Part shown: piece after piece, positions 1 to 64,000 of the stretch
Numbering within the stretch: position 1 is the stretch's first letter
How the letters are laid out: each line of letters opens with the position of its first letter
Assembly: GCA_021818955.1 (NCBI GenBank)
Contig: JAKASR010000015.1
Location: 1 to 64,000 of the forward strand
Reading direction: 5' to 3'
Source: Acidobacteriota bacterium
GTDB taxonomy: Bacteria > Acidobacteriota > Terriglobia > Terriglobales > SCQP01
Length of the DNA: 64,000 nucleotides
Position numbers and translations under genes: made by a program
The notes under the pieces: model-generated
Seen by the model: only the letters and a program-made list of their open reading frames with translations
Told to the model about the DNA's origin: nothing
Databases searched by the model: none

Positions 1-39
1 GTTAGAAGTTATCGCCTGAATGGGCAAAGTATTATGCTC

Positions 40-262
40 AAAGCGTTAACGGCCGCGTCGGACAGCAGTTTTCGTCATCGGCAATTTCGAAGAAATTGCC
101 TCAAGCCATGCCCGCAGGCCGGGTTCACGCGGGGTTCCGGTTAGGTCCCGCGCCTATTAACGACAATAAACTTTCGGCAGCCATGAGTATTCGCCCTGCG
201 TCCGGTTTCGGCCGGACCCTTGCGAAAGCGTCAGCGCCTAAAAGTAAAAGCGGCCGTGCCGC
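40..262 (+). repeat. Dispersed structured repeat, copy 1 (full length)
   Basis: A 223-bp block that recurs at 16249-16471 with the same length and most bases conserved, and in shortened or divergent form at 33840-34028, 43721-43800 and 57868-58024. It holds a perfect hairpin with arms GGCAATTTC and GAAATTGCC around 80-103, a second hairpin GTCCGGT(TTCG)GCCGGAC near 199-218, and a terminal GCGGC/GCCGC hairpin at 250-262. On the minus strand that last hairpin is followed by TTTTACTTTT, like an intrinsic terminator. It contains no credible gene. Confidence 0.85.
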
Positions 263-476
263 TAGAATTCGGCATGTGAATTTTCCCGATTTTATAATTC
301 CACTCAAGCGTAGTGCAGTAAAACGTCATGCAGGACGCGTCCAGGCAGTTTGCTGATTCGGCCGCGCTATCTAAGGTGTCTTTCCGCCCACGGTTGGGGG
401 AGATGGCTGATCCGCAACGGTTGCTTGCCCGAACCAAACTGATCTTGCCGATTCTCGCCCTAGAATTTTCTCCGCC
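263..476. other. Intergenic stretch before the ABC exporter
   Basis: No convincing gene in either strand. A TAGAAT hexamer at 461-466 lies 10 nt before the GTG at 477 and could be a -10 element, but no matching -35 element or Shine-Dalgarno sequence is visible. Confidence 0.4.
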
Positions 477-2318
477 GTGGCTAAGATGTATTTTCCCGCT
501 ATATTACGTACCGGGCTTCGGCCCCACCGGGCCCTGCTCGCTCTAGCGCTGGCGCTCGGTCTTGGCGGCGCGCTGGCCGGATGTCTTGAGCCCCTGTTTT
601 TACGCCACCTGCTCGATTTAGTCCTGCGCATTCACCCCGGCGGCAATTGGCAGGTCGTTTGGCAGCATGGCGATTTCCATCGCGTCCTGGTCACCATGCT
701 CTGGCTGGTGGCGCTGGGGCTGATGCAACAGGCGCTTCAGACCGGACTGGCGCTGGCCGCCAACCAGGTACGCTTTGGCGTCAGTTCGGAGCTGGCGCGG
801 CGTGTCGTCGGACGCTATTACGAACAATCGCTGCAATTTCATCAGTCCAACGCCGTCGGCTACCTGATGACGCGCGTCGATCGGGGGGTGGCCGCCGTCG
901 GCGAATTGCTGGGTGGGTCGCTGCTCACCCTCGCCCCCAACCTCGCCAATCTCGGCCTGATGCTGATGATCATGTTTCGCCTCTCGCCCCGGCTGGCGGG
1001 GATGGTGCTGCCTTTATTGCTGCTCTTTCTCGCCACCGCGCATTGGGGAGCGCAAAACCAGGTGCGGCATGAGAGCGTGGTTCAGGAAGGCTGGAGCCGC
1101 ATCTACGGCCGCGTCAGTGAAATGCTGGCTGCGATCAAAACCGTCAAATCCCTGCATGCCGAATCCGTCGAGCTGGAACGATATTGCCAGGCCTCGGCGG
1201 GCCTGTTCCATCGCCTGTGGCGCATGGTTCTGGCCGGCGCGGCTTACGACAATGTGAAAAACTTGCTGGCGCTCGGAGCGCGCACCGCCGTGCTGTTTTT
1301 TGGTGTGTTCATGGTGATGAAAGGTCACCTGACTCCCGGCACCTGGATTGCCATGGTGGGCTACGCCGGCATGATTTTCGGTCCGCTGGCGGGCCTGACC
1401 GGGGCGTACGACAGCGCGCGCAAAAATTTGGTGGCCGCGGATGCGGTAATGGAGTTCCTGGATGCGCCGCTCGACTCCTCCCGCGCGACGGGCGTGGACG
1501 ATGCGGCTCAAGCCCTCCCCGTCCGTCAGGCCGCCGTGGAGTGCGGCGAGCCCGCGCCCCCTCGCGGCGCGTGGCCGCGCCCACGCGGCGAAATCGAATT
1601 CCGCAACGTCAGCTTCGCCTACCCCGCCGATACCCTCGGGGCTTCCCGGCGGCTGGTGCTTAACCGGGTTTCGTTTCAGGTCCAGCCGGGGCAGACTGCC
1701 TTATTGGTGGGCCGAAGCGGCGGCGGTAAAACCACTATTCTCGATCTGCTGCTTGGTTTGTATGCCCCGGACAGCGGCGAGATCCTGCTGGACGGCCGCA
1801 GTCTCGCCGCATGGCCGCGCCAGCCGTTGCGTCAGGCATTGGCTTTGGTTTTACAGGACCCGGTCTTGTTCGCCGGCAGCGTCGGTGAAAACCTGTGCTT
1901 CGGGCTGACCGGCATCACCGCGGAACAAATGCAGTGGGCCGCGCGCGCCGCCCAAGCCGAGGAATTTATTTTGCAAATGCCACATGGATATGAAACCCGT
2001 CTGGGCGAACGCGGCGCGCGGCTTTCCGGAGGACAGCGGCAACGCCTGGCGATCGCCCGCGCACTGCTGCGCGATCCGGCCGTGTTGTTGCTCGATGAGC
2101 CCAGTTCACACCTGGACGATGCCAATGCCGATGCCCTGTTTCAAGCGCTGCGCCGGCTTATGCATGGACGCACCAGCCTGATTGCCAGTCATCGCTCGGT
2201 GGACGCGCTGCGTCCCGATGCCGTCTACCACCTTGCGCATGGGCGCCTGCGCTTGTTGCCTGCGCCGGCGCAGCCCTCTCCCGCGCTGGCCTGGGCCGCG
2301 GATCAGGTGGAAAATTAA
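477..2318 (+). CDS. ABC exporter, fused permease and ATPase
   Basis: A half-transporter of about 613 residues: an N-terminal six-helix ABC exporter membrane domain (roughly residues 10-320) followed by a nucleotide-binding domain. The Walker A motif GRSGGGKTT is at about 412-420, the signature LSGGQ at 516-520, Walker B LLLDEP just after 536, and an H-loop histidine follows in the IASHR segment. It should work as a homodimer or heterodimer in the inner membrane, exporting lipid, peptide or drug-like substrates; the substrate cannot be read from sequence. The start is uncertain: GTG at 477 or ATG at 486, with no Shine-Dalgarno. A proline- and arginine-rich linker of about 40 residues joins the two domains. 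No partner half-transporter is adjacent. Confidence 0.9.
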   Translation: MAKMYFPAILRTGLRPHRALLALALALGLGGALAGCLEPLFLRHLLDLVLRIHPGGNWQVVWQHGDFHRVLVTMLWLVALGLMQQALQTGLALAANQVRFGVSSELARRVVGRYYEQSLQFHQSNAVGYLMTRVDRGVAAVGELLGGSLLTLAPNLANLGLMLMIMFRLSPRLAGMVLPLLLLFLATAHWGAQNQVRHESVVQEGWSRIYGRVSEMLAAIKTVKSLHAESVELERYCQASAGLFHRLWRMVLAGAAYDNVKNLLALGARTAVLFFGVFMVMKGHLTPGTWIAMVGYAGMIFGPLAGLTGAYDSARKNLVAADAVMEFLDAPLDSSRATGVDDAAQALPVRQAAVECGEPAPPRGAWPRPRGEIEFRNVSFAYPADTLGASRRLVLNRVSFQVQPGQTALLVGRSGGGKTTILDLLLGLYAPDSGEILLDGRSLAAWPRQPLRQALALVLQDPVLFAGSVGENLCFGLTGITAEQMQWAARAAQAEEFILQMPHGYETRLGERGARLSGGQRQRLAIARALLRDPAVLLLDEPSSHLDDANADALFQALRRLMHGRTSLIASHRSVDALRPDAVYHLAHGRLRLLPAPAQPSPALAWAADQVEN

Positions 2319-2450
2319 ATTACCGCTTCCAGCCAATGAAATAGCCGATCAAACTCTAAAGTTAAAAACCAAAACGATGAGCTTTCGGTTGTGAGCCGGG
2401 CAGCCGGAAAATCAAATTTCTCTCTGAAACGTGGGTTGCCTGCCGCTTGT

Positions 2451-2463
2451 TACACTATTGCCA
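2451..2463 (+). promoter_or_regulatory. Candidate leaderless promoter of the YihY gene
   Basis: TACACT at 2451-2456 is separated by 7 nt from the ATG at 2464. There is no Shine-Dalgarno, so transcription could begin at or near the start codon. No good -35 element is seen. Confidence 0.4.
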
Positions 2464-3402
2464 ATGTCTTCGCTGATAACTTTACGCGAGCCCTTACGCC
2501 GCCGCCAGGCGCGCCATGCCCGTGGCCGCTGGTGGCGCGCCGCGCTTTATCTTTCCGCCACCGAAACCCATACCTTTGCCTTTTCCATTGCCGCTCAGGC
2601 CTTGCTTTCGTTTTTCCCTTTATTGGTTTTACTGCTGACGCTGATTCGTAATGTTTTCCATTCCCGCAAGCTCTACCATGGCCTGCTCAGCCTGCTCCGT
2701 TCCTATCTGCCGGTTAGCAACGTGGCGCATGAGAGCGGGCGCGCCTATATCCTGCGCAATCTCGAACGGGTGGTCATGCATCATCACGGATTGCAATTGG
2801 CCTCTCTGGCGGTGTTGGTGCTGACTTCCAGCGGTATCTTTCTGCCGCTGGAAGTCGCCTTAAACCGTGTCTGGGGCGCCAGCCGCAACCGTAATTACCT
2901 CCATAATTGGCTGGTGGCGATCGCGCTGGCTTTGGCGTGCGGCACGCTGGGCATGCTCTCGGCCTCATTGAGCGCGCTCAGCGAAACCTATTCCGTCCGC
3001 CTGGCCCGCTATCTGCTCCGTAATAACCCGCTCAACCTGTCTGCCCTGAATCATCTGGTGCGCGTCCTTTCCGTGTTGCTCATCCGGGTCAGCGCCATCC
3101 CGGTCACGATTACAGTTTTCTTCCTGATTTATTGGCTTCTGCCCAATATTCGCGTTCCGCTGCGACGGGTGCTTGCCGCGGCCATTTTTGCCGGACTGCT
3201 TTGGCAGGTGGCGCTTTATATTTATATCCTTTTGCTGCCCTGGATGAATTTTCGCGGTCTTTATGGACCCTTCGCCATGTCGGTTTCGCTCGTTCTCTGG
3301 GCCTATATTTCGGCGCTCATACTCCTGGGCGGAATCGAGCTGGCACTACCGCTGCCAGCTGTGCCAGAAGAGGAAACAGCGGGTAAAGCAGCCTCAAACT
3401 AG
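2464..3402 (+). CDS. YihY/BrkB family inner-membrane protein
   Basis: A 312-residue multispanning protein of the YihY/BrkB family (once wrongly called ribonuclease BN). Family hallmarks are the early FSIAAQALLSFFPLLVLLL segment, the conserved loop before SGIFLPLEVALNRVWG, and the late helix pair around GLLWQVALYIY and NFRGLYGPFA. About six membrane helices are visible. The molecular function of the family is not settled. The ATG at 2464 was chosen over an in-frame GTG at 2431 because the family N-terminus begins close to the amphipathic TLREPLRRR segment and because a -10-like hexamer sits just in front of it. The C-terminus is a short, hydrophilic Glu/Ala tail. Confidence 0.88.
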   Translation: MSSLITLREPLRRRQARHARGRWWRAALYLSATETHTFAFSIAAQALLSFFPLLVLLLTLIRNVFHSRKLYHGLLSLLRSYLPVSNVAHESGRAYILRNLERVVMHHHGLQLASLAVLVLTSSGIFLPLEVALNRVWGASRNRNYLHNWLVAIALALACGTLGMLSASLSALSETYSVRLARYLLRNNPLNLSALNHLVRVLSVLLIRVSAIPVTITVFFLIYWLLPNIRVPLRRVLAAAIFAGLLWQVALYIYILLLPWMNFRGLYGPFAMSVSLVLWAYISALILLGGIELALPLPAVPEEETAGKAASN

Positions 3403-3458
3403 ACGCTCCGCCAAAGCAGAACAATTTAAAAATCAATAACATGCGGGAATGGGGGTGA

Positions 3459-3505
3459 TATACTACATCTAGTGGCCGCTGGCCGACGGCAACAACATTT
3501 TGTGA
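3459..3505 (+). promoter_or_regulatory. Candidate paired NrdR boxes over an extended -10
   Basis: Two near-palindromes resemble the NrdR consensus ACACWATATATWGTGT: 3460-3475 (core CTACATCTAG, about 12 of 16 positions) and 3490-3505 (core CAACATTTTG, about 11 of 16). Their starts are 30 bp apart, close to the 31-32 bp typical of NrdR pairs. The first overlaps an extended -10 (TGATATACT, hexamer at 3459-3464). This would fit repression of nrdJ by NrdR; nrdR itself is not in the window. Confidence 0.45.
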
Positions 3506-3523
3506 TTTTTTCGTTTTTCCCTA

Positions 3524-3552
3524 TTGACATTACTTTCCTACTGACCAAAAAT
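3524..3552 (+). promoter_or_regulatory. Candidate sigma-70 promoter for nrdJ
   Basis: TTGACA at 3524-3529 is followed after 17 bp by AAAAAT at 3547-3552. The -35 is perfect and the -10 is weak. It lies downstream of the NrdR-like boxes, so either this or the extended -10 at 3459 could be the main promoter. Confidence 0.4.
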
Positions 3553-3564
3553 CGACATCGTTTT

Positions 3565-3590
3565 CTTGCGAATCTTTATCTCATCGCAAG
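3565..3590 (+). other. Hairpin in the nrdJ leader
   Basis: Arms CTTGCGA (3565-3571) and TCGCAAG (3584-3590) enclose a 12-nt loop in the untranslated leader. A run of five T follows after a few bases. It may be a weak attenuator or simply leader structure. No cobalamin-riboswitch B12 box is present. Confidence 0.35.
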
Positions 3591-3628
3591 CGGCGATTTT
3601 TAGACAATTTGGCAGGGATTGATTAGCC

Positions 3629-6553
3629 ATGAACGAACCGCTTTCCGCAATCTCAACCCCGGTTTCTTCGCAGCAGGAAATTCCGGAAACCAGTGGTGGC
3701 GCGCGCCGCCGCGGCTTGGCTTTCCGGAGATATTTTAGCGATCCGCGCGTTTCCCCCTATGACGAAGTGAAATGGGATAAACGCACGGCAATGATTCAAA
3801 ACGAAAAGGGCGAAGTGCTGTTCGAGCAGAAGGAGGTGGAAACACCGGTAGATTGGTCGCAGACGGCGACCAACATCGTGGCTTCGAAGTATCTGCATGG
3901 GCGGGTGGGTTCGAGCGAGCGCGAGTCGAGCATCCGGCAAATGGTGGCGCGGGTGGCGGAAAGCCTGCGGGAGTGGGGGGAACGCGATGGTTATTTCCGC
4001 ACCGTCGAAGACGCGCGCACATTTCATGACGAGTTGGTGCACCTGCTGCTGCACCAAAAAGCCTCGTTCAATTCTCCCGTTTGGTTCAACTGCGGCGTGG
4101 ATCGGCTGGAGCCGCAGGCCGACGCTGCCAACTGGTACTGGGATGCCGCCGCCGGCCGCCCGGCTTTTGGCCGCATCGGCTACCGCCGGCCGCAGTGTTC
4201 GGCCTGCTTCATCAACTCCGTCAGCGATTCGCTGGATAGCATACTGACGCTGGCCAAGACTGAAGGCATGCTGTTCAAGTGGGGCTCGGGCACGGGCACG
4301 AATCTTTCTCCGCTGCGCAGTTCGCGCGAGACTTTATCGGGAGGAGGCATTGCCAGCGGTCCGCTGAGCTTTATGAAGGGCTTCGACGCTTTCGCGGGGG
4401 TGATCAAGTCGGGCGGCAAAACGCGCCGCGCCGCCAAGATGGTGATTTTGAACGTCGACCATCCCGACATCGAGGAGTTCATCTGGTGCAAGGCGAAGGA
4501 AGAAAAGAAGGCCTGGACGCTGGTGCAGGCCGGCTTTGATCCGGCGCTGGATGGTGAAGCCTACGCTTCGATTTTTTTCCAGAACGCCAACAACAGCGTG
4601 CGCGTCAGCGATGAATTCATGCAGGCGACCGAGCGCGATGGCGAATGGCCATTGCGCCGAGTCTCCGGCGAGCAGCCCGGCGAAATTCTGAAGACGGTGC
4701 CGGCGCGCGCACTGCTGCGCCAGATCGCCGAGGCCGCTTGGCAGTGCGGCGATCCCGGTATGCAGTACGATTCCACCATCAATCGCTGGCACACATGCAA
4801 AAACACCGCCCGCATTAACGCCTCCAATCCCTGCTCGGAGTACATGTTCCTCGACGATTCCGCCTGCAACCTGGCGTCGCTGAACCTGATGAAATTCGCC
4901 GGTTCGGCCGCCGGCTTTGATGTCGAGGCGTTCCTGCAGGCGGTGAACGTGCTGATCACGGCGCAGGAAATCATTGTCGATAATGCCAGCTATCCCACCG
5001 AATCCATCGCCCGCAACTCGCACGACTACCGGCCCTTGGGGCTGGGCTACGCCAATCTCGGCGCGCTGTTGATGTCCAACGGTCTGCCCTACGATAGCGA
5101 TGCCGGCCGCGATTACGCCGGCTGCATTACCGCGCTGATGTGCGGCGAAGCCTATGCGCAATCGGCGCGAATTGCTGAAGCCCTGGCGCATGAACCCGGT
5201 AGCGGCGCCTTTGCCGGTTTCGCCAAAAACCGCGAACCGATGCTCGATGTCATTCGCATGCATCGCGCCGCGGTCAACAATCTCCACAACGGCGCCCTGC
5301 CCGAGCCCATGCTCGCTGCCGCCCGCCGCGTCTGGGACGAGGCGCTCGAACTGGGCGCCCGCCATGGCATCCGTAATGCCCAGGTCACCGTGCTGGCGCC
5401 TACCGGCACCATCGGCTTCATGATGGATTGCGACACCACCGGCATTGAGCCTGATCTGGCGCTGGTGAAAGAGAAAAAACTGGTCGGCGGCGGCAAAATC
5501 AAAATCGTCAACCAGAGCGTCGATAAGGCCCTGCTGCGCCTGGGCTATACCCCACAACAGACTACCGATATGGTGGCTTATGTCGATGCGACCGGCACGA
5601 TCGAAGGCGCTCCCCATCTCAAGCCCGAGCACCTGCCCATCTTCGATTGTTCATTTAAGCCCGCCAATGGCACGCGCAGCATTCACTACAGCGGCCACCT
5701 TAAGATGATGGCCGTCTGCCAGCCCTTTCTTTCCGGCGCCATCTCGAAGACCGTCAATCTGCCCGAAAGCGCGACAGTGGAAGAGATCATGCAAACCTAT
5801 ATTGACGGTTGGAAGCTGGGGTTGAAAGCGGTGGCTATCTACCGCGACGGCAGCAAAAAGGCTCAACCGCTATCTGCCGCGCGCGATACTTCTAAAGACA
5901 AACGCGAAACTCAGCCTGAGCCTATCGAGGTGCCGCACTCGCTGCCCGCCGCTCGTCCCTATCGCCGCCGCTTGCCGGACGAGCGCCAATCGATCACGCA
6001 CAAATTCAAAATTGGCGGCCATGAAGGCTATCTCACGGTGGGCATGTACGAAGACGGACAACCGGGCGAGATCTTCGTCACCATGGCCAAGGAAGGCTCA
6101 ACCATCAGCGGTTTGATGGATAGCTTCGCTACCGCCATCTCCCTCGCCTTACAACACGGCGTGCCCTTGAAACTGCTGGTCGATAAGTTCTCGCACACCC
6201 GTTTTGAGCCCAGCGGCTGGTCAGGCAACTCCGAAATCGGCTATGCCAAATCCATCATGGACTACCTGTTCCGCTGGATGAGCTTGAAGTTCCTGGGTCA
6301 GCAGCCGGCCGCGCCCGCCGCCGTCGGTGACTTGCATAATGAACGCGGTACGATGAAGGAAGAGTTGGAAACCGCCGGCCAAATGCCGCTCATCTCGTCC
6401 AAAGGCGCCCCCGGAGCCCCGCCCGTGGATACCGAAGCCGTTAACGTTACCGCGGCTGATGCTCCCGCCTGCCATAACTGTGGCAGCATCATGGTACCCA
6501 ACGGCTCCTGTTACAAATGCATCAATTGCGGCGAAACTAGCGGCTGCTCATAG
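3629..6553 (+). CDS. nrdJ: Adenosylcobalamin-dependent (class II) ribonucleotide reductase
   Basis: A 974-residue class II reductase that reduces ribonucleotides to deoxyribonucleotides with an adenosylcobalamin-derived thiyl radical, so it works with or without oxygen. Visible landmarks are the substrate-reducing cysteine region RPQCSACFINS (Cys190, Cys193), the active-site loop NPCSEYMF with Cys402 and Glu404, and the LAPTGTIGFMMDCDTTGIEPD segment. The C-terminus, from about residue 948, has CHNCG and CYKCINCG pairs, the redox-active or zinc-binding tail of long NrdJ proteins. Length matches that group. No nrdA/nrdB genes or effector genes lie next to it. The leader carries candidate NrdR boxes, so control by nucleotide level is likely. 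Confidence 0.96.
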   Translation: MNEPLSAISTPVSSQQEIPETSGGARRRGLAFRRYFSDPRVSPYDEVKWDKRTAMIQNEKGEVLFEQKEVETPVDWSQTATNIVASKYLHGRVGSSERESSIRQMVARVAESLREWGERDGYFRTVEDARTFHDELVHLLLHQKASFNSPVWFNCGVDRLEPQADAANWYWDAAAGRPAFGRIGYRRPQCSACFINSVSDSLDSILTLAKTEGMLFKWGSGTGTNLSPLRSSRETLSGGGIASGPLSFMKGFDAFAGVIKSGGKTRRAAKMVILNVDHPDIEEFIWCKAKEEKKAWTLVQAGFDPALDGEAYASIFFQNANNSVRVSDEFMQATERDGEWPLRRVSGEQPGEILKTVPARALLRQIAEAAWQCGDPGMQYDSTINRWHTCKNTARINASNPCSEYMFLDDSACNLASLNLMKFAGSAAGFDVEAFLQAVNVLITAQEIIVDNASYPTESIARNSHDYRPLGLGYANLGALLMSNGLPYDSDAGRDYAGCITALMCGEAYAQSARIAEALAHEPGSGAFAGFAKNREPMLDVIRMHRAAVNNLHNGALPEPMLAAARRVWDEALELGARHGIRNAQVTVLAPTGTIGFMMDCDTTGIEPDLALVKEKKLVGGGKIKIVNQSVDKALLRLGYTPQQTTDMVAYVDATGTIEGAPHLKPEHLPIFDCSFKPANGTRSIHYSGHLKMMAVCQPFLSGAISKTVNLPESATVEEIMQTYIDGWKLGLKAVAIYRDGSKKAQPLSAARDTSKDKRETQPEPIEVPHSLPAARPYRRRLPDERQSITHKFKIGGHEGYLTVGMYEDGQPGEIFVTMAKEGSTISGLMDSFATAISLALQHGVPLKLLVDKFSHTRFEPSGWSGNSEIGYAKSIMDYLFRWMSLKFLGQQPAAPAAVGDLHNERGTMKEELETAGQMPLISSKGAPGAPPVDTEAVNVTAADAPACHNCGSIMVPNGSCYKCINCGETSGCS

Positions 6554-6579
6554 GCGGGCAGCTGGCGGCGGAAAGCTGT

Positions 6580-6591
6580 TAGCTTATAAAT
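6580..6591 (+). promoter_or_regulatory. Candidate leaderless promoter of the aldo/keto reductase
   Basis: TAGCTT at 6580-6585 is followed by 6 nt and the ATG at 6592. No Shine-Dalgarno is seen. The gap after nrdJ is only 38 bp, so read-through from nrdJ is also possible. Confidence 0.3.
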
Positions 6592-7614
6592 ATGCAAGCC
6601 CGCAAGCTCGGCCGCACCGGGTTGAAGGTTTCCGCCTTCTGCCTGGGCACCATGACCTTCGGCCATCAGACGGATGAGGCCGAGGCCCGCGCCATCATGG
6701 ACCGCGCCTTTGATGCCGGCGTGGACTTTTTCGATACTGCCGATGCCTATCCTGTGCCGCCTACTCCCGCCACAGTCGGACGCACCGAAGAAATCGTCGG
6801 CCGCTGGCTGAAAGAACGGCGCCCGCAAATGGTGCTGGCGACCAAGTGCCGCTTCCCCATGGGGCCGCGCGCCTACCATGGCGGGCTTTCACGCCGCCAC
6901 ATTCTCGATGCCTGCGATGCCAGCCTGCGGCGGCTCCAGACCGATTGGATTGATCTTTACCAGGCCCACGCCCCGGATCCCGATACTCCGCTGGATGAAA
7001 CTCTGCGCGCTTGCGACGATCTGGTGCGCGCCGGCAAGGTGCGCTACCTCGGCTGTTCCAATTTCTCCGCCTGGCAACTGGCCCTGGGGCTGGGCATTAG
7101 CGAACGCGCGGGTCTGGCCCGCTTCGATTGCGTGCAGCCGCGTTATAACCTGCTGACCCGCGATATTGAGCTGGAACTATTGCCTCTCTGCCGCGATCAG
7201 GGCGTTGGCTCGATTGTTTACAATCCGCTGGCCGGCGGGTTACTGACGGGAAAATATCAACCTGAGGAGCCACCGCCGGCGGGCACGCGCTTTGCCTTGG
7301 GCGGACAGACCGGCCCTCTCTATCGCGAGCGCTATTGGCAACAGGCCAGCTTCAAGGCGGTGCAGCGGCTGCTGGAGTATTGCCGCCGCCGCCAGTTGAC
7401 GCCGGCGCAGTTGGCCATTGCCTGGGTGCTGGCTCAACCGGGCGTTACCGCCGCGATTGTCGGCGCCAGCCGCGCCGAACAACTTACCGCCACACTCCCC
7501 GCGGCTGATCTGGAGTTGGGCCGGGAAGACCTGGAATTTTGCGATGAACTCTGGTATCAATTACCACGCCGTCCCGCGCATATCGGCCAGCCTGACCCCA
7601 ACCGCCGCAATTAA
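6592..7614 (+). CDS. Aldo/keto reductase
   Basis: A 340-residue NAD(P)H-dependent oxidoreductase of the aldo/keto reductase superfamily, cytoplasmic (beta/alpha)8 barrel. The N-terminal KLGRTGLKVSAFCLGTMTFG is typical of the bacterial AKR11-14 type. The catalytic tetrad is visible: Asp and Tyr in FFDTADAYP, Lys in LATKCRF, His in LYQAHAPD. The cofactor-binding end GASRAEQL is intact. Substrate is unknown; related enzymes reduce sugars, methylglyoxal or plant-derived carbonyls. Transcription may stop or pass through the hairpin just downstream, but that hairpin has its T-run only on the minus strand. Confidence 0.93.
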   Translation: MQARKLGRTGLKVSAFCLGTMTFGHQTDEAEARAIMDRAFDAGVDFFDTADAYPVPPTPATVGRTEEIVGRWLKERRPQMVLATKCRFPMGPRAYHGGLSRRHILDACDASLRRLQTDWIDLYQAHAPDPDTPLDETLRACDDLVRAGKVRYLGCSNFSAWQLALGLGISERAGLARFDCVQPRYNLLTRDIELELLPLCRDQGVGSIVYNPLAGGLLTGKYQPEEPPPAGTRFALGGQTGPLYRERYWQQASFKAVQRLLEYCRRRQLTPAQLAIAWVLAQPGVTAAIVGASRAEQLTATLPAADLELGREDLEFCDELWYQLPRRPAHIGQPDPNRRN

Positions 7615-7616
7615 TT

Positions 7617-7648
7617 AAAAAAAGGGGCGGAAGCTCGGCTTCCGCCCC
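7617..7648 (-). terminator. Intrinsic terminator of the His/Arg-rich gene
   Basis: Perfect 11-bp stem (arms 7624-7634 and 7638-7648, loop TCG). Read on the minus strand the stem is followed by seven T (7623-7617). It lies 20 nt beyond the stop of the minus-strand gene at 7669. On the plus strand no T-run follows. Confidence 0.85.
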
Positions 7649-7668
7649 AAATGAAAAATAAAATCTAT

Positions 7669-8022
7669 TTAGCGACCATGACGATGCGCTTTCGCCATCC
7701 CGCGCTTCTTCGCCCGGCCGGCGGGAGCTTTGCGCCCGTGGCTGTAGTGTCCGCGCGCCAGATGCTTGCCGCGCGCTACCCGGCGCCGTGCCGCATGATG
7801 AGCAACACGACGGGTGCGGGCTACACGCGCTACACGATGCCCGCGCTCAGCCCGAGCTTTGCGGGCTACGCGATGAGTGCGCGCTACGTGGTGGCGCGCA
7901 ACGGCATGATGCGCGGCCTTGGGCTTGGGATGATGCTTAGGCTTCGGCTGAGCGCTCAAGCTCAGCGCCAGCAACGGCATCGCCATTGCAGTCAGGGCAA
8001 TCTTCAACCATTTCAAAGACAT
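7669..8022 (-). CDS. Small secreted His/Arg/Ala-rich basic protein
   Basis: A 117-residue protein with a clear signal peptide (MSLKWLKIALTAMAMPLLAL, predicted cut after LSA). The mature part is almost entirely His, Arg, Ala, Lys and Val, with repeated RVAR and HHxAR units. Such a sequence should be disordered and strongly cationic outside the inner membrane. I do not recognise a family. Binding of metal ions, lipid A phosphates or polyanions is conceivable but only a guess. That it is a true gene is supported by an AGGGGGA Shine-Dalgarno, an upstream promoter and palindrome, and a matching terminator. It lies opposite to its neighbours and is a complete transcription unit. Confidence 0.8.
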   Translation of the reverse strand: MSLKWLKIALTAMAMPLLALSLSAQPKPKHHPKPKAAHHAVARHHVARTHRVARKARAERGHRVARVARTRRVAHHAARRRVARGKHLARGHYSHGRKAPAGRAKKRGMAKAHRHGR

Positions 8023-8035
8023 GGATATTCCCCCT

Positions 8036-8049
8036 CAATTGATCAATTG
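8036..8049. promoter_or_regulatory. Perfect 14-bp palindrome, operator candidate
   Basis: CAATTGATCAATTG is a perfect palindrome lying between the promoter (8072-8099) and the Shine-Dalgarno of the minus-strand His/Arg-rich gene. A repressor bound here would sit just after the transcription start. Confidence 0.45.
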
Positions 8050-8071
8050 CGAGAAGTTACTCTCAATCGGT

Positions 8072-8099
8072 ATTATGCCGAAGGTAAGTAACCATACAA
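8072..8099 (-). promoter_or_regulatory. Promoter of the His/Arg-rich gene
   Basis: On the minus strand TTGTAT (8099-8094), a 16-bp spacer, then CATAAT (8077-8072). Five of six -10 bases match the sigma-70 consensus. The position gives a leader of about 40 nt that contains the palindrome and a Shine-Dalgarno. Confidence 0.55.
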
Positions 8100-8248
8100 T
8101 GAATGAGAGAAGTTAAAAACCTGGAGGATTCAAAATATTATGACTACTATTGTAGTAATCCAGACTTTAATTCAACAGCCGAATTTCCTGGATCTCCCAT
8201 CCACGGAAGGTTTGGCATAATTGAATCACTTAATTCGCAGGAGAACCC

Positions 8249-8686
8249 ATGCCCTATCCAGAATTGATGATTGCTCCCATGCGGGAAGAGCTCTCGCGAT
8301 TGGGGATTGAGGAAGCGCGTACGCCCGAGCAGGTTGTAGCTGCGGTGCAGTCCACGCCCGGCACCTTATTGATCGTCGTCAATTCTGTGTGTGGCTGCGC
8401 CGCCGGCAGAGCGCGTCCAGCGGTACGCATGGCGTTGGAGCAGGCGTCGCGTCCGGATCGAGCTATCACCGTTTTTGCCGGCGCGGATATTGAAGCCACT
8501 GCTAAAGCACGCGAATATTTCCAGCCGCATCCACCCAGCTCGCCGCAAATCGCGCTGATGAAGGCGGGGAAGCTGGTTTACATGCTGCCGCGGAATCGTA
8601 TCGAAGGCCGCGAAGCAGGCGAGATCGCTGCCGATCTGCGCGAAGCTTTCCAAAACTACTGCGCTGCCGGCGCTATGGCCAAGTAA
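8249..8686 (+). CDS. Bacilliredoxin, BrxA/BrxB family
   Basis: A 145-residue thioredoxin-fold protein of the YphP/YqiW (BrxA/BrxB) family. The active site is the family CGC motif in NSVCGCAAGRARP, near residues 48-50 (SVCGC). In Firmicutes these proteins remove bacillithiol from thiolated proteins. In a Gram-negative like this one a role as a general disulfide reductase or isomerase is inferred, since no bacillithiol genes are seen here. Length and the late VYMLPRNRIEGR segment match the family. A good AGGAG precedes the ATG. An inverted repeat ACTAC/GTAGT at 8143-8156 in the upstream gap might be an operator. Confidence 0.9.
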   Translation: MPYPELMIAPMREELSRLGIEEARTPEQVVAAVQSTPGTLLIVVNSVCGCAAGRARPAVRMALEQASRPDRAITVFAGADIEATAKAREYFQPHPPSSPQIALMKAGKLVYMLPRNRIEGREAGEIAADLREAFQNYCAAGAMAK

Positions 8687-8743
8687 ACGCCTTGCTGCCA
8701 AGCGCCGGAAAAATTTAATCTAAATGCATAGAGGCGGCGACGA

Positions 8744-9637
8744 GTGCATAAACATGGCCTCAGCCCGGAGCGGGAAGACCGCATTTTGCGATGGGCGGCA
8801 GGAGCCACGCTGGCGTATGTGGTTTTAGCTTTCAGCGCCGGCCTGATTGGCCACTCCCTCGCGCTGATCTCCGAAGCGGGCCACAACCTGGCCGACTTTC
8901 TGGCGATTGCAATGAGCTGGCTGGCGGTTTTTTTGCAAGCCAAGCCCCCCACCACCAGTAAGACATTCGGTTATCACCGCGCCGGCGTACTCGCCGCTTT
9001 CCTGAACGTGCTGTTATTGGCGGCGTTGACTTTGGGCATCGTGATCAGCGCCATCGAACGCTTCGGACACCCGGAAACACCCGCGACCGCGGCGATGCTG
9101 GTCGTCGGCGGTATTGGCGTGCTGATGAATGTGGGTATTGCGTTGGCCTTGCATCACGACCGTAGCGATGTCAATATTCGCGCCGCCTTTCTGCATATGG
9201 TCGGGGATGCGGTTTCCACTGCGTTGCTGATCCTGGCCGCGCTCGCCATCCAATGGACCGGACGTTCATGGTTCGATCCGCTGCTTTCGCTCGTGATCGC
9301 CGGCTTCATCGTCTGGTCTTCCTGGGATGTCTGGCGCGAGACGGTCAATATTTTGCTGGAAGGCACGCCGCGCCATATCGCTGCGGAACAAGTCAGCGAT
9401 GCGATCTCGCGCCTGCCTGGAATTTACAGCGTGCACGATCTGCATCTCTGGAGCCTGGGTTCAAACGCGCACGCGCTCAGTTGCCACATTGCCATTGCCG
9501 ACCTGCCGTTATCGGAAAGCCGTCCCATACTGGAGTCGGTGCAGCGGCTTTTAGCGGAACGCTACCAGATTCACCACGCCACGATTCAATTCGAAAACGA
9601 ACTCTGCGTTACATGCGACGGCTGTCACATTCGTTAA
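8744..9637 (+). CDS. Cation diffusion facilitator (Zn/Co/Cd efflux)
   Basis: A 297-residue inner-membrane metal/proton antiporter of the CDF family, CzcD/ZitB-like. Six membrane helices are followed by a C-terminal cytoplasmic metal-binding domain. The transport-site ligands are present as HNLAD in helix 2 (His47, Asp51) and HMVGD in helix 5, the pattern expected for zinc. The C-terminal domain has the usual VHDLHLWSLG segment with histidines. The tail CVTCDGCHIR adds three cysteines and a histidine, an extra potential metal site. The start is taken as GTG at 8744 because the family N-terminus begins just before REDRILRWAAG; it is not fixed by a strong Shine-Dalgarno. Confidence 0.92.
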   Translation: MHKHGLSPEREDRILRWAAGATLAYVVLAFSAGLIGHSLALISEAGHNLADFLAIAMSWLAVFLQAKPPTTSKTFGYHRAGVLAAFLNVLLLAALTLGIVISAIERFGHPETPATAAMLVVGGIGVLMNVGIALALHHDRSDVNIRAAFLHMVGDAVSTALLILAALAIQWTGRSWFDPLLSLVIAGFIVWSSWDVWRETVNILLEGTPRHIAAEQVSDAISRLPGIYSVHDLHLWSLGSNAHALSCHIAIADLPLSESRPILESVQRLLAERYQIHHATIQFENELCVTCDGCHIR

Positions 9638-9743
9638 TTAGCAGCTACAAAAATCGCCCTAAAAGGATTAATTGCAGAATGCCTCAGTCTGAAGACAGCA
9701 GCCGGGACAACAGGAACTTTCGGCCGTTACATCCCTGCTCGAT

Positions 9744-10154
9744 ATGAGACGGAGTTACCTGGGGATAGCGCTCGGCTTTCTACTGTTCTTCTGGCCATTC
9801 GGTTCCAGCCAGAAAACTTTTCATCTTAGCGCCTCTTCCGCGGTGCCCGCCGCCAGCGCCACAGTCAAGCTGGGCCAGGATAGCAATGGCAATACCACCA
9901 TCGATCTTCGTGTATATCATTTAGCCTATCCCACGAAACTTACTCCGGCTTACATGGCATATGTAGTCTGGATTCAGCCCAACGGCCGGCCCGCCGAAGA
10001 ATTGGGCCAGTTGCGAGTTAACTCCCATCTGACAGCGCGGTTTAAGGCGATCACGCCGTATAGCAGTTTTCGGCTGCTGGTCGCGGCGGCCAATAACACG
10101 CAAGCGATCGAACCGGGCCCACATATTATTTTCCATGGCGAGGTCAGCCGCTAG
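9744..10154 (+). CDS. Small exported protein of unknown function
   Basis: A 136-residue protein. The N-terminus MRRSYLGIALGFLLFFWPFG is a signal peptide or signal anchor. The rest reads as a single beta-rich domain (SATVKLGQDSNGNTTIDLRVYHL, YMAYVVWIQPNGRP, TARFKAITPYSSFRLLVAAAN), the kind of pattern seen in small periplasmic immunoglobulin-like domains that carry an anti-sigma-like or stress name only by neighbourhood. I do not recognise the family. It follows the CDF gene by about 100 bp on the same strand and ends convergently with the aquaporin gene. Confidence 0.65.
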   Translation: MRRSYLGIALGFLLFFWPFGSSQKTFHLSASSAVPAASATVKLGQDSNGNTTIDLRVYHLAYPTKLTPAYMAYVVWIQPNGRPAEELGQLRVNSHLTARFKAITPYSSFRLLVAAANNTQAIEPGPHIIFHGEVSR

Positions 10155-10194
10155 CGCGAGCTGAAGCTGCCCGGCACGAAACAGAAAAGCACCC

Positions 10195-11031
10195 TTATTC
10201 AGTTTCGCGCTGCCGGCGCATGCGATGAAATATGCCGTAGGGATCGTGGTGAAAGTGATAAATCTTGGCCACTTCCACCTGCAGCCAGCGTTCCATGCCG
10301 GCCAGCCGATGGAAACTCAGCGCAAGCAGAAAACCGGCGCCGGGTCCAAGCCAATACACCCACCAATCCTGCCAGCGTCCGGAAATCAACGCCGGACCAA
10401 AGCTGCGTGCGGGATTGGTGCTGGTGCCCGATAATGGCGCTTCCCAATACACCAACCCGGCGTAGAGGAAGGGAAACAGGGCGGGAGTAAAGGGACGCAG
10501 CTTGCGGCGGCCTAAAAACAGGAATAAGCCGGCGAGCAAGGCGAAGGTGGCCAGCGCTTCTCCCGCGACCGCCAGCCAGGGACTGACGCCGGAACCGGGC
10601 CAGGTGCCGCCATAGCCAAGTACGCGGCCCATGCTCCCCCACAGCAATAAGGGCAGCGCACCCAATGCGGCGCCGGCCAATTGCGCCAGCCCGTAGGCCC
10701 AGGCCAGGCCCGCGGTCATGCGTTTCTGGGACCAAAACGCCAGCGTAACCACCGGGTTTAAATGCGCGCCGCTGATCTTGCCCAAGCCGGAAAGGGCGAT
10801 GCCGCCGCCCACGCAGCCAAAGAAAAATCCAGTCAACGCGCGCCGCCCGCCCGCCGACGGCAGCCAGCGTACGACCGGGCTCCCGCGGCCGAAATCCAGT
10901 ATCACCAGGGACAGACCGACAGCGAGCAGCAGCGCCGTTCCCATCAATTCGGCGGCCAGCATGCGGGCGGATGGATGAAGCCGGTTCAGGTTTTTTGCGC
11001 CGTTCCCGCCGGCGGGTGATTTTGGGTGCAT
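10195..11031 (-). CDS. Aquaporin / MIP family channel
   Basis: A 278-residue major intrinsic protein. Six helices and two half-helices are visible with the paired signature loops: the first is GAHLNPVVT (NPV in place of the usual NPA) and the second is TNPARSFGPA. The family conducts water, glycerol or other small neutral solutes; aromatic and bulky residues near the second loop suggest an aquaporin-like rather than glycerol-facilitator pore, a weak inference. The start at 11031 follows TACAGT by 6 nt; an in-frame ATG at 10965 is also possible. It overlaps the end of the upstream minus-strand gene by 46 bp. The C-terminus has a His-rich stretch (IYHFHHDPYG). Confidence 0.88.
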   Translation of the reverse strand: MHPKSPAGGNGAKNLNRLHPSARMLAAELMGTALLLAVGLSLVILDFGRGSPVVRWLPSAGGRRALTGFFFGCVGGGIALSGLGKISGAHLNPVVTLAFWSQKRMTAGLAWAYGLAQLAGAALGALPLLLWGSMGRVLGYGGTWPGSGVSPWLAVAGEALATFALLAGLFLFLGRRKLRPFTPALFPFLYAGLVYWEAPLSGTSTNPARSFGPALISGRWQDWWVYWLGPGAGFLLALSFHRLAGMERWLQVEVAKIYHFHHDPYGIFHRMRRQRETE

Positions 11032-11342
11032 TGCCAGACTGTATGACCGGCTTGATTTTGGCTTAAATACTGCGTCCAGCCGGCATGGTCGGGGCATTCG
11101 CGCCGTTGCTGGGTTGCGGAAGACAGCTTGCGGTCATCGAGCAGTTGAAAATAGCCGAACTGAGGATGATAATTGCGCCCGCAACCGTCTTGCAGGCAGA
11201 CGTAGACCTCGTTCCAATTCTGCCCGCTGGGCGTTCCGGCAATGAAAATTACGTCCAACCCCATCGCTGAATGATGGCGATCACAGAGAATGAGTAGATC
11301 CTTTCGCATCTCCAATCTTTCCCGCGAGGCTTTGCTGGCCAC
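10986..11342 (-). CDS. Hypothetical zinc-ribbon-like protein
   Basis: Up to 118 residues (GTG at 11342) or 107 from an ATG at 11309 (MRKDLLILCDRHHSAMG). Cysteine and histidine pairs recur: CDRHH near the start, then CLQDGCGRNYHP, CPDH and VWQCTQNHPP, which suggests one or two small zinc sites. The composition is unlike a random reading frame, so I treat it as a gene. The family is not recognised. It is the upstream partner of the aquaporin gene and overlaps its start by 46 bp, so translation may be coupled. Confidence 0.6.
   Translation of the reverse strand: MASKASRERLEMRKDLLILCDRHHSAMGLDVIFIAGTPSGQNWNEVYVCLQDGCGRNYHPQFGYFQLLDDRKLSSATQQRRECPDHAGWTQYLSQNQAGHTVWQCTQNHPPAGTAQKT
11032..11043 (-). 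promoter_or_regulatory. Candidate leaderless promoter of the aquaporin gene
   Basis: On the minus strand TACAGT (11043-11038), six bases, then the ATG at 11031. No Shine-Dalgarno. Confidence 0.35.
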
Positions 11343-11399
11343 AAAGGCCTGTATTTAGCCTACAAAGATTTTATGCCGCTGGGAAGCGCTCGCGCGCGT

Positions 11400-12401
11400 T
11401 CACTCTTCCAGCACGCCTTCCAGTTCTCCTACCCGCACCCGCTCGCCAGGCTGGGCATCGCGCACATAGCCAAGCGCGGCGCCTTCGCCGCTGGAGAGCC
11501 GCGCCGCGCTAGTAATCTCGCCCGCCGCCTGCCCCGCTTTCAGTATCGCCATGCCCGCCTCCACCGGACCAGGAAAATGCAGGCGATATAAGCCGCGATG
11601 CACCTGCCCGCGGGCACGGATGCGCTCGACAATTTCCTGGCCGAGGTAGCAGCCTTTGTGGAAATCGAGCGCGTCCATCTGGCGCGTTTCCTGGGGTAAA
11701 TCGCGCTCACGGATATCCTGACCAAAGAGTGGCACGCCCCAGGCCACGCGCGCTCTCTCTTGCAGCGCCCCCAATTCCCAAGCCGCGCCCGCCGCTTCCA
11801 AGCGCCACGCCCAGTCTGCCAAGCCATCGCCGGCGCTGGCCAATTCCCAAACTTCGCCCATCCCCCAGCGCATGTGCAACAGCCAGGCTGACTCCGGCTT
11901 GAGCGTTTCCATGCGCATGCGCGGCGGGGTGGGCAGACCGGCGCGATTCAGGCAGCTTTCCGCTTGCGCTCCCCAGATGGCTAGCGACGCCACGCTGGAT
12001 TCGCCATAGTCGCAAAACTCTACTTTTTCCCGAATGATGTATCGCCGCAAATGCGAATAAAGTGAAAGGCGTTGTTGTTCATCGGTCAGCAACACAAAAG
12101 CATCATCTGCCAAGGCGGCGATAAGAAGTGTACCCAAAATATGACCCCGTGCATTCAATACGAAGGAGGGGGCCAACGCGCCGGGCGCGAGTTCGCGGAC
12201 ATTGGCGGTCAGCATGCCATGCAGCCAATTGCGCGCATCCGCACCGCGCGCGCCGAGCAGTGCGCGCCAACTCCAGTCCCACAATATGCAGCCCGTGCCG
12301 TTCGAAACCATACGTCCGTGAGGGTCTTCCCAGGCCAGCATCGCGCCGCGATAGGCCTGAGCCGACTCGAAATCGGTGGGCAAAAATACGGAGGTTTTCA
12401 T
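11400..12401 (-). CDS. ygfZ: YgfZ/GcvT-like folate-binding protein
   Basis: A 333-residue member of the GcvT-related YgfZ family. The diagnostic motif KGCYLGQE is present late in the protein (family consensus K-G-C-Y-x-G-Q-E); its cysteine is essential in Escherichia coli YgfZ. The family uses a folate to support assembly or repair of certain iron-sulfur enzymes, including the tRNA thiolation enzyme MiaB. Cytoplasmic. N-terminal FVLNARGHILGTLLI and C-terminal ALGYVRDAQPGERVRV also fit. No glycine-cleavage genes are nearby, supporting YgfZ over GcvT. A GGTGGAG precedes the ATG, with TAGGGT also 6 nt upstream. Confidence 0.88.
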   Translation of the reverse strand: MKTSVFLPTDFESAQAYRGAMLAWEDPHGRMVSNGTGCILWDWSWRALLGARGADARNWLHGMLTANVRELAPGALAPSFVLNARGHILGTLLIAALADDAFVLLTDEQQRLSLYSHLRRYIIREKVEFCDYGESSVASLAIWGAQAESCLNRAGLPTPPRMRMETLKPESAWLLHMRWGMGEVWELASAGDGLADWAWRLEAAGAAWELGALQERARVAWGVPLFGQDIRERDLPQETRQMDALDFHKGCYLGQEIVERIRARGQVHRGLYRLHFPGPVEAGMAILKAGQAAGEITSAARLSSGEGAALGYVRDAQPGERVRVGELEGVLEE

Positions 12402-12808
12402 GGCTCCACCCTAGAAAATATGAACTTGTGTGCAACAGTTTTGCAAATGCGCATCAGCCCAGACTGGTCATTTATCCCAGTTTGGAAATCCAGAACGAAC
12501 AATTTACCGTGACACTTTCCGAGTTGTTGCCTCGCGAGCAAGGGTTTTACCGGATGCAGCTTGTCGGCTCAGAGATGCCCGCTGAGCACATAAATCCGCA
12601 CCGTGTAAGGAGTTGTTTTTTTCGCCTTCAAGTTTTCCACAACTACAGGCCAAATCCAGGATCAGGCATTCGATACGGGCGATTAAGGGTGGTAGTTCAA
12701 GTGCAAGCTTCAATTCCGAAGCAAGCGATTCTTCCCATGCGCGGGTGTGCATAAACAGTCATATCCGGCTGACGAAGAACGAACAGAAGATCAGGCAGGA
12801 GTATTCTC
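12402..12808. other. 407-bp gap before the sigma-factor gene
   Basis: No gene can be defended. A minus-strand frame at 12504-12752 (82 residues, with CSCGKLEG) lacks a Shine-Dalgarno and family resemblance. An imperfect inverted repeat (CCAGACTGG at 12459-12467, CCAGTTTGG at 12477-12485) could be an operator. The stretch likely holds the promoters of ygfZ and of the sigma-like gene. Confidence 0.4.
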
Positions 12809-13318
12809 ATGGCGACTCGGCTGCAAATTCAGACGCGAATCCCACTTGGAAACCGTAATGCCCTCTGTAACCATATCTATGCCCAGCATCGGCGCCGTAT
12901 TTACGGCCTGTGTCTTTGGATGCTCGCCGATGCCGAGGCCGCTGACCGTCTGGCACAACTTGTCTTCACCCGTTGCTTGCGGCTGCTGCAACAAGGGTTA
13001 AGCCCCAGTGAGCTGGAAGAACAGCTCGACCGTTACCTTATCTTCCATCTGCGCACGCGCGCCACCCATGGACGCAGTGAAGTGCGTCTGCCGCCGGCAC
13101 GGCCCCGGCGCAGACTCGATCATTTCTTGTCGGCCTCCAGCCTGATCGAGGCGCTCCAGGCCTTGCCAGCCGAGCCGCGCTTATTGTTGTTGTTGCATGA
13201 TTGGTTAGGTTACACCGCCGATAAGGTAGCTGACCTGATGGGCATGGAAACTGGCCATTGCAAGCGCGGCATCTTCGATGCCCGGCTTCGGCTACGCTCG
13301 CACTTGCTGCATGCTTGA
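12809..13318 (+). CDS. ECF-like RNA polymerase sigma factor (divergent)
   Basis: A 169-residue protein with the two-part layout of extracytoplasmic-function sigma factors. Region 2 maps to about residues 23-60 (HIYAQHRRRIYGLCLWMLADAEAADRLAQ, split here as two helices), with conserved spacing but unusual residues in place of the common acidic DxxDxVQ motif. Region 4 is a helix-turn-helix near 112-160 (ALQALPAEPRLLLLLHDWLG, then TADKVADLMGMETGHCKRGI). A linker rich in Arg and Pro separates them. No anti-sigma gene is adjacent, so control must lie elsewhere. The start is fixed by a CAGGAG Shine-Dalgarno. It is convergent with the rhamnosidase gene. Confidence 0.75.
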   Translation: MATRLQIQTRIPLGNRNALCNHIYAQHRRRIYGLCLWMLADAEAADRLAQLVFTRCLRLLQQGLSPSELEEQLDRYLIFHLRTRATHGRSEVRLPPARPRRRLDHFLSASSLIEALQALPAEPRLLLLLHDWLGYTADKVADLMGMETGHCKRGIFDARLRLRSHLLHA

Positions 13319-13363
13319 ACCTCCGAGGCTAGAATCGACAAAAAACAAAATTGTAAATTCAAC

Positions 13364-13385
13364 GGGTCCGGCGGCCGCCGGACCC
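13364..13385. terminator. Bidirectional terminator-like palindrome
   Basis: A perfect 22-bp GC palindrome (half-site GGGTCCGGCGG) lies between two convergent genes. AT-rich tracts flank both sides (AATTTATT after it, and on the minus strand AATTTACAATTTTGTTTTTT), fitting transcription end in both directions. Confidence 0.7.
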
Positions 13386-13444
13386 CGAATTTATTCTGCG
13401 CAAAACTCCGGCAATCGCGCCGCACGGCGCACCGGAGATCGTCT

Positions 13445-16210
13445 TTATTCGCGCCTCGACTCGAATCGATAATGTCCTGAGCCAACCTGGAAACGAACTC
13501 CATCGGCGACGGATTGTGCGGCGGTGATGCCGCTGTCGCCAGGCACAAAATGTCCGTCTTGCCAGACCAGCTTTGTGCCTTCGGTAACTGTTAACGTGCT
13601 CGCGCTCATTTGTAATTCTTTTGGAACCAGGACTTCCGCCTGGCTGCCGACGGGAATCGTGACCGTGAGCTTGATCACGCCGGGAGCGTGCAACCAAATC
13701 GAGGACACCCGGCCTTGAATGGTGTCCATGGTGGCGCTGGCCCAGCGCAAATCCTCGGTCATCCCAGGAACGATAACCAATTTACGGTAACCGGCGGTCG
13801 ATGGAGCCTGCCGGATGCCCCCCAGAGCGCGATAAAACCAGGCGCCAAGGCTGCCGAACATGATGTGATCGTGGGAATTCATGGAAGGACCGGTCTTGTC
13901 TTGCCACAATTCCCAAAGTGTGGTGGCGCCCCGTTTGACCATATAGCCCCAGCTCGGAAAAGTGGTTTGGGTGGCCAGCTCATAGGCGAGGTCGTTGCGC
14001 CCATATTCGGTTAACACCGGCAGCAGGTACTTGACGCCGATGAATCCCGTGGTCAAGTGGGTGTTGTGAGCATAAACAATGTTATTGGTCAAGTTGCCGA
14101 AAACCGGGTTATAGCCGTATTGGGCTTCAGCAGGAGAGACCGGAACCATGTGGAGAAAAAGCGGTAACGCCTGCGCCGTCTGGCTGCCGTTCGCATAAAA
14201 ACCGGATTGCGGATGGTAAAAGGCCTGGTTGAAGGCCTGCTTGATTTGCCGCGCCTCGGCGGAATATGAGACGGCGTCGGCGGTTTTTCCCAGCACGTTG
14301 GCAATGCCGGCAAGAATCCGGGTGTCGTAATAAAAATAGAAATCCGACACCAGCGCGCCGGGCGTGGGCTTGATCGCCACCCAATCGCCGTAATAGCTGT
14401 AGCGAAGGACATTGCCCTGGGCGCGGTGGCGCAGGAAGGCGAGATATTTTTCCAAGCCGGCGTAATTTTGTTCCAGAATCCGCCGGTCGCCGTATTGTTG
14501 CCACATATACCAGCAGAGCAGCGGATATGCCGTGCCCCAGGCGGGATCGGCGGGGTACAGGCCATATTTATGCGGAACGGTATCGGGCACGGCGCCGTCA
14601 GGGTGCTGCGAATCGTGGATGTCGCGGATGAAGTTGGTATAAAACGCCGCCATGTCGAAATTCATCATGGCTTCTTCGGCGGAAACCTGCGCGTCGCCCA
14701 TCCAGCCTTGGCGCTCGTTGCGCTGATCGCAGTCGGTGGGAATGCTCATTAAATTCGATAGCTGGCCCCAATAAATCATGTGCTGGATCTGATTCAGAAT
14801 CTGCTTGGAAGCGGCAAAGCTTCCGGTTTCCCCGACGGCGGTGTGCACCACGCGGGCGCGCAATGTATCCAGGCCCGGCGTGCCGGGATAGCCGGTAAGC
14901 TCGACATAGCGAAAACCATGATAGGTGAAACGCGGCTGGTAAACTTCCGGCCCGCCGCCGCGCAGGATGTAAATGTCGCGCGATTTGGCTTGGCGCAGGT
15001 TGGCGCGGTTGATCATGCCGTTGGGATACACCAACTCGCTGTAGCGCAGCTTGACCGCGGCGCCGCGCGGACCGCTGACGCGCAGCTCCGCCCAGCCGGC
15101 AAGGTTCTGGCCGAAATCGTAGACGTAAACGCCCGGCTCGGGATTGGTCACGCCCCTGGGCGCGAGGCTGTCCACGAGACGAATGGGTGGCATCATCTCC
15201 GAAGCGCGCGCGCCCGGGGTTCCGGGCAGAATTTTTACCGCGGCCCAGCCCATCGGGTTGAGCCCCGGCCTGTCCCAGCCGGAAACTTCGCGCCGGGCAT
15301 CGAAAACTTCGCCGTTATAAACGCTATCTCTCACGACCGGGCCTGGCCGGCCTCGCCACGAGGCGTCGCTGACGATCGAAATTTTTCGGCCGTTTTTCAG
15401 TTCAATGTTCAATTGCAGCAGGAAGGCCGGCTGGGAATAATACGGATGTCCCACGGGCAAGGTGGCCCAGCCGCCGCCCAGCATTGCGCCCATGGCGTTC
15501 GAGCCCGGCCTGAGCATCCGCGTCACGTCATAGGTGCTGTAAAGAACCCGCTTGGGATAAACCGTCCAAGCCGGGTCGAGTACGCGATGGCCGACCCTAT
15601 GCCCATTCAAATGCAGCTCGTAGTAGCCGAGCGCCGTGACATAGGCGCGGGCGCGTTGAATGCCGCCTGGCAGCATGAACTGCTTGCGCAGCATATTGAA
15701 TCCGCCGATCCATTGGCCCTGCCAGTCGCTGCGGCTGAGCAATCCCATTTCAAAATAGGCCGGAGCGCTGTACTGGCTGGACGCGCCTTCTTTGTTCCAG
15801 TAGCGGATTTTCCAGTAATAGCGTTCGCCGCTCACCAGCGGTTTGCCGGCATAAACGATTTGCGCCGAATCGCCGGATGCGACTTTTCCGCTATTCCATT
15901 GGCCGCCAATGTTTTCCGCCAGCGATGCCAGATTCGCCGCCACCAAAATTTGATACGCGGTCTGCGCCTCGCCGCGCTTGGAACTTTCGTCAATCCACTG
16001 AAAGCGCGGCGCCCGGGCATCGACGCCCAAGGGATTCACCATGTATTCCACCCGCAAGCCGATCGGAGCTTCGGCCTCGCTTGCCGCCACGCCGCGCGAA
16101 GGCGCCCAGGTGAATGCCACAAGCGTCAAAGCCGATGCCAATGCAAGCAAGCTGTGCTTCAACGCCGTCGATCTTGGTAGCGCCCGAATCAATTTCGATC
16201 CTGAAGCCAT
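13445..16210 (-). CDS. Secreted alpha-L-rhamnosidase, GH78
   Basis: A 921-residue glycoside hydrolase of family 78 that removes terminal L-rhamnose from plant or microbial glycans. A signal peptide covers residues 1-45 (hydrophobic HSLLALASALTLVAF, cut near GVAAS). It is followed by the family's beta-sandwich domains, including the sugar-binding N-terminal part, and by the (alpha/alpha)6 catalytic barrel. The catalytic region has DCDQRNERQGWMGDAQ with the acidic residues of the active site, and later GATTLWELW and NSHDHIMFG segments. The ATG at 16210 was chosen over longer frames because a perfect AGGAGG lies 5 nt upstream and the signal peptide begins there. The upstream gap holds repeat copy 2. 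No rhamnose transporter or regulator is adjacent. Confidence 0.93.
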   Translation of the reverse strand: MASGSKLIRALPRSTALKHSLLALASALTLVAFTWAPSRGVAASEAEAPIGLRVEYMVNPLGVDARAPRFQWIDESSKRGEAQTAYQILVAANLASLAENIGGQWNSGKVASGDSAQIVYAGKPLVSGERYYWKIRYWNKEGASSQYSAPAYFEMGLLSRSDWQGQWIGGFNMLRKQFMLPGGIQRARAYVTALGYYELHLNGHRVGHRVLDPAWTVYPKRVLYSTYDVTRMLRPGSNAMGAMLGGGWATLPVGHPYYSQPAFLLQLNIELKNGRKISIVSDASWRGRPGPVVRDSVYNGEVFDARREVSGWDRPGLNPMGWAAVKILPGTPGARASEMMPPIRLVDSLAPRGVTNPEPGVYVYDFGQNLAGWAELRVSGPRGAAVKLRYSELVYPNGMINRANLRQAKSRDIYILRGGGPEVYQPRFTYHGFRYVELTGYPGTPGLDTLRARVVHTAVGETGSFAASKQILNQIQHMIYWGQLSNLMSIPTDCDQRNERQGWMGDAQVSAEEAMMNFDMAAFYTNFIRDIHDSQHPDGAVPDTVPHKYGLYPADPAWGTAYPLLCWYMWQQYGDRRILEQNYAGLEKYLAFLRHRAQGNVLRYSYYGDWVAIKPTPGALVSDFYFYYDTRILAGIANVLGKTADAVSYSAEARQIKQAFNQAFYHPQSGFYANGSQTAQALPLFLHMVPVSPAEAQYGYNPVFGNLTNNIVYAHNTHLTTGFIGVKYLLPVLTEYGRNDLAYELATQTTFPSWGYMVKRGATTLWELWQDKTGPSMNSHDHIMFGSLGAWFYRALGGIRQAPSTAGYRKLVIVPGMTEDLRWASATMDTIQGRVSSIWLHAPGVIKLTVTIPVGSQAEVLVPKELQMSASTLTVTEGTKLVWQDGHFVPGDSGITAAQSVADGVRFQVGSGHYRFESRRE

Positions 16211-16215
16211 CGCCG

Positions 16216-16221
16216 CCTCCT
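16216..16221 (-). promoter_or_regulatory. Shine-Dalgarno fixing the rhamnosidase start
   Basis: AGGAGG on the minus strand, 5 nt before the ATG at 16210. It rules out the longer frame that runs into the repeat. Confidence 0.8.
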
Positions 16222-16248
16222 GTAGTGGACAAGGCACAATATAAACCG

Positions 16249-16471
16249 AAAGCGTTAACGGCCGAATCGGACAGCAGTTTTCGTCATTGGCAATTTCGGG
16301 GAAATTGCCTGTAGACATGCTCGCAGGCCGGGTTTGCGCAGGGTTCCCGTTAGGTCCCGCGCCTATAAACGACATTAAACTTTCGGCATCCATGAGTGTT
16401 CGCCAAGCATCCGGCTTCGGCCGGACGTTTGTGAAAGCGTCAGCGCCTAAAAGTAAAAGCGGCCGTGCCGC
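16249..16471 (+). repeat. Dispersed structured repeat, copy 2 (full length)
   Basis: Same 223-bp length and orientation as copy 1. The first hairpin keeps both arms (GGCAATTTC and GAAATTGCC) while its loop changes from GAA to GGG. The second is TCCGGC(TTCG)GCCGGA. It fills the divergent gap between the rhamnosidase and the HAD gene. Confidence 0.85.
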
Positions 16472-16559
16472 CTTGCGCGGAGGATATGGTTTTTTTGCTG
16501 TTTCTCTTCAGCTTCCAAAGGCGGCGGTTCGCCTTCTGTCGCCTGTCTTCCGACTTCTG

Positions 16560-16571
16560 TATTCTGGCGAC
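16560..16571 (+). promoter_or_regulatory. Candidate leaderless promoter of the HAD gene
   Basis: TATTCT at 16560-16565, six bases, then ATG at 16572. No Shine-Dalgarno. Confidence 0.45.
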
Positions 16572-17264
16572 ATGCTGGAACTTGATGCGCTGGTGCTCGA
16601 CGCCGACGATACGCTCTGGGAGAACAACATCTATTTCGAGCGTGTCATCGGTCAATTTCACGATCGCCTGGGGCATGGCGAATTGAAGCGCGCCGAAGTG
16701 CGCCTGCGGCTAAACGCGATCGAGCGCCGCTTCATTGCCAGCGATGGTTATGGCGTGCGCAGCTTCTCGATGGCGCTGGCGGCGGCCTATAGCGAACTGG
16801 CCCACGAGCCGCCCGACCCGGAGGCGGTGGCCGAAATGAGCGAGCTGGCGCTGGCCATCGCCGCGGAGCCCATCGAGCTCTTGCCGGGCGTACGCGAGAC
16901 ACTGGCCGAACTCAGCCGCCGCCGCCGTTTGGTTTTGCTGACGAAAGGCGATGAGATCGAACAGCACAATAAAATCGCCCGCTCGGGTCTGGCAGATTTT
17001 TTTACCGAAGTGAGGGTGGTGGCGGAAAAAGACGCCCGCTTGTACCGGGCACTACCGGCAGAGCTACAATCCGCCCCGGAACGGCTATGGATGGCGGGCA
17101 ATAGCCCGCGTTCCGACATCAATCCCGCGCTTACCGCCGGCTGGTGTGCGGCCTGGATTCCGCATCCCCACACCTGGGTGCTCGAGCACGAGCCGCTGGC
17201 GGAGGCGCCGCCTGAGCGCTTGCTCCGCTTGCGCGAGTTTCGCGATCTGTTACGGTATTTTTAA
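16572..17264 (+). CDS. HAD-family hydrolase
   Basis: A 230-residue haloacid-dehalogenase-superfamily phosphatase. Motif I is DADDTLWE near residues 9-16 with nucleophile and acid/base aspartates, motif II is the Thr of LLTKGD, a lysine follows in the HNKIARSG segment, and motif IV is GNSPRSDI. The helical cap is inserted between motifs I and II. The C-terminal PHTWVLEHEPL is typical of bacterial YfnB-like members. It is cytoplasmic; the substrate, probably a small phosphorylated metabolite, cannot be told. A longer frame from 16287 would translate through the repeat and is rejected because the conserved fold starts with MLELDALVLDADDTLW. Confidence 0.88.
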   Translation: MLELDALVLDADDTLWENNIYFERVIGQFHDRLGHGELKRAEVRLRLNAIERRFIASDGYGVRSFSMALAAAYSELAHEPPDPEAVAEMSELALAIAAEPIELLPGVRETLAELSRRRRLVLLTKGDEIEQHNKIARSGLADFFTEVRVVAEKDARLYRALPAELQSAPERLWMAGNSPRSDINPALTAGWCAAWIPHPHTWVLEHEPLAEAPPERLLRLREFRDLLRYF

Positions 17265-17334
17265 GACCGGGGAAGGGAAAGAGGCCCCGTGCCGGTATAT
17301 GGAACTGGAGCCAGGGCCGCTCCGCCTCAAGCGA

Positions 17335-17586
17335 TTAATAAATCGCCGGATTTTTTTTCGCGGGTTTTGCGGGCTGCGCCGCCTTGGCTTGGGCGTATTT
17401 GCGCTGGAAGCGCTCGACGCGTCCAGCCGTATCCACCAGCTTCTGTTTGCCGGTGAAGAAGGGATGGCATTGCGAGCAGATTTCCACGTGGATGTCGCCT
17501 TTATGGGTCGAGCGGGTGGTGAAGGTATGCCCGCAGGCGCAGATGATACGCACCGGTTGATAAGCAGGATGGAGATTCGGTTTCAT
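17335..17586 (-). CDS. rpmE: 50S ribosomal protein L31
   Basis: An 83-residue L31 of the zinc-containing type. It starts [19 protein letters not shown], and has the ligands CACG and the later EICSQCHPF pair, so a zinc ion is expected. The [15 protein letters not shown] and [20 protein letters not shown] segments are diagnostic. The C-terminus is extended by a Lys/Ala/Pro-rich tail. It binds the large-subunit central protuberance. The ATG at 17586 matches the usual N-terminus. It is convergent with the HAD gene. Confidence 0.95.
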
Positions 17587-17759
17587 AAAGCTTGAAAACT
17601 TGAGGCGCGTCCGGTGTGGAACAGAATCTTCTCCACCGCGATGGATCAACGCCGTAAAATCAAAGCGGCCGAGCCGCCAGGGAATCCTTTTTATTATACA
17701 TTCCCCTATACTGAAATGTCGTTTCTGCCGGGCGCCGAGGTAAATAAGGAGACGGATGA

Positions 17760-18872
17760 ATGGGGCGAAATAAGAGCGAGCAGACTCCGGGCGGGCTGAC
17801 CTACGAGACGGCGGGAGTGGATAGCGCCGCCAAAGAACGCGCCATGACCCGCCTGACCGGCTGGATCGAGCGCAGCTTTGCGCTGCGCTCCGGCCTGGGA
17901 GCAGTCAAGCTGCCGCTCGGCTATTTCGCCAATGTCATTGACCTGGGCAACGGCCAGGGGCTGGCGCTTTCCACCGACGGCGTGGGCACCAAGATCCTGG
18001 TGGCGCAACTGCTGGGCAAGTACGACACCCTCGGCATCGACTGCGTTGCCATGAACGTCAACGACGTGCTCTGCGTCGGCGCCGAGCCGCTGGCCATGCT
18101 CGATTATGTCGCCGTCGAGCGCCCCGATGCCGAACTGCTCGAAGCCCTGGCTCGCGGGCTATACCGCGGCGCTGAACTGGCCGGCGTCTCCATCCCTGGC
18201 GGCGAAATAGCCCAGGTCAAGGAGATGATCCGCGGGGTGCGCGACGGCTATGCCTGCGACCTGGTCGGCACCTGCGTCGGCACGGTGGCGCTCGATCGCA
18301 TTCTCACCGGCAAGGAAGTGCGCGCCGGCGATGCCATCGTCGGCCTGCGCTCCAGCGGCGTGCATAGCAACGGCCTGACGCTCGCGCGGCGCGTCTTCTT
18401 CGACCGCCTGGGATGGGCGGCCGACCGCCAAGTGGCTGAACTCGGCCGCTCAATCGGCGAGGAATTGCTCGAGCCGACCCGCATTTACGTTAAACCGGTG
18501 CTGCGCATGCTGCGCGCCGGCTTAAAGATCCAGGCGCTGGCCCATATCACCAGCAGCGGCTTTCTCAACCTCAGCCGCGCCGAGGCCGAGATGGGCTACC
18601 GCCTCGACCGCCTGCCCGAGCCGCCGCCCATCTTTCGCCTGCTGCAAGCGCAGGGCGGCGTCAGCGACGAAGACATGTTTTACACCTACAACATGGGCAT
18701 CGGCTTTTGCGTGGTCTGCGACGCCGCCGACGCCACCGCCGTCGAGGCCGAAGCCCGCCGCGACGGCATCGAGGCCTTCGTCATCGGCGAAACGTTCGCC
18801 GACCCCCGGCGCCGCGTGCTCATCCCTTCGCGCCGCCTGGTGGGCGTGGATGATCATTTCCAACGGCAATAA
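17760..18872 (+). CDS. purM: Phosphoribosylformylglycinamidine cyclo-ligase
   Basis: A 370-residue AIR synthetase, which closes the imidazole ring in purine synthesis using ATP. It has the N-terminal TYETAGVD, the [11 protein letters not shown]-site signature, [18 protein letters not shown], the [10 protein letters not shown] segment, and C-terminal [12 protein letters not shown] and [14 protein letters not shown]. The usual HITGGG is HITSSG here, a small departure. The AAGGAG upstream fits the ATG at 17760. TATACT at 17707-17712 may be the -10 of its promoter. No other purine gene is adjacent. Confidence 0.95.
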
Positions 18873-18938
18873 AAAAGAAATCGGAAGCGATAACGAGCCG
18901 TTTATTTATGCCGCCGCACCGCCTTTCGCCCACGGCGC

Positions 18939-18950
18939 TATGCTGAAGGC
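18939..18950 (+). promoter_or_regulatory. Candidate leaderless promoter of the ArsA gene
   Basis: TATGCT at 18939-18944, six bases, then ATG at 18951. No Shine-Dalgarno. Confidence 0.45.
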
Positions 18951-20144
18951 ATGCGCATTCTGATGTTTACCGGCAAAGGCGGAGTGGGCAAAACCAGCCT
19001 AGCCGCCGCCACCGGATTCCGCCTGGCCGCGCTCAACTACCGCACCCTGGTGATGAGCATCGACCCGGCGCACAGCCTGGCCGATTCGCTCGACCTGGAT
19101 ACCGATCTGTTCCACGGGCGCACCGCCGACCCGCTGCCCATCAGCGACCGGCTCTCGATCATGGAACTCAACATCCAGAAAGAGATCAAGCGGCATTGGC
19201 GGCAGATCGCCGCCTATATCAGCTCGGTGCTGCGCACCACCGGCGTCAGCGGCGTCGAAGCCGAGGAACTGGCCATTCTGCCGGGCATGGAAGAGCTGAG
19301 CGCGATGATGTACATCAACCAGTACCATCGCGAGCGGCGCTTCGACGTGGTCGTGCTCGACGCCGCGCCCACCGCCGAATCCATGCGCTTTGTCAGCATG
19401 CCCACCACGCTGGACTGGTACATGAAGCACATCTTTCCCTTCCAGCGCAGCTTGCTGAAAGCGGTGCGGCCGCTGGCCAACTACGTAGCCCCCTTCGAGC
19501 TTCCCACTGACAGCTACTTTGCCAACATTCGCGACTTATTCGAAAAGCTGGAAGGCGTGGACGTGCTGATGGAAGACCCGCAAACGACCAGCGTGCGGCT
19601 GGTCACCGCGGCGGAAAAGATGGTGCTGCGCGAAACCCAGCGCGCCTACGTTTACTTTTCCCTCCATGGCCTGACGGTGGATACGGTAATCGTGAACCGG
19701 CTGCTGCCGGCCGCGATTCAGGACGCCTGGTTTCAGGAATGGCGCGCTTCCCAGGCGCACGTGCTGGGGGAAATCGAAGCTTATTTCGCCCCGGTGCCGG
19801 TCAAGACGGTGCCGCTGTTTTCCCGCGAGGTGCTGGGCTCAAAGCGGCTGGAAGAATTAGCCGGCTTGCTATACCCTGAAGGCGAGGATCCGGCGCGCGT
19901 GACGCGCACCGAAAAGCCGTACTCTTTCGAACAATCGAAGGACGGCGGTTACGAAGTGCGCATCCGCTTGCCGTTTGCCGCCAAAGGCGAGGTCGAATTG
20001 TTCAAGAAGAACGACGAGCTGATCGTGGAAATCGGCACCATCCGCCGCCATATCGGCTTGCCGCGGGCGCTGGCCGGGTTGCAGCCGGTGCGCGCCCGGT
20101 TGCAGGATACGACCCTGGCCGTGCAACTCAAGGAGACGCCATGA
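18951..20144 (+). CDS. ArsA/Get3-like ATPase with C-terminal HSP20-like domain
   Basis: A 397-residue deviant-Walker ATPase. The P-loop GKGGVGKTS is at about residues 8-16, with the signature lysine of ArsA/Get3; switch segments IDPAHSLADSL and VVLDAAPTAESMRF follow. The last 70 or so residues (from about YSFEQSKDGGYEVRIRLPF) form an alpha-crystallin/HSP20-like domain, as in many bacterial ArsA-like proteins without an ArsB partner. There is no arsenite pump or ars regulator nearby, so arsenic export is unlikely; a chaperone-like role in handling membrane or tail-anchored proteins is inferred from Get3. The stop overlaps the next start as ATGA, so the two are translationally coupled. Confidence 0.85.
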   Translation: MRILMFTGKGGVGKTSLAAATGFRLAALNYRTLVMSIDPAHSLADSLDLDTDLFHGRTADPLPISDRLSIMELNIQKEIKRHWRQIAAYISSVLRTTGVSGVEAEELAILPGMEELSAMMYINQYHRERRFDVVVLDAAPTAESMRFVSMPTTLDWYMKHIFPFQRSLLKAVRPLANYVAPFELPTDSYFANIRDLFEKLEGVDVLMEDPQTTSVRLVTAAEKMVLRETQRAYVYFSLHGLTVDTVIVNRLLPAAIQDAWFQEWRASQAHVLGEIEAYFAPVPVKTVPLFSREVLGSKRLEELAGLLYPEGEDPARVTRTEKPYSFEQSKDGGYEVRIRLPFAAKGEVELFKKNDELIVEIGTIRRHIGLPRALAGLQPVRARLQDTTLAVQLKETP

Positions 20145-20377
20145 ATCAGCCAAACACCCCGCCCGCCGCCGGCTCCGCCGCGGCTCCGGAACGCTGCCTC
20201 TGCCGAGAAATCGTGGACCAGATGCGCGATTGCCTAGGCGTCTCGCCCGAGGTGCGCCAGCACTTCGCCAACTCCCGCATCGAGTTCCTGAAGGCGATCC
20301 GCACCCTGCTCGATCAGCGCATCGAGCGGTTGTCGCGCTCCAGCACGCCCACCGGCAGCCACATCACCGTGGAGTAA
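20141..20377 (+). CDS. Small conserved protein coupled to ArsA ATPase
   Basis: A 78-residue soluble protein. A Pro/Ala-rich start is followed by a compact helical part with CLCREIVDQMRDCLGVSPEV and FLKAIRTLLDQRIERLSR. Three cysteines (CLC and RDC) lie in the first helix. Small proteins of this look are found beside ArsA-like ATPases elsewhere, to my recollection, but I know no function. The start overlaps the ArsA stop (ATGA), which supports a shared role. It ends convergently with the GT9 gene. Confidence 0.7.
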   Translation: MNQPNTPPAAGSAAAPERCLCREIVDQMRDCLGVSPEVRQHFANSRIEFLKAIRTLLDQRIERLSRSSTPTGSHITVE

Positions 20378-20454
20378 AGGCGAGCGCGCGGCAAGCGCAT
20401 CATCCTCACACCCGTTTGCAGCCTCCACCCTTCGGCCCAAACTTCTCCAGCTCT

Positions 20455-21582
20455 TTAATGCGCCGGCTTGACTTCGCTCGCCAGTTCGCGCGCGGCGTGA
20501 AGCGCGGCTGCCAGCGGTATGGCGCGAATGCAAGGCGCAGCGCCCTGGCGCAGGCAGCCGGCCGAAGGGCAAGTGGCGCAGCCGCCGCCGGCGCGCAGCA
20601 GGCGATGCGGCACGCGCCAGGGATACCAGACGTCCGGATCGGTTCCGGCAAAAAAGGCAATCACCGGTTTGGCGAGCGCCGCGCCCACATGCAGCGGGCC
20701 GCCATCATTACCGACCACCCATGCCGCCCCCGCAATCAACGCAATCAGCTCGGCGGCGCTGGTGTCGCGCAGGCATACCGCGCGCACGCCCGGCTGCATT
20801 CCAGCCAGCACCGCCTCTTCCGCCCGGCGATGGGCGCCCGGCTCGCGCGCCATCACCGCCGTCCAGCCCTGTTCAGCGCACAGCAGATTCAGCCAGGCCG
20901 CCATGCGCTCCGGCGGCCAGATCAGGCTTGGGTCGCGCGCGCCGGCATGAACGAATACATAGGGGGCGGTGATGCCGGCTTGCTCGAGGCGGCTGCGCAC
21001 AGTTGACAGCGCCTCCGGCTGCGGCGCCAGTCGCGCCGGACCGAGCGGCGCCGGGGGCAGACCCAGGGCAAAGAGCAGGGAGGCGACATGCTCGGCGCAG
21101 TGCAGGCGGCGGCGTCCGGGCGGCGGCGGCGCCGGCGGAGTGCGCAGGTTCAGCGCCCAAGGGTTCGCCCCGCCGGCAAAGCCCGCCCGCCAGCGCGCGC
21201 CGCTGGCCAGCAGCAACGCCGTTGCCCGGCTGCCGCCGTGCAAGTTAATGGTTAAATCCGGGCGCCAGGCGCGCAGCCGGCGCGCCAGCGGCCAGAAAGC
21301 TTGCGCGCGGATTATATGCGCGGGCGCTAACTCGCCGCGGACGGCGGCCGCCGCCGCACTCCCGGCCGGAGTGCGCAAAATAAACAACTCGGCCTGGCCC
21401 TCCAGCGCGGCGGCGAAACGGTCTTCGATGACATAGCCCAACCGCAAGTCGGGACGCCAGGCGCGCAAGGCCTGCAGCGCCGGCGTCGAGCACACGGCAT
21501 CGCCCAGGCTGCGCAGGCGAATAAAGGCTATGCGCGCCCCATCCGGCAAATCGGGAAGTACACGTTTGAGGGTATGAGCCAA
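20455..21582 (-). CDS. Glycosyltransferase family 9 (heptosyltransferase-like)
   Basis: A 375-residue GT-B enzyme of family 9. Landmarks are the N-terminal IAFIRLRSLGDAVCSTPALQ, the mid-protein VFVHAGARDPSLIWPPERMA, and the nucleotide-sugar site GNDGGPLHVGAALAKPVIAF. Relatives transfer heptose or other sugars to lipopolysaccharide core from the cytoplasmic side. Several cysteines near the end (CATCPSAGCLRQGAAPC) form a CxxC-type cluster common in this family. The best start is TTG at 21582, lying 6 nt after GATAAT; no ATG is available close by. Confidence 0.9.
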   Translation of the reverse strand: MAHTLKRVLPDLPDGARIAFIRLRSLGDAVCSTPALQALRAWRPDLRLGYVIEDRFAAALEGQAELFILRTPAGSAAAAAVRGELAPAHIIRAQAFWPLARRLRAWRPDLTINLHGGSRATALLLASGARWRAGFAGGANPWALNLRTPPAPPPPGRRRLHCAEHVASLLFALGLPPAPLGPARLAPQPEALSTVRSRLEQAGITAPYVFVHAGARDPSLIWPPERMAAWLNLLCAEQGWTAVMAREPGAHRRAEEAVLAGMQPGVRAVCLRDTSAAELIALIAGAAWVVGNDGGPLHVGAALAKPVIAFFAGTDPDVWYPWRVPHRLLRAGGGCATCPSAGCLRQGAAPCIRAIPLAAALHAARELASEVKPAH

Positions 21583-21594
21583 ACAGCAATTATC
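21583..21594 (-). promoter_or_regulatory. Candidate leaderless promoter of the GT9 gene
   Basis: On the minus strand GATAAT (21594-21589), six bases, then TTG at 21582. The hexamer matches the -10 consensus at five of six bases. Confidence 0.4.
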
Positions 21595-21640
21595 GGTTAT
21601 CGCCGCAGTGAAAGCGCTGGCGATTAAGGGGCTGAAGTAT

Positions 21641-22591
21641 TCACTTGATGAACGTGCCGGATTCGAGTTCGCGATAGGCCTGGCGCAACTCGTCGCGCGT
21701 ATTCATCACGATGGGACCGTACCAGGCGACCGGCTCCTCCAGCGGCTTGCCCGAAACCAGCAAGAACCGCAAGCCTTCTTCGCCCGCCTCGACGGCGATC
21801 TCGTCGCCACGATCAAACAGCACCAACGAACGATTGGCGGCTTCGGGGGAGTTTAAACCCGCCCGAGACGTGCTGGCCGCAGCGATATCGCCGGAGGGCG
21901 CCGCGGTTCCCAACGGCGCGCCCACAGCTTCGGTCATTACCGGGCGGGGGGTGGAGGCGCCGGGAAAACGCCCTTTGCCGGAAAAAATATAGGCAAAGGC
22001 ATGGCGCGTGGTCTCGACCGGCAGGATTTTCCGTTTGCCGGGCGGGAGGGAGATATCCAGGTAAATGGGATCGGCGGCGATCTGGTCCACCGGACCTTTT
22101 GCGCCCCAGAACTGGCCCGCGACGATGCGCACCGCGGCGCCATCGTCGTCGGTAACGACCGGAATGTCTTCGGCCTTAACCTCCTGATAACGCGGCCGGG
22201 TCATTTTCAGCGACGCCGGCAGGTTGGCCCAAAGCTGGAAGCCATGCATCCGGCCGCGGTCGTCGCCGTGCGGCATTTCCTGGTGCAGGATGCCGCTGCC
22301 GGCGGTCATCCATTGCACATCGCCGGCGGCGATAGTGCCGGCGTGTCCCAGGCTGTCGCCATGCGCGACGGCGCCGGCCAGCACGTAGGTGATGGTTTCA
22401 ATGCCGCGGTGCGGATGCCAGGGAAAACCGGCGAGGTAGTCTTCCGGCTGCTCGTTGCGAAAGTCGTCGAGCAGCAGAAAAGGGTCGAAGTCGCCGGTTT
22501 GGCCGAAACCGAAGGCGCGGCGCAGTTTTACGCCCGCGCCTTCCAGCGTGGGCTTGGCTTCCACGATGCGTTTGATCGGACGCAGCGACAT
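21641..22591 (-). CDS. Pirin family protein
   Basis: A 316-residue bicupin. The N-terminal cupin carries the iron ligands His59 and His61 (WHPHRGIETITYVL), His103 and Glu105 (TAGSGILHQE). Pirins bind Fe(II); some have quercetin dioxygenase activity and others act in regulation, so the exact role is open. The protein is longer than the usual 230-290 residues because of an Ala/Pro/Ser-rich insert between the cupins (from about GRFPGAST to SPEAANRS). The ATG at 22591 is preceded by GGAG, supporting it over a frame 9 residues longer. Confidence 0.92.
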   Translation of the reverse strand: MSLRPIKRIVEAKPTLEGAGVKLRRAFGFGQTGDFDPFLLLDDFRNEQPEDYLAGFPWHPHRGIETITYVLAGAVAHGDSLGHAGTIAAGDVQWMTAGSGILHQEMPHGDDRGRMHGFQLWANLPASLKMTRPRYQEVKAEDIPVVTDDDGAAVRIVAGQFWGAKGPVDQIAADPIYLDISLPPGKRKILPVETTRHAFAYIFSGKGRFPGASTPRPVMTEAVGAPLGTAAPSGDIAAASTSRAGLNSPEAANRSLVLFDRGDEIAVEAGEEGLRFLLVSGKPLEEPVAWYGPIVMNTRDELRQAYRELESGTFIK

Positions 22592-22753
22592 GAGTTCTCC
22601 AGCCGTGCCAACCGGCAAACAGAATGATTGCGGGAGTTCATTGGATGCGTTTCTTTCCAGTTTAGATTCAGGAGGCGCGCCGGGCGGCGGCCTTTGCCGG
22701 GAGCGCGCCGCATCGCGTCCATTCTTTTTATTTGGTTAAAGTACCTGGCTCAG

Positions 22754-22767
22754 TAAACTAGGGGGCG
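22754..22767 (+). promoter_or_regulatory. Candidate short-leader promoter of the MFS gene
   Basis: TAAACT at 22754-22759 is 8 nt from the ATG at 22768. The intervening run of G could also act as a weak Shine-Dalgarno. Confidence 0.35.
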
Positions 22768-24048
22768 ATGAGAATCGAAGTCACCCCAGCCAAGCCCTGG
22801 CGCTGGAGCGCGGTCACGCGGGGGCAGCGCGCGGTGCTGATAGCGGCAGCGCTGGGCTGGATGCTGGATTCCTTCGATGTCATGCTTTATGCCCTGGTGC
22901 TGGCCGATCTGATGCGTCATTTCGGCATGCGCGCCGCGACCGCCGGCCTGCTCAATACGCTGACCTTATCCGCCTCGGCGCTGGGGAGCCTGCTGTTTGG
23001 TTTTTGGGCCGACCGTTACGGCCGCCGCCGCATGCTCGAATGCAGCATCCTGACCTATTCGGTTTTCACTTTCCTTTGCGGCCTGGCGCCTTCGCTGCTG
23101 TGGTTGGGCGTGTTCCGCTTCGCGCTCGGGCTGGGCATGGGCGGGGAATGGAACACGGGCGTAGCGCTGGTGGCGGAATCCTGGCCGGACGCCTGGCGGG
23201 GGCGGGCGCTGGGCATCGTGCAAAGCAGTTGGGCGGTGGGCTATGCGCTGGCCGCCGCCGCCGCCGGACTGGCGCTGCCGCGCTGGGGCTGGCGCGGGGT
23301 TTTTTTTCTGGGCGTGCTGCCGGCGCTGGCGGTGTTCTGGATTCGCCGCCATGCGCCCGAATCCGAAGCCTGGCGCAAAGCCCGATCAGGCCGCACGTCA
23401 ACGCAGGCGGCCGCGCCGGGCGCCAGCCAGCCGGCGCCGCGGCACCCGGAGAAACTTTCCCGCAAGGCGCTGGCGCTGCTGCTCGCCATGAACACCTTTG
23501 GCATGTTCGCCTGGTGGGGCTTGTTTACCTGGATACCGGCATTTCTCGAATTACCGGCGAGCCGCGGGGGGCGCGGCTTTTTTCCCGGCACCATGATCCT
23601 GCTGATGCTGGCGCTCAATCTTGGCGGCATGCTCCCGGGGTATTTGAGTTTTGGCTGGTTTGCCGATCGCATCGGACGGAAGAAAACGCTGGTGACCTAT
23701 CTACTGCTTGCCGCCGCGCTGGCGCCCGCCTTCGCCTGGGCGCATGGTCCCGGCGCGCTGCTGGCGGCGGGCATTCCGCTGGCCTTTTTCGGCACGGGAT
23801 TTTTCACCGGCTCGGCCATCGTCGGCAGCGAACTGTTTCCCACCGCAGTGCGCGCCACCGCGCTGGGCGCCACCTACAATGTCGCCCGCGGCTTGAGCGC
23901 GCTGGCGCCGCTGATCATTGGCAGCTGGGCGGGAAGCCGCGGCCTGGGCACGGCGCTGGCCGCCTGCGGGGTGGCTTACCTGCTGGCCGCCGGCTGCGTC
24001 CTGCCGCTGCCGGAAACGAAAGGGAAGCAACTGATGGCGGCAAGCTGA
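22768..24048 (+). CDS. MFS transporter, organic-acid/sialate symporter type
   Basis: A 426-residue, 12-helix major-facilitator protein. The first helix contains GWMLDSFDVMLYALVLADL, the motif of the sialate and aromatic-acid:proton symporter groups. The intracellular loop FWADRYGRRRML is the MFS motif A, repeated as GWFADRIGRKKT in the second half. The central loop is long and Ala/Pro-rich. It should import organic acids or sugars with protons, but the substrate is not evident. No catabolic genes are adjacent. Confidence 0.9.
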   Translation: MRIEVTPAKPWRWSAVTRGQRAVLIAAALGWMLDSFDVMLYALVLADLMRHFGMRAATAGLLNTLTLSASALGSLLFGFWADRYGRRRMLECSILTYSVFTFLCGLAPSLLWLGVFRFALGLGMGGEWNTGVALVAESWPDAWRGRALGIVQSSWAVGYALAAAAAGLALPRWGWRGVFFLGVLPALAVFWIRRHAPESEAWRKARSGRTSTQAAAPGASQPAPRHPEKLSRKALALLLAMNTFGMFAWWGLFTWIPAFLELPASRGGRGFFPGTMILLMLALNLGGMLPGYLSFGWFADRIGRKKTLVTYLLLAAALAPAFAWAHGPGALLAAGIPLAFFGTGFFTGSAIVGSELFPTAVRATALGATYNVARGLSALAPLIIGSWAGSRGLGTALAACGVAYLLAAGCVLPLPETKGKQLMAAS

Positions 24049-24121
24049 AAGCGGGGAAGGGGCTGAAAGCTGGGCTATTGCTTTTCGTATTTTGTTCGCC
24101 TAGTCTAACAGGCGACAGGCC

Positions 24122-24772
24122 ATGGCGCGCGCGCTTCCACCCCGCTCGATGAACTCGATGCTGACCCCGCGGCAAAAGCGGGTGCTGGATTTCATCCGCC
24201 AGTTCATCCGCCAGCGCGGCATGGTTCCCAGCCTGGCCGAGATCGGCGCCGGCTTGAAGTTGAATTCGATGGCGACCGTGCACAAGCACCTGCGCACGCT
24301 GGAAATCAAAGGCTATATCCGCCGCCCCCCCGGCCAGTACCGCGCGATGGAGTTGCTGCCGTTGCGGCGGCCGCCGGCGGAAGCAGAGCCCGGCAGCCTG
24401 CCGCTGGCCGGACGCATCGCCGCCGGCCAGCCGCTCGAGGCCATTCCCCGTCAGGACGCCATTTCACTCGCCGCCATTACCCGCGGCCGCGAGTGCTACG
24501 TGCTTGAAGTGCGCGGCGACAGCATGGTGGATGCGCATATTCTCGACGGCGATTTTGTCGTGATCGAGCCGGTGACGCGGGTGCGCGATGGCGATATGGT
24601 GGTGGCGCTGATTGACACCGAGGAAGCCACGCTGAAGACCTGGTATCGCGAGCCGGATGGAATGATTCGCCTGCAGCCGGCCAATCCGCGCCTGCAACCG
24701 ATCCGGCTGGAGCCGGGGCGGGTGCAAGTGCAGGGACGAGTTTTAGGCGTGCTGCGCCGCTGCGGAAGGTAA
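24122..24772 (+). CDS. lexA: LexA SOS repressor
   Basis: A 216-residue LexA. A winged helix-turn-helix (LTPRQKRVLDFIRQFIRQRG to VHKHLRTLEIKGYI) is joined to an S24 self-cleaving domain. The cleavage site Ala101-Gly102 (GRIAAGQPLEAI), Ser134 of GDSMVD and Lys172 of ATLKTW are all present with the spacing of active LexA. It should repress DNA-damage genes until RecA filaments trigger cleavage. The start is uncertain; ATG at 24149 or 24158 would give the usual short N-terminus. A short repeat array follows the gene. Confidence 0.92.
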   Translation: MARALPPRSMNSMLTPRQKRVLDFIRQFIRQRGMVPSLAEIGAGLKLNSMATVHKHLRTLEIKGYIRRPPGQYRAMELLPLRRPPAEAEPGSLPLAGRIAAGQPLEAIPRQDAISLAAITRGRECYVLEVRGDSMVDAHILDGDFVVIEPVTRVRDGDMVVALIDTEEATLKTWYREPDGMIRLQPANPRLQPIRLEPGRVQVQGRVLGVLRRCGR

Positions 24773-24783
24773 AAAAAGCCACA

Positions 24784-24914
24784 CCCGTTGTTCCAAGCGC
24801 AAGCCCGTTGTCTCAAAAAACAGCCCGTTGTCTCAACCCTGGAATAACGGGGAAAAGATATTAAAATCAAACAGATAGGCCCCGTTATTCCAAATTTCTC
24901 AGTTGGAATAACGG
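24784..24914. repeat. Array of six CCGTTRTTCCA-like motifs
   Basis: Three direct copies start at 24784, 24804 and 24824, exactly 20 bp apart (CCCGTTGTTCCA once, CCCGTTGTCTCA twice). Then come TGGAATAACGGGG (inverted, 24840-24852), CCCCGTTATTCCA (24880-24892) and TTGGAATAACGG (inverted, 24903-24914). The fifth copy can pair with the fourth (13-bp perfect stem, 27-nt loop) or with the sixth (12-bp perfect stem with a loop of about 9 nt), giving mutually exclusive hairpins. It lies between the convergent lexA and ABC ATPase genes. Confidence 0.85.
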
Positions 24915-25056
24915 AAGATCCTTATTTTTCAATTACTTGCTTAGTTTGAGCTGGTGCCAAAACGGGAAAATCGTTTTTTAGACACAAGTTGTGGCTTTCT
25001 GGAAGTCGGGGGACAGTTTTAAGCCTGCGGAAGCTACCAGGGGAAAGCTCAGGGAA

Positions 25057-25749
25057 TCAGCGGGGAAATCCGGGCGGCTGGATAGCGGCCAAGTCAGGCG
25101 CGATTTGAGCCCAGCCGCCCGCGGCCGTGATGCGGCCGGCCTGGAGCAGCAAAACCTGATCGGTCATTTGGGCCAGAGCGGGAAGGCGATGATCGGCGGC
25201 CAGCAGGGTCCAGCCCCAGCGGCGCTTCCAGTCAAGCAGCGCCGCGATGATGGCTTGTACGCGGGCCGCGTCCTGATCGGCAAAGGGTTCATCCAGCAAA
25301 AGCAACGGCGGGCGGCGGGCCAGGGCGCGCGCCAGCGCGACACGGCGGGCTTCGCCGCCGGAGACTTCCGCCGCGGGCGCGTGCCAGATCGGCTCCAGTT
25401 CCAGCCGCGCGCGCAGTTCCTCAATCCATGCGGAAGCGGCGGGCCGCGCGCGGCGATCGAGCCCGAAGCAGACGTTGCCGGCGACATTCAAATGGGGGAA
25501 CAAGCGTTCATGCTGCGCCAGCCAGCCGAGCGGGCGGCGGGCCAGGGGCAGCGGCGGAGGATGGAGCGCCAGCCCGCGCCAGCGAATGACGCCGCGATCG
25601 GGAGGTAAAGCGCCGGCAATACAAGCCAGCAGCGTGCTTTTACCCGCGCCGGAGGCGCCGGTCACGGCCAAGCTGCCGCCTTCCGGCAGGCGCAGCTCCG
25701 CCCGCAGTTGGAAATGGCGGCGGTGTTTTTCAATCCGGAGTTCGAGCAT
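25057..25749 (-). CDS. modC: Molybdate/tungstate ABC transporter ATPase
   Basis: A 230-residue ABC ATPase. Walker A GASGAGKST, signature VSGGEARRVALARAL and Walker B LLLLDEPFAD are intact, followed by an AADHR H-loop. It is short and lacks the C-terminal TOBE domain of typical ModC; the TOBE domain is found in the operon's regulator instead. It energises uptake through the adjacent permease. ATG at 25749 is chosen; a GTG at 25764 directly after the permease stop is possible. Last gene of the operon. Assignment to molybdate or tungstate rests on neighbours. Confidence 0.82.
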   Translation of the reverse strand: MLELRIEKHRRHFQLRAELRLPEGGSLAVTGASGAGKSTLLACIAGALPPDRGVIRWRGLALHPPPLPLARRPLGWLAQHERLFPHLNVAGNVCFGLDRRARPAASAWIEELRARLELEPIWHAPAAEVSGGEARRVALARALARRPPLLLLDEPFADQDAARVQAIIAALLDWKRRWGWTLLAADHRLPALAQMTDQVLLLQAGRITAAGGWAQIAPDLAAIQPPGFPR

Positions 25750-25764
25750 GGCGGCAATGCCCAC

Positions 25765-26601
25765 TTAGGCTGGAGCGGAGTCCTCATGCCGCCGCTCGGC
25801 CAGCAATTGCAGCAGCCAGGGCAGGGGCAAAGCGGTTAAAAGAAAAATCACCAGCAGCGGCAGCACCGCGGACATGCCCGCATCCTGCAAATTGATCCAG
25901 ATCTGCACCGGCATGCCGGCGGGATAGTATGCGGTCACCAGCACCGCGCCCAACTCGCCCAGGGCGCGCACCCAGGCCAGGCTGAGCGCCGCCGCCAGGC
26001 CGAGGCGCGCGAGGGGGAAGGTGACGCGGCGAAAGACCCGCGCCGGAGATTGTCCCAGCAAAGCGGCGGTAATTTCCAGCTCGCGGGGCACGGCGGCCAG
26101 CGCGGCGCGGGCGGCGATGACGTAATAGCCGATGCTGACATAGAACTGCGTCAAGACGAATGCCGGGGCGCTGTTGGACAGGGGCAAGCCCCAGCGCAGG
26201 AGCCAATGCCCCAGCCGCGCATTGGGGCCAAACGCCAGCGAAAACAGGATGCCCAGCGCCAGCGGCGGCAGCAGCGCGGCAATCAGTATGGGCGCTTCCC
26301 ACAACAAGCGTTCGCGGCGGCGGCAGCGGGCCAGATAAGCGGCCACCGGGGTGCCGGCGGCGGCGACCAGCAGCATGGCCAAGCCGGTTAAGCCGAGCGA
26401 AACTTCGACCGCGGCGGCGGTGGAGTGCGGCACCAGCCCATTCCATTGCCATGCACCGGCAGGAAGGAAGAAGCCGATAAAAGGATAAAGCAGCAGCAGC
26501 GTGAAGGCGGCTAAACCGCCGCGCGCCAGCAGCGCGCGCGCGGGCCATCTCCGTGAACCGGGTGCTGGCGTGGGCGGAACGGAGGACGAGGCGGCGTTCA
26601 T
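25765..26601 (-). CDS. modB: Molybdate/tungstate ABC transporter permease
   Basis: A 278-residue inner-membrane permease with about five to six helices. The coupling segment ELEITAALLGQSPARVFRRV matches the EAA motif of ModB/WtpB/CysT-type permeases. ALGELGAVLVTAYYPAG near the end is also typical. The ATG at 26601 overlaps the stop of the binding-protein gene as ATGA, showing tight coupling; longer frames would run inside that gene and are rejected. Confidence 0.88.
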   Translation of the reverse strand: MNAASSSVPPTPAPGSRRWPARALLARGGLAAFTLLLLYPFIGFFLPAGAWQWNGLVPHSTAAAVEVSLGLTGLAMLLVAAAGTPVAAYLARCRRRERLLWEAPILIAALLPPLALGILFSLAFGPNARLGHWLLRWGLPLSNSAPAFVLTQFYVSIGYYVIAARAALAAVPRELEITAALLGQSPARVFRRVTFPLARLGLAAALSLAWVRALGELGAVLVTAYYPAGMPVQIWINLQDAGMSAVLPLLVIFLLTALPLPWLLQLLAERRHEDSAPA

Positions 26602-27545
26602 CGCGATCGCGCCGCTTCCAGCGCGGGCCCCGAGGGCGGTTGATACCCATAGCGGGCGAGCAGGGATTGCGCCTCGGAGCCTTGCAGCCAATTTAACAAG
26701 CGCGCGGCACGGCGCGGGTGGGGCGCCTGGCGCAGGCGCGCGGCGTAAAAGATCAGCGGCTGGGCATGATAGAGCTTGCCCGCAAGCTTCAAGCCGGCGG
26801 CTTGATAGCCGCGCTGCCGCGCGGCATCGCCCAGATTGACGTTCGCGGATAAACGCACATAGGGCAAGTGAAAGGCGATGGGTTGAAAGCGATAGGCGGA
26901 GCTGGCATCCAGTTGTCCAGCGGCGAGCCGCGCCATGATTTCGGCTTCGGGAAAGATTTGCCGCGGGTTGAGCAGCGGTCCCAACACGCGGCGGGCAAGT
27001 TGAGGATCGCGCCGGCGGCGGGCCTCGAGGCGAAGCGCGATGATGATATTGCGTCCTTGAGGATCGGTAAGCGGGTTGGTGCGGCCGAAGCGGAAGCCCG
27101 GCAGGGCGAGCAGGCGCCACCAGGGCGGCTGCCCGGGCTTGCCCGAGTTGGCCAGCAGGCGGGCGAAGCGGCTGGCGGGGCTATAGGCAATCACCATCTC
27201 GGTGCGGGCAATCGGCACAGCGCGGCGCGCTTTGCCCGCCTGAAACAGGATGCGCATCGGACCGGCGGTAATCGAAATAAAGAGGTCGGGCCGCAGACTG
27301 CCGGCGGCGATCAGATGCGCCAGGCCATAAGCGCCCTGGGCGCGGCCGTGGATTTGGAGTTGCAAGCTGCGCGCCGCGGCGGGGGACAGACCGCCATCCA
27401 CCAGCGGCCCCATGGAGCCGGCGTAGGCGACCTCGATCGGCCGCAACCGCGCCTGGAGCGGCGGAGCGGCGGAAAGCGCCAAACCCGAGAAGAAAACGCA
27501 AGCCCACCGTCGTGGTTGCAGCGCCAATGGCCGAGGAGAATGCAT
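26598..27545 (-). CDS. Molybdate/tungstate-type periplasmic binding protein
   Basis: A 315-residue extracellular solute-binding protein with a signal peptide (hydrophobic WACVFFSGLALSAAPPLQA). Segments such as VAYAGSMGPLVDGG, TEMVIAYSPASRFA and FGRTNPLTDPQGRNIIIAL resemble WtpA/ModA oxyanion-binding proteins, where similar segments line the anion pocket. It delivers the anion to the permease that overlaps it downstream. Arg-rich surface stretches are unusual but match the base composition. Substrate (molybdate, tungstate or sulfate) is inferred from the TOBE regulator in the operon. Confidence 0.82.
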   Translation of the reverse strand: MHSPRPLALQPRRWACVFFSGLALSAAPPLQARLRPIEVAYAGSMGPLVDGGLSPAAARSLQLQIHGRAQGAYGLAHLIAAGSLRPDLFISITAGPMRILFQAGKARRAVPIARTEMVIAYSPASRFARLLANSGKPGQPPWWRLLALPGFRFGRTNPLTDPQGRNIIIALRLEARRRRDPQLARRVLGPLLNPRQIFPEAEIMARLAAGQLDASSAYRFQPIAFHLPYVRLSANVNLGDAARQRGYQAAGLKLAGKLYHAQPLIFYAARLRQAPHPRRAARLLNWLQGSEAQSLLARYGYQPPSGPALEAARSR

Positions 27546-27550
27546 GATGG

Positions 27551-28465
27551 TTAGAATGGCAAACGGAAAGTAAAGATCAAGTTGTGAACATTTCCCGGAA
27601 AAGCCGATAGCGGGAACTGCTCGCCGACGCCGAAAGTGAAGCCCCAGGATTTATGCAGGCGATAGGGACCGAGCACGATGCCCGGGGTTAACCAGTAGGC
27701 CGTCATGCCTGGTTGATTACCGCCGCGCAACCAGGCGGCATTGAGTTCCAATTCGGGCCAGAGTTTTCGAGCGGCATAATGATATTGCAAGGCAGTATTA
27801 AGGCTGAGCTGATGATCCGGCGGTTGCAACAAGCTATTGCCCGCAGGCGAGGAGAGGGTAAAAGAATGCAGGCCGGTAATAAAGCCAAAGCTGAACGCCT
27901 GCTGGATATCGAAACGCCCCCAGCCCTTGCCCCAGCCCGCGCCGGGAGCGACCTGCCCAATGCCGCCCGTGAGGGCATGACTGGCGCCCAAAAAAGCGGT
28001 GACGACATAATTGCCGGCAGATTCGGGAGCGGCGGCAAGGCGATATTTCAGCAGCCCACCATAGGATTGCCAACTGCAATTGAAGCCGTGCCCGGGACAA
28101 AAGAAATTGGGCTGGGTAATGATGACCTCAGTCGAGCGGGTTGGAATCAACTCCAGACCTTTCCCTCCGCCCCATTGCCATGCCGTCAGCAAGGGACTGG
28201 ATTGCCGCTGAATATCGAAGCGATATTCCTGCTCGAGCAGCGGAGTTAAGGTGGCGACCGGGGTGATCCAATGCGGCTGGCGATTGCGGGTGCGGTGAGT
28301 CATGGCATACCAGCCGTTTACAAAGGAGGATGCGATGTGCTTTTTCCTGGTGCGGGGATGCGCGGCCATAGCGATGACCGCGAACACAATCCATGCGGCC
28401 CCAACCCGCCGCATGGAGCCGCAGGCGGTGAAGTTAGCCGGGAGATAGGAGGAAAAGCCGGGCAT
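27551..28465 (-). CDS. Predicted outer-membrane beta-barrel protein in the mod operon
   Basis: Up to 304 residues; an ATG at 28414 would give MRRVGAAWIVFAVIAMAA, a better signal peptide. The rest shows alternating strands with aromatic ends (HWITPVATLTPLLEQEYRFD, GGLLKYRLAA, AFSFGFITGLHSFTLS, GVGEQFPLSAFPGNVHNLIF) and ends in Phe (FRLPF), the usual barrel C-terminus. It resembles the MetA-pathway/OmpL-like channel group. It ends 5 bp before the binding-protein gene, so it is in the operon, suggesting a substrate-specific outer-membrane pore for the oxyanion. No TonB box is obvious. Confidence 0.68.
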   Translation of the reverse strand: MPGFSSYLPANFTACGSMRRVGAAWIVFAVIAMAAHPRTRKKHIASSFVNGWYAMTHRTRNRQPHWITPVATLTPLLEQEYRFDIQRQSSPLLTAWQWGGGKGLELIPTRSTEVIITQPNFFCPGHGFNCSWQSYGGLLKYRLAAAPESAGNYVVTAFLGASHALTGGIGQVAPGAGWGKGWGRFDIQQAFSFGFITGLHSFTLSSPAGNSLLQPPDHQLSLNTALQYHYAARKLWPELELNAAWLRGGNQPGMTAYWLTPGIVLGPYRLHKSWGFTFGVGEQFPLSAFPGNVHNLIFTFRLPF

Positions 28466-28490
28466 GGCGGATAGGCAAGCAAAAGGGGAT

Positions 28491-28880
28491 TCAGCGCATG
28501 ATCATGACTTCGGTGGCCTTGATCAAGGCCAGGGCGGGCACGCCAGGCTCGAGGCCCAGTTCGTCGGCGGCTTCGCGCGTAATCACGGCTTGAATTTTCT
28601 GATCGCCGATGGATAGGGTCACTGCCGCCAGCAGGCCATCGCGTCGAACTTCGGCCACGATGCCGCGCAGCTTATTGCGCCCGCTGATCTTGCCCGCAGT
28701 CCCCCTTGCGGCGGAAACAGCAGGCGATTGGCCGCGCAAGCGCTCCAGCTCGGATTCGTGGATACGGTAATGTCCTCCCGGAGTACGAGTAGCCTTCAGC
28801 TTGCCACTGTAAATCCAATGCTTAAGCGTGGGGTACGAAATCCCCAATTCCTGAGCGGCTTCGGAAGGTTTCTTCATCAT
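28491..28880 (-). CDS. HTH-TOBE molybdate-responsive regulator
   Basis: A 129-residue protein with an excisionase/MerR-like helix-turn-helix (KPSEAAQELGISYPTLKHWI, then YSGKLKATRTPGGHYRI) at residues 4-48 and a C-terminal TOBE/Mop domain (residues 65-127, RNKLRGIVAEVRRDG onward, VTLSIGDQKIQAVITREAA). TOBE domains bind molybdate or tungstate, so this likely senses the oxyanion and controls the operon that it heads. ATG at 28880 or 28877. TATCTT lies 5 nt upstream and two AGCATAAA repeats sit just beyond it, a plausible self-operator. Confidence 0.85.
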   Translation of the reverse strand: MMKKPSEAAQELGISYPTLKHWIYSGKLKATRTPGGHYRIHESELERLRGQSPAVSAARGTAGKISGRNKLRGIVAEVRRDGLLAAVTLSIGDQKIQAVITREAADELGLEPGVPALALIKATEVMIMR

Positions 28881-28921
28881 ATTTGAAGATAAAATAGCAT
28901 AAATTCATATAAAAGCATAAA
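28881..28921 (-). promoter_or_regulatory. Promoter and operator candidate of the mod operon
   Basis: On the minus strand TATCTT (28891-28886) is 5 nt from the ATG at 28880. Behind it AGCATAAA occurs twice on the plus strand (28896-28903 and 28914-28921), 18 bp apart and each followed by a TTCA. These would lie across the promoter and could be binding sites of the HTH-TOBE protein. Confidence 0.45.
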
Positions 28922-28931
28922 AATTCAAAGG

Positions 28932-28985
28932 TTGACAGTATTCTGCTAAAAGAATAGTTGACAACAACTCACTCATATTTATAAA
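28932..28985 (+). promoter_or_regulatory. dnaK promoter region with inverted repeat
   Basis: TTGACA at 28958-28963, 16 bp, TATAAA at 28980-28985 make a near-consensus sigma-70 promoter with a 54-nt leader. A second TTGACA lies at 28932-28937. Between them is an inverted repeat TATTCT/AGAATA (28939-28956, 6-bp spacer). Neither a CIRCE element nor the HspR box CTTGAGT-N7-ACTCAAG is seen. Confidence 0.6.
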
Positions 28986-29039
28986 ATAAACTAGAAATCG
29001 GCCTGTATATCGGTTGAATGGCAGGCCGGGGAGAGAGTG

Positions 29040-31001
29040 ATGGCAAAAATTATCGGCATTGATTTGGGCACGACCAACAGCGTAGTTGCGGTCATGGAGA
29101 ACGGAGAGCCGAAGGTGATAGCAAACTCCGAAGGCGGGCGGACCACGCCTTCGGTGGTGGCCTTCACCAAGAACGGCGAACGCCTGGTGGGCCAGGTGGC
29201 GAAACGGCAAGCCATCACCAACCCGGAGAATACGATTTATTCCATTAAGCGCTTCATGGGCCGCCGTTATGACGAGGTCACGGAAGAAATGAAGATGGTG
29301 CCGTACAAGGTCGTGCAGCAAGGCGACCATGTGGCGGTGGTGGCGGCCGGCAAGAACTATACGCCGCCGGAGATCTCGTCCTACATTCTGACCAAGCTCA
29401 AGCAGGCGGCGGAAGATTACCTGGGCGGGAAAGTCACCGAGGCGGTGATCACGGTGCCGGCCTACTTCAACGATGCCCAACGGCAAGCGACGAAAGACGC
29501 GGGAAGAATTGCCGGCCTGGACGTGAAGCGCATCGTCAACGAGCCGACGGCGGCGGCGCTGGCGTATGGTCTGGATAAAAAGAAGGATGAAACCATCGCC
29601 ATTTACGATTTTGGCGGGGGCACCTTCGATATTTCCATACTGGAAGTGGGCGAAGGGGTGGTCGAAGTGAAGTCCACCAACGGCGATACCCATCTGGGGG
29701 GAGACAATCTCGATCAGCGGCTGGTGGACTGGCTGGTGGACGAATTTAAGAAAGAAGAAGGCATCGACCTGCGCGGCCGGGGCAACGAGATGGCGATGCA
29801 GCGGCTGAAGGATGCGGCGGAGAAGGCGAAGATGGAACTCTCCACCACGATGGAGACCGAGATCAATCTGCCCTTCATTACCGCCGACGCCAGCGGTCCC
29901 AAGCACCTGGTGAAAAAGCTGACGCGGGCGCAGTTCGAGCGCATGGTGGAAGACATTCTGCAGCGCTCGGTGGGGCCCTGCAAGCAGGCCATGGCCGACG
30001 CCGGGGTCACGCCGGAAAAGATCAATGAAGTAGTGCTGGTGGGCGGGATGACGCGCATGCCGCGCATCCAGCAACTGGTCAAAGACCTGTTCAACAAAGA
30101 GCCACACAAAGGCGTCAACCCGGACGAGGTGGTGGCGGTAGGGGCGGCGGTGCAGGCAGGCGTGCTCTCGGGCGAAGTCAAAGACTTGTTATTGCTGGAC
30201 GTCACCCCGCTTTCGCTGGGGATAGAAACCATGGGCGGCGTGTGCACGCGTTTAATCGAGCGCAACACCACCATTCCGACGCGCAAGAGCGAGATCTTCT
30301 CGACCGCTTCGGACAGCCAGACCTCGGTGGAAGTGCATGTGCTGCAAGGCGAGCGGCCGATGGCGGCGCAGAACCGCACCTTGGGCAAATTCCACCTGGT
30401 GGGCATTCCGCCGGCGCCGCGAGGCGTGCCACAGATCGAGGTTACCTTCGACATTGACGCAAACGGCATTGTGAACGTCAGCGCCAAGGATCTGGGCACG
30501 GGCAAAGAGCAGAAGATCACCATTACCAGTTCGAGCGGGCTCTCGAAGGAAGAGGTCGAGCGTATGACCCGCGAGGCGGAGTCGCACGCGGACGAGGACA
30601 AGCGCAAACGCGAGGAAGTGGAGGCGCGCAACGCCCTGGACGGGCTGATTTACTCGACCGAAAAGACCTTGTCGGAGCATCGCGACAAGCTGACGGGCGA
30701 GGATGCGCAGGCGCTGGACGCGGCGCTGGCGGAAGGCAAGCGGGCGCTGGAGAGCAGCGACGTGCAGGCGATGCAAGCCGCGCACGCCAACCTCACCAAG
30801 GCGGCGCACAAGCTGGCGGAAGCGATGTACCGCCAGGCGAGCAGCCAACCCGGCGGGGGCACGACGCCCGGGGCCGGGGGGGCGGCCGGCGCGGCGGGCG
30901 GCGCCGAGGGGCAAGCCGGCGGACCAGCCGACAACCAGGCCGGCAAGCCCGGCGAGGTGATTGACGCCGAGTATGTGGATGTGGATAACGAGAAGAAGTA
31001 A
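29040..31001 (+). CDS. dnaK: Hsp70 chaperone DnaK
   Basis: A 653-residue Hsp70. The ATPase domain starts [20 protein letters not shown] and has [39 protein letters not shown] and [10 protein letters not shown]. The substrate-binding domain follows [18 protein letters not shown]. The C-terminal lid ends with a Gly/Ala-rich linker and DAEYVDVD, the canonical tail. It folds and protects proteins with DnaJ and GrpE; grpE is not in the window. ATG at 29040 follows a purine-rich GGGGAGAGAG. It leads a heat-shock operon with dnaJ and hspR. Confidence 0.98.
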
Positions 31002-31065
31002 GTCGTTTAAGTTATGATCCTAGCGGGCCGCAGCCGGCGGAAGCCCACCGCGGCCCGGGACTACT

Positions 31066-32223
31066 ATGCCGGCCAGCGCGCAAAAAGATTATTACGCCAT
31101 CCTGGGGGTGAAGCACGGCGCGAGCGCCGAGGAGATTCGCAAAGCGTACCGGCGGCTGGCGCGCAAATATCATCCCGACGTCAACCCCGGCAATAAAAAC
31201 GCGGAAGAGCGCTTTAAAGACCTGCAGGAAGCGTATGACGTTTTAAGCGACGCGAAAAAACGCGATTTTTACAATCGCGCGGGATTTTATTCCGACCAGG
31301 CGTTTCAGCAGGGAGCGGAAGCCTACACACCGCCGCCGGCGGGCGGGGGCGGGGCGATGCCCGACTTCGATTTTTCCGGTTTCGATTTTGAGCCGGCAAC
31401 GGACGCGGGGCGGCGGGGCGGGTTCCGCGATTTATTCGGCAACCTGTTCAACCGGCACGCGGCGGCGGCTGAAGCGGTGGGCAGCGACCTGGAGTTTCAG
31501 GCCACCATCGGTTTTTGGGATGCGATCCGGGGCGCGGTGCTACGGCTGCCGGTTCCGCGGCTGGATGTTTGCCCGCAATGTCATGGCAGCGGCACGGGCG
31601 GCAAGGGCGGCGTTTGCGGGGAGTGCCAGGGCAAGGGGCAAGTCACGCAACAGGTGGGCGGCATGCGGTTTAACCTGCGCTGTCCGCAATGCCAGGGCAC
31701 CGGCAAGCAGGGCACGGCCTGCCCGCGCTGCCACGGCCAGGGCCGGGTTCGGATGGAAGATCCGCTGGAAGTGCGGATCAAGCCGGGCACGCGCGAAGGG
31801 GCGCGGCTGCGGATTGCGGGCAAAGGCAACTGGGGCCAGCAAAGCTACGGGGATCTGTACGTGGTGCTGCACATCCAGCCGCATCCTTTGTTCCGCCGGG
31901 AAGGCGACGATATTCACCTGCAGGTGCCGATCACGCTCGCCGAAGCCGCCTTAGGCGCCAAAATCGAGGTGCCGACGATCGAAGGGCCAGCGCTGCTGAA
32001 AATTCCACCGGGAACGCAGAACGGGCAGCGCTTCCGGTTACGCGAGCGCGGGGTGGCGTCGGCGCAACGGGAAGGGTTGCGGGGGGACGAATACGTGGAA
32101 GTGCGGGTGGTGGTGCCGCGCCCGGCGGATGAGCGCAGCAAGGAACTGCTGCGCGAGTTGGCGCGGTTGAACCCGGAAGACCCGCGCGCCAGCCTGGCGC
32201 GCGAAGCGCAGGCGGGCAGATAG
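31066..32223 (+). CDS. dnaJ: Chaperone DnaJ
   Basis: A 385-residue type I J-protein. The J domain (residues 5-70) contains the HPD triad in [12 protein letters not shown] linker with few phenylalanine-glycine repeats is followed by a zinc domain with four CxxCxGxG motifs ([32 protein letters not shown]) and by the C-terminal peptide-binding domains. It stimulates DnaK ATPase and passes substrates. The glycine/phenylalanine region is short. The gene lies 64 bp after dnaK on the same strand. Confidence 0.95.
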
Positions 32224-32235
32224 CGGGATCCGACG

Positions 32236-32613
32236 ATGGTCAAGAAACGCGGGCGCGCGGCGTACATGATTTCGGCGGTGGCGGAGCAGTATGGCATTCA
32301 TCCGCAGACCCTGCGCTTATATGAGCGCGAAGGCCTGCTCAAGCCTTCCCGCACCGAAGGCAATACCCGGCTGTATACCGATGAAGATCTGCAACGGCTG
32401 GAAGTGATCCTGGCGCTGACGCGCGACCTGGGAGTGAACCTGGCCGGGGTGGAGATTGTGCTCAACATGCGGGCGCGGATGGAACAGATGCAGAAACAAA
32501 TGCAGGAATTCGTGAACTATGTGCAGCACGAGCTGCTGGCGCGCTATCCGGCCGAGGGCGTGAGCAAGGAAGCTTTGATGCCGCTACGGCGGCCGCGCCG
32601 CAGCCATTCCTAG
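32236..32613 (+). CDS. hspR: MerR-family heat-shock regulator HspR
   Basis: A 125-residue MerR-type protein. The winged helix (AAYMISAVAEQYGIHPQTLR, LYEREGLLKPSR, NTRLYTDEDLQRLE) is followed by a helix and a Gln/Met-rich coiled region (RMEQMQKQMQEFVNYVQ). Its position right after dnaK-dnaJ is the typical place of hspR, which represses this operon with DnaK as corepressor in actinobacteria. However, no clear HAIR box precedes dnaK, so its binding site here may differ. Confidence 0.9.
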   Translation: MVKKRGRAAYMISAVAEQYGIHPQTLRLYEREGLLKPSRTEGNTRLYTDEDLQRLEVILALTRDLGVNLAGVEIVLNMRARMEQMQKQMQEFVNYVQHELLARYPAEGVSKEALMPLRRPRRSHS

Positions 32614-32649
32614 CAGCCAAGCGCTCAGGCGGCCGCTGCCGTTATCGCG

Positions 32650-32663
32650 CATAATGGATTTCA
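32650..32663 (+). promoter_or_regulatory. Candidate short-leader promoter of pgpA
   Basis: CATAAT at 32650-32655 (five of six -10 bases) lies 8 nt before the ATG at 32664, with no Shine-Dalgarno. Confidence 0.4.
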
Positions 32664-33212
32664 ATGCCGGCGGCGCCACAGCCTTCTCATTCACCAAAAA
32701 TCAAGGGGCAACGCCTACCGCGCGGCGGCAGCGCGGTCGAGCGGTGGCTGACCTGGCTGGCGATGGCAGGGCCGATAGGGCTGATTCCTTTTGGTCCGGG
32801 TACCTGGGCATCGCTGGTTGCCGTGCTGGGCTGGCATGCCTGGGTAACGCATCTGCACACCAATGCGGGGGCGGCGGCGCTGATGGCCGCGGCAATCGTG
32901 TTCGCCGCCGGGGTTCCCGCGGCCACAGCCGCCAGCCGCTCATTGCAAGCGAGCGACCCTTCCGGCGTGGTGATTGACGAAATCGCAGGTCAACTGCTGG
33001 CATTTACCGGAGCCGCGCCGGTGGCCTGGCCGTGGGCAATCGCCGGCTTGCTTTTCTTCCGGCTCTTCGATATCACCAAACCTTATCCGATCCGGTTGCT
33101 GGAACGATTGCCGGGCGGCTGGGGCATCATGGCCGACGACATCCTGGCCGGCATCTATGCCGCCGCGGCGTTATTCGCGCTTCACCTGGCCGTACATAGC
33201 TGGCTGGGATGA
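32664..33212 (+). CDS. pgpA: Phosphatidylglycerophosphatase A
   Basis: A 182-residue membrane phosphatase that converts phosphatidylglycerol phosphate to phosphatidylglycerol. Family motifs are FGPGTWASL near residue 45, the acidic segment DPSGVVIDEIAGQLL, FFRLFDITKPYPI and GIMADDILAGIYAA. Three to four membrane helices. It may be cotranscribed with hspR (50 bp gap) but also has its own -10-like hexamer. Confidence 0.93.
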   Translation: MPAAPQPSHSPKIKGQRLPRGGSAVERWLTWLAMAGPIGLIPFGPGTWASLVAVLGWHAWVTHLHTNAGAAALMAAAIVFAAGVPAATAASRSLQASDPSGVVIDEIAGQLLAFTGAAPVAWPWAIAGLLFFRLFDITKPYPIRLLERLPGGWGIMADDILAGIYAAAALFALHLAVHSWLG

Positions 33213-33839
33213 GAAAAGCGAGGCGATTCGATATCGCATCGCCGCGCTCTCGAATGCCCGGCGATTCTCATCTATTCCCCCATATAAAGGCGCGACTCGC
33301 GGCATGGGTTTTGACCCATTCCGCGAAATTGATTCGCGGTTTCGCCCCGCTCGCGGTTTCTACTGGCGCTTCACTTCGCGCCACGCTTGACCTCGCCTTC
33401 GGCTTCCCCAATTTAAAGCGAAGAACTTGTGGTCCGCACCGCTAAACTGCCCAAATGGTTGCTTGCCGGGGTGTATTTTTCCTAACTAAGATTTTTTTTT
33501 GACTTTCCAGGTACTCAGGGTTTTTACTGATTTTCCAGTGTTTTTTGCAATTCGGAGTAACTTGCCAGTTGTGCAAATCAAAAATTGGGCGAGATTACCG
33601 GAAAAATGCGATATTTCCCGCCGTCCCTTGCGCCTATCTTAATGGAAATAACAGAAAATAAAAGACTTAACCTAAAGCTTATGATTTAATTCAACACGAA
33701 CTCCCGAGCCTACGCGCATAGCGGCCGCGGGGTATTTCAGCCGGGTTTCCACAAGATTTCCACAGCCGCATGAATCAGCCATTACCGAAAATCCTGAATT
33801 AAGGCAGTTTTTTGGGCCTGCGCCCCAGGTGTGGTGCAA
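33213..33839. other. Gene-free stretch with hairpins and an AT-rich block
   Basis: Two hairpins follow pgpA: ATGGGT/ACCCAT (33304-33319) and CCGCGAA/TTCGCGG (33321-33339). From about 33470 to 33720 base composition turns AT-rich, with a run of nine T (33492-33500). Two TTTCCACA octamers (33746-33753, 33757-33764) lie 11 bp apart. No gene can be supported. Confidence 0.5.
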
Positions 33840-34028
33840 GCGGCACGTCCGCATTTACTTTTAGGCGCTGACGCTTTCGCCAAGGTCCGGCCGAAGCCGG
33901 ACGCTTTGCGAAAACTCATGGCTGCCGAAAGTTTATTGTGGTTAATAGGCGCGAGACCGATCCGGAACCCCGCGCTTCGGCCTGCGATTTCGGAAGAAAA
34001 CTGCTGCCCGACTCAGCCGTTAACGCAG
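33840..34028 (-). repeat. Dispersed structured repeat, copy 3 (inverted, shortened)
   Basis: Minus-strand copy. It lacks about 34 bp, including the first hairpin, but keeps the second as GTCCGGC(TTCG)GCCGGAC, now with full pairing, and most of the rest. It lies between pgpA and the dehydrogenase gene. Confidence 0.8.
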
Positions 34029-34050
34029 TTCGAAGGCAGACGCGGGAGGG

Positions 34051-34070
34051 GGCGGACGCGTCCGCCCCGA
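34051..34070. terminator. GC-rich palindrome after the dehydrogenase gene
   Basis: A perfect 20-bp palindrome (half-site GGGGCGGACG) 10 bp beyond the stop of the minus-strand dehydrogenase. No T-run follows, so it may be a strong pause or part of a factor-dependent end. Confidence 0.5.
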
Positions 34071-34080
34071 TAGGGAGGAA

Positions 34081-35253
34081 TCAGGCTTCAGCCAGGCCGA
34101 CCTGGACCAGGACTTTCCCGCCCTGGCGGGTGCGCGCCTGCGCCAGCGCGCCGCCAAAATCGCCGAGGCGGAAGCGATGGGTGATCATGCGGGTAGGGTC
34201 GAGCAGGCCGGCGGCGATCATGCGGATGACATTGGGATAAGTTCCATAGCCGGTATTGCCCATGGCGCCGATCAGGTTGGCTTTCTTGACCTGGTAATTT
34301 TCCAGAAACAGCGGCGGACGCATTTTATCGCGACCGATAATCACGATTTGGCCGCCGTTGGCGAGGCTCAGTTCCATTTGCCGCAGGCTGCGGCTGAAAT
34401 CGCCGGCTGCTTCCACCTGGAGGTCGGCGCCGGCGCCGCCGGTTTCCCGCAGCACCACCTGATGCGGCGCTTCGTCTTCGACCGGAAAAGCGGCATGCGC
34501 GCCATAGGCCAGCGCCAGTTCACGGCGGGCGGGCTGATGCTCGAACGCCAGGATGCGGGCGGCGCCGGCCGAGCGCAGCAGGGCGAGGGTGGCCAGGCCG
34601 ATCGCGCCCGCGCCATACACTACGGCATAAGCGCCGGGCTTGATCCGCGCGGCGCACTCAAACAAGCCGTTATAGGCGACGGTAAAGGGTTCAATGACCG
34701 CGCCGGCTTCGAGAACGCGCTTGCGGTCATGGCCATAGCGGGGAAGCAGGGAATTGATTTTCCAGCAATTGGCCTCCGGCACCCGCAGCAGTTCGGCCAT
34801 ACCGCCGTTCATGGTGAAGCCGACGTCTTCCAGGTCTTCGCATTGATTGGGAAAACCGCGCCGGCACGATTCGCAGCGGCCGCAGACGACCATATCGTCC
34901 AGGCAAACCAGGTCGCCCGGGCGCAGATGCTTGACCTGAGCGCCGACGGCGGCAATTTCTCCGGAAACTTCATGGCCGGGAACGCTAGGAAAGCGGGCCA
35001 TGCCGGGATATTGCATATAGCCCTCGGCATCGGTTTCAAAAAAGTGCAGATCGGAGCCGCACAGTCCGGCCGCGGCGACTTTCACCAGCACATCGGTGGG
35101 GCCGCAAACGGGGGAGTCGAGCTGGCGCAATTCAAAGCGGGGATGGCGCCAGACGCTGGAGCTAAGGCGCGCCATGCGGGTGCGCTCTTCTTCCGGGCTG
35201 AGGGCATAATCGGGACGCGGAGACCAATCCGCCAAAATGACAGCAGCTTGCAT
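34081..35253 (-). CDS. Zinc-dependent dehydrogenase, scyllo-inosose 3-dehydrogenase-like
   Basis: A 390-residue medium-chain dehydrogenase. Catalytic zinc ligands are in AAGLCGSDLHFFETD and PGHEVSGE; the structural zinc loop has CGRCESCRRGFPNQC (four cysteines). The NAD site is YGAGAIGLATLA. The N-terminal extension LADWSPRPDYALSPEE and the SSVWRHPRFELRQLDSP and DAEGYMQYPGMARFPSVPGH segments recall the scyllo-inosose 3-dehydrogenase of Thermotoga as I remember it, so oxidation of an inositol-derived or related polyol is likely. No other inositol genes are adjacent. Last gene of a five-gene minus-strand run. Confidence 0.82.
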   Translation of the reverse strand: MQAAVILADWSPRPDYALSPEEERTRMARLSSSVWRHPRFELRQLDSPVCGPTDVLVKVAAAGLCGSDLHFFETDAEGYMQYPGMARFPSVPGHEVSGEIAAVGAQVKHLRPGDLVCLDDMVVCGRCESCRRGFPNQCEDLEDVGFTMNGGMAELLRVPEANCWKINSLLPRYGHDRKRVLEAGAVIEPFTVAYNGLFECAARIKPGAYAVVYGAGAIGLATLALLRSAGAARILAFEHQPARRELALAYGAHAAFPVEDEAPHQVVLRETGGAGADLQVEAAGDFSRSLRQMELSLANGGQIVIIGRDKMRPPLFLENYQVKKANLIGAMGNTGYGTYPNVIRMIAAGLLDPTRMITHRFRLGDFGGALAQARTRQGGKVLVQVGLAEA

Positions 35254-35310
35254 GCGAATTCCTTATGAAAAAAGCCGGGGCGGGGTTCGTCCCCGGGTCA
35301 GGGCGCGCGT

Positions 35311-36540
35311 TCAGGAGCGCGGCGCCGGGGCGGGCGCTTCCGGCGGAGCGGGAGCGCCGAGGCGCCGCAGCCGTTCGACGGCGGCATTCAGGGTAGCGTC
35401 TTGCTTGGGAAAACAGAAGCGGATCTGGGTGCGGCCCAGCCGCGGGTCATGATAAAAGCTGGAGCCGGGCACGCCGGCGACGCCGATTTCGCGCACCAGG
35501 CGGCGGGCGAAGGCTTCATCGGTTTCTTCCGCGCTGGAAAGGAAAGGTTCGATGCCGGCGAGAACGTAGTAGGCGCCCTCGGGCCACTGGCAACGGAAGC
35601 CGGCAGCCTGCAGCGGCGGGACCAGCCAGCGGCGGCGCAATTCATATTCCGCGGAAAGATTCCGACAGTAATCGTCGCCGTGATTGATGGCATGCGCGGC
35701 GCCGATCTGCAACGGGGCGGGCGCGCCCACGGTGAGGAAATCGTGCACTTTGCGGATGCCATTGGCGAGCGCCGCGGGCGCCAGCGCCCAGCCAATCCGC
35801 CAGCCGGTGACGCTGAACGTCTTGGAGACGCCGCTAATGGTGATCGTCCGTTCCGCCATGCCGTCGAGGGTGGCCAGGGGAATATGCTGGCGCCCGTCGT
35901 AGAGGATATGCTCGTAAATCTCATCGGTGATCGCCAACACGTCCCAGCGAACACAGAGATCGCGGATGATCTCCAGCTCCGAGCGGGTGAACACTTTGCC
36001 GGTGGGATTGTTGGGGGTGTTGATGATGATGGCGCGGGTACGCTCATTGAAAGCGGCGGCGAGCTCTTGCGGATCGAAGTTCCAGCCGGCGGGGCCGCCG
36101 CGCAAGGGCACGAAACGGGGATGGGCGCCGCTCAGAATCGAGTCGGGGCCATAATTTTCGTAAAACGGCTCGAAGATGACGGTTTCATCGCCGGGGTTGA
36201 GCAGGGCGATCAAGGTGGAAATCATCGCCTCGGTGGCGCCGCAACAGACGGTCACGTGGCGATCGGGATCAATCGGCATGCGATAAAAACGCCGGTATTT
36301 TTCCGCAATCGCCTGGCGCAGGGCGGGATCGCCCCAGGTGACGGAATACTGGTTGACCTCGTCGCGAATGGCCTGAATGGCGGCTTCTTTAATGAAGGCG
36401 GGAGCGGCGAAATCGGGGAAGCCCTGGGCCAGGTTGATGGCGTCGTATTCCATCGCCAGCCGGGTCATTTCGCGGATAACGCTTTCAGTAAAATTTTCGA
36501 CGCGATGAGAAACGCCGCGGGTCAGGATGGCTGAGGGCAC
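35311..36540 (-). CDS. PLP-dependent aminotransferase class I/II
   Basis: A 409-residue fold-type I aminotransferase. It has INLAQGFPDFAAP, the NTPNNPTGKVF loop, ITDEIYEHI, and the Schiff-base lysine in SGVSKTFSVTGWRIGW, with the substrate arginine in GRTQIRFCFPK. These features are those of kynurenine/glutamine or methionine-type aminotransferases; the amino donor is not known. The start is GTG at 36540, backed by AAGGAG. The C-terminus is Pro/Ala-rich and dispensable-looking. It is 36 bp after the MBL gene. Confidence 0.92.
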   Translation of the reverse strand: MPSAILTRGVSHRVENFTESVIREMTRLAMEYDAINLAQGFPDFAAPAFIKEAAIQAIRDEVNQYSVTWGDPALRQAIAEKYRRFYRMPIDPDRHVTVCCGATEAMISTLIALLNPGDETVIFEPFYENYGPDSILSGAHPRFVPLRGGPAGWNFDPQELAAAFNERTRAIIINTPNNPTGKVFTRSELEIIRDLCVRWDVLAITDEIYEHILYDGRQHIPLATLDGMAERTITISGVSKTFSVTGWRIGWALAPAALANGIRKVHDFLTVGAPAPLQIGAAHAINHGDDYCRNLSAEYELRRRWLVPPLQAAGFRCQWPEGAYYVLAGIEPFLSSAEETDEAFARRLVREIGVAGVPGSSFYHDPRLGRTQIRFCFPKQDATLNAAVERLRRLGAPAPPEAPAPAPRS

Positions 36541-36576
36541 GATACCAAGCTCCTTCCGGCTGCCGCCGAAATAAAT

Positions 36577-37416
36577 TCAAAAGCGATCGACGACGCCGGC
36601 ACTGCCGGCGGTCAGGCAATCGGCGGTTTCCAGTTCGCCCGCCTCGCCGGTCTGCGAAAAGGGATCATCATGGCCGGGAATCACGACGCCTTCAAACCGC
36701 TGCAGGCGTTTCCGGCTGCGCGCCGCCAGGCGATGGTTCCAGGGGGGCATGTCCTGTTGTGGATTATTGGCGGTATCGTCGGCGAAGGGACGGGCGTCGC
36801 CGGCCAGCAGATAGTCGCCGTCGCGCGCCGCCACCAGCAACGAGATATGGCCGGGAGTATGGCCGGGCGTGGCCAGCAGGCGAAGCCCGGGAAAGGGAAG
36901 CGGGTTTTCTTCCAGCCAGCAATAGCGCTCGCGCGGTCCCAGGACGCTGGGGTCCCACATCCAGCGCAACAGTTGGAGCAGGCGAGCCTGGTCCATGCGG
37001 TCGAATTCTTCATCCGTAGCTTCGGGGTAAAACTGGCGGAAAATTTCGCGCCGGGTTTCGCCGCCGCAGACGCTCTCATAGATGCTGACGGCCCAATCCA
37101 AATCGCGCCGGGAGCCGTAAATGGTCGCCTGCGGGAAGAGGAAGTTGCAGCCGCAATGATCGAGATGGAAGTGGGTATTGATGACGGCGGTCACGGCTTG
37201 CGGGGACACGCCGGCGGCGGCGAGGCCATCGAGCAGCAGCGTATCGTGCTGGGGAAAACCGCTATCCACGACGATGTGTTCGCGTCCGCGCGAGAGCAGC
37301 ACCGAGCAGGCCTGCAGCGGCAAGCCCGGCATGAGGATGCGCAGATGCCAGCGGGCGCGGGCGGCGGCGGCGCGCTGGGCCGAACGCCGGCGGGGTTGTG
37401 CGCGCAGGGTGCTCAT
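36577..37416 (-). CDS. MBL-fold metallo-hydrolase
   Basis: A 279-residue metallo-beta-lactamase-fold enzyme. The metal site is THFHLDHCG (HxHxDH) with later ATPGHTPGHISLL, LAGDARPF and PGHDDP supplying the other ligands. The layout resembles the N-acyl-homoserine-lactonase-like group of the fold, but that does not prove lactonase activity. The ATG overlaps the histidine kinase stop (ATGA), so it is translationally coupled to the two-component system. Confidence 0.85.
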   Translation of the reverse strand: MSTLRAQPRRRSAQRAAAARARWHLRILMPGLPLQACSVLLSRGREHIVVDSGFPQHDTLLLDGLAAAGVSPQAVTAVINTHFHLDHCGCNFLFPQATIYGSRRDLDWAVSIYESVCGGETRREIFRQFYPEATDEEFDRMDQARLLQLLRWMWDPSVLGPRERYCWLEENPLPFPGLRLLATPGHTPGHISLLVAARDGDYLLAGDARPFADDTANNPQQDMPPWNHRLAARSRKRLQRFEGVVIPGHDDPFSQTGEAGELETADCLTAGSAGVVDRF

Positions 37417-38873
37417 GCGGCCCCCGCCAGCGGCAGCCGCACCAGAAAGCTGCTGCCCTGGCCGGGCAGACTACTGACTTCCACTGAGCCGCCGTGGATT
37501 TCCGCCACCCATTTCACGATCGGCAGCCCCAGGCCGCAGCCGTCCGCCCGGCCGTCGCGGGTGCGCGATTTATCGGCGCGGTAGAAGCGCTCGAAGATGT
37601 GCGGCAGGTCTTCCTGGCTGATGCCGATGCCGCTGTCGCGCACCTGCACCTGGGCGGCGCTGTGCCGCCGCTCGACGCGCACTTCGACCCAGCCGCCGGC
37701 GGGAGTGTACTTCAGGGCATTGTCAATCAAGTTGAGCACCATTTGGCGCAGGCGCAAGCTGTCGGCCCGCACCGGGGTGGGGGCCGAGGTGAAGGTGCGC
37801 AGTTGCAACTCGCGCGCGGAGGCGACGATTTGCATCTGTTCGACCAAATCGCGCACCAACTCGTTGAGATCGATCAGCTCCAGGCGGGGTTGAACTTCGC
37901 CCGCGTCCGCCTGGGCCAGCACCAGCAGATTGCGGATCATGCGGTTCAGGCGATCGATTTCCTCCAGATTGCTTTCCAGCACCCGGCGGTATTCGGCCAT
38001 CGAGGGCTGGCTGACCAGGGCCAGCTCGGTTTCGCCCTGCATGGCCTGCAGCGGCGTGCGCAGCTCGTGGCTGACATTGGCGGAAAACTCGCGCATGCGC
38101 TGGAAGGATTCTTCCAGCCGGGCAAACATGGCATTGAACGTCTCCGCCAGCTCGTCCAGTTCATCGCCGCGGCCGCGGGTAGGCAGCCGCCGGCCGAGGT
38201 TGGTGGCGGTGATGGACTGGGCGGCATGGGTCATGTCGGCGACCGGTTTCAGCGTGCGCGCCGCCATGACCGAGCCCCCCGCGGCACTGAGCACGATGGT
38301 GACCGGCAGCAGCATGAGCAGCACCCAGAGAAAGGTGTCGAGCGCGTCATTAATGGGCTTCAGCCGGGTGCCGATCTGCAGCAGATAGGGGTGCCCCTGG
38401 GGGCCGTAAATGATCGCGTTGGCGAAGCGAATTTCTTCCGAGCGCGGCGCGCCCCAGCTATAAAAATTGGGGCGCTCCACCAGGATGTGCTTGAGCTGGC
38501 TAGGGCGCAGCGAGAAACCCAGCATGCTCAGCACCGGCGACTGCTTGATCAACTGCCCCTGGGCGTCGGAAACCTGGGCCAGGCGAAAAATGGTGTTGAG
38601 CGAATTGATCTGTTCGGCGCTGGCGCGGGCGGAATTCAGCGCCAGTTGCGGCTTGTGATGCAGAATCTGGACGTACTGTTTGACCCGGTTGGCTTCGTCC
38701 TGCAGTTCATTATCGATGTTCCAGTAAATGATCCAGTGCAGGATGCCGAACAACAGTCCGGCGGCGATGAGCAGGATGATGCTGAACAGCAGCGTGTATT
38801 GGAAGGTGAGTTGGCCGCGCATGGTCGCCGGTTTCCAGTGCGGCCATCGCCACCAACGCCGGCGCCCGCTCAC
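37413..38873 (-). CDS. Membrane sensor histidine kinase
   Basis: A 486-residue kinase of the EnvZ/CusS type. Two membrane helices (about residues 25-50 and 180-205) flank a periplasmic sensor. HAMP follows, then the H-box SANVSHELRTPL with phosphorylated His269, the N-box QMVLNLIDNALKYTP, and DSGIGISQED and GCGLGLPIVK. It pairs with the response regulator whose stop it overlaps (GTGA). The stimulus is unknown. Confidence 0.93.
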   Translation of the reverse strand: MSGRRRWWRWPHWKPATMRGQLTFQYTLLFSIILLIAAGLLFGILHWIIYWNIDNELQDEANRVKQYVQILHHKPQLALNSARASAEQINSLNTIFRLAQVSDAQGQLIKQSPVLSMLGFSLRPSQLKHILVERPNFYSWGAPRSEEIRFANAIIYGPQGHPYLLQIGTRLKPINDALDTFLWVLLMLLPVTIVLSAAGGSVMAARTLKPVADMTHAAQSITATNLGRRLPTRGRGDELDELAETFNAMFARLEESFQRMREFSANVSHELRTPLQAMQGETELALVSQPSMAEYRRVLESNLEEIDRLNRMIRNLLVLAQADAGEVQPRLELIDLNELVRDLVEQMQIVASARELQLRTFTSAPTPVRADSLRLRQMVLNLIDNALKYTPAGGWVEVRVERRHSAAQVQVRDSGIGISQEDLPHIFERFYRADKSRTRDGRADGCGLGLPIVKWVAEIHGGSVEVSSLPGQGSSFLVRLPLAGAA

Positions 38874-39550
38874 TGCACCACCTCGTGTTTCAGCATGTAG
38901 CCGACGCCGCGCACGCTCTGGATCAGCTTCGGGTCGCGATCCTTGTCGATTTTATTGCGCAAGTAACTGATATAGACGTCAATGACGTTGGTGAAGCTGT
39001 CGAAACTGGCGTCCCAGACATGCTCGGCAATCATGGTGCGCGTGACCACCTGATTGGCGTTGCGCATCAGGTATTCCAGCAGCATGAATTCCTTATTGGA
39101 AAGCTCCAGCTCATGCTCGCCGCGCCAGGCGCGATGTTTGGCGGGATCGAGCACCAGGTCGGCGACCCGCAACTGCAGGTTCAGCTCGCGCCATTCGCGG
39201 CGCAACAGCGCGCGCACCCGCGCCTTCAACTCGGCGAAGGCAAAGGGCTTGATGAGGTAATCGTCGCTGCCGATTTCCAAGCCGCGCACCCGGTCTTCGA
39301 CCGTGGTTTTAGCGGTCAAAATCAGAATCGGGACATTGGGGTTTTTCTTGCGCACGGTGGCAAGCACGGACAGCCCCGGCACTTTGGGCAGCATCAGATC
39401 GAGAATAATCAGGTCATACTCGCCAGCCTCGGCCAGGTACAAGGCTTCTTCGCCGTCGGAGGCCAGATCCACGGCAAAGTGATCCTGCTGCAGCCCTTTT
39501 TTGATGAATTGGGCCACCTTAAACTCGTCTTCCACCAACAGGATACGCAT
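38870..39550 (-). CDS. OmpR/PhoB-family response regulator
   Basis: A 226-residue regulator. The receiver domain MRILLVEDEF has the acidic pair at residues 7-9, phospho-acceptor Asp51 in LIILDLMLP, and Lys in ILTAKTT. The C-terminal winged helix binds DNA (LELSNKEFMLLEYLMRNANQ, VIDVYISYLRNKID). The start at 39550 is the true receiver N-terminus; a longer frame is rejected. First gene of the run that continues to the kinase, MBL hydrolase, aminotransferase and dehydrogenase. Confidence 0.95.
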   Translation of the reverse strand: MRILLVEDEFKVAQFIKKGLQQDHFAVDLASDGEEALYLAEAGEYDLIILDLMLPKVPGLSVLATVRKKNPNVPILILTAKTTVEDRVRGLEIGSDDYLIKPFAFAELKARVRALLRREWRELNLQLRVADLVLDPAKHRAWRGEHELELSNKEFMLLEYLMRNANQVVTRTMIAEHVWDASFDSFTNVIDVYISYLRNKIDKDRDPKLIQSVRGVGYMLKHEVVQ

Positions 39551-39685
39551 ACTGCACTGGCTCCGCCGGCATGCACCACCGCAATTGTAGTCTGCGGTGC
39601 GCGGGTTAAAATCCAATTAAGCGCAGATTAAAAAATTTTCATTCTTGCCGCTAGGCGGAGGGGCCGGATCATGCCCAGCACCTAT

Positions 39686-39691
39686 TATAAT
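39686..39691 (+). promoter_or_regulatory. Perfect TATAAT hexamer in the divergent gap
   Basis: TATAAT in the gap between the response regulator and TPR genes, oriented toward the TPR gene. No -35 match at the proper distance. Confidence 0.3.
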
Positions 39692-39824
39692 TAAGGTTTG
39701 GCCGAATTCACCGGCGATCCGGGAGGGCAGGCCCGTCCCTTCCGCTGGAAGCGCGCCAGTGCGGCGAGGGCTCGATGGGGAAGGACGCTGCCAAGGCGCA
39801 AGAGCGCGGAATTAATAGCGGACC

Positions 39825-40871
39825 ATGCCGGTGCGACGTCAACCGATTCATCCTGCGAGAATTAACGGCGGCGCCGCCGCAACGGCCCGGCGCCGCTCAA
39901 GCAGCGGGCTGGGGCTGGCGGTATTTTTGCTGGCGGCGGTGGGAGCAGCCGCGTCCGCGCCCAAGCCGGCGCCGCTGGCCCAGGCGCGGCAATGGGTGGA
40001 GTGGGGCGATTGGAGCCAGGCTCGCGAGCTGCTTGCCCGCGCCCTGCGCGCGACCCCCAACAATCCGCAACTGCTGGCCTATGATGCCCACGTTCTAATC
40101 GCCTTTGGACAGGATAAACAGGCAATCTCGCTCACCCGCAAGGCGCTGAAAGTCGATCCGCAGTGCGGCACCTGCCATCTTTTTCTGGCCGAAGCCCTGG
40201 GCAAAAAAGCCAAAGGCTATAGCCGTTTTCGCGCTTTATTCGAATTGCGGCACATTCGCAAACACCTGCTACGCGCGCTGGCGCTGTCGCCGGGCAATCC
40301 GGACGTGTATTGGGGTTTTATCAACTATTATCTGCAGGTGCCGCCTTCGGTTGGCGGCGGGGTGCCCAAAGCCTTCGCCTATGTCGGCCGACTCGCCCAT
40401 TACGACGCGGTGGATGGCGCGATCGCGCTGGGCGAGGTGGAAATCGCCGCCGGACATCCCCAGCAGGCGCTCGCGGCGTATCGCAAGGTGGCGGCCGAGC
40501 ATGCCCGCGATCCGCGCGCGTTGTTTGTTTTAGGGGAGGCGCTGTTTCGTCAAGGCGAATTCGCCGCCGCCGAGCCGTGGCTGAAACGCGCCCACCGCAT
40601 GGCGCCGAAATCGGCGTTTTATACCGGCTACGAAGCCGCGGCGCTGGTTCACCTGAACCAGCAAACGCGCGCCTGGCAGATGCTGCGCGCCTTCGACGCG
40701 CGTCCGGGCCTCAGCCGCCTTCCCGATTTCATGGTTGCGCAGGCGCTGAAACTCGTGGGCCAGAATTTTCCCTGGGCGCGGCAATTGCTGGAAAGCTATC
40801 TCGCCGCGCCGCGCGAGCCCAATCAGCCCACGCACCAGGCCGCGCGCACTTTATTGGCCTCGCTCGGCTAA
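39825..40871 (+). CDS. Exported TPR-repeat protein
   Basis: A 348-residue protein with an N-terminal basic leader and hydrophobic stretch (SSGLGLAVFLLAAVGAAAS), so membrane-anchored or periplasmic. Repeated helical pairs of TPR type start near residue 50 (ARQWVEWGDWSQARELLARA, then AHVLIAFGQDKQAISLTRKA, and HPQQALAAYRKVAAEHARDP). The segment LGKKAKGYSRFRALFELRHI and later GVPKAFAYVGRL recall TPR proteins that are partners of peptidase or polysaccharide systems. No specific function can be assigned. Confidence 0.75.
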   Translation: MPVRRQPIHPARINGGAAATARRRSSSGLGLAVFLLAAVGAAASAPKPAPLAQARQWVEWGDWSQARELLARALRATPNNPQLLAYDAHVLIAFGQDKQAISLTRKALKVDPQCGTCHLFLAEALGKKAKGYSRFRALFELRHIRKHLLRALALSPGNPDVYWGFINYYLQVPPSVGGGVPKAFAYVGRLAHYDAVDGAIALGEVEIAAGHPQQALAAYRKVAAEHARDPRALFVLGEALFRQGEFAAAEPWLKRAHRMAPKSAFYTGYEAAALVHLNQQTRAWQMLRAFDARPGLSRLPDFMVAQALKLVGQNFPWARQLLESYLAAPREPNQPTHQAARTLLASLG

Positions 40872-40919
40872 GCCCCGGCGGCCGCGGCTTTGCCCGTCCT
40901 ATACTGGGCCTTGATTGCG

Positions 40920-41975
40920 ATGCAGTTGGAAAAGCAAGCCCTGCCGTTTTGCGTGCAGCCGCGCTTTGTGCCGCGGCTTTGGGGCGTGCGCGAGCTGGGC
41001 GAGATCTATCGCGGCCGGAAGCAGGAAGCGGAACCGATTGGCGAAACCTGGCTGACGGCCAACGACTGTGCCGCCGGAGCGGAAGGCGAAAGCCTGCAAC
41101 AGGTTTTAAGCCGCGATCGCGACCAGTTGATGGGGCTGCCGCGCTATGCCGGAGATGATTTCCCCGTGCTGGTGAAATTTCTATTTCCCGCCGACCGGCT
41201 CTCGGTGCAGGTCCATCCCGGCGACGACTATGCCGGCCGCCATGGGCTGGGGCGGGGCAAAACGGAGATGTGGCACGTGCTGGCGGCGCAGCCCGGGGCG
41301 CGGCTGGGCGTCAATCTGCGTCCCGAGGTGAAGATGGCGGAGTTCGCCGCCGCGTGCCGCGCCGGACGCGGGGCGGAATGCCTGGAATGGCAAAGCGCCC
41401 GGGCGGGCGACACGTTTTATATTCCCGCCGGCACCATTCATGCCATCGGGCCGGGACTGGTGATCTGCGAGATACAGCAGCAGTCGGACAATACCTTTCG
41501 GCTCGATGATTATGGCCGCCTGGGCGCGGATGGCCGTCCACGGCAACTGCACTGGGAGCACGGTTTCGCGGTGGCGCGTCCGCATGCGGGCGGAGGCAAG
41601 CTCAACCGCGATGCCCAGGCTGAAGGGCTGCTGGTCAATTGCCGGTATTTCCGGGTGGAAAAATACCGGCTGGAAAACACGAGCCAGCCGCTCGCGCCGG
41701 GGAAAATGCATGTGCTGGCGGCGCTCACCGAGGGATTACGGCTGGAAAAGGCCAGCCGCTCAGCAATCGCCTCCGACTCGCCGGGCCGGAGCAAAACCGT
41801 CTCCATGAGCGCGGGAAAGCCGGAGGCGGCAATGGAGAGCCACGTCTCGCCGCTGGGATTAACGCGCGGCAGTTGCGCGGTGCTGCCGGCCGGCTCGGCC
41901 GCGGGTTGGGAACTGGCCGGCCGCGGCCTCTGCCTCTGCCTGGATGTGACCTTGCCGGCCAACTTGGAAGGGTAG
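40920..41975 (+). CDS. manA: Mannose-6-phosphate isomerase, class I
   Basis: A 351-residue cupin-type isomerase interconverting mannose-6-phosphate and fructose-6-phosphate, feeding GDP-sugar synthesis. Zinc ligands are visible as VQVHPGDDYA, KTEMWHVL and PAGTIHAIG; QQQSDNTFRLDDYGR is diagnostic. A low-complexity insert of about 35 residues (RSAIASDSPGRSKTVSM and onward) lies near the end and is not part of the usual fold. TATACT at 40900-40905 lies just ahead. The reading frame continues past the stop into an integrase-like remnant. Confidence 0.9.
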   Translation: MQLEKQALPFCVQPRFVPRLWGVRELGEIYRGRKQEAEPIGETWLTANDCAAGAEGESLQQVLSRDRDQLMGLPRYAGDDFPVLVKFLFPADRLSVQVHPGDDYAGRHGLGRGKTEMWHVLAAQPGARLGVNLRPEVKMAEFAAACRAGRGAECLEWQSARAGDTFYIPAGTIHAIGPGLVICEIQQQSDNTFRLDDYGRLGADGRPRQLHWEHGFAVARPHAGGGKLNRDAQAEGLLVNCRYFRVEKYRLENTSQPLAPGKMHVLAALTEGLRLEKASRSAIASDSPGRSKTVSMSAGKPEAAMESHVSPLGLTRGSCAVLPAGSAAGWELAGRGLCLCLDVTLPANLEG

Positions 41976-42107
41976 ATTCGAGAGCGTGCCGTACGGCTTG
42001 CAGGAATTGAGGATTTCACCCGGCATTGCCTGCGCCACACCTTTGCAAGCCGGCTTATCATGAAAGGGGTGGACATTCGAACCGCTGCCGAACTTCCGGG
42101 GCAATGA
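41976..42107 (+). pseudogene. Decayed tyrosine-recombinase (integrase) fragment
   Basis: Directly after the manA stop, in the same frame, the sequence reads RERAVRLAGIEDFTR and HCLRHTFASRLIMKG, then VDIRTAAELPGQ and a stop. LRHTFASRL contains the conserved Arg and His (HxLRHTFAS) of phage-type integrases, and AELPGQ replaces the usual AELLGH. The rest of the gene is missing. A further out-of-frame stretch (STGMSAVKKEKL) may be the eroded C-terminus. It ends about 66 bp before a tRNA gene, a usual integration site. Confidence 0.75.
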
Positions 42108-42173
42108 TTTTAAGCGTTCCACGGGAATGAGTGCAGTCAAGAAAGAAAAGTTAATATAGAGTTCACCGCGCGT

Positions 42174-42250
42174 GGCGCCATCGTCTAGCGGCCCAGGACG
42201 TCGCCCTCTCAAGGCGAAGATCGCGGGTTCGAATCCCGCTGGCGCTACCA
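42174..42250 (+). tRNA. tRNA-Glu (anticodon CUC)
   Basis: A 77-nt cloverleaf with encoded CCA. Acceptor arms GGCGCCA and TGGCGCT, D-arm TCTAGCGGCCCAGGA, anticodon stem TCGCC/GGCGA around loop CTCTCAA (anticodon CTC, reads GAG), TTCGAAT T-loop between GCGGG and CCCGC. First acceptor pair is G-U. Confidence 0.95.
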
Positions 42251-42417
42251 GATTCCACGCGAGTTCCGTGCCGCCCTGGCGCTGGTTGCAGGCTCCCGGG
42301 TTTCCAGGGACACGACTCAAGCCGGAGGAGCCTACCGGCAATCCGCGCCCAGTTGCGTGATTTCAGCCGTGACCTGCGGCATTTCACCCACATGAATGCA
42401 TGCGGCCGCAGTCGATT

Positions 42418-43188
42418 TCAGGTGCCTTTGAGGGCTTCCAGATCGCGAGGCTTCATCAACAGGAAACCATTGCCGCGGCGCCGCAAAATACCCTGCCGGC
42501 GGAGATCGGAGAAGATGCGGCTGACGGTTTCGCGCGTGGTGCCGATGCTCTCGGCAATATCTTCCTGCGTGACCGGGAAGGAGATCAGGGTTCCTTGCGA
42601 GCTCTCCTTGCCGTGTTCGGCGGCGCGGTTCAACAGCAGTTCGGCCAGCCGCGATACGACATGCCGATGCAGCGCCAGCATGCGGGTATGTTCCCAGGCT
42701 TTCTGCAGTTGCACCGCCAGGGCTTCAATCACCACGCGATAGCTATCGGGTTGTTCGGCCAGAAATTTCAGGAATTGGACGCGGGGAATAAAAGTGATCT
42801 GGCTGGGCAGCAGGGTTTCGGCGCTGACCGGGTAGGGGCTGCCGGTTAAGCTGCTGCTGATGCCCAGCACTTCGCCCGTGCCCACGCGCCGCAATATAAC
42901 GGTTCCGCCCTGCTGGGAATGGGCAAAAGTCTTAATCTCGCCCGAGCAGACGACATAAATACCGCGCGTGGCTTCGCCTTCGAAAAACAGCACCACGCCC
43001 CGTGGATACCAGGCGATCTGGCGAATTTCCTGCAGTCTGGCCATTTCCTTTTTTTCGAAACGGCCAAGAAAGCAGGTCTGCGCGCGGGGGCAAGAACTGC
43101 ACATCGGAATCGGAATCTGGCTGGCGGGCCAAGTGCCGGCATGATCATTCCCGGAGGCTGCCAACCGGCTGGAGATTTTAGGTTCCAT
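42418..43188 (-). CDS. Crp/Fnr-family regulator with FNR-like cysteine cluster
   Basis: A 256-residue regulator. The N-terminus has Cys30, Cys33 and Cys39 (CSSCPRAQTC), the same C-x2-C-x5-C spacing as Escherichia coli FNR, and a fourth cysteine at 81 (VVCSGEIKTF), at a different place than in FNR. A cyclic-nucleotide-type beta-roll and long dimer helix follow. The recognition helix TTRETVSRIF has the E-xx-SR pattern of FNR, predicting TTGAT-like half sites. It may sense oxygen, NO or redox state through an iron-sulfur cluster. Start at 43188 is backed by AAGGGA. Palindromes upstream may be its own sites. Confidence 0.88.
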   Translation of the reverse strand: MEPKISSRLAASGNDHAGTWPASQIPIPMCSSCPRAQTCFLGRFEKKEMARLQEIRQIAWYPRGVVLFFEGEATRGIYVVCSGEIKTFAHSQQGGTVILRRVGTGEVLGISSSLTGSPYPVSAETLLPSQITFIPRVQFLKFLAEQPDSYRVVIEALAVQLQKAWEHTRMLALHRHVVSRLAELLLNRAAEHGKESSQGTLISFPVTQEDIAESIGTTRETVSRIFSDLRRQGILRRRGNGFLLMKPRDLEALKGT

Positions 43189-43310
43189 GACGCGTCCCTT
43201 TTTGCGCTTGGCCGTTCGGATGGTAAGTCCGCGCCGGCTATGGTGCCGCTGCTGATGGTCATGCATATATCCAGCCATTCCCGGTGAAATTAATGGTCCA
43301 GTTAACCAAC

Positions 43311-43324
43311 TTGACGGCGATCAC
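43311..43324. promoter_or_regulatory. Candidate FNR-type site
   Basis: TTGAC GGCG ATCAC matches the FNR consensus TTGAT-N4-ATCAA at 8 of 10 positions. It is about 125 bp upstream of the Fnr-like gene. Confidence 0.4.
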
Positions 43325-43478
43325 ATTCCGCTGTTGCCGCCGCCGCGCGGCCGGTGGCTTCCCTCCCACGGCCGGAACGCCAGTGTCCGTAACGTTTGGC
43401 CATCCCACCGTGACGCGTCTTCACGCCCTATTGCACGCCAACCACGTCTGCCCGTCGTTGATTCGGGTTACGGGTTCT

Positions 43479-43494
43479 AGTGATGGATATCACT
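43479..43494. promoter_or_regulatory. Candidate Crp/Fnr-type palindrome
   Basis: AGTGAT GGAT ATCACT is a perfect 6-bp inverted repeat with a 4-bp centre; as GTGA-N6-TCAC it fits the Crp consensus at its core. About 290 bp upstream of the Fnr-like gene. Confidence 0.45.
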
Positions 43495-43720
43495 GGCGGC
43501 GAGCCTGGCAATGTGCTTTCTCACGCGCATATCCAGGCAGGCTCACTGCGGCAGGGGAGCGGGGCGGGTAGTGTAAAAACATCCGGCGATTGCCGGTTCG
43601 CGGCTTGCATTCCCCAGCCGACAGGACCGGGGGCCGATGCAGCTCTTCGGTTAGGATGGCCGCCCGCGGCTCGAGTCCTCCCGCCCGCGGTCATCCAGCC
43701 GGGAGCCTCTCCCGATTCTC

Positions 43721-43800
43721 AAAACGTTCACCGCCGAGTCGGACAGCGTCGTTTTCATTCCAGGCCAATTCGAAGAAATTGCCGGTTGCAGCCGGCGAGC
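43721..43800 (+). repeat. Dispersed structured repeat, copy 4 (5' part only)
   Basis: The first ~80 bp of the repeat, including AACGTTCACCGCCGAGTCGG and GAAGAAATTGCC. It stops just before the end of the minus-strand gene at 43805. Confidence 0.65.
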
Positions 43801-43804
43801 GATA

Positions 43805-44509
43805 TCAATGCTGAGTCTGTCCGGCCGCCTGCGCCGGCGCCAGTTGCCGCGCCCAGTCCGCGGCCTGCCGCACCCAATCGCGCAGTTGGCCGGCGGGGAT
43901 TTTTTTGCCGGCCTGATAGATCAACAGCCATTGTCCGGCGCCATCCACCTGGGGGCGAAACTGGGATTGGGCGATCCATTGTTGCCGTGCCGGGGTGAAA
44001 AAGGCGCGCACCGCGCCGGCATCTTCGCCCTGCAGTTGGTAGAGCTGGCTGAGTTCAGGGCTGAGCTCGATATCCGTTTTATGCAAGCGTTCCGAGAGCC
44101 GGTGTAACGTGTTTTGCGCGGCCAGGTGAAAAGGCGGCAGATCGGCTTGAGGGAATTGAAAACCCGCCACGGTTTGGGAAGTATATTTCGTGACTGAGCC
44201 GGAGGCGGATTCCGGATCGGGAATTTCGGTCTGATAGGTATAAACAAACAGCACGCCCGGCAGGCCTTCCCACTCGCCTTGCATCAGGTGGGAAAAGCCG
44301 GGTTGATTGCCGGCATGGCGCCGCAGCAGCGAGTAATTGCCGCCGGCCATAGGCGGGGCGACGGCACCCAAATATTGCCAGCCCATTGCCGCAGCGAGAG
44401 CCTGCATTTGCTCGCGGGCGCGCGCTTCCTGGCGCTTGGCATGGCGCGCCCATAGGATGAGCAGCCCAGCGATTAGGGCGATTAACAGCACGGTAATGAA
44501 GGTAGCCAT
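43805..44509 (-). CDS. Membrane-anchored protein of unknown function
   Basis: A 234-residue protein with one N-terminal helix (ATFITVLLIALIAGLLILWA) then a cytoplasmic or periplasmic domain. MAAAMGW-like segment QALAAAMGWQYLGAV, GEWEGLPGVLFVYTYQTE and TVAGFQFPQADLPPFHLA look like those of small conserved membrane proteins that carry no clear function (DUF3137-like pattern). AGGAGA precedes the ATG. It is divergent from the kinase gene at 44631. Confidence 0.7.
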   Translation of the reverse strand: MATFITVLLIALIAGLLILWARHAKRQEARAREQMQALAAAMGWQYLGAVAPPMAGGNYSLLRRHAGNQPGFSHLMQGEWEGLPGVLFVYTYQTEIPDPESASGSVTKYTSQTVAGFQFPQADLPPFHLAAQNTLHRLSERLHKTDIELSPELSQLYQLQGEDAGAVRAFFTPARQQWIAQSQFRPQVDGAGQWLLIYQAGKKIPAGQLRDWVRQAADWARQLAPAQAAGQTQH

Positions 44510-44630
44510 GGATTTCTCCTACACGCATTTCGAGTATCGCGTACTATAGCATTCAGTCTGGCTCTCGGAAAACGGCAAAGATCCGCGGCCGGCGCCAGCA
44601 GAGGCGGCCCAGCGTAGGGGTTCGCGGCCC

Positions 44631-46799
44631 ATGATCAATCGCAAAATTTGGGTGCTCGTCCTGAGCTTGCCGGCGATAGCCGTAACCGCCGGGGCGCAAA
44701 CCGCGGCGCATCCGCTGACCAGCGCCGCGGCGATCTGGCGTCTGAAGCGGCCTCAGGCGGCGCCGCCGGTCTATTTCCGCTTGCGGGGGCAGGTGCTGGC
44801 GTATGCCCCGAGCGGGTTGGCTCAATTTCCCGTCCTGATTCTGCGGCAGGCGAATACCGGGCTGCAAGTGCGGCTGAGCGCGCCCGTGCCTGGGCTGGCG
44901 CCCGGAAACCTGGTGCAGGTCCGGGGCTCGCAGATCGAAACCTTCCCGCATCCGCATGTCATCGCCTCCGGCATAAAAATCCTCGGGCAGGCGCCTTTGC
45001 CGGCCGCCAGTTCAGTGGCTTTGGACGATTTGCGTTATGGCATGCTGGACGGCCGATGGGCGCGGCTGCAGGGGGTGGCCGTACGGGTTGAGCTCAAGCG
45101 CGGCGGCACGCGATTGATTCTGATGAAAGACGGAGTAGCCGGCCGGGTATGGCTGGCGGGACCCTGGATGGAACGGCCGCAAAGACTCATCGGCGCGCGG
45201 GTAAGCGTGCGGGGCGGGGTGCTGTGCCGCTGGCAGGCGGATCACTGGGTGACAGACCTGATTTCGACGCCGGCCAATCTGGCCGTCATTACTCCGGGAC
45301 CCGCCGATCCATTCAGCTTGCCGGTGATGCCGCTATCCCGGGTAGATCAGCAGTTGCGGTCTTTTCCGCGGCTGATTCACGTACACGGCGTTGCCACCGT
45401 GCAGCAGCCCTGGGGCGCGGTCACGATTCAATCGGGGAACCGGGGTTTATATCTGCGGGGTTACCATCTGCCGCGGCTCAACCCTTGCCAGCAAGTGGAG
45501 GCGGCAGGATTTCCAATCTCCTCCGGGTCCACCGTCATCCTGCAAGACGCGATGCTGCGGCCGGGGGCGGCGGTAAAATGCCCGGCGCCGATCCGGGTAC
45601 TCGCCGGCGAGCGGCTGAACCCGGCCTGGTACGACCGGCGGCTGGAAGTTTCCGGCAAATTGTACGCGCTTCATCTCACGCCCCAGCATCGGGCGCAATC
45701 GCTGTCCCTGCTTGCCGGGAACCGCATGTTTTATGTGGAATTCGCCTGGCCCGGCGCCCGCGCCTGGGCATCGAAACTGCTACCCGGCATGGGCTTGCGC
45801 GTGCGCGGCGCTTATTACGCCACCCTCTATGCGGGGCAACCCGAGCTGGCGCTGTATCCCGGGCGGGCGGCCGACATTCAGATTCTGTCTTATCCGCCGT
45901 GGTGGACCGCAACCCGGCAGCGCTGGCTGCTGGCGCTGCTTGTGCTGGCGATGCTATTGGCCTTCGGCGGAGCGATGGTTTACAAAATCCAGGTCCGGCG
46001 CATTGGCCGCCTGGTGGAAATCCGCACTCGCGAGCAGCGTGAACTGGAAAAGCAACTGCAGCAAGCGCGGCACATGGAAGCCCTGGGCCGCTTGACCGCG
46101 GGCGTGGCGCACGATTTCAACAACATATTGACCATTATTCTCGGGCGCACCGAACTGCTGCTGGCGAAAGCCGGCAATGGGGAAACCCTGCAACAGTTGC
46201 AAATCATCTCCGATTCGGGCCAGCGCGCCGCCCGGCTGACGCGCCAGTTACTGGCCTATGGACGCCGCCAGGCGCTGCAACTGGAGAGCGTGAACCTCAA
46301 TAGCGTGGTCAGAGGCATGGGCGACATGTTGCGGGCGCTGATGGGAGAAGCGGTGCGGGTCGAGCTGCGGCTGGCGCCGCAACTCGATCCCGTCATGGCC
46401 GATGCCGGACAGATCAGCCAGGTGATTATGAATCTGGCCGCCAATGCCCTGGATGCGATGCCCCAGGGCGGGGTATTGGAAATTGAGACGGCCAATTGCC
46501 AATTATCTGCCACCGAGGCGGCGCTATACGGTTCGCTGGCGCCCGGGCACTACGTCCGGCTCAGCTTTCGCGACAATGGCGTGGGCATGCCGCCGCAGAT
46601 TCGCGACCACGTCTTCGAGCCTTTCTTCACGACCAAAGGCGAAGGGCAGGGAACCGGGCTGGGCCTGGCCAGCGCCTATGGCATCATCAGCCAATCGCAA
46701 GGCGGCATCCGGGTCGAAAGCGCCGTCGGCCGCGGCACGGTGTTTCATATCGTTTTGCCGCGCGCCGCCAGCGCCAGCGCCGCCCGGCACGGCGCCTGA
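44631..46799 (+). CDS. Sensor histidine kinase with large exported sensor
   Basis: A 722-residue kinase. A signal peptide (residues 1-23) is followed by a long exported part (to about 425) containing two or more segments that resemble OB-like or nucleic-acid/sugar-binding beta folds ([52 protein letters not shown]). One membrane helix ([20 protein letters not shown]) leads to a coiled segment and the kinase core with His494 in [16 protein letters not shown]-box [14 protein letters not shown] and [12 protein letters not shown]. The receiver partner is not next to it. It faces the CheB-CheR fusion gene. Confidence 0.88.
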
Positions 46800-46858
46800 G
46801 CCGCCAGCGCGCGCAGCCAAGCCGCGGCACGGCCGCAAACCCTAGACGACCACTGTTT

Positions 46859-49800
46859 TTACACGCCCGGTCCGCTTTCCCACGGCGCGCCGCTGGGCAG
46901 GAAAATAATATACATCCGCCCCCGGCTGGGGAAGCTGCGGCAGACCCGCACCCGAATCGAGCCGCGATATTTTTCCACAATCTGCCGGGTCAGCCACAAG
47001 CGCACGCCCGCCGCCTGCGCCCCCGAGTGCGTGAGCATGGGTTCGAAGATGCGGGCTTCCTCCTCGTTGTAGGGCGTAGAGGCGTTATCCACGATGCGAA
47101 TGCGGACCCCGAGGCGGGCGGGGTTGGCCCAATCGCGTCCATCCCGCACGCGCAGGTGCATGGCGCCGTGCTCGTCCAGCAAGCGCTCCTCGGCGGCCAG
47201 CAGGTTGGCGAGAGCCTGGGTCAATTCGTCGGGCGAAGCCTGCACGGTGCGCTCGCCCCTGAAATCGCTTCGGACCTCGATGCGCCGGCTGGCATAGCGG
47301 TTGGAGAGCAGCCCGATGGCCCGCAGCAGCGCGTCGGCGGGGCGCATATCCATGACCGGCGCGCGGGTCTGATAGAGGCTGAGAATTTCGCGGATGATTT
47401 GCGTCAACTGCGACATCTCGTGCCGCATGATTTCGACGTAGTTCCACGCTTTTTGATCGGCCGAGCCGAGGTGCTCGCCCAGCAGGAACAGGCTCTGGGT
47501 CAAGGCATTCAGCGGAGTATTGATTTCGTGCGCCAGCACCGAAGTTAACGACCCGGCCGCCCAGATGCGCTCGGCGGCCAGCAACGAGCGCAGCGTTTCT
47601 TCGCTCTCGGTCACGTCTTCCATCATGATCAGCAACAGGCTGGGCTGCGCCGCCCACAACCGCTGGGCATTCATCCGGAGTTTGCGCCAGCCCCGCGGGG
47701 TCGCCTGCTCCACTTCCAGGCCCATGACCGGCAGGCCGGCGCGGAGCGCCTGCCGCAGGGCCTCGCGCACCGGCGGAACGCCGGCCCGGCTGCCGTGGGC
47801 TTCCCAGAAGCTGCGGCCCCGAACCGGCATCCCGTACAGGCGGTCGCAGGCTTTGTTCGCGGCGACAATCTTGAAATTTTCGTTCAGCACCAGCAGCGGC
47901 TCGCGCATGGTATTGATGATGGCCTTGGTCAGATTCAACGAATGGCGCAGGCGGTTTTGCTCGCGCTTGAGCGCGTCCACGTCCAGCAGGCTGAGCACCA
48001 GCCCTTCGGTTTCGTTCTCGCTGGTGCGGTAGGGCGCCAGCCGCAGGCGCAGCCAGTGGCCTTCGTTATCGCGTAGATCCTTTTCCTGCAGCGCGCCGTG
48101 CGTGAGCACGTCCACCATCAACTGGTTCAGGCCGGTCATTTCCAGGTGGGGCCGCAGGTCGGCCAGCCGGCGGCCGATATCGGCGGGGAGGAGGCGAAAG
48201 ATGCGCTCCGCCGCCGGGGTGGCGCGCCGCACCCGCAATTCGCGGTCGAGCATCAGAATCGGAATCTCCACCGCGTTCAGCAGATTATTCAGGTCATTGT
48301 TGGTCTGGTGCTGCTCGATTACCCGGCGCCGCAGTTCCTCGTTGACCGTGTTCAGCTCTTCATTCGCCGACTGCAGTTCCTCTTTGGAGGTTTCCAGCTC
48401 TTCATTCGTGCTCTGCAATGCTTCATTGGCGGAGGCGATTTCCTCATTGGCGGCCTGAAATTCCTGGCGGGTGGATTCCCGCTCTTCAACCAGCGAGCGC
48501 AGGGTCTTCTGCGCCGCCGCCAGGCTTTGGCGCAGCCGCGGCAGCTCGCGATGGTTATCTTTGCCGGCGGCGGCGGCTTGGGGCCGCTCGGGTCCCGGCA
48601 GTTCGCGGAACAAAACCTGAAACAGCGGTTGGCGGGGATGCCCGGCTTGCAGCGGCAGCACCTCCAGGGCGAAATGCCGTGGCCGGCCCCGGCGCAGGAT
48701 TTGCACCCGCGGCTGGAGCACCGGCGCCCGCCTTTGCGCCGCCTGGCGCACGGCGCGGCGAATATAGGCGGCCAGCTCGTCCGGCACCATTTTCAGCAAG
48801 TTCATGCTCGCCGGTCCGGCGGCGGGCGCGAGGAAAGCGTGGGTATCGCCCCGGAGGTGCAAGATCACAAAATCGGAATCGATAATCACCCCGGGTGGGG
48901 TAAAACGCTCCAGCACCTGCCGTTCGGCTTCCGCCAAGACTGGTTCCGTGCTGCCTGGATTGCGGATTTTCGCTGCGGCGTGTCCCGGTTCGGCAAAAAA
49001 CGGGCGCGCCGGCTGCAGCGGCACGATGCCGCTGGCGGAACTGGTGCGGGTATAAAGTTTGGCCTTGCGGTCGAGCGCCGCGAACAGGCCCGGCACCGAG
49101 CCGGCGCTCTCGGAACTGCCCAGCAGCAGCATGCCATTCGGGCGCAGCGCATAATGCAACAACGGGAAAATGCGCCGCTGCAGCGGCGGTTCCATGTAGA
49201 TCAGCACATTGCGGCAACTGATTAGATCGAGATGGGAAAAGGGGGGTTCGCGCAGTACATTATGACGGGCGAATATGCAGGCGTCGCGGATGATTTTGCT
49301 GATCCGATAGCCGTGTTCCTCCTTGATAAAGAAGCGCTGCAGGCGTTCCGGACTGACGTCGTGGACGATGTCGGCCGGATAGCGCCCTTGGCGGGCGCGG
49401 GCAATGGCGGCTTCGCTCAGATCGGTGCCGAAGAACTGCAGCGGAACATGCGGTTGCACCGCCGATAAATATTCGAACCAGCAGATGGCCAGCGAATAGG
49501 TCTCTTCGCCGCCGGAGCAGCCCAGCGACCAGACCCGGATCGGCTGGCCGGCGGCGTGATCGCGGAGAAGGCGCGGGAAAGCTTCGCGTTGCAGCAGCTC
49601 GAACACCTCCGCATCGCGGAAAAAATGGGTGGCCGGAATCAGCAGGTCGCCGGCCAGGCGGCGGGCTTCTTCCGGCGAGCCTTGCAGCAGGCGGATATAG
49701 TCGTCCAGGTTTTCGAATTTGAGCAGCGCCATGCGGCGCGAAATGCGGCGGTGGATGGTGTTGGAGCGGTATTGGGTGAAATCCATCCCGGTATGGCGCA

Positions 49801-50533
49801 GCAGCAGGTTGAGGATGGTGGTTTGCGGCTGGAGGCTTTCTTCCCCGGCGCCGGTTTGCGGCTGGAGGGCAAGCCAATGCGGATGGCGCGCCAGCCGGGT
49901 CAGTTCCCTGGCGATTTCGGAGGGCTCCAGCACGAAATCGGCGCAGCCGGCGGCGATGGCATTGCGCGGCATGTCTTCGAACTGCGCCGAAAACGTGTTT
50001 TGCGCGAACGTGATGCCGCCGACGCCTTTGATCGCGCCCAGCCCCAGCGTGCCATCCGTGGCCGTGCCGGAAAGCACCACGCCGATCACGCCGCCATCCT
50101 CGCGCTCTTCCGCCAGCGAGAGCATGAACGTATCAATCGGCATGTAATGGCCGCTGGCGCGAGCTTCCAGACGCAGCCGGCCTTTGCTCAACCGCATGCT
50201 CTTATTCGGCGGCAGAATATAGACGTGATCGGGTTCGGGCCGGGTGCCGTCCTGGGCTGCTTCGACCGGCATCCAGGTGGCGCGGCGCAGCAGCTCGGGC
50301 AACAGGCTTTGGTGCTTGGGGTCCAGGTGTTGCAACAGCACGAAAGCGAATCCGGTGCTCTCCGGCAGGCTTTGCAGCATTTGTTGGAAAGCCTGCCGGC
50401 CGCCGGCCGAGGCGCCCACCGCGACCAGCTTCGGCGGCGCGGCCTCAACGGAGATGGCCTTTACCGCGCGCGCAACGGTCCCCTTGCCGTTGCCGCTTGC
50501 GTGGGCCGGTTTTTTTTCTGAAGCGCCCCTCAT
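46859..50533 (-). CDS. CheB-CheR-PAS-histidine-kinase-like fusion
   Basis: A 1224-residue signalling protein. Order: CheB methylesterase without receiver (Ser42 in VGASAGG, His69 in LLQHLDP, Asp159 in SGTATDGT), CheR methyltransferase (RRISRRMALLKF, SLGCSGGEETYSL, ISCRNVLIYMEP), a long Glu/Asn-rich coiled coil (NEEIASANEALQSTNEELE and onward), two PAS domains, and a kinase-like end with AHEINTPLNALTQ (His near 1001). The ATPase boxes are degenerate: DNASTPY replaces DNGxGI and AAGVRLWL replaces GxGLGL. It likely receives a signal and controls by methylation or docking rather than by ATP-dependent phosphorylation. No chemotaxis operon is nearby. Confidence 0.88.
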   Translation of the reverse strand: MRGASEKKPAHASGNGKGTVARAVKAISVEAAPPKLVAVGASAGGRQAFQQMLQSLPESTGFAFVLLQHLDPKHQSLLPELLRRATWMPVEAAQDGTRPEPDHVYILPPNKSMRLSKGRLRLEARASGHYMPIDTFMLSLAEEREDGGVIGVVLSGTATDGTLGLGAIKGVGGITFAQNTFSAQFEDMPRNAIAAGCADFVLEPSEIARELTRLARHPHWLALQPQTGAGEESLQPQTTILNLLLRHTGMDFTQYRSNTIHRRISRRMALLKFENLDDYIRLLQGSPEEARRLAGDLLIPATHFFRDAEVFELLQREAFPRLLRDHAAGQPIRVWSLGCSGGEETYSLAICWFEYLSAVQPHVPLQFFGTDLSEAAIARARQGRYPADIVHDVSPERLQRFFIKEEHGYRISKIIRDACIFARHNVLREPPFSHLDLISCRNVLIYMEPPLQRRIFPLLHYALRPNGMLLLGSSESAGSVPGLFAALDRKAKLYTRTSSASGIVPLQPARPFFAEPGHAAAKIRNPGSTEPVLAEAERQVLERFTPPGVIIDSDFVILHLRGDTHAFLAPAAGPASMNLLKMVPDELAAYIRRAVRQAAQRRAPVLQPRVQILRRGRPRHFALEVLPLQAGHPRQPLFQVLFRELPGPERPQAAAAGKDNHRELPRLRQSLAAAQKTLRSLVEERESTRQEFQAANEEIASANEALQSTNEELETSKEELQSANEELNTVNEELRRRVIEQHQTNNDLNNLLNAVEIPILMLDRELRVRRATPAAERIFRLLPADIGRRLADLRPHLEMTGLNQLMVDVLTHGALQEKDLRDNEGHWLRLRLAPYRTSENETEGLVLSLLDVDALKREQNRLRHSLNLTKAIINTMREPLLVLNENFKIVAANKACDRLYGMPVRGRSFWEAHGSRAGVPPVREALRQALRAGLPVMGLEVEQATPRGWRKLRMNAQRLWAAQPSLLLIMMEDVTESEETLRSLLAAERIWAAGSLTSVLAHEINTPLNALTQSLFLLGEHLGSADQKAWNYVEIMRHEMSQLTQIIREILSLYQTRAPVMDMRPADALLRAIGLLSNRYASRRIEVRSDFRGERTVQASPDELTQALANLLAAEERLLDEHGAMHLRVRDGRDWANPARLGVRIRIVDNASTPYNEEEARIFEPMLTHSGAQAAGVRLWLTRQIVEKYRGSIRVRVCRSFPSRGRMYIIFLPSGAPWESGPGV

Positions 50534-50589
50534 AGGCGGCCTGCCGCGCTCGCATGGGGCCGGTGTGGTGTTCCGGCCCTGCTTATGAG

Positions 50590-52983
50590 TTAGCGGGTTA
50601 CATCCAGCGCTACGCTTTGAGTTTGCGCCGAACTGGGGCCGACTTCAAGATCATACCAGCCGGGTTCGACCGTGCGTTGCATCCGCAGATCGAGGATGCT
50701 GAAAGAAGCCGCATGAATCGGAAATTGCACCCGGCGCGTTTCGCCCGGCGCAAGCCGCACCCGGCGAAAGCCGCGCAACTCCAATACCGGCTGCACTACG
50801 GGCGAGACGCGTTGATGGAGATAGTATTCCACCACGGCAGCGCCGGCCCGAGTGCCGGTGTTGGTGACGTCAACGCTGAGCGTTGCCCGGCCTCCGCGCG
50901 GAATCGCCGCGGGCGTGACCTGCAAATGATGGTAGGCAAAGGTGGTGTAGCTCAAGCCAAAGCCGAAGGGAAATAACGGCCCATTTTTCGTGAACTCGTA
51001 TTTGCGGAACAGCGAGGGTTTGTGGTTGTAATAATCGGGCAGCGCGCCCGCCGAGCGCGGCACGCTGATGGGCAGCTTGCCGCCGGGATTGATTTTGCCG
51101 AATACCGCTTCCGCTACCGCCGTGCCGCCCTGCTCGCCCGGATACCAGGCTTCCAAAATGGCCGGGACATGGGCGGCAATCCAGCGGATGGCGAGCGGTC
51201 GTCCATTCACCAGCACGACCGCCGTGGGTTTGCCCGCCGCCATCACTTTCCGCACCAGCTCCCCTTGCGGCGCCAGCAGGCCTAAATGCGTGAGGTCGCC
51301 GCGATGGATATCCGACCAAGCCTCGCGATCGGTGGTTTCGTTGTCGCCCACCACCAGCACCACCGCATCCGCCCGGCGCGCCAGCGCGGCCGCCTGTCGG
51401 ATGGCGGCTTCCTGCGAGCCGGGGGCGGGACGAGTCACGTGATTGGCATAGAAGCCGGCCCAGCCGGCGGGCGTGTTGGTGATACGGCAGCCGGGGGCGT
51501 AGAGCACGCGGACATGAGCCGCCGCCGCCAGTTTGCGGATGCCCTCCAGAATGCTGATCTGATGTCCGGGGCCGGGATCGCGGCTGTAGCCGCCCAGCAC
51601 CACCGGCGCGGCATTGGGGCCAATGACCGCCAAGGTATGGAGGCGGCGGAGGTGGAAAGGCAAGATTCCGCCCCGATTTTTTAATAACGTGATGCCCTCT
51701 TCCGCGGCGCGCAGCGCCAGCCGCCGGTGCGCCAGGCTGTTCATGACGCGGGCCGCATAGCGGGGGTCGGTGTAGGGATGGTCGAAGAGTCCCAGGCGGA
51801 ATTTTGCTCGTAAAACCCGGCGCACCGCGCGGTTGATGGCGCGCATCGGCACGCGTCCGGATTGCGCTTGCGGCAGCAGCGTGGCGAAAATGCCGGCGCC
51901 CAGTTCGTAATCCAAGCCCGCCCGCAGCGCTTCCCGCGCCGCCTGCGCTGGTGTGGCGGCGACGTGTTGCTCGGTAATCAGCGTGTTCAATCCGCCGCCA
52001 TCGGAAGTGACATAACCGCGAAAACCCCAGCGCTGCCGCAGTTCCCGCGTCAGGAGCCAATAGTTTTCGCCGGAAGGGACGCCGTCGATTTCGTTATACG
52101 ACGCCATGATGCTGCCGACGCGCCCGCGCTCGACGGCCACTTTGAAGGGCAGCAGAAACTCCTGGCGCAGGGTGCGTTCTCCCAGCGAGGCGGGAGCGGT
52201 GTTGCGGCCGCCTTCCGGCTGGCCGTGGGCGGCGAAATGCTTGGCGGTGGCCAGCACATGATGGCGATTGATGCGGTCATGCCGGCCCTGCAAGCCTTGC
52301 ACCTCGGCCAAGCCCATGCGCGACACCAGATAGGGATCCTCGCCGAAAGTCTCTTCGGTTCGTCCCCAGCGCGGCTCGCGGCCTAAATCGAGGTCGGGAG
52401 CAAATACCTGGTCCACCCCTTCCGAGCGGGCTTCGTCGCCGGCGGCGCGGTAGATTTGCCGCACCAGACGCGGGTCCCAGGTCGAAGCCAGGCCCAGCGG
52501 GTTGGGGAAGCTGGTGGCGTCGTATTGCATGAAGCCATGCAGCGCTTCGCCGAATTCCAGGACCGGAATGCCCAGCCGCGTTTTTTCGATTTGATATCGC
52601 TGCAGGGCATTGCGCAAAATCGCCGTGCGGCGCGGGCCGAGCTGATTGTGGAGGCGGAACAGTTCCCGCAGGGCCTGTTCGCCGCTGGCGGCGGTAAACG
52701 TTCCGGTCGTATCCAGCAGGTTCACCTGCCGGCGCAGCGGCCGGCCGGGACGCAACGCCATGGTCAACTGCCCGATTTTTTCCTCCAGCGTCATCCGGCG
52801 CATCAGGTCGGCGACGCGGCGATGAATCGAAAGCCGCGGATTTTTATAAGCCGGCATCGGGCTGGCGGTGCTTGCCGTGGCCCGCCCCGCCCGGGCTGCC
52901 GCGTTCCGCCGGGGCGTTTGCGCCCGCGCGGCGCCGAGAATCAGCAACAGGCCAAGCAGGAATCGAAACTGGAGTTTTGGCAT
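50590..52983 (-). CDS. Exported beta-glucosidase, GH3
   Basis: A 797-residue family 3 glycoside hydrolase with signal peptide (LQFRFLLGLLLILGAARAQ). The barrel domain contains KIGQL, FGEALHGF, LDLGREPRWGRTEETFGEDPYL (shown in parts) and the nucleophile Asp in GYVTSDGGGL, where SDG replaces the more usual SDW. The second alpha/beta domain and a C-terminal fibronectin-III-like domain (NTGTRAGAAVVEYYL) follow. It cleaves beta-glucosides or xylosides released from plant polymers. Shine-Dalgarno AAAGG. With GH78 it suggests plant-glycan use. Confidence 0.93.
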   Translation of the reverse strand: MPKLQFRFLLGLLLILGAARAQTPRRNAAARAGRATASTASPMPAYKNPRLSIHRRVADLMRRMTLEEKIGQLTMALRPGRPLRRQVNLLDTTGTFTAASGEQALRELFRLHNQLGPRRTAILRNALQRYQIEKTRLGIPVLEFGEALHGFMQYDATSFPNPLGLASTWDPRLVRQIYRAAGDEARSEGVDQVFAPDLDLGREPRWGRTEETFGEDPYLVSRMGLAEVQGLQGRHDRINRHHVLATAKHFAAHGQPEGGRNTAPASLGERTLRQEFLLPFKVAVERGRVGSIMASYNEIDGVPSGENYWLLTRELRQRWGFRGYVTSDGGGLNTLITEQHVAATPAQAAREALRAGLDYELGAGIFATLLPQAQSGRVPMRAINRAVRRVLRAKFRLGLFDHPYTDPRYAARVMNSLAHRRLALRAAEEGITLLKNRGGILPFHLRRLHTLAVIGPNAAPVVLGGYSRDPGPGHQISILEGIRKLAAAAHVRVLYAPGCRITNTPAGWAGFYANHVTRPAPGSQEAAIRQAAALARRADAVVLVVGDNETTDREAWSDIHRGDLTHLGLLAPQGELVRKVMAAGKPTAVVLVNGRPLAIRWIAAHVPAILEAWYPGEQGGTAVAEAVFGKINPGGKLPISVPRSAGALPDYYNHKPSLFRKYEFTKNGPLFPFGFGLSYTTFAYHHLQVTPAAIPRGGRATLSVDVTNTGTRAGAAVVEYYLHQRVSPVVQPVLELRGFRRVRLAPGETRRVQFPIHAASFSILDLRMQRTVEPGWYDLEVGPSSAQTQSVALDVTR

Positions 52984-53128
52984 GGTTTTGCCTTTTGGAA
53001 AAACGGCTGTAATTTTCCGCGGCAGCGCGAGATGACCTCGCGCAAGTGCTCATGCCCGGCACTATAGCATGTTCCGGAACGAGCCCTGCTCGTCCGCGCT
53101 TGCATTTTTGGTTGGTGGAATCCGGCGG

Positions 53129-54034
53129 CTATATCGACGCGATCGAACTCAGCACGTTTTCCCGCTGCGCCCGCACCGGCGCTTCCTCGATGCTGACCAC
53201 CCGCCAGGTATTTTTTTGTTTCAGCAGGCGCTTGACCAGGGCGGTATGCAAGGCGTGGCCGGCCTTGTCGGCATGGACGCGTCCCAACATCGGCATGCCC
53301 AGTAACGCCAGGTCGCCAATCAGGTCGAGCATTTTATGCCGCACGAATTCATCCTCGAAGCGCAGCGGCCCGTTGACCACCCGCCGTTCGTCCAGCACGA
53401 CGGCATTTTCATAGCCGCCGCCGCGAATCAGGCCTTGCCGCCGCATCGCCGCGACATCGCGCAGAAACCCGAACGTGCGCGCCGGAGCCAGCTCGCGGCG
53501 GAAATTTGCCGGGGTCAAATCCAGCTCGAAGCGCTGGCGCCCGATCGCCGGATGCGGGAAGTTGATCTCATAGCAGAGCTGCCAGCCGGAACCAGGATAG
53601 ACGCCGATGAATTTGCCCCCCTCCTCCAGTTCCAGCGGTTCAACGATTTTCAGGTAATGGCGCGCGCGCAACTGCTGGCGAGGCTGCGCCTGGTCCAGCA
53701 TTTCAATGTAGGGCTGGGCGCTGCCGTCGAGAATCGGCAATTCCAGATTATCGATTTCAACCGTAACATTATCGATGCCGCAACCGGTTAAGGCCGCCAG
53801 CAGGTGCTCCGTTGTGGAAATGAACACGCCTTTTTTCATCAGGCTGGTCGCATAGCTGACGCGGGCTATATTGGCTGCGGCGGCTTCCACTCGAAACCCT
53901 TCCAGATCGCTGCGCCGGAATTCAATCCCTTGGTTGGGCGCTCCCGGTTTCAGCCGCAGCTTGACCGGCGACCCGCTGTGCAAGCCCACGCCGCTGGTTT
54001 CAATCGCATGCCGGATGGTGGTTTGTCGGGGCAT
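53129..54034 (-). CDS. lpxC: UDP-3-O-acyl-N-acetylglucosamine deacetylase
   Basis: A 301-residue zinc enzyme for the committed step of lipid A synthesis. Motifs: SGVGLHSG, TTEHLLAALTGCGIDN with the zinc His, PILDGSAQPY, and HKMLDLIGDLALLG with the second His and Asp; KAGHALHTAL carries the catalytic His. Start ATG at 54034. It shows that the organism has lipopolysaccharide. Confidence 0.96.
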   Translation of the reverse strand: MPRQTTIRHAIETSGVGLHSGSPVKLRLKPGAPNQGIEFRRSDLEGFRVEAAAANIARVSYATSLMKKGVFISTTEHLLAALTGCGIDNVTVEIDNLELPILDGSAQPYIEMLDQAQPRQQLRARHYLKIVEPLELEEGGKFIGVYPGSGWQLCYEINFPHPAIGRQRFELDLTPANFRRELAPARTFGFLRDVAAMRRQGLIRGGGYENAVVLDERRVVNGPLRFEDEFVRHKMLDLIGDLALLGMPMLGRVHADKAGHALHTALVKRLLKQKNTWRVVSIEEAPVRAQRENVLSSIASI

Positions 54035-54182
54035 TGGGACATCATGCCATGAACGCTGGATTTTCAGTAAATGCAATCTATTCTTTTAGTTGCAAACTAG
54101 AGACCGGGGTTGCGCCGTGGCTTTATTGCCACAATTTACGGCCAATCTATGTGGTTTTGGACACGGCGAAATCGCTTAACAT

Positions 54183-55658
54183 TCAGTGCCAGCCGGCCTG
54201 TCCCCGCACCGACTCGATCAGCTTGCGGGAATCGTAGCCCACGCCGTCTTTGAAAACGATTTGCGGATGCTCGATGGCGCGGATGTTGGCGCCCAAATTG
54301 CCGCGCACCACCAGCAGGTCGGCGCGTTTTCCCGCCGCCACGGTGCCGATGGTGGCCAGGCGGCCGAGATAACGGGCGCCGTTATAGGTGGCGATATGCA
54401 CCGCCTGGGCCGGGGAAAATCCGGCCTCAACCAGCAACTCCAGTTCGCGCTCGTCGCCGAAGCCGGCCAGGTCGCCGCCGTAGCCGGTCGGATCTTCGCC
54501 CGCCAGCAGCAGCCCACCCGCCTGGGAAAAATCGCGCTCGAACCGCATTTCTTCTTTCAGCAGCCGGGGCCAAAGCGAATGCGCCTGGCCAGCGATGCGC
54601 GCCCGGGTGGTCAGGTAGGCCAAGCGCGCGGCAGGCATCAGCGCCGGCAGCGCCCGGCTTTCAAACCGCATCGAGGGCCGGTTGGGCGCGAAGGTTTCAA
54701 ACACCGGCAGGGTTGACGTTACGGCCACATGATGCCGCACCAGCGCTAGAATCGTTCCTTGAATCCGCTTGCCGCTCACCCGCATGCCCGCCAGGGTTTT
54801 TTCCGTCAATGCCTGCGCAGGGCAGACGTCGGGGCGTTTGCCGGGATCGAATTCGGTATCCACCATCAGCCCGTGTTCGAGGTCGTCGATGCCCAGCCGC
54901 GCGGCTTCGCGAAAGCCGACCGCGCAGAGGTGGCCGGTGATTTTCGTCGAGTGCGCATGCGCCGCCCGGATGGCCGCCGCCAATTCGGCGCGGGTGATAT
55001 GCATGTACGCCTTAAATGAAGTGGCGCCCTCTTGCGCCCAATAATTCACCATCCGGGTGGCGTCCGCCGGGCCGGTCAATTCGTGCATTTGCGGCGTATA
55101 GGCGCCTTGGCCTTCCAGATAGGGGCCGGTGATGTCGAAATCCGGCCCGGGAATGCGTCCGGCGTTGATGAGATGGCGGAGCTCCAGATCGGTGTAGGGT
55201 TCAATCGAGCCGGTGGTGCGGGCGGTGGTCACGCCGCAAGCCAGATAAAGCCGGGGAAAGCTGTAGCCCATTTCGCCATAGAGCGGCGGCTGCCCGCCCA
55301 CCGGGTAAAACAAATGTTCGTGCAACAACACCAGGCCGGGCAGCACGGTATCGCCGTCCAGTTTCAAAATGCGGGCGCCGGGCGGAATGCGCACCTGCCC
55401 AGCGGGCCCGACGCCGGCAATGCGGCCGCGTACGATCAGGATGGTCTGGCCGGAGCGCGGCGGCGCTCCGCTGCCGTCCATCACCCGCGCCCCGGTCAGC
55501 GCTACCACCGGCGCTTCCACGGCGACATAGGGCCGCACCGCGCGCGCAATCGGCGGCGGCCAGGCGCGGGGTTTTTGCGCGCCGGTGGGCGGCGCGGCCG
55601 CGCCGGCCAGCAGACCAATGCCCGTCATGACGCCGAAAAGCGGATGTCGTTTTCGCAT
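54183..55658 (-). CDS. Exported amidohydrolase
   Basis: A 491-residue amidohydrolase with a signal peptide (hydrophobic GVMTGIGLLAGAAAPP). The metal site includes LVLLHEHLF (HxH), a Lys in SFKAYMHITR, TGHLCAVG, DLEHGL and the final Asp in LLAGEDPTG. The N-terminal small beta domain (TGARVMDGSGAPPRSGQTIL to GDTVLPGLV) and C-terminal GKRADLLVV are standard. Such exported members act on peptides or cyclic amides; the substrate is unknown. The long frame continuing into the helicase gene on the opposite strand is a shadow. Confidence 0.9.
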   Translation of the reverse strand: MRKRHPLFGVMTGIGLLAGAAAPPTGAQKPRAWPPPIARAVRPYVAVEAPVVALTGARVMDGSGAPPRSGQTILIVRGRIAGVGPAGQVRIPPGARILKLDGDTVLPGLVLLHEHLFYPVGGQPPLYGEMGYSFPRLYLACGVTTARTTGSIEPYTDLELRHLINAGRIPGPDFDITGPYLEGQGAYTPQMHELTGPADATRMVNYWAQEGATSFKAYMHITRAELAAAIRAAHAHSTKITGHLCAVGFREAARLGIDDLEHGLMVDTEFDPGKRPDVCPAQALTEKTLAGMRVSGKRIQGTILALVRHHVAVTSTLPVFETFAPNRPSMRFESRALPALMPAARLAYLTTRARIAGQAHSLWPRLLKEEMRFERDFSQAGGLLLAGEDPTGYGGDLAGFGDERELELLVEAGFSPAQAVHIATYNGARYLGRLATIGTVAAGKRADLLVVRGNLGANIRAIEHPQIVFKDGVGYDSRKLIESVRGQAGWH

Positions 55659-55822
55659 GCTGCTGTCCCAGGGCTGAATGGAAATCACGGCCGCCGAAAA
55701 TCGCCTTAACTTAGCATGAAATCGGCCGGGAATGGAGAGGACGACTGGAAGCCCGCGAGCGCCGCCGCCTTGGGCCGCCGCGCCGGCCGCGAGTTGCGTC
55801 CGGCCTCCGGCTACTTCCAGGC

Positions 55823-55835
55823 TACGATAGTGCTG
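55823..55835 (+). promoter_or_regulatory. Candidate leaderless promoter of the DinG gene
   Basis: TACGAT at 55823-55828 is 7 nt from the ATG at 55836, without a Shine-Dalgarno. Confidence 0.35.
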
Positions 55836-57812
55836 ATGTCCGCTGGGAACGCGTCCGGCTCGTTTTACGATTTTTTCGGCCCGCGCGGCCGGCTGGCCCA
55901 AGTCTATCCCGGCTACGAATACCGCCGCGGGCAGTTGGAGATGGCCGAAGCGGTGGCGGCCGCGCTCGTCGAGCGCCGCCATTTGATTCTTGAGGCCGGC
56001 ACCGGCACCGGCAAAACCCTGGGCTATCTGGTGCCGATCGTGCGCAGCGGCCGCCGGGTGCTGATTTCCACCGGCACGCGCAATCTGCAGGAACAGCTCG
56101 TTTTCAAAGACATTCCCTGGCTGGAGCGCGCGCTCGACCGCAAACTCAACGCCGTGCTGGTCAAAGGCCGAGGCAATTACGCCTGCCGCTGGAAAGTGCA
56201 GGAGTTGGAAAAGCAGCCGGCGCTGCTGGAACTGGAAGAGTTGGGCTGGTACGGGCGCATCCGCGAATGGGCCGGCGAGACCGCGGCCGGCGACCGCGCC
56301 GAACTGGATTTTTTGCCGGAAAACGCCCGCCTCTGGGAGCGGCTCAACGCCCGCCGTGAAACCTGCGCCGGGCAAAAATGCCCGCTCTTCGAGGCATGTT
56401 TCCTGACCACGCTGCGCCAGCAGGCCGCGCAAGCCGACCTGGTGGTGGTCAACCATCATCTTTTCTTTGCCGACCTGACGCTCAAGCAGCGCGACCTGCC
56501 GGGCGTGCTGCCGCCCTACGAGGCGGTGTTGTTCGACGAAGCCCATGAGCTGGAAGAAATCGCCGGGCAATATTTCGGCCTCGGCCTGAGCAACTTCCAA
56601 ATCGAGGATTTTTGCCGCGATCTGGCGCCGGCGCTGAAGCAGCGCGACCGCTGGCAGGAGGCCGCGAGCGCCGCCTCCCGCCTGCGCCTCAGCGCGGCGC
56701 AGTGGATGGAGGCGTTAACGGAAAAGGAAGGCCGTTTCCGCTTTCAGCGCCGCGCCGAATTTCTCGCCCGGCATGCCCTGGCGATCCGCCGCTCGCGCCG
56801 CGCGCTGGCCGCGCTCGACGGCTTGTTGCAGGTCGCCGCCGATCCCGAACTGCGTCCGCTGGCCCAGCGCTGCGCCGAGCTGGCCATTCGCCTGGAGTTT
56901 CTGCTCGAACACGACGAGGCCGGCATGGTGTATTGGTGCGAGCGCCGCGGCCGCGGGCTTTACCTGCAAGCCACGCCGATCGACGTCGGTCCCTATTTGC
57001 GCGAGTCGCTGCTGGCCACGGTGGATACGGTCATGCTCACCTCGGCCACCTTGGCCGTGGACCGCGGCTTCGACTACATTCGCGGCCGCCTCGGCCTGGA
57101 GACTGCCCGCGAATGCCTGGTGGAGTCGCCGTTTGATGCCGCCCGCCAGGCGCTGCTGTATCTTCCGCCCGAGCTGCCCGACCCGCGCGCCCCGGAATTT
57201 TTTGCCGCCGCCGCCGCCGAAGTCGAAACCCTGCTGGCCGCCTCGCGCGGCCGCGCCTTTTTGCTCTTCACCAGCCATGAGCAGATGCGCCGCTTCCACC
57301 GGCATCTCGCCCCCCGGCTCGGCTTTCCCTGCCTGTTGCAGGGGGAGGCGCCGCGCCACCTCCTGCTCGAGCGCTACCGCCAAACCCCCGAAGCGGTGCT
57401 CTTCGCCACCAGCAGCTTCTGGCAGGGCGTGGACGTCCAGGGCGAGCAATTGAGCTGCGTCATCATCGACCGCCTGCCTTTCGCCGCGCCCGGCGATCCG
57501 GTGACCGAGGCGCGCATCGAGGCGCTGCGCCGCCAGGGACGCAATCCCTTCGCCGAATTTCAGGTGCCCAGCGCGGTGCTGGCGCTCAAGCAGGGCTTCG
57601 GACGTCTTTTGCGCTCGCGCCGCGACCGCGGCGTGCTGGCGCTGCTCGATGTCCGCATCCGCCAGGCCGCCTACGGGCGCCGCTTTCTGGAATCGCTGCC
57701 GCCCTATCGCCTGACCCAATCGCTTGAGGAAGTGCGCGCCTTCTTCGCCCAGAGTCCAGCGACGCCCGCCGCCGCGCCGGTGGCCCCCGCCGCGCCGGTC
57801 GCTTCTCTATAG
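55836..57812 (+). CDS. dinG: DinG-family ATP-dependent DNA helicase
   Basis: A 658-residue XPD/DinG-like 5'-3' helicase. Walker A EAGTGTGKTLGYL and DEAH box LFDEAHELEE are present. Four cysteines for an iron-sulfur cluster lie between motifs I and II (NYAC, ETCAGQKCPLFEAC). The C-terminal motor includes FATSSFWQGVDVQGEQ and QGFGRLLRSRRDRG. It unwinds DNA structures such as D-loops or R-loops. ATG at 55836 matches the family start near YPGYEYRRGQLEMA better than the longer frame from 55716. A terminator follows in the repeat. Confidence 0.93.
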   Translation: MSAGNASGSFYDFFGPRGRLAQVYPGYEYRRGQLEMAEAVAAALVERRHLILEAGTGTGKTLGYLVPIVRSGRRVLISTGTRNLQEQLVFKDIPWLERALDRKLNAVLVKGRGNYACRWKVQELEKQPALLELEELGWYGRIREWAGETAAGDRAELDFLPENARLWERLNARRETCAGQKCPLFEACFLTTLRQQAAQADLVVVNHHLFFADLTLKQRDLPGVLPPYEAVLFDEAHELEEIAGQYFGLGLSNFQIEDFCRDLAPALKQRDRWQEAASAASRLRLSAAQWMEALTEKEGRFRFQRRAEFLARHALAIRRSRRALAALDGLLQVAADPELRPLAQRCAELAIRLEFLLEHDEAGMVYWCERRGRGLYLQATPIDVGPYLRESLLATVDTVMLTSATLAVDRGFDYIRGRLGLETARECLVESPFDAARQALLYLPPELPDPRAPEFFAAAAAEVETLLAASRGRAFLLFTSHEQMRRFHRHLAPRLGFPCLLQGEAPRHLLLERYRQTPEAVLFATSSFWQGVDVQGEQLSCVIIDRLPFAAPGDPVTEARIEALRRQGRNPFAEFQVPSAVLALKQGFGRLLRSRRDRGVLALLDVRIRQAAYGRRFLESLPPYRLTQSLEEVRAFFAQSPATPAAAPVAPAAPVASL

Positions 57813-57867
57813 GGTGAGATTGGCAGGCGCCAGAAGCGGTACCGGCTGCTGATGTCTCGGGCGACTT

Positions 57868-58024
57868 CGAAGAAATAGCCTCAAGCCGGTCCAGGAATTA
57901 ATTGCCCGCAGCCATGCCCGCCCCGGCCGGGTTGGCGCGGGCTTCCTTTTAGGTTCTTCTGCAATGGGACGGGAGGCTGGATGGAATGAGCGCCCGCGCC
58001 CGCAAGTCAATGCGGCCGTGCCGC
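57868..58024 (+). repeat. Dispersed structured repeat, copy 5 (divergent)
   Basis: Shares TTCGAAGAAATAGCCTCAAG, GCCATGCCCGC and GGCCGGGTTGGCGCGGG-like blocks and the 3' GCGGCCGTGCCGC with copies 1 and 2. The middle hairpin with TTCG is lost. Located between dinG and the deoxyhypusine-synthase gene, which are convergent. Confidence 0.65.
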
Positions 58025-58031
58025 ATTTTTT
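58012..58031 (+). terminator. Intrinsic terminator made by the repeat end
   Basis: GCGGC CGT GCCGC followed by A and six T (58026-58031). It lies about 200 bp past dinG, in its direction, and uses the 3' hairpin of the repeat. Confidence 0.65.
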
Positions 58032-58057
58032 GAGCTGGCCGCTGCAATCACGGTTGT

Positions 58058-59143
58058 TTACTTCAGCCCCACCAACTCGTCCGCTTTCCAGGTATAAACC
58101 AGCCGCTTGCGCCGCGCCGCCAGCTTGCGTTGCAGGGCGTAGCCGGCCAGCAATGGCAGCGAGACCGAGGGCTCGACGAAACACATCGCCGTGGTCGCCT
58201 GCGAGCGGATCTTGCCCCAGCTCACGGCTTCTTTCAGGGTGCTGCCCGAGAGCCCGCCCCAGTGCGGATTATCGGCGGTCAACTGCACCGCATAGCTGTG
58301 CCCGCGCTCTTCGTGAAAGATGTAGGCCATCACCACCGAGTCGTTAATGTAGTTTTTCGGCACGCCGCCGGCGATATAGATGGCCGCCGTTTTTTTCGAC
58401 TTCACCACGATCTGGGTCAGCTCGTAGTTGTCGCGAATCGAGTCGATTGCCAGCCGCGGCCGGCCTTCCTGTTTGGCGCGATAGTAATGGTGCGTCAAGC
58501 CGATGCCGATGGAGGAATCGTTGATTGCCGGCACGAACATGGGCACGCCGCGGCGGTAGGCGGTGCGGACGATGGATTGCTCGTCGTCGAGCTTGGAGCC
58601 GACATATTCCATATAGGCGCGGGATGAATAATTGCCCGGCGGCAGCTCGTCCGCCAACTCACCCAGCCAGGTGTCGGTGGCGATGAATTTTTCTTCGTCC
58701 ACGTAAGTGTCGTAGATGCGGTCGATCAGCAGCGCGTGCAGCTTGGCGTCGTCGGCCGCCGGGTCGCCCTCATAATGGCCCCAGCCGCGCGCCTGGTAAA
58801 TATCCTGATAGAGAATGGCGCCGGTGGAAACGATGACGTCGATATAGCCGCCGGCCACCAGGTCGCGCAGCACCTTGCGCAATCCGGCGGCGATCAGCGG
58901 TCCCGCGAGGCCCAGCATCACCGTTGGCCGGGCGCGGTCGGCGTAGAGGTTGCGCAGCACTTCCGCGCAGAGTCCCAGATTGCGCGCCTGCACCGAAGCG
59001 CCGCGCATCGCCTCGACCAGGTCGGCGACCGAGCTGACGCGATCGAAATCCACCGGCGCGATGCGTTTTTGCAAAAAGCGGCGCTTGGCGCGGGCGTCAA
59101 TCGGCCCCGCGCCGGGAATGGTGATGGCTTGGCTTTTCGACAT
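58058..59143 (-). CDS. Deoxyhypusine-synthase-family protein
   Basis: A 361-residue homologue of eukaryotic and archaeal deoxyhypusine synthase. NAD and spermidine site features are visible: STGAILYQD, GVPMFVPAINDSSIG, YIAGGVPKNYIND, and the catalytic-type lysine 311 in EAVSWGKIRS. Bacteria have no eIF5A, so the substrate must differ; known bacterial relatives make homospermidine or related polyamines. AGAAGG precedes the ATG. It is downstream of an unknown gene by 64 bp on the same strand. Confidence 0.88.
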   Translation of the reverse strand: MSKSQAITIPGAGPIDARAKRRFLQKRIAPVDFDRVSSVADLVEAMRGASVQARNLGLCAEVLRNLYADRARPTVMLGLAGPLIAAGLRKVLRDLVAGGYIDVIVSTGAILYQDIYQARGWGHYEGDPAADDAKLHALLIDRIYDTYVDEEKFIATDTWLGELADELPPGNYSSRAYMEYVGSKLDDEQSIVRTAYRRGVPMFVPAINDSSIGIGLTHHYYRAKQEGRPRLAIDSIRDNYELTQIVVKSKKTAAIYIAGGVPKNYINDSVVMAYIFHEERGHSYAVQLTADNPHWGGLSGSTLKEAVSWGKIRSQATTAMCFVEPSVSLPLLAGYALQRKLAARRKRLVYTWKADELVGLK

Positions 59144-59207
59144 GGCCTTCTTCCGGTTACGGCGTCAGGTTTGAGTCTAAACGATTTCCGCGCGCCGCCG
59201 CGCCCCC

Positions 59208-59951
59208 TTAGCGCCGCCGCCGCCGCTCGCGCTGGCGATAGATTTCAAGCGTCTGCCCGCGATTTGGCGGATAGATTTTTTCCAGCGTGCGCAGCCGCAG
59301 TTGCAATGCCTCCGGCGGCAGTGGCGGCTGTTCGTCGCGGCCGTCGAACAGGTCTTCGTAATAGATATCCATGAACAGCGCGCCCAGATAGAGTCCGAGC
59401 GCGTCGGTTTCGGCGGTGCGCAAATAATTTTGCCAGGCCTCGCCTTCCCGCACCGGCCCGCCGTCTTCGGTTTTGACCTGTTTGCGCCAGTCCCAGGCGT
59501 CGGGCGTGATCTCGCCCGCCGGCGTCTGATTCCATTGCTCGGCCAGCAGTTGCTGGAAGTCGTCGCGCGGCGGCGGCTGCAGGGCCGCCAGATAGGCGAT
59601 CTTGTCGTAAAACTCCATCGCCATGCCGTACACGTCGTTGGCGAAAAATTCGTAGCTGATGATGCCCAGCGCTCCCTGGTTGCGGAAATCGAGATGATGG
59701 CAGAGTTCGCTGCGTTCTTCGGCTTCGGCCTTGGGCTCGGTGGCGATGCTGACGCCGCGGCGCTGCTTGACGATCCAGGGGACGAAATAGATGGCGCAGC
59801 GGCCCAGGCGCGGCACCAGCGAGGCGGGCACGGCGGACACCAGGCGCTCCAGCGGCAGCCAGACCGGTTCGTTGCCGGCCAAGCCGAAGGTGAGCCCGTT
59901 ATCGGCGGTGCGCGCCGCCTGCGAGCGCAACATCTGCTCCACGGTCATCAT
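59208..59951 (-). CDS. Conserved-looking protein of unknown function
   Basis: A 247-residue soluble protein without signal or membrane segment. It has aromatic and acidic stretches (FFANDVYGMAMEFYDKIAYL, AWDWRKQVKTEDGG, LGLYLGALFMDIYYEDLFDG) and a C-terminal Arg-rich tail (EIYRQRERRRRR). The family is not recognised. ATG at 59951 is 6 nt after TACACT. Its nearness to the deoxyhypusine-synthase gene suggests a shared transcript, but the role is open. Confidence 0.7.
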   Translation of the reverse strand: MMTVEQMLRSQAARTADNGLTFGLAGNEPVWLPLERLVSAVPASLVPRLGRCAIYFVPWIVKQRRGVSIATEPKAEAEERSELCHHLDFRNQGALGIISYEFFANDVYGMAMEFYDKIAYLAALQPPPRDDFQQLLAEQWNQTPAGEITPDAWDWRKQVKTEDGGPVREGEAWQNYLRTAETDALGLYLGALFMDIYYEDLFDGRDEQPPLPPEALQLRLRTLEKIYPPNRGQTLEIYRQRERRRRR

Positions 59952-59963
59952 GTTGAAAGTGTA
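59952..59963 (-). promoter_or_regulatory. Candidate leaderless promoter of the unknown gene
   Basis: On the minus strand TACACT (59963-59958), six bases, then ATG at 59951. Confidence 0.4.
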
Positions 59964-60090
59964 ACGAAACCTTGCGCCGCTCGCCAAAACGCGCCGGCCC
60001 GGGCGGCAAAAATTTATTCCCGCAACATTGAGAATCGGCCTGCCACCGCCGGGCGGCGGGATTCACCTCCCTTGCAATCATTCGGTTACT

Positions 60091-61290
60091 ATGGGTTTTT
60101 CGATGGACAAAACCATGCGAGTCGGTAATTCCTGGAATCGCCGCGAATGGGCCCGCGGTTTGCTCGGCGGAGGCGGCGGCGCGCTCTGGGGCGCATCCGC
60201 GATCAGTGCGGCCGCCCCAGGCGGGGTGGCCGCAGCCGGCGCGCCAGGCTGGTTGGACGCGCGCGAATTTGGCGCGCGCGGCGACGGCAAGCACGACGAC
60301 ACCCGCGCCTTGCAGCGGGCGCTGGATGCGGCTGGCCAGCACCGCGGTGCGGTCTTCGTCCCGCCCGGCGTCTACCTCTGCGGTCATCTGCGCTGTCATC
60401 CCAATACCGCCCTGATCGGCATTCCCGCCTGGGATTATCGCGGCCCCGCGGGAACGGTGTTGAAGCTGGCCGATCCCCAGGCCGCCTGCCTGCTCGACAT
60501 CACTCGCGCGCATGGCTTGACGCTATCCGGCCTGGCGCTCGATGGCGGCGGCTTGGGCCGCCAGGTGCATGGCATCTGGCTGAATAATCCCGCCTATCTG
60601 CGCGAAGACAGTTTTCGCATCGACACCTGCCAGGTCGTCCGCTTCAGCGGCGACGGCGTGAATTTGACTCGCGCCTGGTGTTTTTCCGTCCGCCACTCCA
60701 TGCTCGCCTATAACGGCGGCGATGGATTAAGCCTGCGCGGCTGGGATGGCTTCATTCTCGACAACTGGTTTTCCGGCAACCGCCGCGCCGGCTTTGCCGC
60801 GCGCCAGGAAAACGCCTCCGTCACCTTCACCGCCAATCGCGTCGAGTGGAATCACGAAGAGAACCTGCTCATCGCCGGCGGCGATGGCTACCAGATCAAC
60901 GGCAACTTTTTCGACCGCGCCGGAAACTGTGCCGTCGCCTTGCGCCGGCGCGGACGCGTGCCCTGCACGCAAATCACCCTGACCGGCAACTTCCTCAAGC
61001 GCAGCGGCAAGTTCGCCCAGCCCGGCAGCTACGATTCCGCGCAACTGTTCCTCGATCGCGCCCGCGGCGTCACTTGCACCGGCAATAGCCTCGAAGCCGG
61101 CCGCGACGATGGCGGCCAAGGCCGTTGGAGCCCTTCCTTTGGCATCGTCTACCGGGGCCTGGAGGATTGCGTCATTCAAAACAATGTCCTCTATCAGGCG
61201 GCGCTCGAACGCCTGCTGGTGGATTTAGGCGGCCCGGGGAATGGCAGCCTCATCGGTCCCAATCCCGGCCGCCTGCTGACCGTAAGCTAA
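60091..61290 (+). CDS. Exported right-handed beta-helix (pectate-lyase-3-like) protein
   Basis: A 399-residue protein from ATG at 60091 (ATG at 60103 is equally possible). The N-terminus has a twin-arginine-like signal (WNRREWARGLL then an Ala/Gly-rich core). After it comes DAREFGARGDGKHDDTRALQ, the classic start of pectate-lyase-3-type beta-helices, then repeated coil turns with Asn ladders (YNGGDGLSLRGWDGFILDNW, SFGIVYRGLEDCVIQNNVLY). It likely binds or cleaves acidic polysaccharide; no catalytic set is evident. The gene ends with an intrinsic terminator. Confidence 0.82.
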   Translation: MGFSMDKTMRVGNSWNRREWARGLLGGGGGALWGASAISAAAPGGVAAAGAPGWLDAREFGARGDGKHDDTRALQRALDAAGQHRGAVFVPPGVYLCGHLRCHPNTALIGIPAWDYRGPAGTVLKLADPQAACLLDITRAHGLTLSGLALDGGGLGRQVHGIWLNNPAYLREDSFRIDTCQVVRFSGDGVNLTRAWCFSVRHSMLAYNGGDGLSLRGWDGFILDNWFSGNRRAGFAARQENASVTFTANRVEWNHEENLLIAGGDGYQINGNFFDRAGNCAVALRRRGRVPCTQITLTGNFLKRSGKFAQPGSYDSAQLFLDRARGVTCTGNSLEAGRDDGGQGRWSPSFGIVYRGLEDCVIQNNVLYQAALERLLVDLGGPGNGSLIGPNPGRLLTVS

Positions 61291-61325
61291 AACCAGCTAA
61301 ACTCCGGCTGGGGCGAGCTGAAACG

Positions 61326-61350
61326 GGATCGGTTGCCGATCCTCTTTTTC
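61326..61350 (+). terminator. Intrinsic terminator before hyuA
   Basis: GGATCGG TTG CCGATCC (61326-61342) followed by TCTTTTTC. It ends the beta-helix transcript and lies 6 nt before the hyuA ATG, so hyuA must have another way of being expressed or use partial read-through. Confidence 0.8.
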
Positions 61351-61355
61351 TCCGC

Positions 61356-63335
61356 ATGCGTATTGCCATTGATACCGGCGGCACATTCACCGACTGCCTG
61401 CGCGAGCACGCGGGGCGGATTGATGCGCTCAAGCTGCCTTCGACGCCCGGCGATCCGGCACGGGCCATCCTCGCCGCCTTGCGCCAACTCGAAGCCGCTC
61501 CCGATTGCGAAATCCGCCACGGCACCACGGTGGGCACCAATACGCTGCTCGAGCGCAGCGGCGCTCGCGTCGCGCTGGTGACCACCGCCGGGTTTGAAGA
61601 CGTCATCGAGATCGGGCGCCAGGCCCGCCGCGATCTTTACAACTGGCTGGCCGAGCCTGAGCCGTGCTTGGTGGCCAGGCGCATGCGCCTGGGCGTGGAC
61701 GAGCGCGTTGCGCCCGGCCCGGGAGGCCGTGGACGCGTGCGGACACCCCTGCGCCCGGCCGAGCTGCGCCGCCTCCGGTCGCGGCTGCGCGCGCTGCATC
61801 CGGAAAGCATCGCCGTCTCGCTGCTGTTTTCCTTTGCTTATCCCGCGCACGAGCGCGCCATTGCCGCCGCCCTGGCCGGCCTGGGCGTGCCGCTGTCGCT
61901 GTCGCATCAGGTGCTGCCCGAGTTCCGCGAATACGAGCGCGCCACCGCGACCGTGATCAATGCGTATCTTGCGCCGCGTATGCGGCATTACCTGCGCAAT
62001 CTGGAAGCGGCGGTGTCGCGCGGCTGGCCGCGGGCGCGGCTGCAGGTGATGCAATCGTCGGGCGGCATCTTGAGCGCGGCGGCGGCCGCGCGCGAGCCGG
62101 TGCGGACGCTGCTTTCCGGCCCCGCCGGCGGCGTGCTGGGCGCCTGGCGCGTGGCGCGACAGGCCGGGTTGCGCCAGGTCTTGTGTTTTGACATGGGCGG
62201 CACTTCCACCGATGTGGCCTTGATCGCCGCCCCCGGCCCGCGTCCGGCGGTGGAATCGGTGATTGCCGGGTTGCCGGTCGCCGTGCCCATGCTCGAAATC
62301 CATACCGTCGGCGCCGGCGGCGGCTCGATTGGCTGGCGCGACCGCGGCGGCGCCTGGCAGGCCGGCCCGCGTTCCGCCGGCGCCGATCCCGGCCCCATCG
62401 CCTATGGACGCGGCGGCCGGGAGCTCACCGTCACCGATGCCCACCTGCTCTTGGGCCATCTGCCCGGCCGCCTGGCTGCGGGGCTGGAACTCGACCGCGA
62501 GCGCGTGGCGGCGGCCTTCGCGCGCGCCGCGCGCGCCGATAAAATCGTCCCCGAAGCCCTGGCCGAGGCCCTGCTGCGTCTGGCCGAGGCGCGCATGGAA
62601 AAAGCTTTGCGCGTGGTTTCACTCGAGCGCGGCCATGATCCTCGCGGCTTTGCTTTATTGGCCTTCGGCGGCGCCGGGCCGCTGCACGCCTGCGCGCTGG
62701 CGCGCGCTTTGGGCATGCGCCGCGTGCTGGTGCCGCGCCTCTGCGGGCTGCTCTCCGCCTACGGAATGCTCGCCGCCGATTGGGTGCGCGATGAGTCGCG
62801 CACCGTCATGCTCGCGCCCGACCCGGCGCTCATCGAGCCGCATTTGCGCGAGCTCGAGCGCGCCGCCCGCGCCATGCTCCATCGCGAAGGCCCGGCCAAG
62901 ACCAACGCCGGCCTCGCGCTGCCCTCCGTCGATCTGCGCTACCGCGGCCAGGGCTATGAATTGAATCTCGATTGGGGACCGGATTTTGTCGCCCGCTTTC
63001 ATCGCGCCCATCGGCGGCGCTACGGCTATGCCGACCCGCGCCGCGCGGTCGAAGTGGCGGGCGTGCGCCTGCGCCTGATTGCCGCCGCCCCGCCTCTGCC
63101 CGCGCCGCCACGCTCGCGTCCGTCTCGCGCCGCCCCGCCGCAACCCCTCGAGCGCCGCCGCGTTTTTCTTCAAGGACGTTGGCGGCTCACGCCGGTTTAT
63201 GAGCGCGAAACGCTCGCTCCCGGTCAGCGCCTGCCCGGCCCGGCGCTCGTGTTTGAGTACAGCGCCACCACCTTGATCGAGCCCGGCTGGCAGGCGCGCG
63301 TCAACCCCCGCGGCGATCTGCTGCTGGAGCGATAA
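61356..63335 (+). CDS. hyuA: Hydantoinase/oxoprolinase A subunit
   Basis: A 659-residue ATP-dependent hydantoinase A/oxoprolinase subunit. Actin-like motifs: RIAIDTGGTFTDCL at the start, RHGTTVGTNTLLER, CFDMGGTSTDVALI, and VGAGGGSIGW and LLAFGGAGPLHACA later. It hydrolyses a cyclic amide such as hydantoin, oxoproline or a related ring using ATP with HyuB. ATG at 61356; a longer frame overlapping the beta-helix gene is rejected. The partner gene follows after a gap of 281 bp. Confidence 0.93.
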   Translation: MRIAIDTGGTFTDCLREHAGRIDALKLPSTPGDPARAILAALRQLEAAPDCEIRHGTTVGTNTLLERSGARVALVTTAGFEDVIEIGRQARRDLYNWLAEPEPCLVARRMRLGVDERVAPGPGGRGRVRTPLRPAELRRLRSRLRALHPESIAVSLLFSFAYPAHERAIAAALAGLGVPLSLSHQVLPEFREYERATATVINAYLAPRMRHYLRNLEAAVSRGWPRARLQVMQSSGGILSAAAAAREPVRTLLSGPAGGVLGAWRVARQAGLRQVLCFDMGGTSTDVALIAAPGPRPAVESVIAGLPVAVPMLEIHTVGAGGGSIGWRDRGGAWQAGPRSAGADPGPIAYGRGGRELTVTDAHLLLGHLPGRLAAGLELDRERVAAAFARAARADKIVPEALAEALLRLAEARMEKALRVVSLERGHDPRGFALLAFGGAGPLHACALARALGMRRVLVPRLCGLLSAYGMLAADWVRDESRTVMLAPDPALIEPHLRELERAARAMLHREGPAKTNAGLALPSVDLRYRGQGYELNLDWGPDFVARFHRAHRRRYGYADPRRAVEVAGVRLRLIAAAPPLPAPPRSRPSRAAPPQPLERRRVFLQGRWRLTPVYERETLAPGQRLPGPALVFEYSATTLIEPGWQARVNPRGDLLLER

Positions 63336-63604
63336 GCCGGCGCTCCCAGCCGCTGGCTTTTCCAGGCATGGGCGTCGGCGGCAATCCTCGGTTCTATAGA
63401 CGAAAAAAGGCACTTGACCGCGCATTTTCCGCAAGCGCGCGGGTTGCCGATGCGGCCAGCAACGCCAGCCGCGCCGGACGGTTTCCGCAATCCCCCCGCC
63501 GCTGGCCCGCTGGGCTCGTTGCCGCGGTTTCGCCGGCGCTTCTAGCGTAATTTTCGGGCTTGCCATGGATGTTTGCAGCTACTTCCCGGGGTTGCGGAAC
63601 GCGC

Positions 63605-63616
63605 TATACTCCCCGC
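63605..63616 (+). promoter_or_regulatory. Candidate leaderless promoter of hyuB
   Basis: TATACT at 63605-63610, six bases, ATG at 63617. No Shine-Dalgarno; matches the spacing seen at several other genes. Confidence 0.45.
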
Positions 63617-64000
63617 ATGCCGGCCGCCCTCGAGCTCGCGCTCTTTCATCACGCCTTCCACTCCATCGCCGAGGAAATGGGCGCGGTGCTGCGGCGCACC
63701 GCCTTCTCGCCCAATATCAAGGAGCGGCGCGACTACTCCTGCGCCGTCTTTGACGCCGCCGGAGAAGCCATCGCTATGGGCGACCACATGCCAGTGCACC
63801 TCGGCTCGATGCCGAGGTCGGTGGCCGCGGCGCTGCGCGCCGGCCCGATGCGCCCCGGCGACATGGTGCTGCTCAACGATCCTTACGCCGGCGGCACCCA
63901 CCTCCCCGACCTCACCCTGGTGGCGCCCGTCTTTCTCGCCCGCGGCGCCGGCCGGGAGCATGGCCGCCGCCCGGATTTTTATGTCGCCGCGCGCGCCCAT
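63617..64000 (+). CDS. hyuB: Hydantoinase/oxoprolinase B subunit (partial)
   Basis: Open to the window edge; 128 codons visible. It reads MPAALELALFHHAFHSIAEE and then VLRRTAFSPNIKERRDYSCA, AMGDHMPVHLGSMPRSV, and LLNDPYAGGTHLPDLTLV, which are family motifs of HyuB. It is the second subunit with HyuA. The 3' end lies beyond the window. Confidence 0.93.
   Translation, partial: MPAALELALFHHAFHSIAEEMGAVLRRTAFSPNIKERRDYSCAVFDAAGEAIAMGDHMPVHLGSMPRSVAAALRAGPMRPGDMVLLNDPYAGGTHLPDLTLVAPVFLARGAGREHGRRPDFYVAARAH

What the first reader, a model, noticed from the sequence alone, without database searches (positions are those of the whole stretch)
40..262. Dispersed ~223-bp structured repeat with UUCG hairpin
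Two 223-bp copies (40-262, 16249-16471), one shortened inverted copy (33840-34028) and two partial ones (43721-43800, 57868-58024) all lie in intergenic gaps. Stem arms are kept while loops vary (GAA to GGG), and the second stem keeps a TTCG loop with wobble or full pairing, which suggests RNA-level selection. Its 3' hairpin can be an intrinsic terminator in either direction. It might be a mobile non-coding element or a transcript-end module. I do not recognise it as a described family.
Basis: seen in the sequence. Interest (0 to 1): 0.68.

Follow-up and report, generated by a model that had tools for sequence, protein, structure and literature searches.

The report
Replication-oriented modular hairpin repeat, Acidobacteriota
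A roughly 80-460 bp non-coding, strongly folded mobile repeat has spread to at least 361 places between the genes of a soil acidobacterium, and for long stretches of chromosome nearly all copies point the same way, following the strand asymmetry that DNA replication leaves rather than the direction of genes, which suggests that it jumps as single-stranded DNA at the replication fork.

Summary
The genome (3.8 Mb, Acidobacteriota) holds 361 sites matching a 21-mer of its 3' end (2 mismatches allowed; reversed control 0). In 1.68 Mb examined I found 220 merged copies; about 97% of those tested are intergenic. The element is modular: 5' cap, 0-5 GNA-loop hairpins, a GC-rich hairpin, 0-5 further hairpins, then a 3' TTCG-hairpin domain ending AAAAGCGGCCGWGCCGC. 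Length classes step by about 30 bp. The folded core covaries across genera. It was found in only 4 of 298 genomes of the order, in three genera of one family.

Copies are insertions: the sister genome has empty sites. There is no target duplication. The left flank carries a conserved C four bases before the element; the right flank carries almost nothing. Orientation is uniform over tens of kilobases, independent of gene strand, and tracks codon-third-position A/T skew (p about 1e-36). This anatomy resembles single-strand IS200/IS605/REP-type transposition. The resident genome, however, has no Y1 transposase that the Pfam model detects.

The transcript-end idea is not supported. Whether RNA or ssDNA is the folded form, and which replication strand is used, are not settled.

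The parts
40..262 (+). Full-length copy, 223-bp class (one B1 hairpin, no B2)
37..40 (+). Left-flank target signature C-N-N-N (here CTCA) directly before AAGCG; the C is 96% conserved over 124 copies
   Evidence: logo; sequence
44..54 (+). 5' strands of long-range helices P1 (CGTTAA, 44-49) and P2 (CGGCC, 50-54)
   Evidence: partners at 157-162 and 117-121
80..100 (+). B1 hairpin cassette GGCAATTTC-GAA-GAAATTGCC (0-5 copies in other elements, about 30-bp unit)
117..121 (+). 3' strand of P2 (GGCCG)
128..152 (+). D hairpin CGCGGGG..TTAGGTCCCGCG
157..162 (+). 3' strand of P1 (TTAACG); the B2 hairpin array is inserted after this in longer copies
186..262 (+). 3' (E) domain, also found alone as short inserted copies of about 80 nt: outer stem TTCGC/GCGAA (190-194/222-226), inner stem GTCCGGT/GCCGGAC (200-206/211-217) with TTCG loop (207-210), terminal hairpin GCGGC-CGT-GCCGC (250-262)
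16249..16471 (+). Full-length copy, 223-bp class, between divergent genes (rhamnosidase, minus; HAD hydrolase, plus)
33840..34029 (-). Full-length copy, 190-bp class (no B1, no B2), inverted
43722..43789 (+). 5'-only copy (cap plus B1 hairpin), diverged
57852..58024 (+). Degenerate copy: middle part 57852-57957 and 3' end 57989-58024

Best explanation
This is a non-autonomous mobile DNA element (a structured, modular MITE-like repeat) that most likely moves, or moved, as a folded single strand exposed at the replication fork. An enzyme acting in trans would recognise the terminal hairpins, cut 3' of a C-N-N-N target tetranucleotide, and join the element there without duplicating the target. 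Shown: copy number, modular anatomy, conserved fold with compensatory changes across genera, insertion at sites empty in a sister genome, no target duplication, a one-sided conserved flank signature shared by full copies, solo 3' domains and another genus's variant, uniform orientation tied to strand composition rather than to genes, and intergenic placement biased to gene 3' ends. Inferred: that the strand asymmetry is that of replication, that the transposed form is single-stranded DNA, and that an IS200/IS605/REP-like (HUH-type) activity did it. The hairpin arrays (0-5 units) probably grow and shrink by slippage. Placement near gene ends is probably selection against insertion in genes and promoters.
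For: Copy number: 361 3'-end sites against 0 in the control. Structure: on 29 copies from three genomes 94.1% of cells pair, against 32-43% with slid partners; 19 cells changed on both sides against 6.2 +/- 2.0 in shuffles, 0/500. Genus G003 keeps P1 with different letters (GCCAG/CTGGC for CGTTAA/TTAACG) and the 3' end AAAAGCGGCCGTGCCGC. Insertion: empty sites in sister genome G001, with the size difference matching the element (e.g. C22:5002, 189 bp vs 186; C12:350364, 189 vs 189; solo 3' domain C12:338601, 82 vs 84). No target duplication. Left flank C at -4: 96% of 124 full 5' ends, 94% of 32 solo 3' domains, 5 of 5 G003 copies; right flank nearly unconserved. Orientation: contigs 0+/45-, 35+/0-, 30+/1-, 20+/0-, 16 of 16 minus on C37; adjacent loci agree 134 of 161. 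Genes on the element's strand have AT3 skew -0.31 against -0.06 on the other (p about 1e-36). No link to gene strand: 44 same, 54 opposite. IS200/IS605 insertions recapitulate replication direction by using the lagging-strand template (PMC5371812).
Against: No Y1 (PF01797) transposase in the 96%-complete genome, nor in G004. The Y1 genes of G001 and G003 carry no element in the fetched flanks. No autonomous copy was identified: some 5'-only and 3'-only pieces lie 0.3-6 kb apart, but I did not examine the cargo between them. The terminal hairpin sits exactly at the 3' edge, unlike canonical IS608 right ends. GC3 skew (weak) and AT3 skew (strong) disagree on which strand is leading. Marker genes favour the element strand being leading: by my count 9 to 2 (16S rRNA, rpoBC, dnaK and six tRNAs against rpmA and one tRNA), which is not decisive.
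Confidence: 0.6

Rival explanations
1. A non-autonomous retro-element: a structured RNA is reverse transcribed and inserted with a primer at the fork. 3'-only copies would be 5' truncations.
For: Highly structured one-strand fold, C(UUCG)G-type loop, 3' end invariant across genera, 68 3'-only against 33 5'-only merged copies, no target duplication, replication-linked orientation.
Against: Most 3'-only copies start at one discrete place (profile 130-150) and keep the same C-NNN-RAG left junction, so they look like a defined unit and not random truncations. Wobble bias expected for RNA was not found. No reverse transcriptase was looked for.
Confidence: 0.15
2. A host-beneficial polar chromosome element (KOPS- or Chi-like in logic) kept in one orientation by selection, not only by insertion bias.
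For: Orientation uniform over long regions and independent of genes; hundreds of copies.
Against: Sister genome G001 has few copies and empty sites, so the copies are recent and not required; exceptions to orientation exist; long structured body unlike known short polar motifs.
Confidence: 0.1
3. A transcript-end or attenuator module: the 3' hairpin terminates or stabilises transcripts.
For: Bottom strand reads hairpin GCGGCACGGCCGC then TTTTACTTTT; copies lie close to gene 3' ends, median 37 bp against 135 bp for 5' ends; slight excess of the 3' end facing gene ends, 71 to 50.
Against: Orientation unrelated to flanking genes (44 same, 54 opposite); both ends face gene 3' ends; orientation is regional.
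Confidence: 0.1
4. An ordinary MITE of a DDE transposon.
For: Small, non-coding, high copy, intergenic.
Against: No target duplication in 93 full copies or empty-site comparisons; ends are not inverted repeats of each other; flank signature on one side only.
Confidence: 0.05

Closest known systems
IS200/IS605 family and their non-autonomous derivatives (HUH-Y1 single-strand transposition)
   Same: Terminal hairpins, no target duplication, conserved sequence only on the left flank, orientation linked to replication
   Different: No Y1 transposase detected in the host genome, terminal hairpin flush with the 3' edge, much longer modular body, target conserved essentially at one C
Structures flanking class 3 TnpA-Y1 genes (Quentin et al. 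2018, PMC6006769; about 600 copies in Solibacter usitatus, Acidobacteria)
   Same: Same phylum, high-copy atypical secondary structures, left foot beginning with C (CnGA against CNNN)
REP/BIME elements with RAYT (TnpAREP)
   Same: Intergenic, palindromic, mosaic, near gene 3' ends
   Different: Not 20-40 bp GTAG or CGTC units; not in inverted pairs; strict regional orientation
Pneumococcal BOX elements (boxA-boxBn-boxC; Croucher et al. 2011, PMC3049150)
   Same: Two fixed end modules with a variable number of hairpin cassettes between; intergenic
   Different: A different phylum and, as far as seen, a different sequence (not compared letter by letter); BOX, RUP and SPRITE follow coding bias at about 61% leading and not near-total regional orientation

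Membership tests
IS200/IS605-type single-strand element (PATE-like) | No target duplication | tested here: met
IS200/IS605-type single-strand element (PATE-like) | Conserved target tetranucleotide kept on the left flank only | tested here: inconclusive
   Left flank K-C-C-W-N with C at 94-96%, other positions weak; right flank almost none
IS200/IS605-type single-strand element (PATE-like) | Subterminal hairpins at both ends | tested here: met
IS200/IS605-type single-strand element (PATE-like) | Orientation follows replication direction | tested here: inconclusive
   Follows strand composition, p about 1e-36; origin and terminus not mapped
IS200/IS605-type single-strand element (PATE-like) | Cognate Y1 transposase in the genome, or an autonomous relative with the same ends | tested here: not met
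REP/BIME (RAYT) | 20-40 nt palindrome with GTAG or CGTC foot | tested here: not met
REP/BIME (RAYT) | RAYT gene in the genome | tested here: not met
Class 3 TnpA-Y1 structures | 5' foot CnGA | tested here: not met
   C conserved, positions 3-4 variable; definition from PMC6006769
Class 3 TnpA-Y1 structures | Sequence homology to the Solibacter structures | not tested
   Sequences not at hand
BOX element | boxA/boxC end sequences | not tested
   Not compared letter by letter; a different phylum, and only the modular layout is similar
DDE MITE | Target duplication | tested here: not met
Rfam families | Match to any of 4227 covariance models | tested here: not met

The most novel reading that the evidence does not exclude
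A previously undescribed family of modular, structured mobile elements that spread by a replication-fork-coupled single-strand process whose enzyme is not a recognisable Y1 transposase, with a minimal C-NNN target and hairpin-cassette arrays. It would be a new mobilisation system.
Probability: 0.3. Interest if true: 0.85.

Novelty: new variant of a known kind. Interest (0 to 1): 0.62.

Why it matters
It is a high-copy, recently expanded element whose orientation reads out strand asymmetry along the chromosome far more strictly than BOX, RUP or SPRITE, and apparently without a resident transposase of the expected family. If confirmed, it shows single-strand-type transposition of a large folded body, gives a natural map of replication direction in uncultured Acidobacteriota, and poses a clear question about which enzyme moves it. 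The covarying structure across genera with exchangeable hairpin cassettes gives direct test constructs.

Tried and rejected
(1) Wobble asymmetry as proof that the top strand folds: apparent (79 G.T against 29 A.C), but gone with curated pairs and an unpaired baseline (47 against 31, Fisher p 0.72). I treat the first result as an artefact of the folding program choosing G-U pairs. (2) Gene-strand explanation of orientation: rejected. (3) Target duplication: none. (4) Y1 transposase: none in the genome, and those in relatives are not flanked by the element. (5) Autonomous copy with long cargo: only loosely paired 5' and 3' pieces were seen, and their cargo was not examined. (6) Rfam, phages, plasmids and viral contigs: no match. 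(7) Leading or lagging assignment by a dif site: none found in the sampled sequence; parS sites found only at C28:215.7-215.9 kb. (8) A second genome-contig scan gave only the sister genome (MAG DBS2-1.bin132).

Full report
OBSERVATION. The whole genome (3.80 Mb, 47 contigs, 96% complete) has 361 sites matching the 3'-end 21-mer GCGCCTAAAAGTAAAAGCGGC with up to 2 mismatches, against none for the reversed control. A profile over 1.68 Mb gave 220 merged copies: 111 with both ends, 68 3'-only, 33 5'-only and 8 internal. Contigs of the sister genome match by length the MAG 'Acidobacteria bacterium DBS2-1.bin132', so the host is an uncultured acidobacterium.

ANATOMY. Full copies fall in length classes about 30 bp apart (190, 220, 250, 280, 310, 340). 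The sequence reads: 5' cap RAGCGTTAACGGCCGAGTCGGAC..GTC; array B1 of CAATTTC-GNA-GAAATTG hairpins, 0-5; GGCCG; D hairpin GCGCGGGG..TTAGGTCCCGCGC; TTAACG; array B2 of GCAATTCC-GCA-GGAATTGC hairpins, 0-5; E domain with TTCGC[GTCCGGT-TTCG-GCCGGAC]GCGAA; AAAAGTAAAA; terminal hairpin GCGGCCGWGCCGC. CGTTAA and CGGCC at the 5' end pair with TTAACG and GGCCG further on and close a branched domain. The E domain also occurs alone as short copies of about 80 nt.

STRUCTURE IS CONSERVED. On 29 copies from three genomes, 94.1% of cells form standard pairs against 32-43% when partners are slid. 19 cells are changed on both sides, against 6.2 +/- 2.0 in shuffles. The 5' hairpin is TCGGAC/GTCCGA in G000 and TCGCAT/ATGCGA in G004. 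G003 has GCCAG/CTGGC in place of CGTTAA/TTAACG, with the same 3' end. I could not show which strand, or which nucleic acid, is the folded one: the asymmetry failed the curated test.

DISTRIBUTION. A covariance model found the element in 4 of 298 genomes of the order, all in one family and three genera. The DNA search added a low-completeness fifth genome, G008.

INSERTION. In the sister genome, collinear flanks were found for many copies, and the element is missing with matching size difference: 189 bp against an excess of 186 (C22:5002), 189 against 189 (C12:350364), 250 against 257 (C12:351891), 82 against 84 for a solo E copy (C12:338601). No duplication is visible. The left junction is K-C-C-W-N followed by RAG, with the C at 96% (n=124). 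The solo E copies have the same junction (94%, n=32), and five of five G003 copies have C at the corresponding place. The right flank is essentially free. A signature shared by two different 5' ends points to the target rather than to the element.

ORIENTATION. Contigs are nearly pure: 0+/45-, 35+/0-, 30+/1-, 20+/0- and 16 of 16 minus on C37. Neighbouring loci agree 134 of 161 times, and agreement stays near 90% out to 30 kb. Gene strands on these contigs are balanced, and between codirectional genes the element is 44 with and 54 against. Genes on the element's strand have AT3 skew -0.31 against -0.06 for genes on the other strand (p about 1e-36), and GC3 skew -0.068 against -0.009 (p about 1e-4). 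Thus orientation follows a chromosomal strand asymmetry, most simply that of replication. 16S rRNA, rpoBC, dnaK and six tRNAs lie on the element strand; rpmA and one tRNA lie opposite. That favours element top strand = leading-strand sense, i.e. top strand on the lagging-strand template, but the small GC3 difference points the other way, so this step is open. In S. pneumoniae BOX, RUP and SPRITE are only about 61% leading, mirroring coding bias (PMC3049150).

CONTEXT. 157 of 162 loci are intergenic. They crowd gene 3' ends (median 37 bp) and avoid 5' ends (median 135 bp), whichever way they point. That fits selection against damage better than a directed transcript function.

MECHANISM. No target duplication, a left-only target signature, hairpins at both ends and strand-linked orientation together describe HUH-Y1 single-strand transposition, whose insertions recapitulate replication direction (PMC5371812). 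But the genome and G004 lack any PF01797 match, and the Y1 genes of G001 and G003 are not flanked by the element. The enzyme is therefore lost, missed or of another kind. The nearest published lead is class 3 TnpA-Y1 in Acidobacteria, with about 600 structured copies in Solibacter and a CnGA foot (PMC6006769); our foot is CNNN, and I could not compare sequences. I therefore say it works like such an element (0.6) and do not file it as a member.

Noticed in passing
L079-L087 (genome G001); one 80% match at G000 C12:26701-26750: The sister genome carries another intergenic repeat of about 300 bp (GATGGGAGTTAGATATGCCGAGGTC..GGTCGGGGTTTCCTGTCAGGTCCCGACC..) with a D-like hairpin and C(GNA)G hairpins, apparently a distant cousin by grammar.
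   Followed up: partly
L070, L073, L076, L078 (G001): Short G001 elements keep the 5' cap and, in most cases, a GCGGCCGTGCCGC-type end but carry a different hairpin (ACCCACGCAGTGCGTGGGT) between them.
   Followed up: partly
window 58058-59143, minus strand: Deoxyhypusine synthase (PF01916) next to the degenerate copy; uncommon in bacteria.
   Followed up: no
L263 (G003 C40): IS200-like Y1 transposase fragment (DHVH..YIDNQ) in the genus that carries the fourth element variant, near a contig end; the element was not found in its fetched flank.
   Followed up: partly
G000 C28:215721-215864 (L197): Two parS-like sites, one of them next to a copy of the element; probably near the replication origin.
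   Followed up: no

Follow-up and report, generated by a model that had tools for sequence, protein, structure and literature searches.

An array of sites between lexA and modC

In the window, i.e., the whole 64,000-nucleotide stretch of acidobacterial DNA analyzed here, lexA (positions 24122–24772, plus strand) and a gene for a ModC-like ABC transporter ATPase (25057–25764, minus strand) converge on an intergenic region of 284 bp (24773–25056). The LexA protein is recognized by its Peptidase_S24 and LexA_DNA_bind domains. Beside the molybdate transporter genes, the small product encoded at positions 28491–28880 (minus strand) combines a MerR-like helix-turn-helix with a TOBE domain and is probably a molybdate-responsive regulator. 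The lexA-modC intergenic region contains an array of short sites, with both genes lying outside it.

A sequence-only reading of this region had described six copies of CCGTTRTTCCA, the first three direct and the last three alternating in orientation. All six sites are found in the window sequence, spanning 24785–24914. Site 1 (24785–24795; CCGTTGTTCCA), site 2 (24805–24815) and site 3 (24825–24835) lie on the plus strand with a period of exactly 20 bp. Site 4 (24840–24850, minus strand) is inverted with respect to site 3, site 5 (24882–24892) returns to the plus strand, and site 6 (24904–24914) is again on the minus strand; these last three all read CCGTTATTCCA. The proposed consensus is exact at four of the six sites but has two mismatches at sites 2 and 3, which carry the GTCT form CCGTTGTCTCA. 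The motif GTTNTNNCA fits all six and is the better description. A possible seventh site, weak and decayed, lies at 24922–24931 on the plus strand, where other copies of the array have approximately GTTATTTCA or GTCATTTCA. The alternative pairings that had been proposed for site 5 are both perfect, with site 4 over 13 nt (24840–24852 with 24880–24892) and with site 6 over 12 nt (24882–24893 with 24903–24914).

A simple tandem repeat is ruled out, Tandem Repeats Finder giving no row across the array. Loose single matches to the motif (up to two mismatches) are about as frequent in the window as expected by chance (28 vs 22.7). Hence, the signal of the array is not in single matches; it is in their clustering, their spacing, and the presence of copies elsewhere.

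A dispersed family with fixed geometry

The sites are far from randomly frequent in the window's genome (3.8 Mb in 47 contigs). The motif CCGTTNTTCCA occurs exactly 49 times, vs five for a reversed control, and the inverted site-pair pattern, with any allele allowed, occurs at 23 places, vs none for the reversed control. There are 40 exact matches to CCGTTRTTCCA, 36 of them inside copies of the element described here and four outside. Queried with the window array, blastn finds 13 places in this genome, the window itself included, and a sequence-only model of 126 positions, built from 12 places, finds 14 strong ones. The window copy matches this model over model positions 6–122 (24772–24897, plus strand; 82 bits, E 6.8e-23), a score to be read with the window sequence being one of the 12 behind the model.

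Four of the 14 strong places are contig ends (C8, C34, C24, and C27) that share one common sequence; in our reading they stem from two nearly identical copies at which the assembly broke. The total would be about 12 copies, ten with both flanks and two at contig breaks, as counted in a fragmented draft assembly. These counts omit three weak model matches, C15:27265, C39:41455, and C28:43068, possibly diverged relatives that carry a different site. At C28:43068–43150 (E 0.004), CCGTTCTGCCA stands in place of CCGTTATTCCA, and at C15:27265–27360 (E 4e-5) a degenerate form of CCGTTCTGCCA does so; these two are perhaps another subfamily, in which the sites have changed together.

The element is ~130 bp long and non-coding, and its copies lie in unrelated intergenic regions. 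With the G of site 1 taken as zero, the site offsets are 0, 20, 40, 61 (inverted), 95, and 124 (inverted). This set recurs unchanged in seven copies that have both flanks (C29a, C29b, C29c, C12a, C12b, C22, and C41) and in the contig end C24. A seventh site at offset 138 is present in several copies and is usual for the family. The spacing places one inverted pair within 28 bp (12+4+12), and the second inverted pair has a 12-bp gap. In many copies, site 1 is preceded ~60 bp upstream by a palindrome like GTCAAAATATTTTGAC. The window copy keeps the first four offsets, followed by 97 and 125. It is slightly decayed, with small length changes, and appears to be truncated at its 5′ end against the lexA stop codon, since lexA coding sequence occupies the side where many other copies have the upstream palindrome. 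In C43, one 20-bp unit is missing. The right half of C43 (L053, about 1590–1730) and of C45 (L044) differs from that of the other copies, with tandem palindromes like GTTGACTTTATCAAC where the second inverted pair would otherwise stand, which hints at a modular element.

The sites occur in two forms. In the eight copies with identical offsets, the variable positions of the site switch as a block, with 45 of the 48 sites carrying either ATTC or GTCT (p 5e-5).

Genomic setting and distribution

The genes next to the copies are unrelated to one another. They encode LexA, LysR, AAA_25, BrkB-like, molybdopterin-binding, M29 peptidase, and RpiB-like proteins, glutamyl-tRNA synthetase, alanine racemase, and gyrase A, among others. 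With such unrelated neighbors, we reject a function tied to lexA or to molybdate uptake. Among the flanking genes scanned, a subset of the total that includes two with no Pfam match, there is no transposase or recombinase. Our own gene calls place five of the ten two-flank copies in convergent gene pairs, the other five in tandem pairs, and zero in divergent pairs; copies mostly adjoin the 3′ ends of genes. The flanks of the ten copies have no terminal inverted repeat in common, the terminal pairs that do occur (9 bp in the window copy and 12 bp in C41) being unshared. Likewise, no common target duplication was found across copies.

Other small repeats are present in the same genome. A second dispersed repeat, ~190 bp long, hairpin-rich, and ending in GGCCGTTAACGC, has at least ~40 full-length places with 92–98% identity (40 scored of 490 candidates). 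The window holds six pieces of it, five of them partial, at 33840–34026 on the plus strand and at 128–262, 40–76, 16336–16472, 16249–16285, and 17646–17679 on the minus strand. Two direct copies with 98% identity (C22:8888–9079 and 9420–9611; L035) flank an array element, and pieces of the 190-bp repeat lie next to the array element in C29a, C29b, C24, C27, and C45 as well, so the two families are often found together. Parts of the C41 region containing the 190-bp repeat have matches at many places in the sister species. A third small family is a tandem short palindromic repeat (L037, about 2270–2650) that reads LNFEEIACSM in one frame.

Comparison with a sister species of the same genus (G001) gives two informative loci of the four tested; the genes flanking C12a and C41 are not neighbors there. 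The order MFS-lexA-modC-modB is retained in the sister species, yet its lexA-modC gap is 16 bp, vs 284 bp here, and the array is absent from it when the sequence is read. Both genes flanking the copy at gltX (C12b) are also kept, in convergent orientation, with a gap of 69 bp vs 253 bp here. Thus, the element is missing at two syntenic loci, an insertion polymorphism between related genomes.

Broader searches found no further members. A blastn search gave no match in 59 relatives, and neither the repeat model nor the paired-site pattern matched in any of the 13 further family genomes. Across the 297 other genomes of the order that were searched, the paired-site pattern gave one or two matches in six, fewer than the 12 for the reversed control; these are therefore taken as chance. 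The core inverted-pair pattern matched three times among ~85,000 species genomes (Pseudanabaenaceae, Clostridiales, and Syntrophobacterales MAGs), and we reject these as family members because they look like ordinary isolated hairpins that lack the remaining array. The core pair had no match in viral contigs and copy C12a had no blastn match in phage or plasmid records, on which grounds a phage or plasmid origin is rejected.

Conservation of the sites and of the DNA between them

The statistics on site conservation use eight copies (C29a, C29b, C29c, C12a, C12b, C22, C41, and C24); they omit C43 and C45 (right half differing or a 20-bp unit missing), the window copy (small length changes), and C8, C34, and C27 (ending inside the element). 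The mean pairwise difference is 0.108 at the 54 site positions, vs 0.282 elsewhere in the array. When six 9-mers are placed at random, conservation this strong arises with p 5e-5, in a test that avoids the circularity of having selected GTTNTNNCA. The positions of GTT-T--CA are invariant in 36 of 36 cases across the eight copies, a figure that is partly circular since the motif was picked after the sites had been viewed. Among C29a, C29b, C12a, and C12b, copies differ from one another at 3–21 of 129 positions, with no difference at any of the 54 site positions. In C29c, five of the six sites have GTCT, and pairwise tests reveal no excess of site conservation for this copy (P 0.13–0.59), because all of its block switches are scored as site differences.

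Outside the sites and the positions flanking them, copies differ by 0.32, approximately the difference at 4-fold sites of gltX relative to the sister species (0.36). Judged by this divergence, the copies look old, and the sites within them have not decayed. The combination is our main reason for thinking that the array works, or did until recently, in most copies. The same near-equality means that the family may be older than the species split, with subsequent loss in the sister species, although gain in this lineage would be the simpler reading. The two contig-end copies are identical over the 126 core bases compared and differ at 15 positions in the 60 bp upstream, which suggests homogenization, strong constraint, or an assembly effect.

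Hairpins and RNA structure

The inverted sites raise the possibility that the element acts as RNA, e.g., as a 3′ stabilizer, a bidirectional terminator, or a multi-copy small RNA, with hairpins of sites 3/4 and 5/6 functioning in transcripts. The position of copies at the 3′ ends of genes is in keeping with such a role, as is folding: z-scores relative to shuffled sequences range from −2.8 to −5.4, and the window copy scores −5.4 and −2.9 on its two strands. RNAalifold predicts two inner hairpins within an outer helix, a conserved structure, and in C29c three pairs of the site 5/6 stem are changed on both sides.

The covariation, however, is weak. The RNAalifold covariation term is unfavorable (+1.01). 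The alignment first used with RNAalifold had one site shifted by a base in some copies, and covariation was retested on a nearly gap-free alignment. This gave five pair changes on both sides, vs 3.2 in shuffles, with 48 of 500 shuffles as high; a single block swap accounts for three of the five, and the covariation score was matched by 17 of 500 shuffles. Moreover, the site 3/site 4 helix is mismatched in six of the eight full copies, and sites 1 and 2, which are unpaired in the predicted structure, are as conserved as the others. The two main hairpins have no T-run terminator, and the element has no Rfam match, on which basis a known RNA family is rejected. Given the mismatched 3/4 helix, the weak covariation, and the equal conservation of sites 1 and 2, the mutually exclusive hairpin pair of the sequence-only reading, real as sequence in the window copy, is not what the family conserves. 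Overall, we consider a structured RNA or RNA-level 3′ signal unlikely. Site-by-site recognition by a protein would explain the pattern better than an RNA fold, since the spacing is fixed, half-sites are conserved regardless of pairing, there are two forms of the site, and covariation is weak.

Possible mechanisms

Our preferred explanation, to which we give a probability of roughly 0.58, is that the element is a lineage-specific, MITE/BIME-like dispersed repeat carrying a fixed-geometry array for a putative DNA-binding protein. It would combine two of the three roles first proposed for the window array, protein-binding sites and a MITE-like remnant, and leave aside the exclusive hairpins. Nothing in Rfam or in phage and plasmid records identifies the array as part of a known transposon end. 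The conserved functional part would be the six, usually seven, half-sites GTTNTNNCA in their fixed layout: two direct sites 20 bp apart, then the 28-bp inverted pair, then the second inverted pair with its 12-bp gap. A DNA-binding protein would assemble into an ordered complex on these half-sites. It would most probably be whichever recombinase or transposase spread the element, and next most probably an architectural protein of the host. Binding, movement in the past or present, and the performance of both by one protein are what we infer from the pattern of sites.

A more specific proposal is that the ordered complex comprises two related proteins, one for each form of the site (ATTC and GTCT), and pairs or recombines the ~12 arrays, each serving as a stand-alone recombination or synapsis site. 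The copies would then form a dispersed family of miniature elements independent of RAYT, in which selection on the binding array maintains function in place. We regard this as a tentative, rather improbable extension.

Alternatively, the array could belong to the host, as a regulatory or chromosome-organizing element (e.g., for titration or nucleoid anchoring) that is selected in place and no longer mobile. Conserved sites within DNA that has drifted to approximately the neutral distance between species are unlike dead mobile DNA and would suit such an array, as would the identical core and differing upstream DNA of the contig-end pair. Nonetheless, a host function sits oddly with the absence of the family from all 13 of the other family genomes, the neighboring genes have no common theme, and few single sites occur outside copies (four of the 40 exact matches noted above). 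We therefore think a purely host-borne array improbable.

A further possibility is a remnant or miniature of a transposon resolution site of the res/irs type, spread with a transposon that has been lost or goes unrecognized. The 28-bp inverted pair, the further sites in direct repeat, and the second inverted pair recall such sites; the irs of Tn4430 is described as an inverted core of two repeats with two direct repeats (PMC7157771). The likeness is in layout alone, with no phage or plasmid match for C12a, no common terminal repeat, and flanking genes that, among those scanned, are housekeeping or unrelated and include no cognate recombinase or transposase; this makes a res/irs remnant very unlikely. 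Finally, chance clustering of a short motif, for which the chance-level frequency of loose single matches in the window might speak, is refuted by the 23 paired-site places with none in the control and by the 82-bit model match of the window copy.

Comparison with known systems

Three direct sites approximately two helical turns apart, together with inverted pairs, are reminiscent of the iteron and operator arrays of plasmid origins. Unlike these, the element is dispersed in multiple chromosomal copies, and no rep gene was recognized beside them, the nearest candidate being the AAA_25 gene by C29a. We presume that the sites are neither LexA boxes nor DnaA boxes, and the variable ATTC/GTCT positions misfit the latter.

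MITEs and other small mobile repeats, such as Correia, RUP, BOX, and ERIC, resemble the element in being short, non-coding, dispersed, intergenic, and lineage-specific. They also share with it a copy number of about a dozen, clustering with other repeats, and the ability to form hairpins (for MITE background, see PMC10969869). It differs in that no parent transposon was found, the flanking genes scanned including no transposase, and in that conservation centers on a multi-site array in its interior, not on its ends. Filing the element as a MITE would go too far, MITE-like as its behavior is, because no terminal inverted repeat or target duplication common to its copies was found.

REPs, BIMEs, and REPINs are similar in the alternating orientation of their units and in their location in extragenic 3′ regions, often between convergent genes. 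BIMEs are described as alternating units in extragenic DNA (PMC2817692), REPs are said often to lie between convergent genes (PMC1525189), and REPs and REPINs are linked to RAYT transposases (PMC3116915, PMC3733652). The absence of the element between divergent genes (zero of ten) is in line with this likeness. However, the element has ~12 copies rather than hundreds, it includes direct sites at a 20-bp period, and it conserves an odd 9-bp site instead of a tagged palindrome. By eye, the alignment shows no invariant GTAG or CGTC tag beside the hairpins, with the tag as defined in PMC3733652. The RAYT/IS200 Y1 transposase domain (PF01797) is present in five of 14 control genomes and absent from the window's genome (G000, ~96% complete), so identity with the RAYT/REP system is rejected.

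The res sites of Tn3-family transposons and the irs of Tn4430 come close in design, with one short site repeated, a 28-bp inverted core, accessory sites in direct repeat, and fixed spacing. The element departs from them in its six or seven sites, its second, wide inverted pair, its many copies per chromosome, and its lack of a recombinase gene or transposon ends.

A limited literature search, made without the motif itself as a query, found no publication describing the family. The usual explanations for small dispersed repeats of bacteria are transposon ends and REP hairpins paired with a RAYT, and this family fits neither. What it conserves is internal, i.e., rigidly spaced half-sites that have barely changed, even though the intervening DNA has diverged to roughly the extent seen at neutral sites between sister species. 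Identifying the protein that recognizes the array would show how such an element can be spread or maintained without a recognizable transposase.
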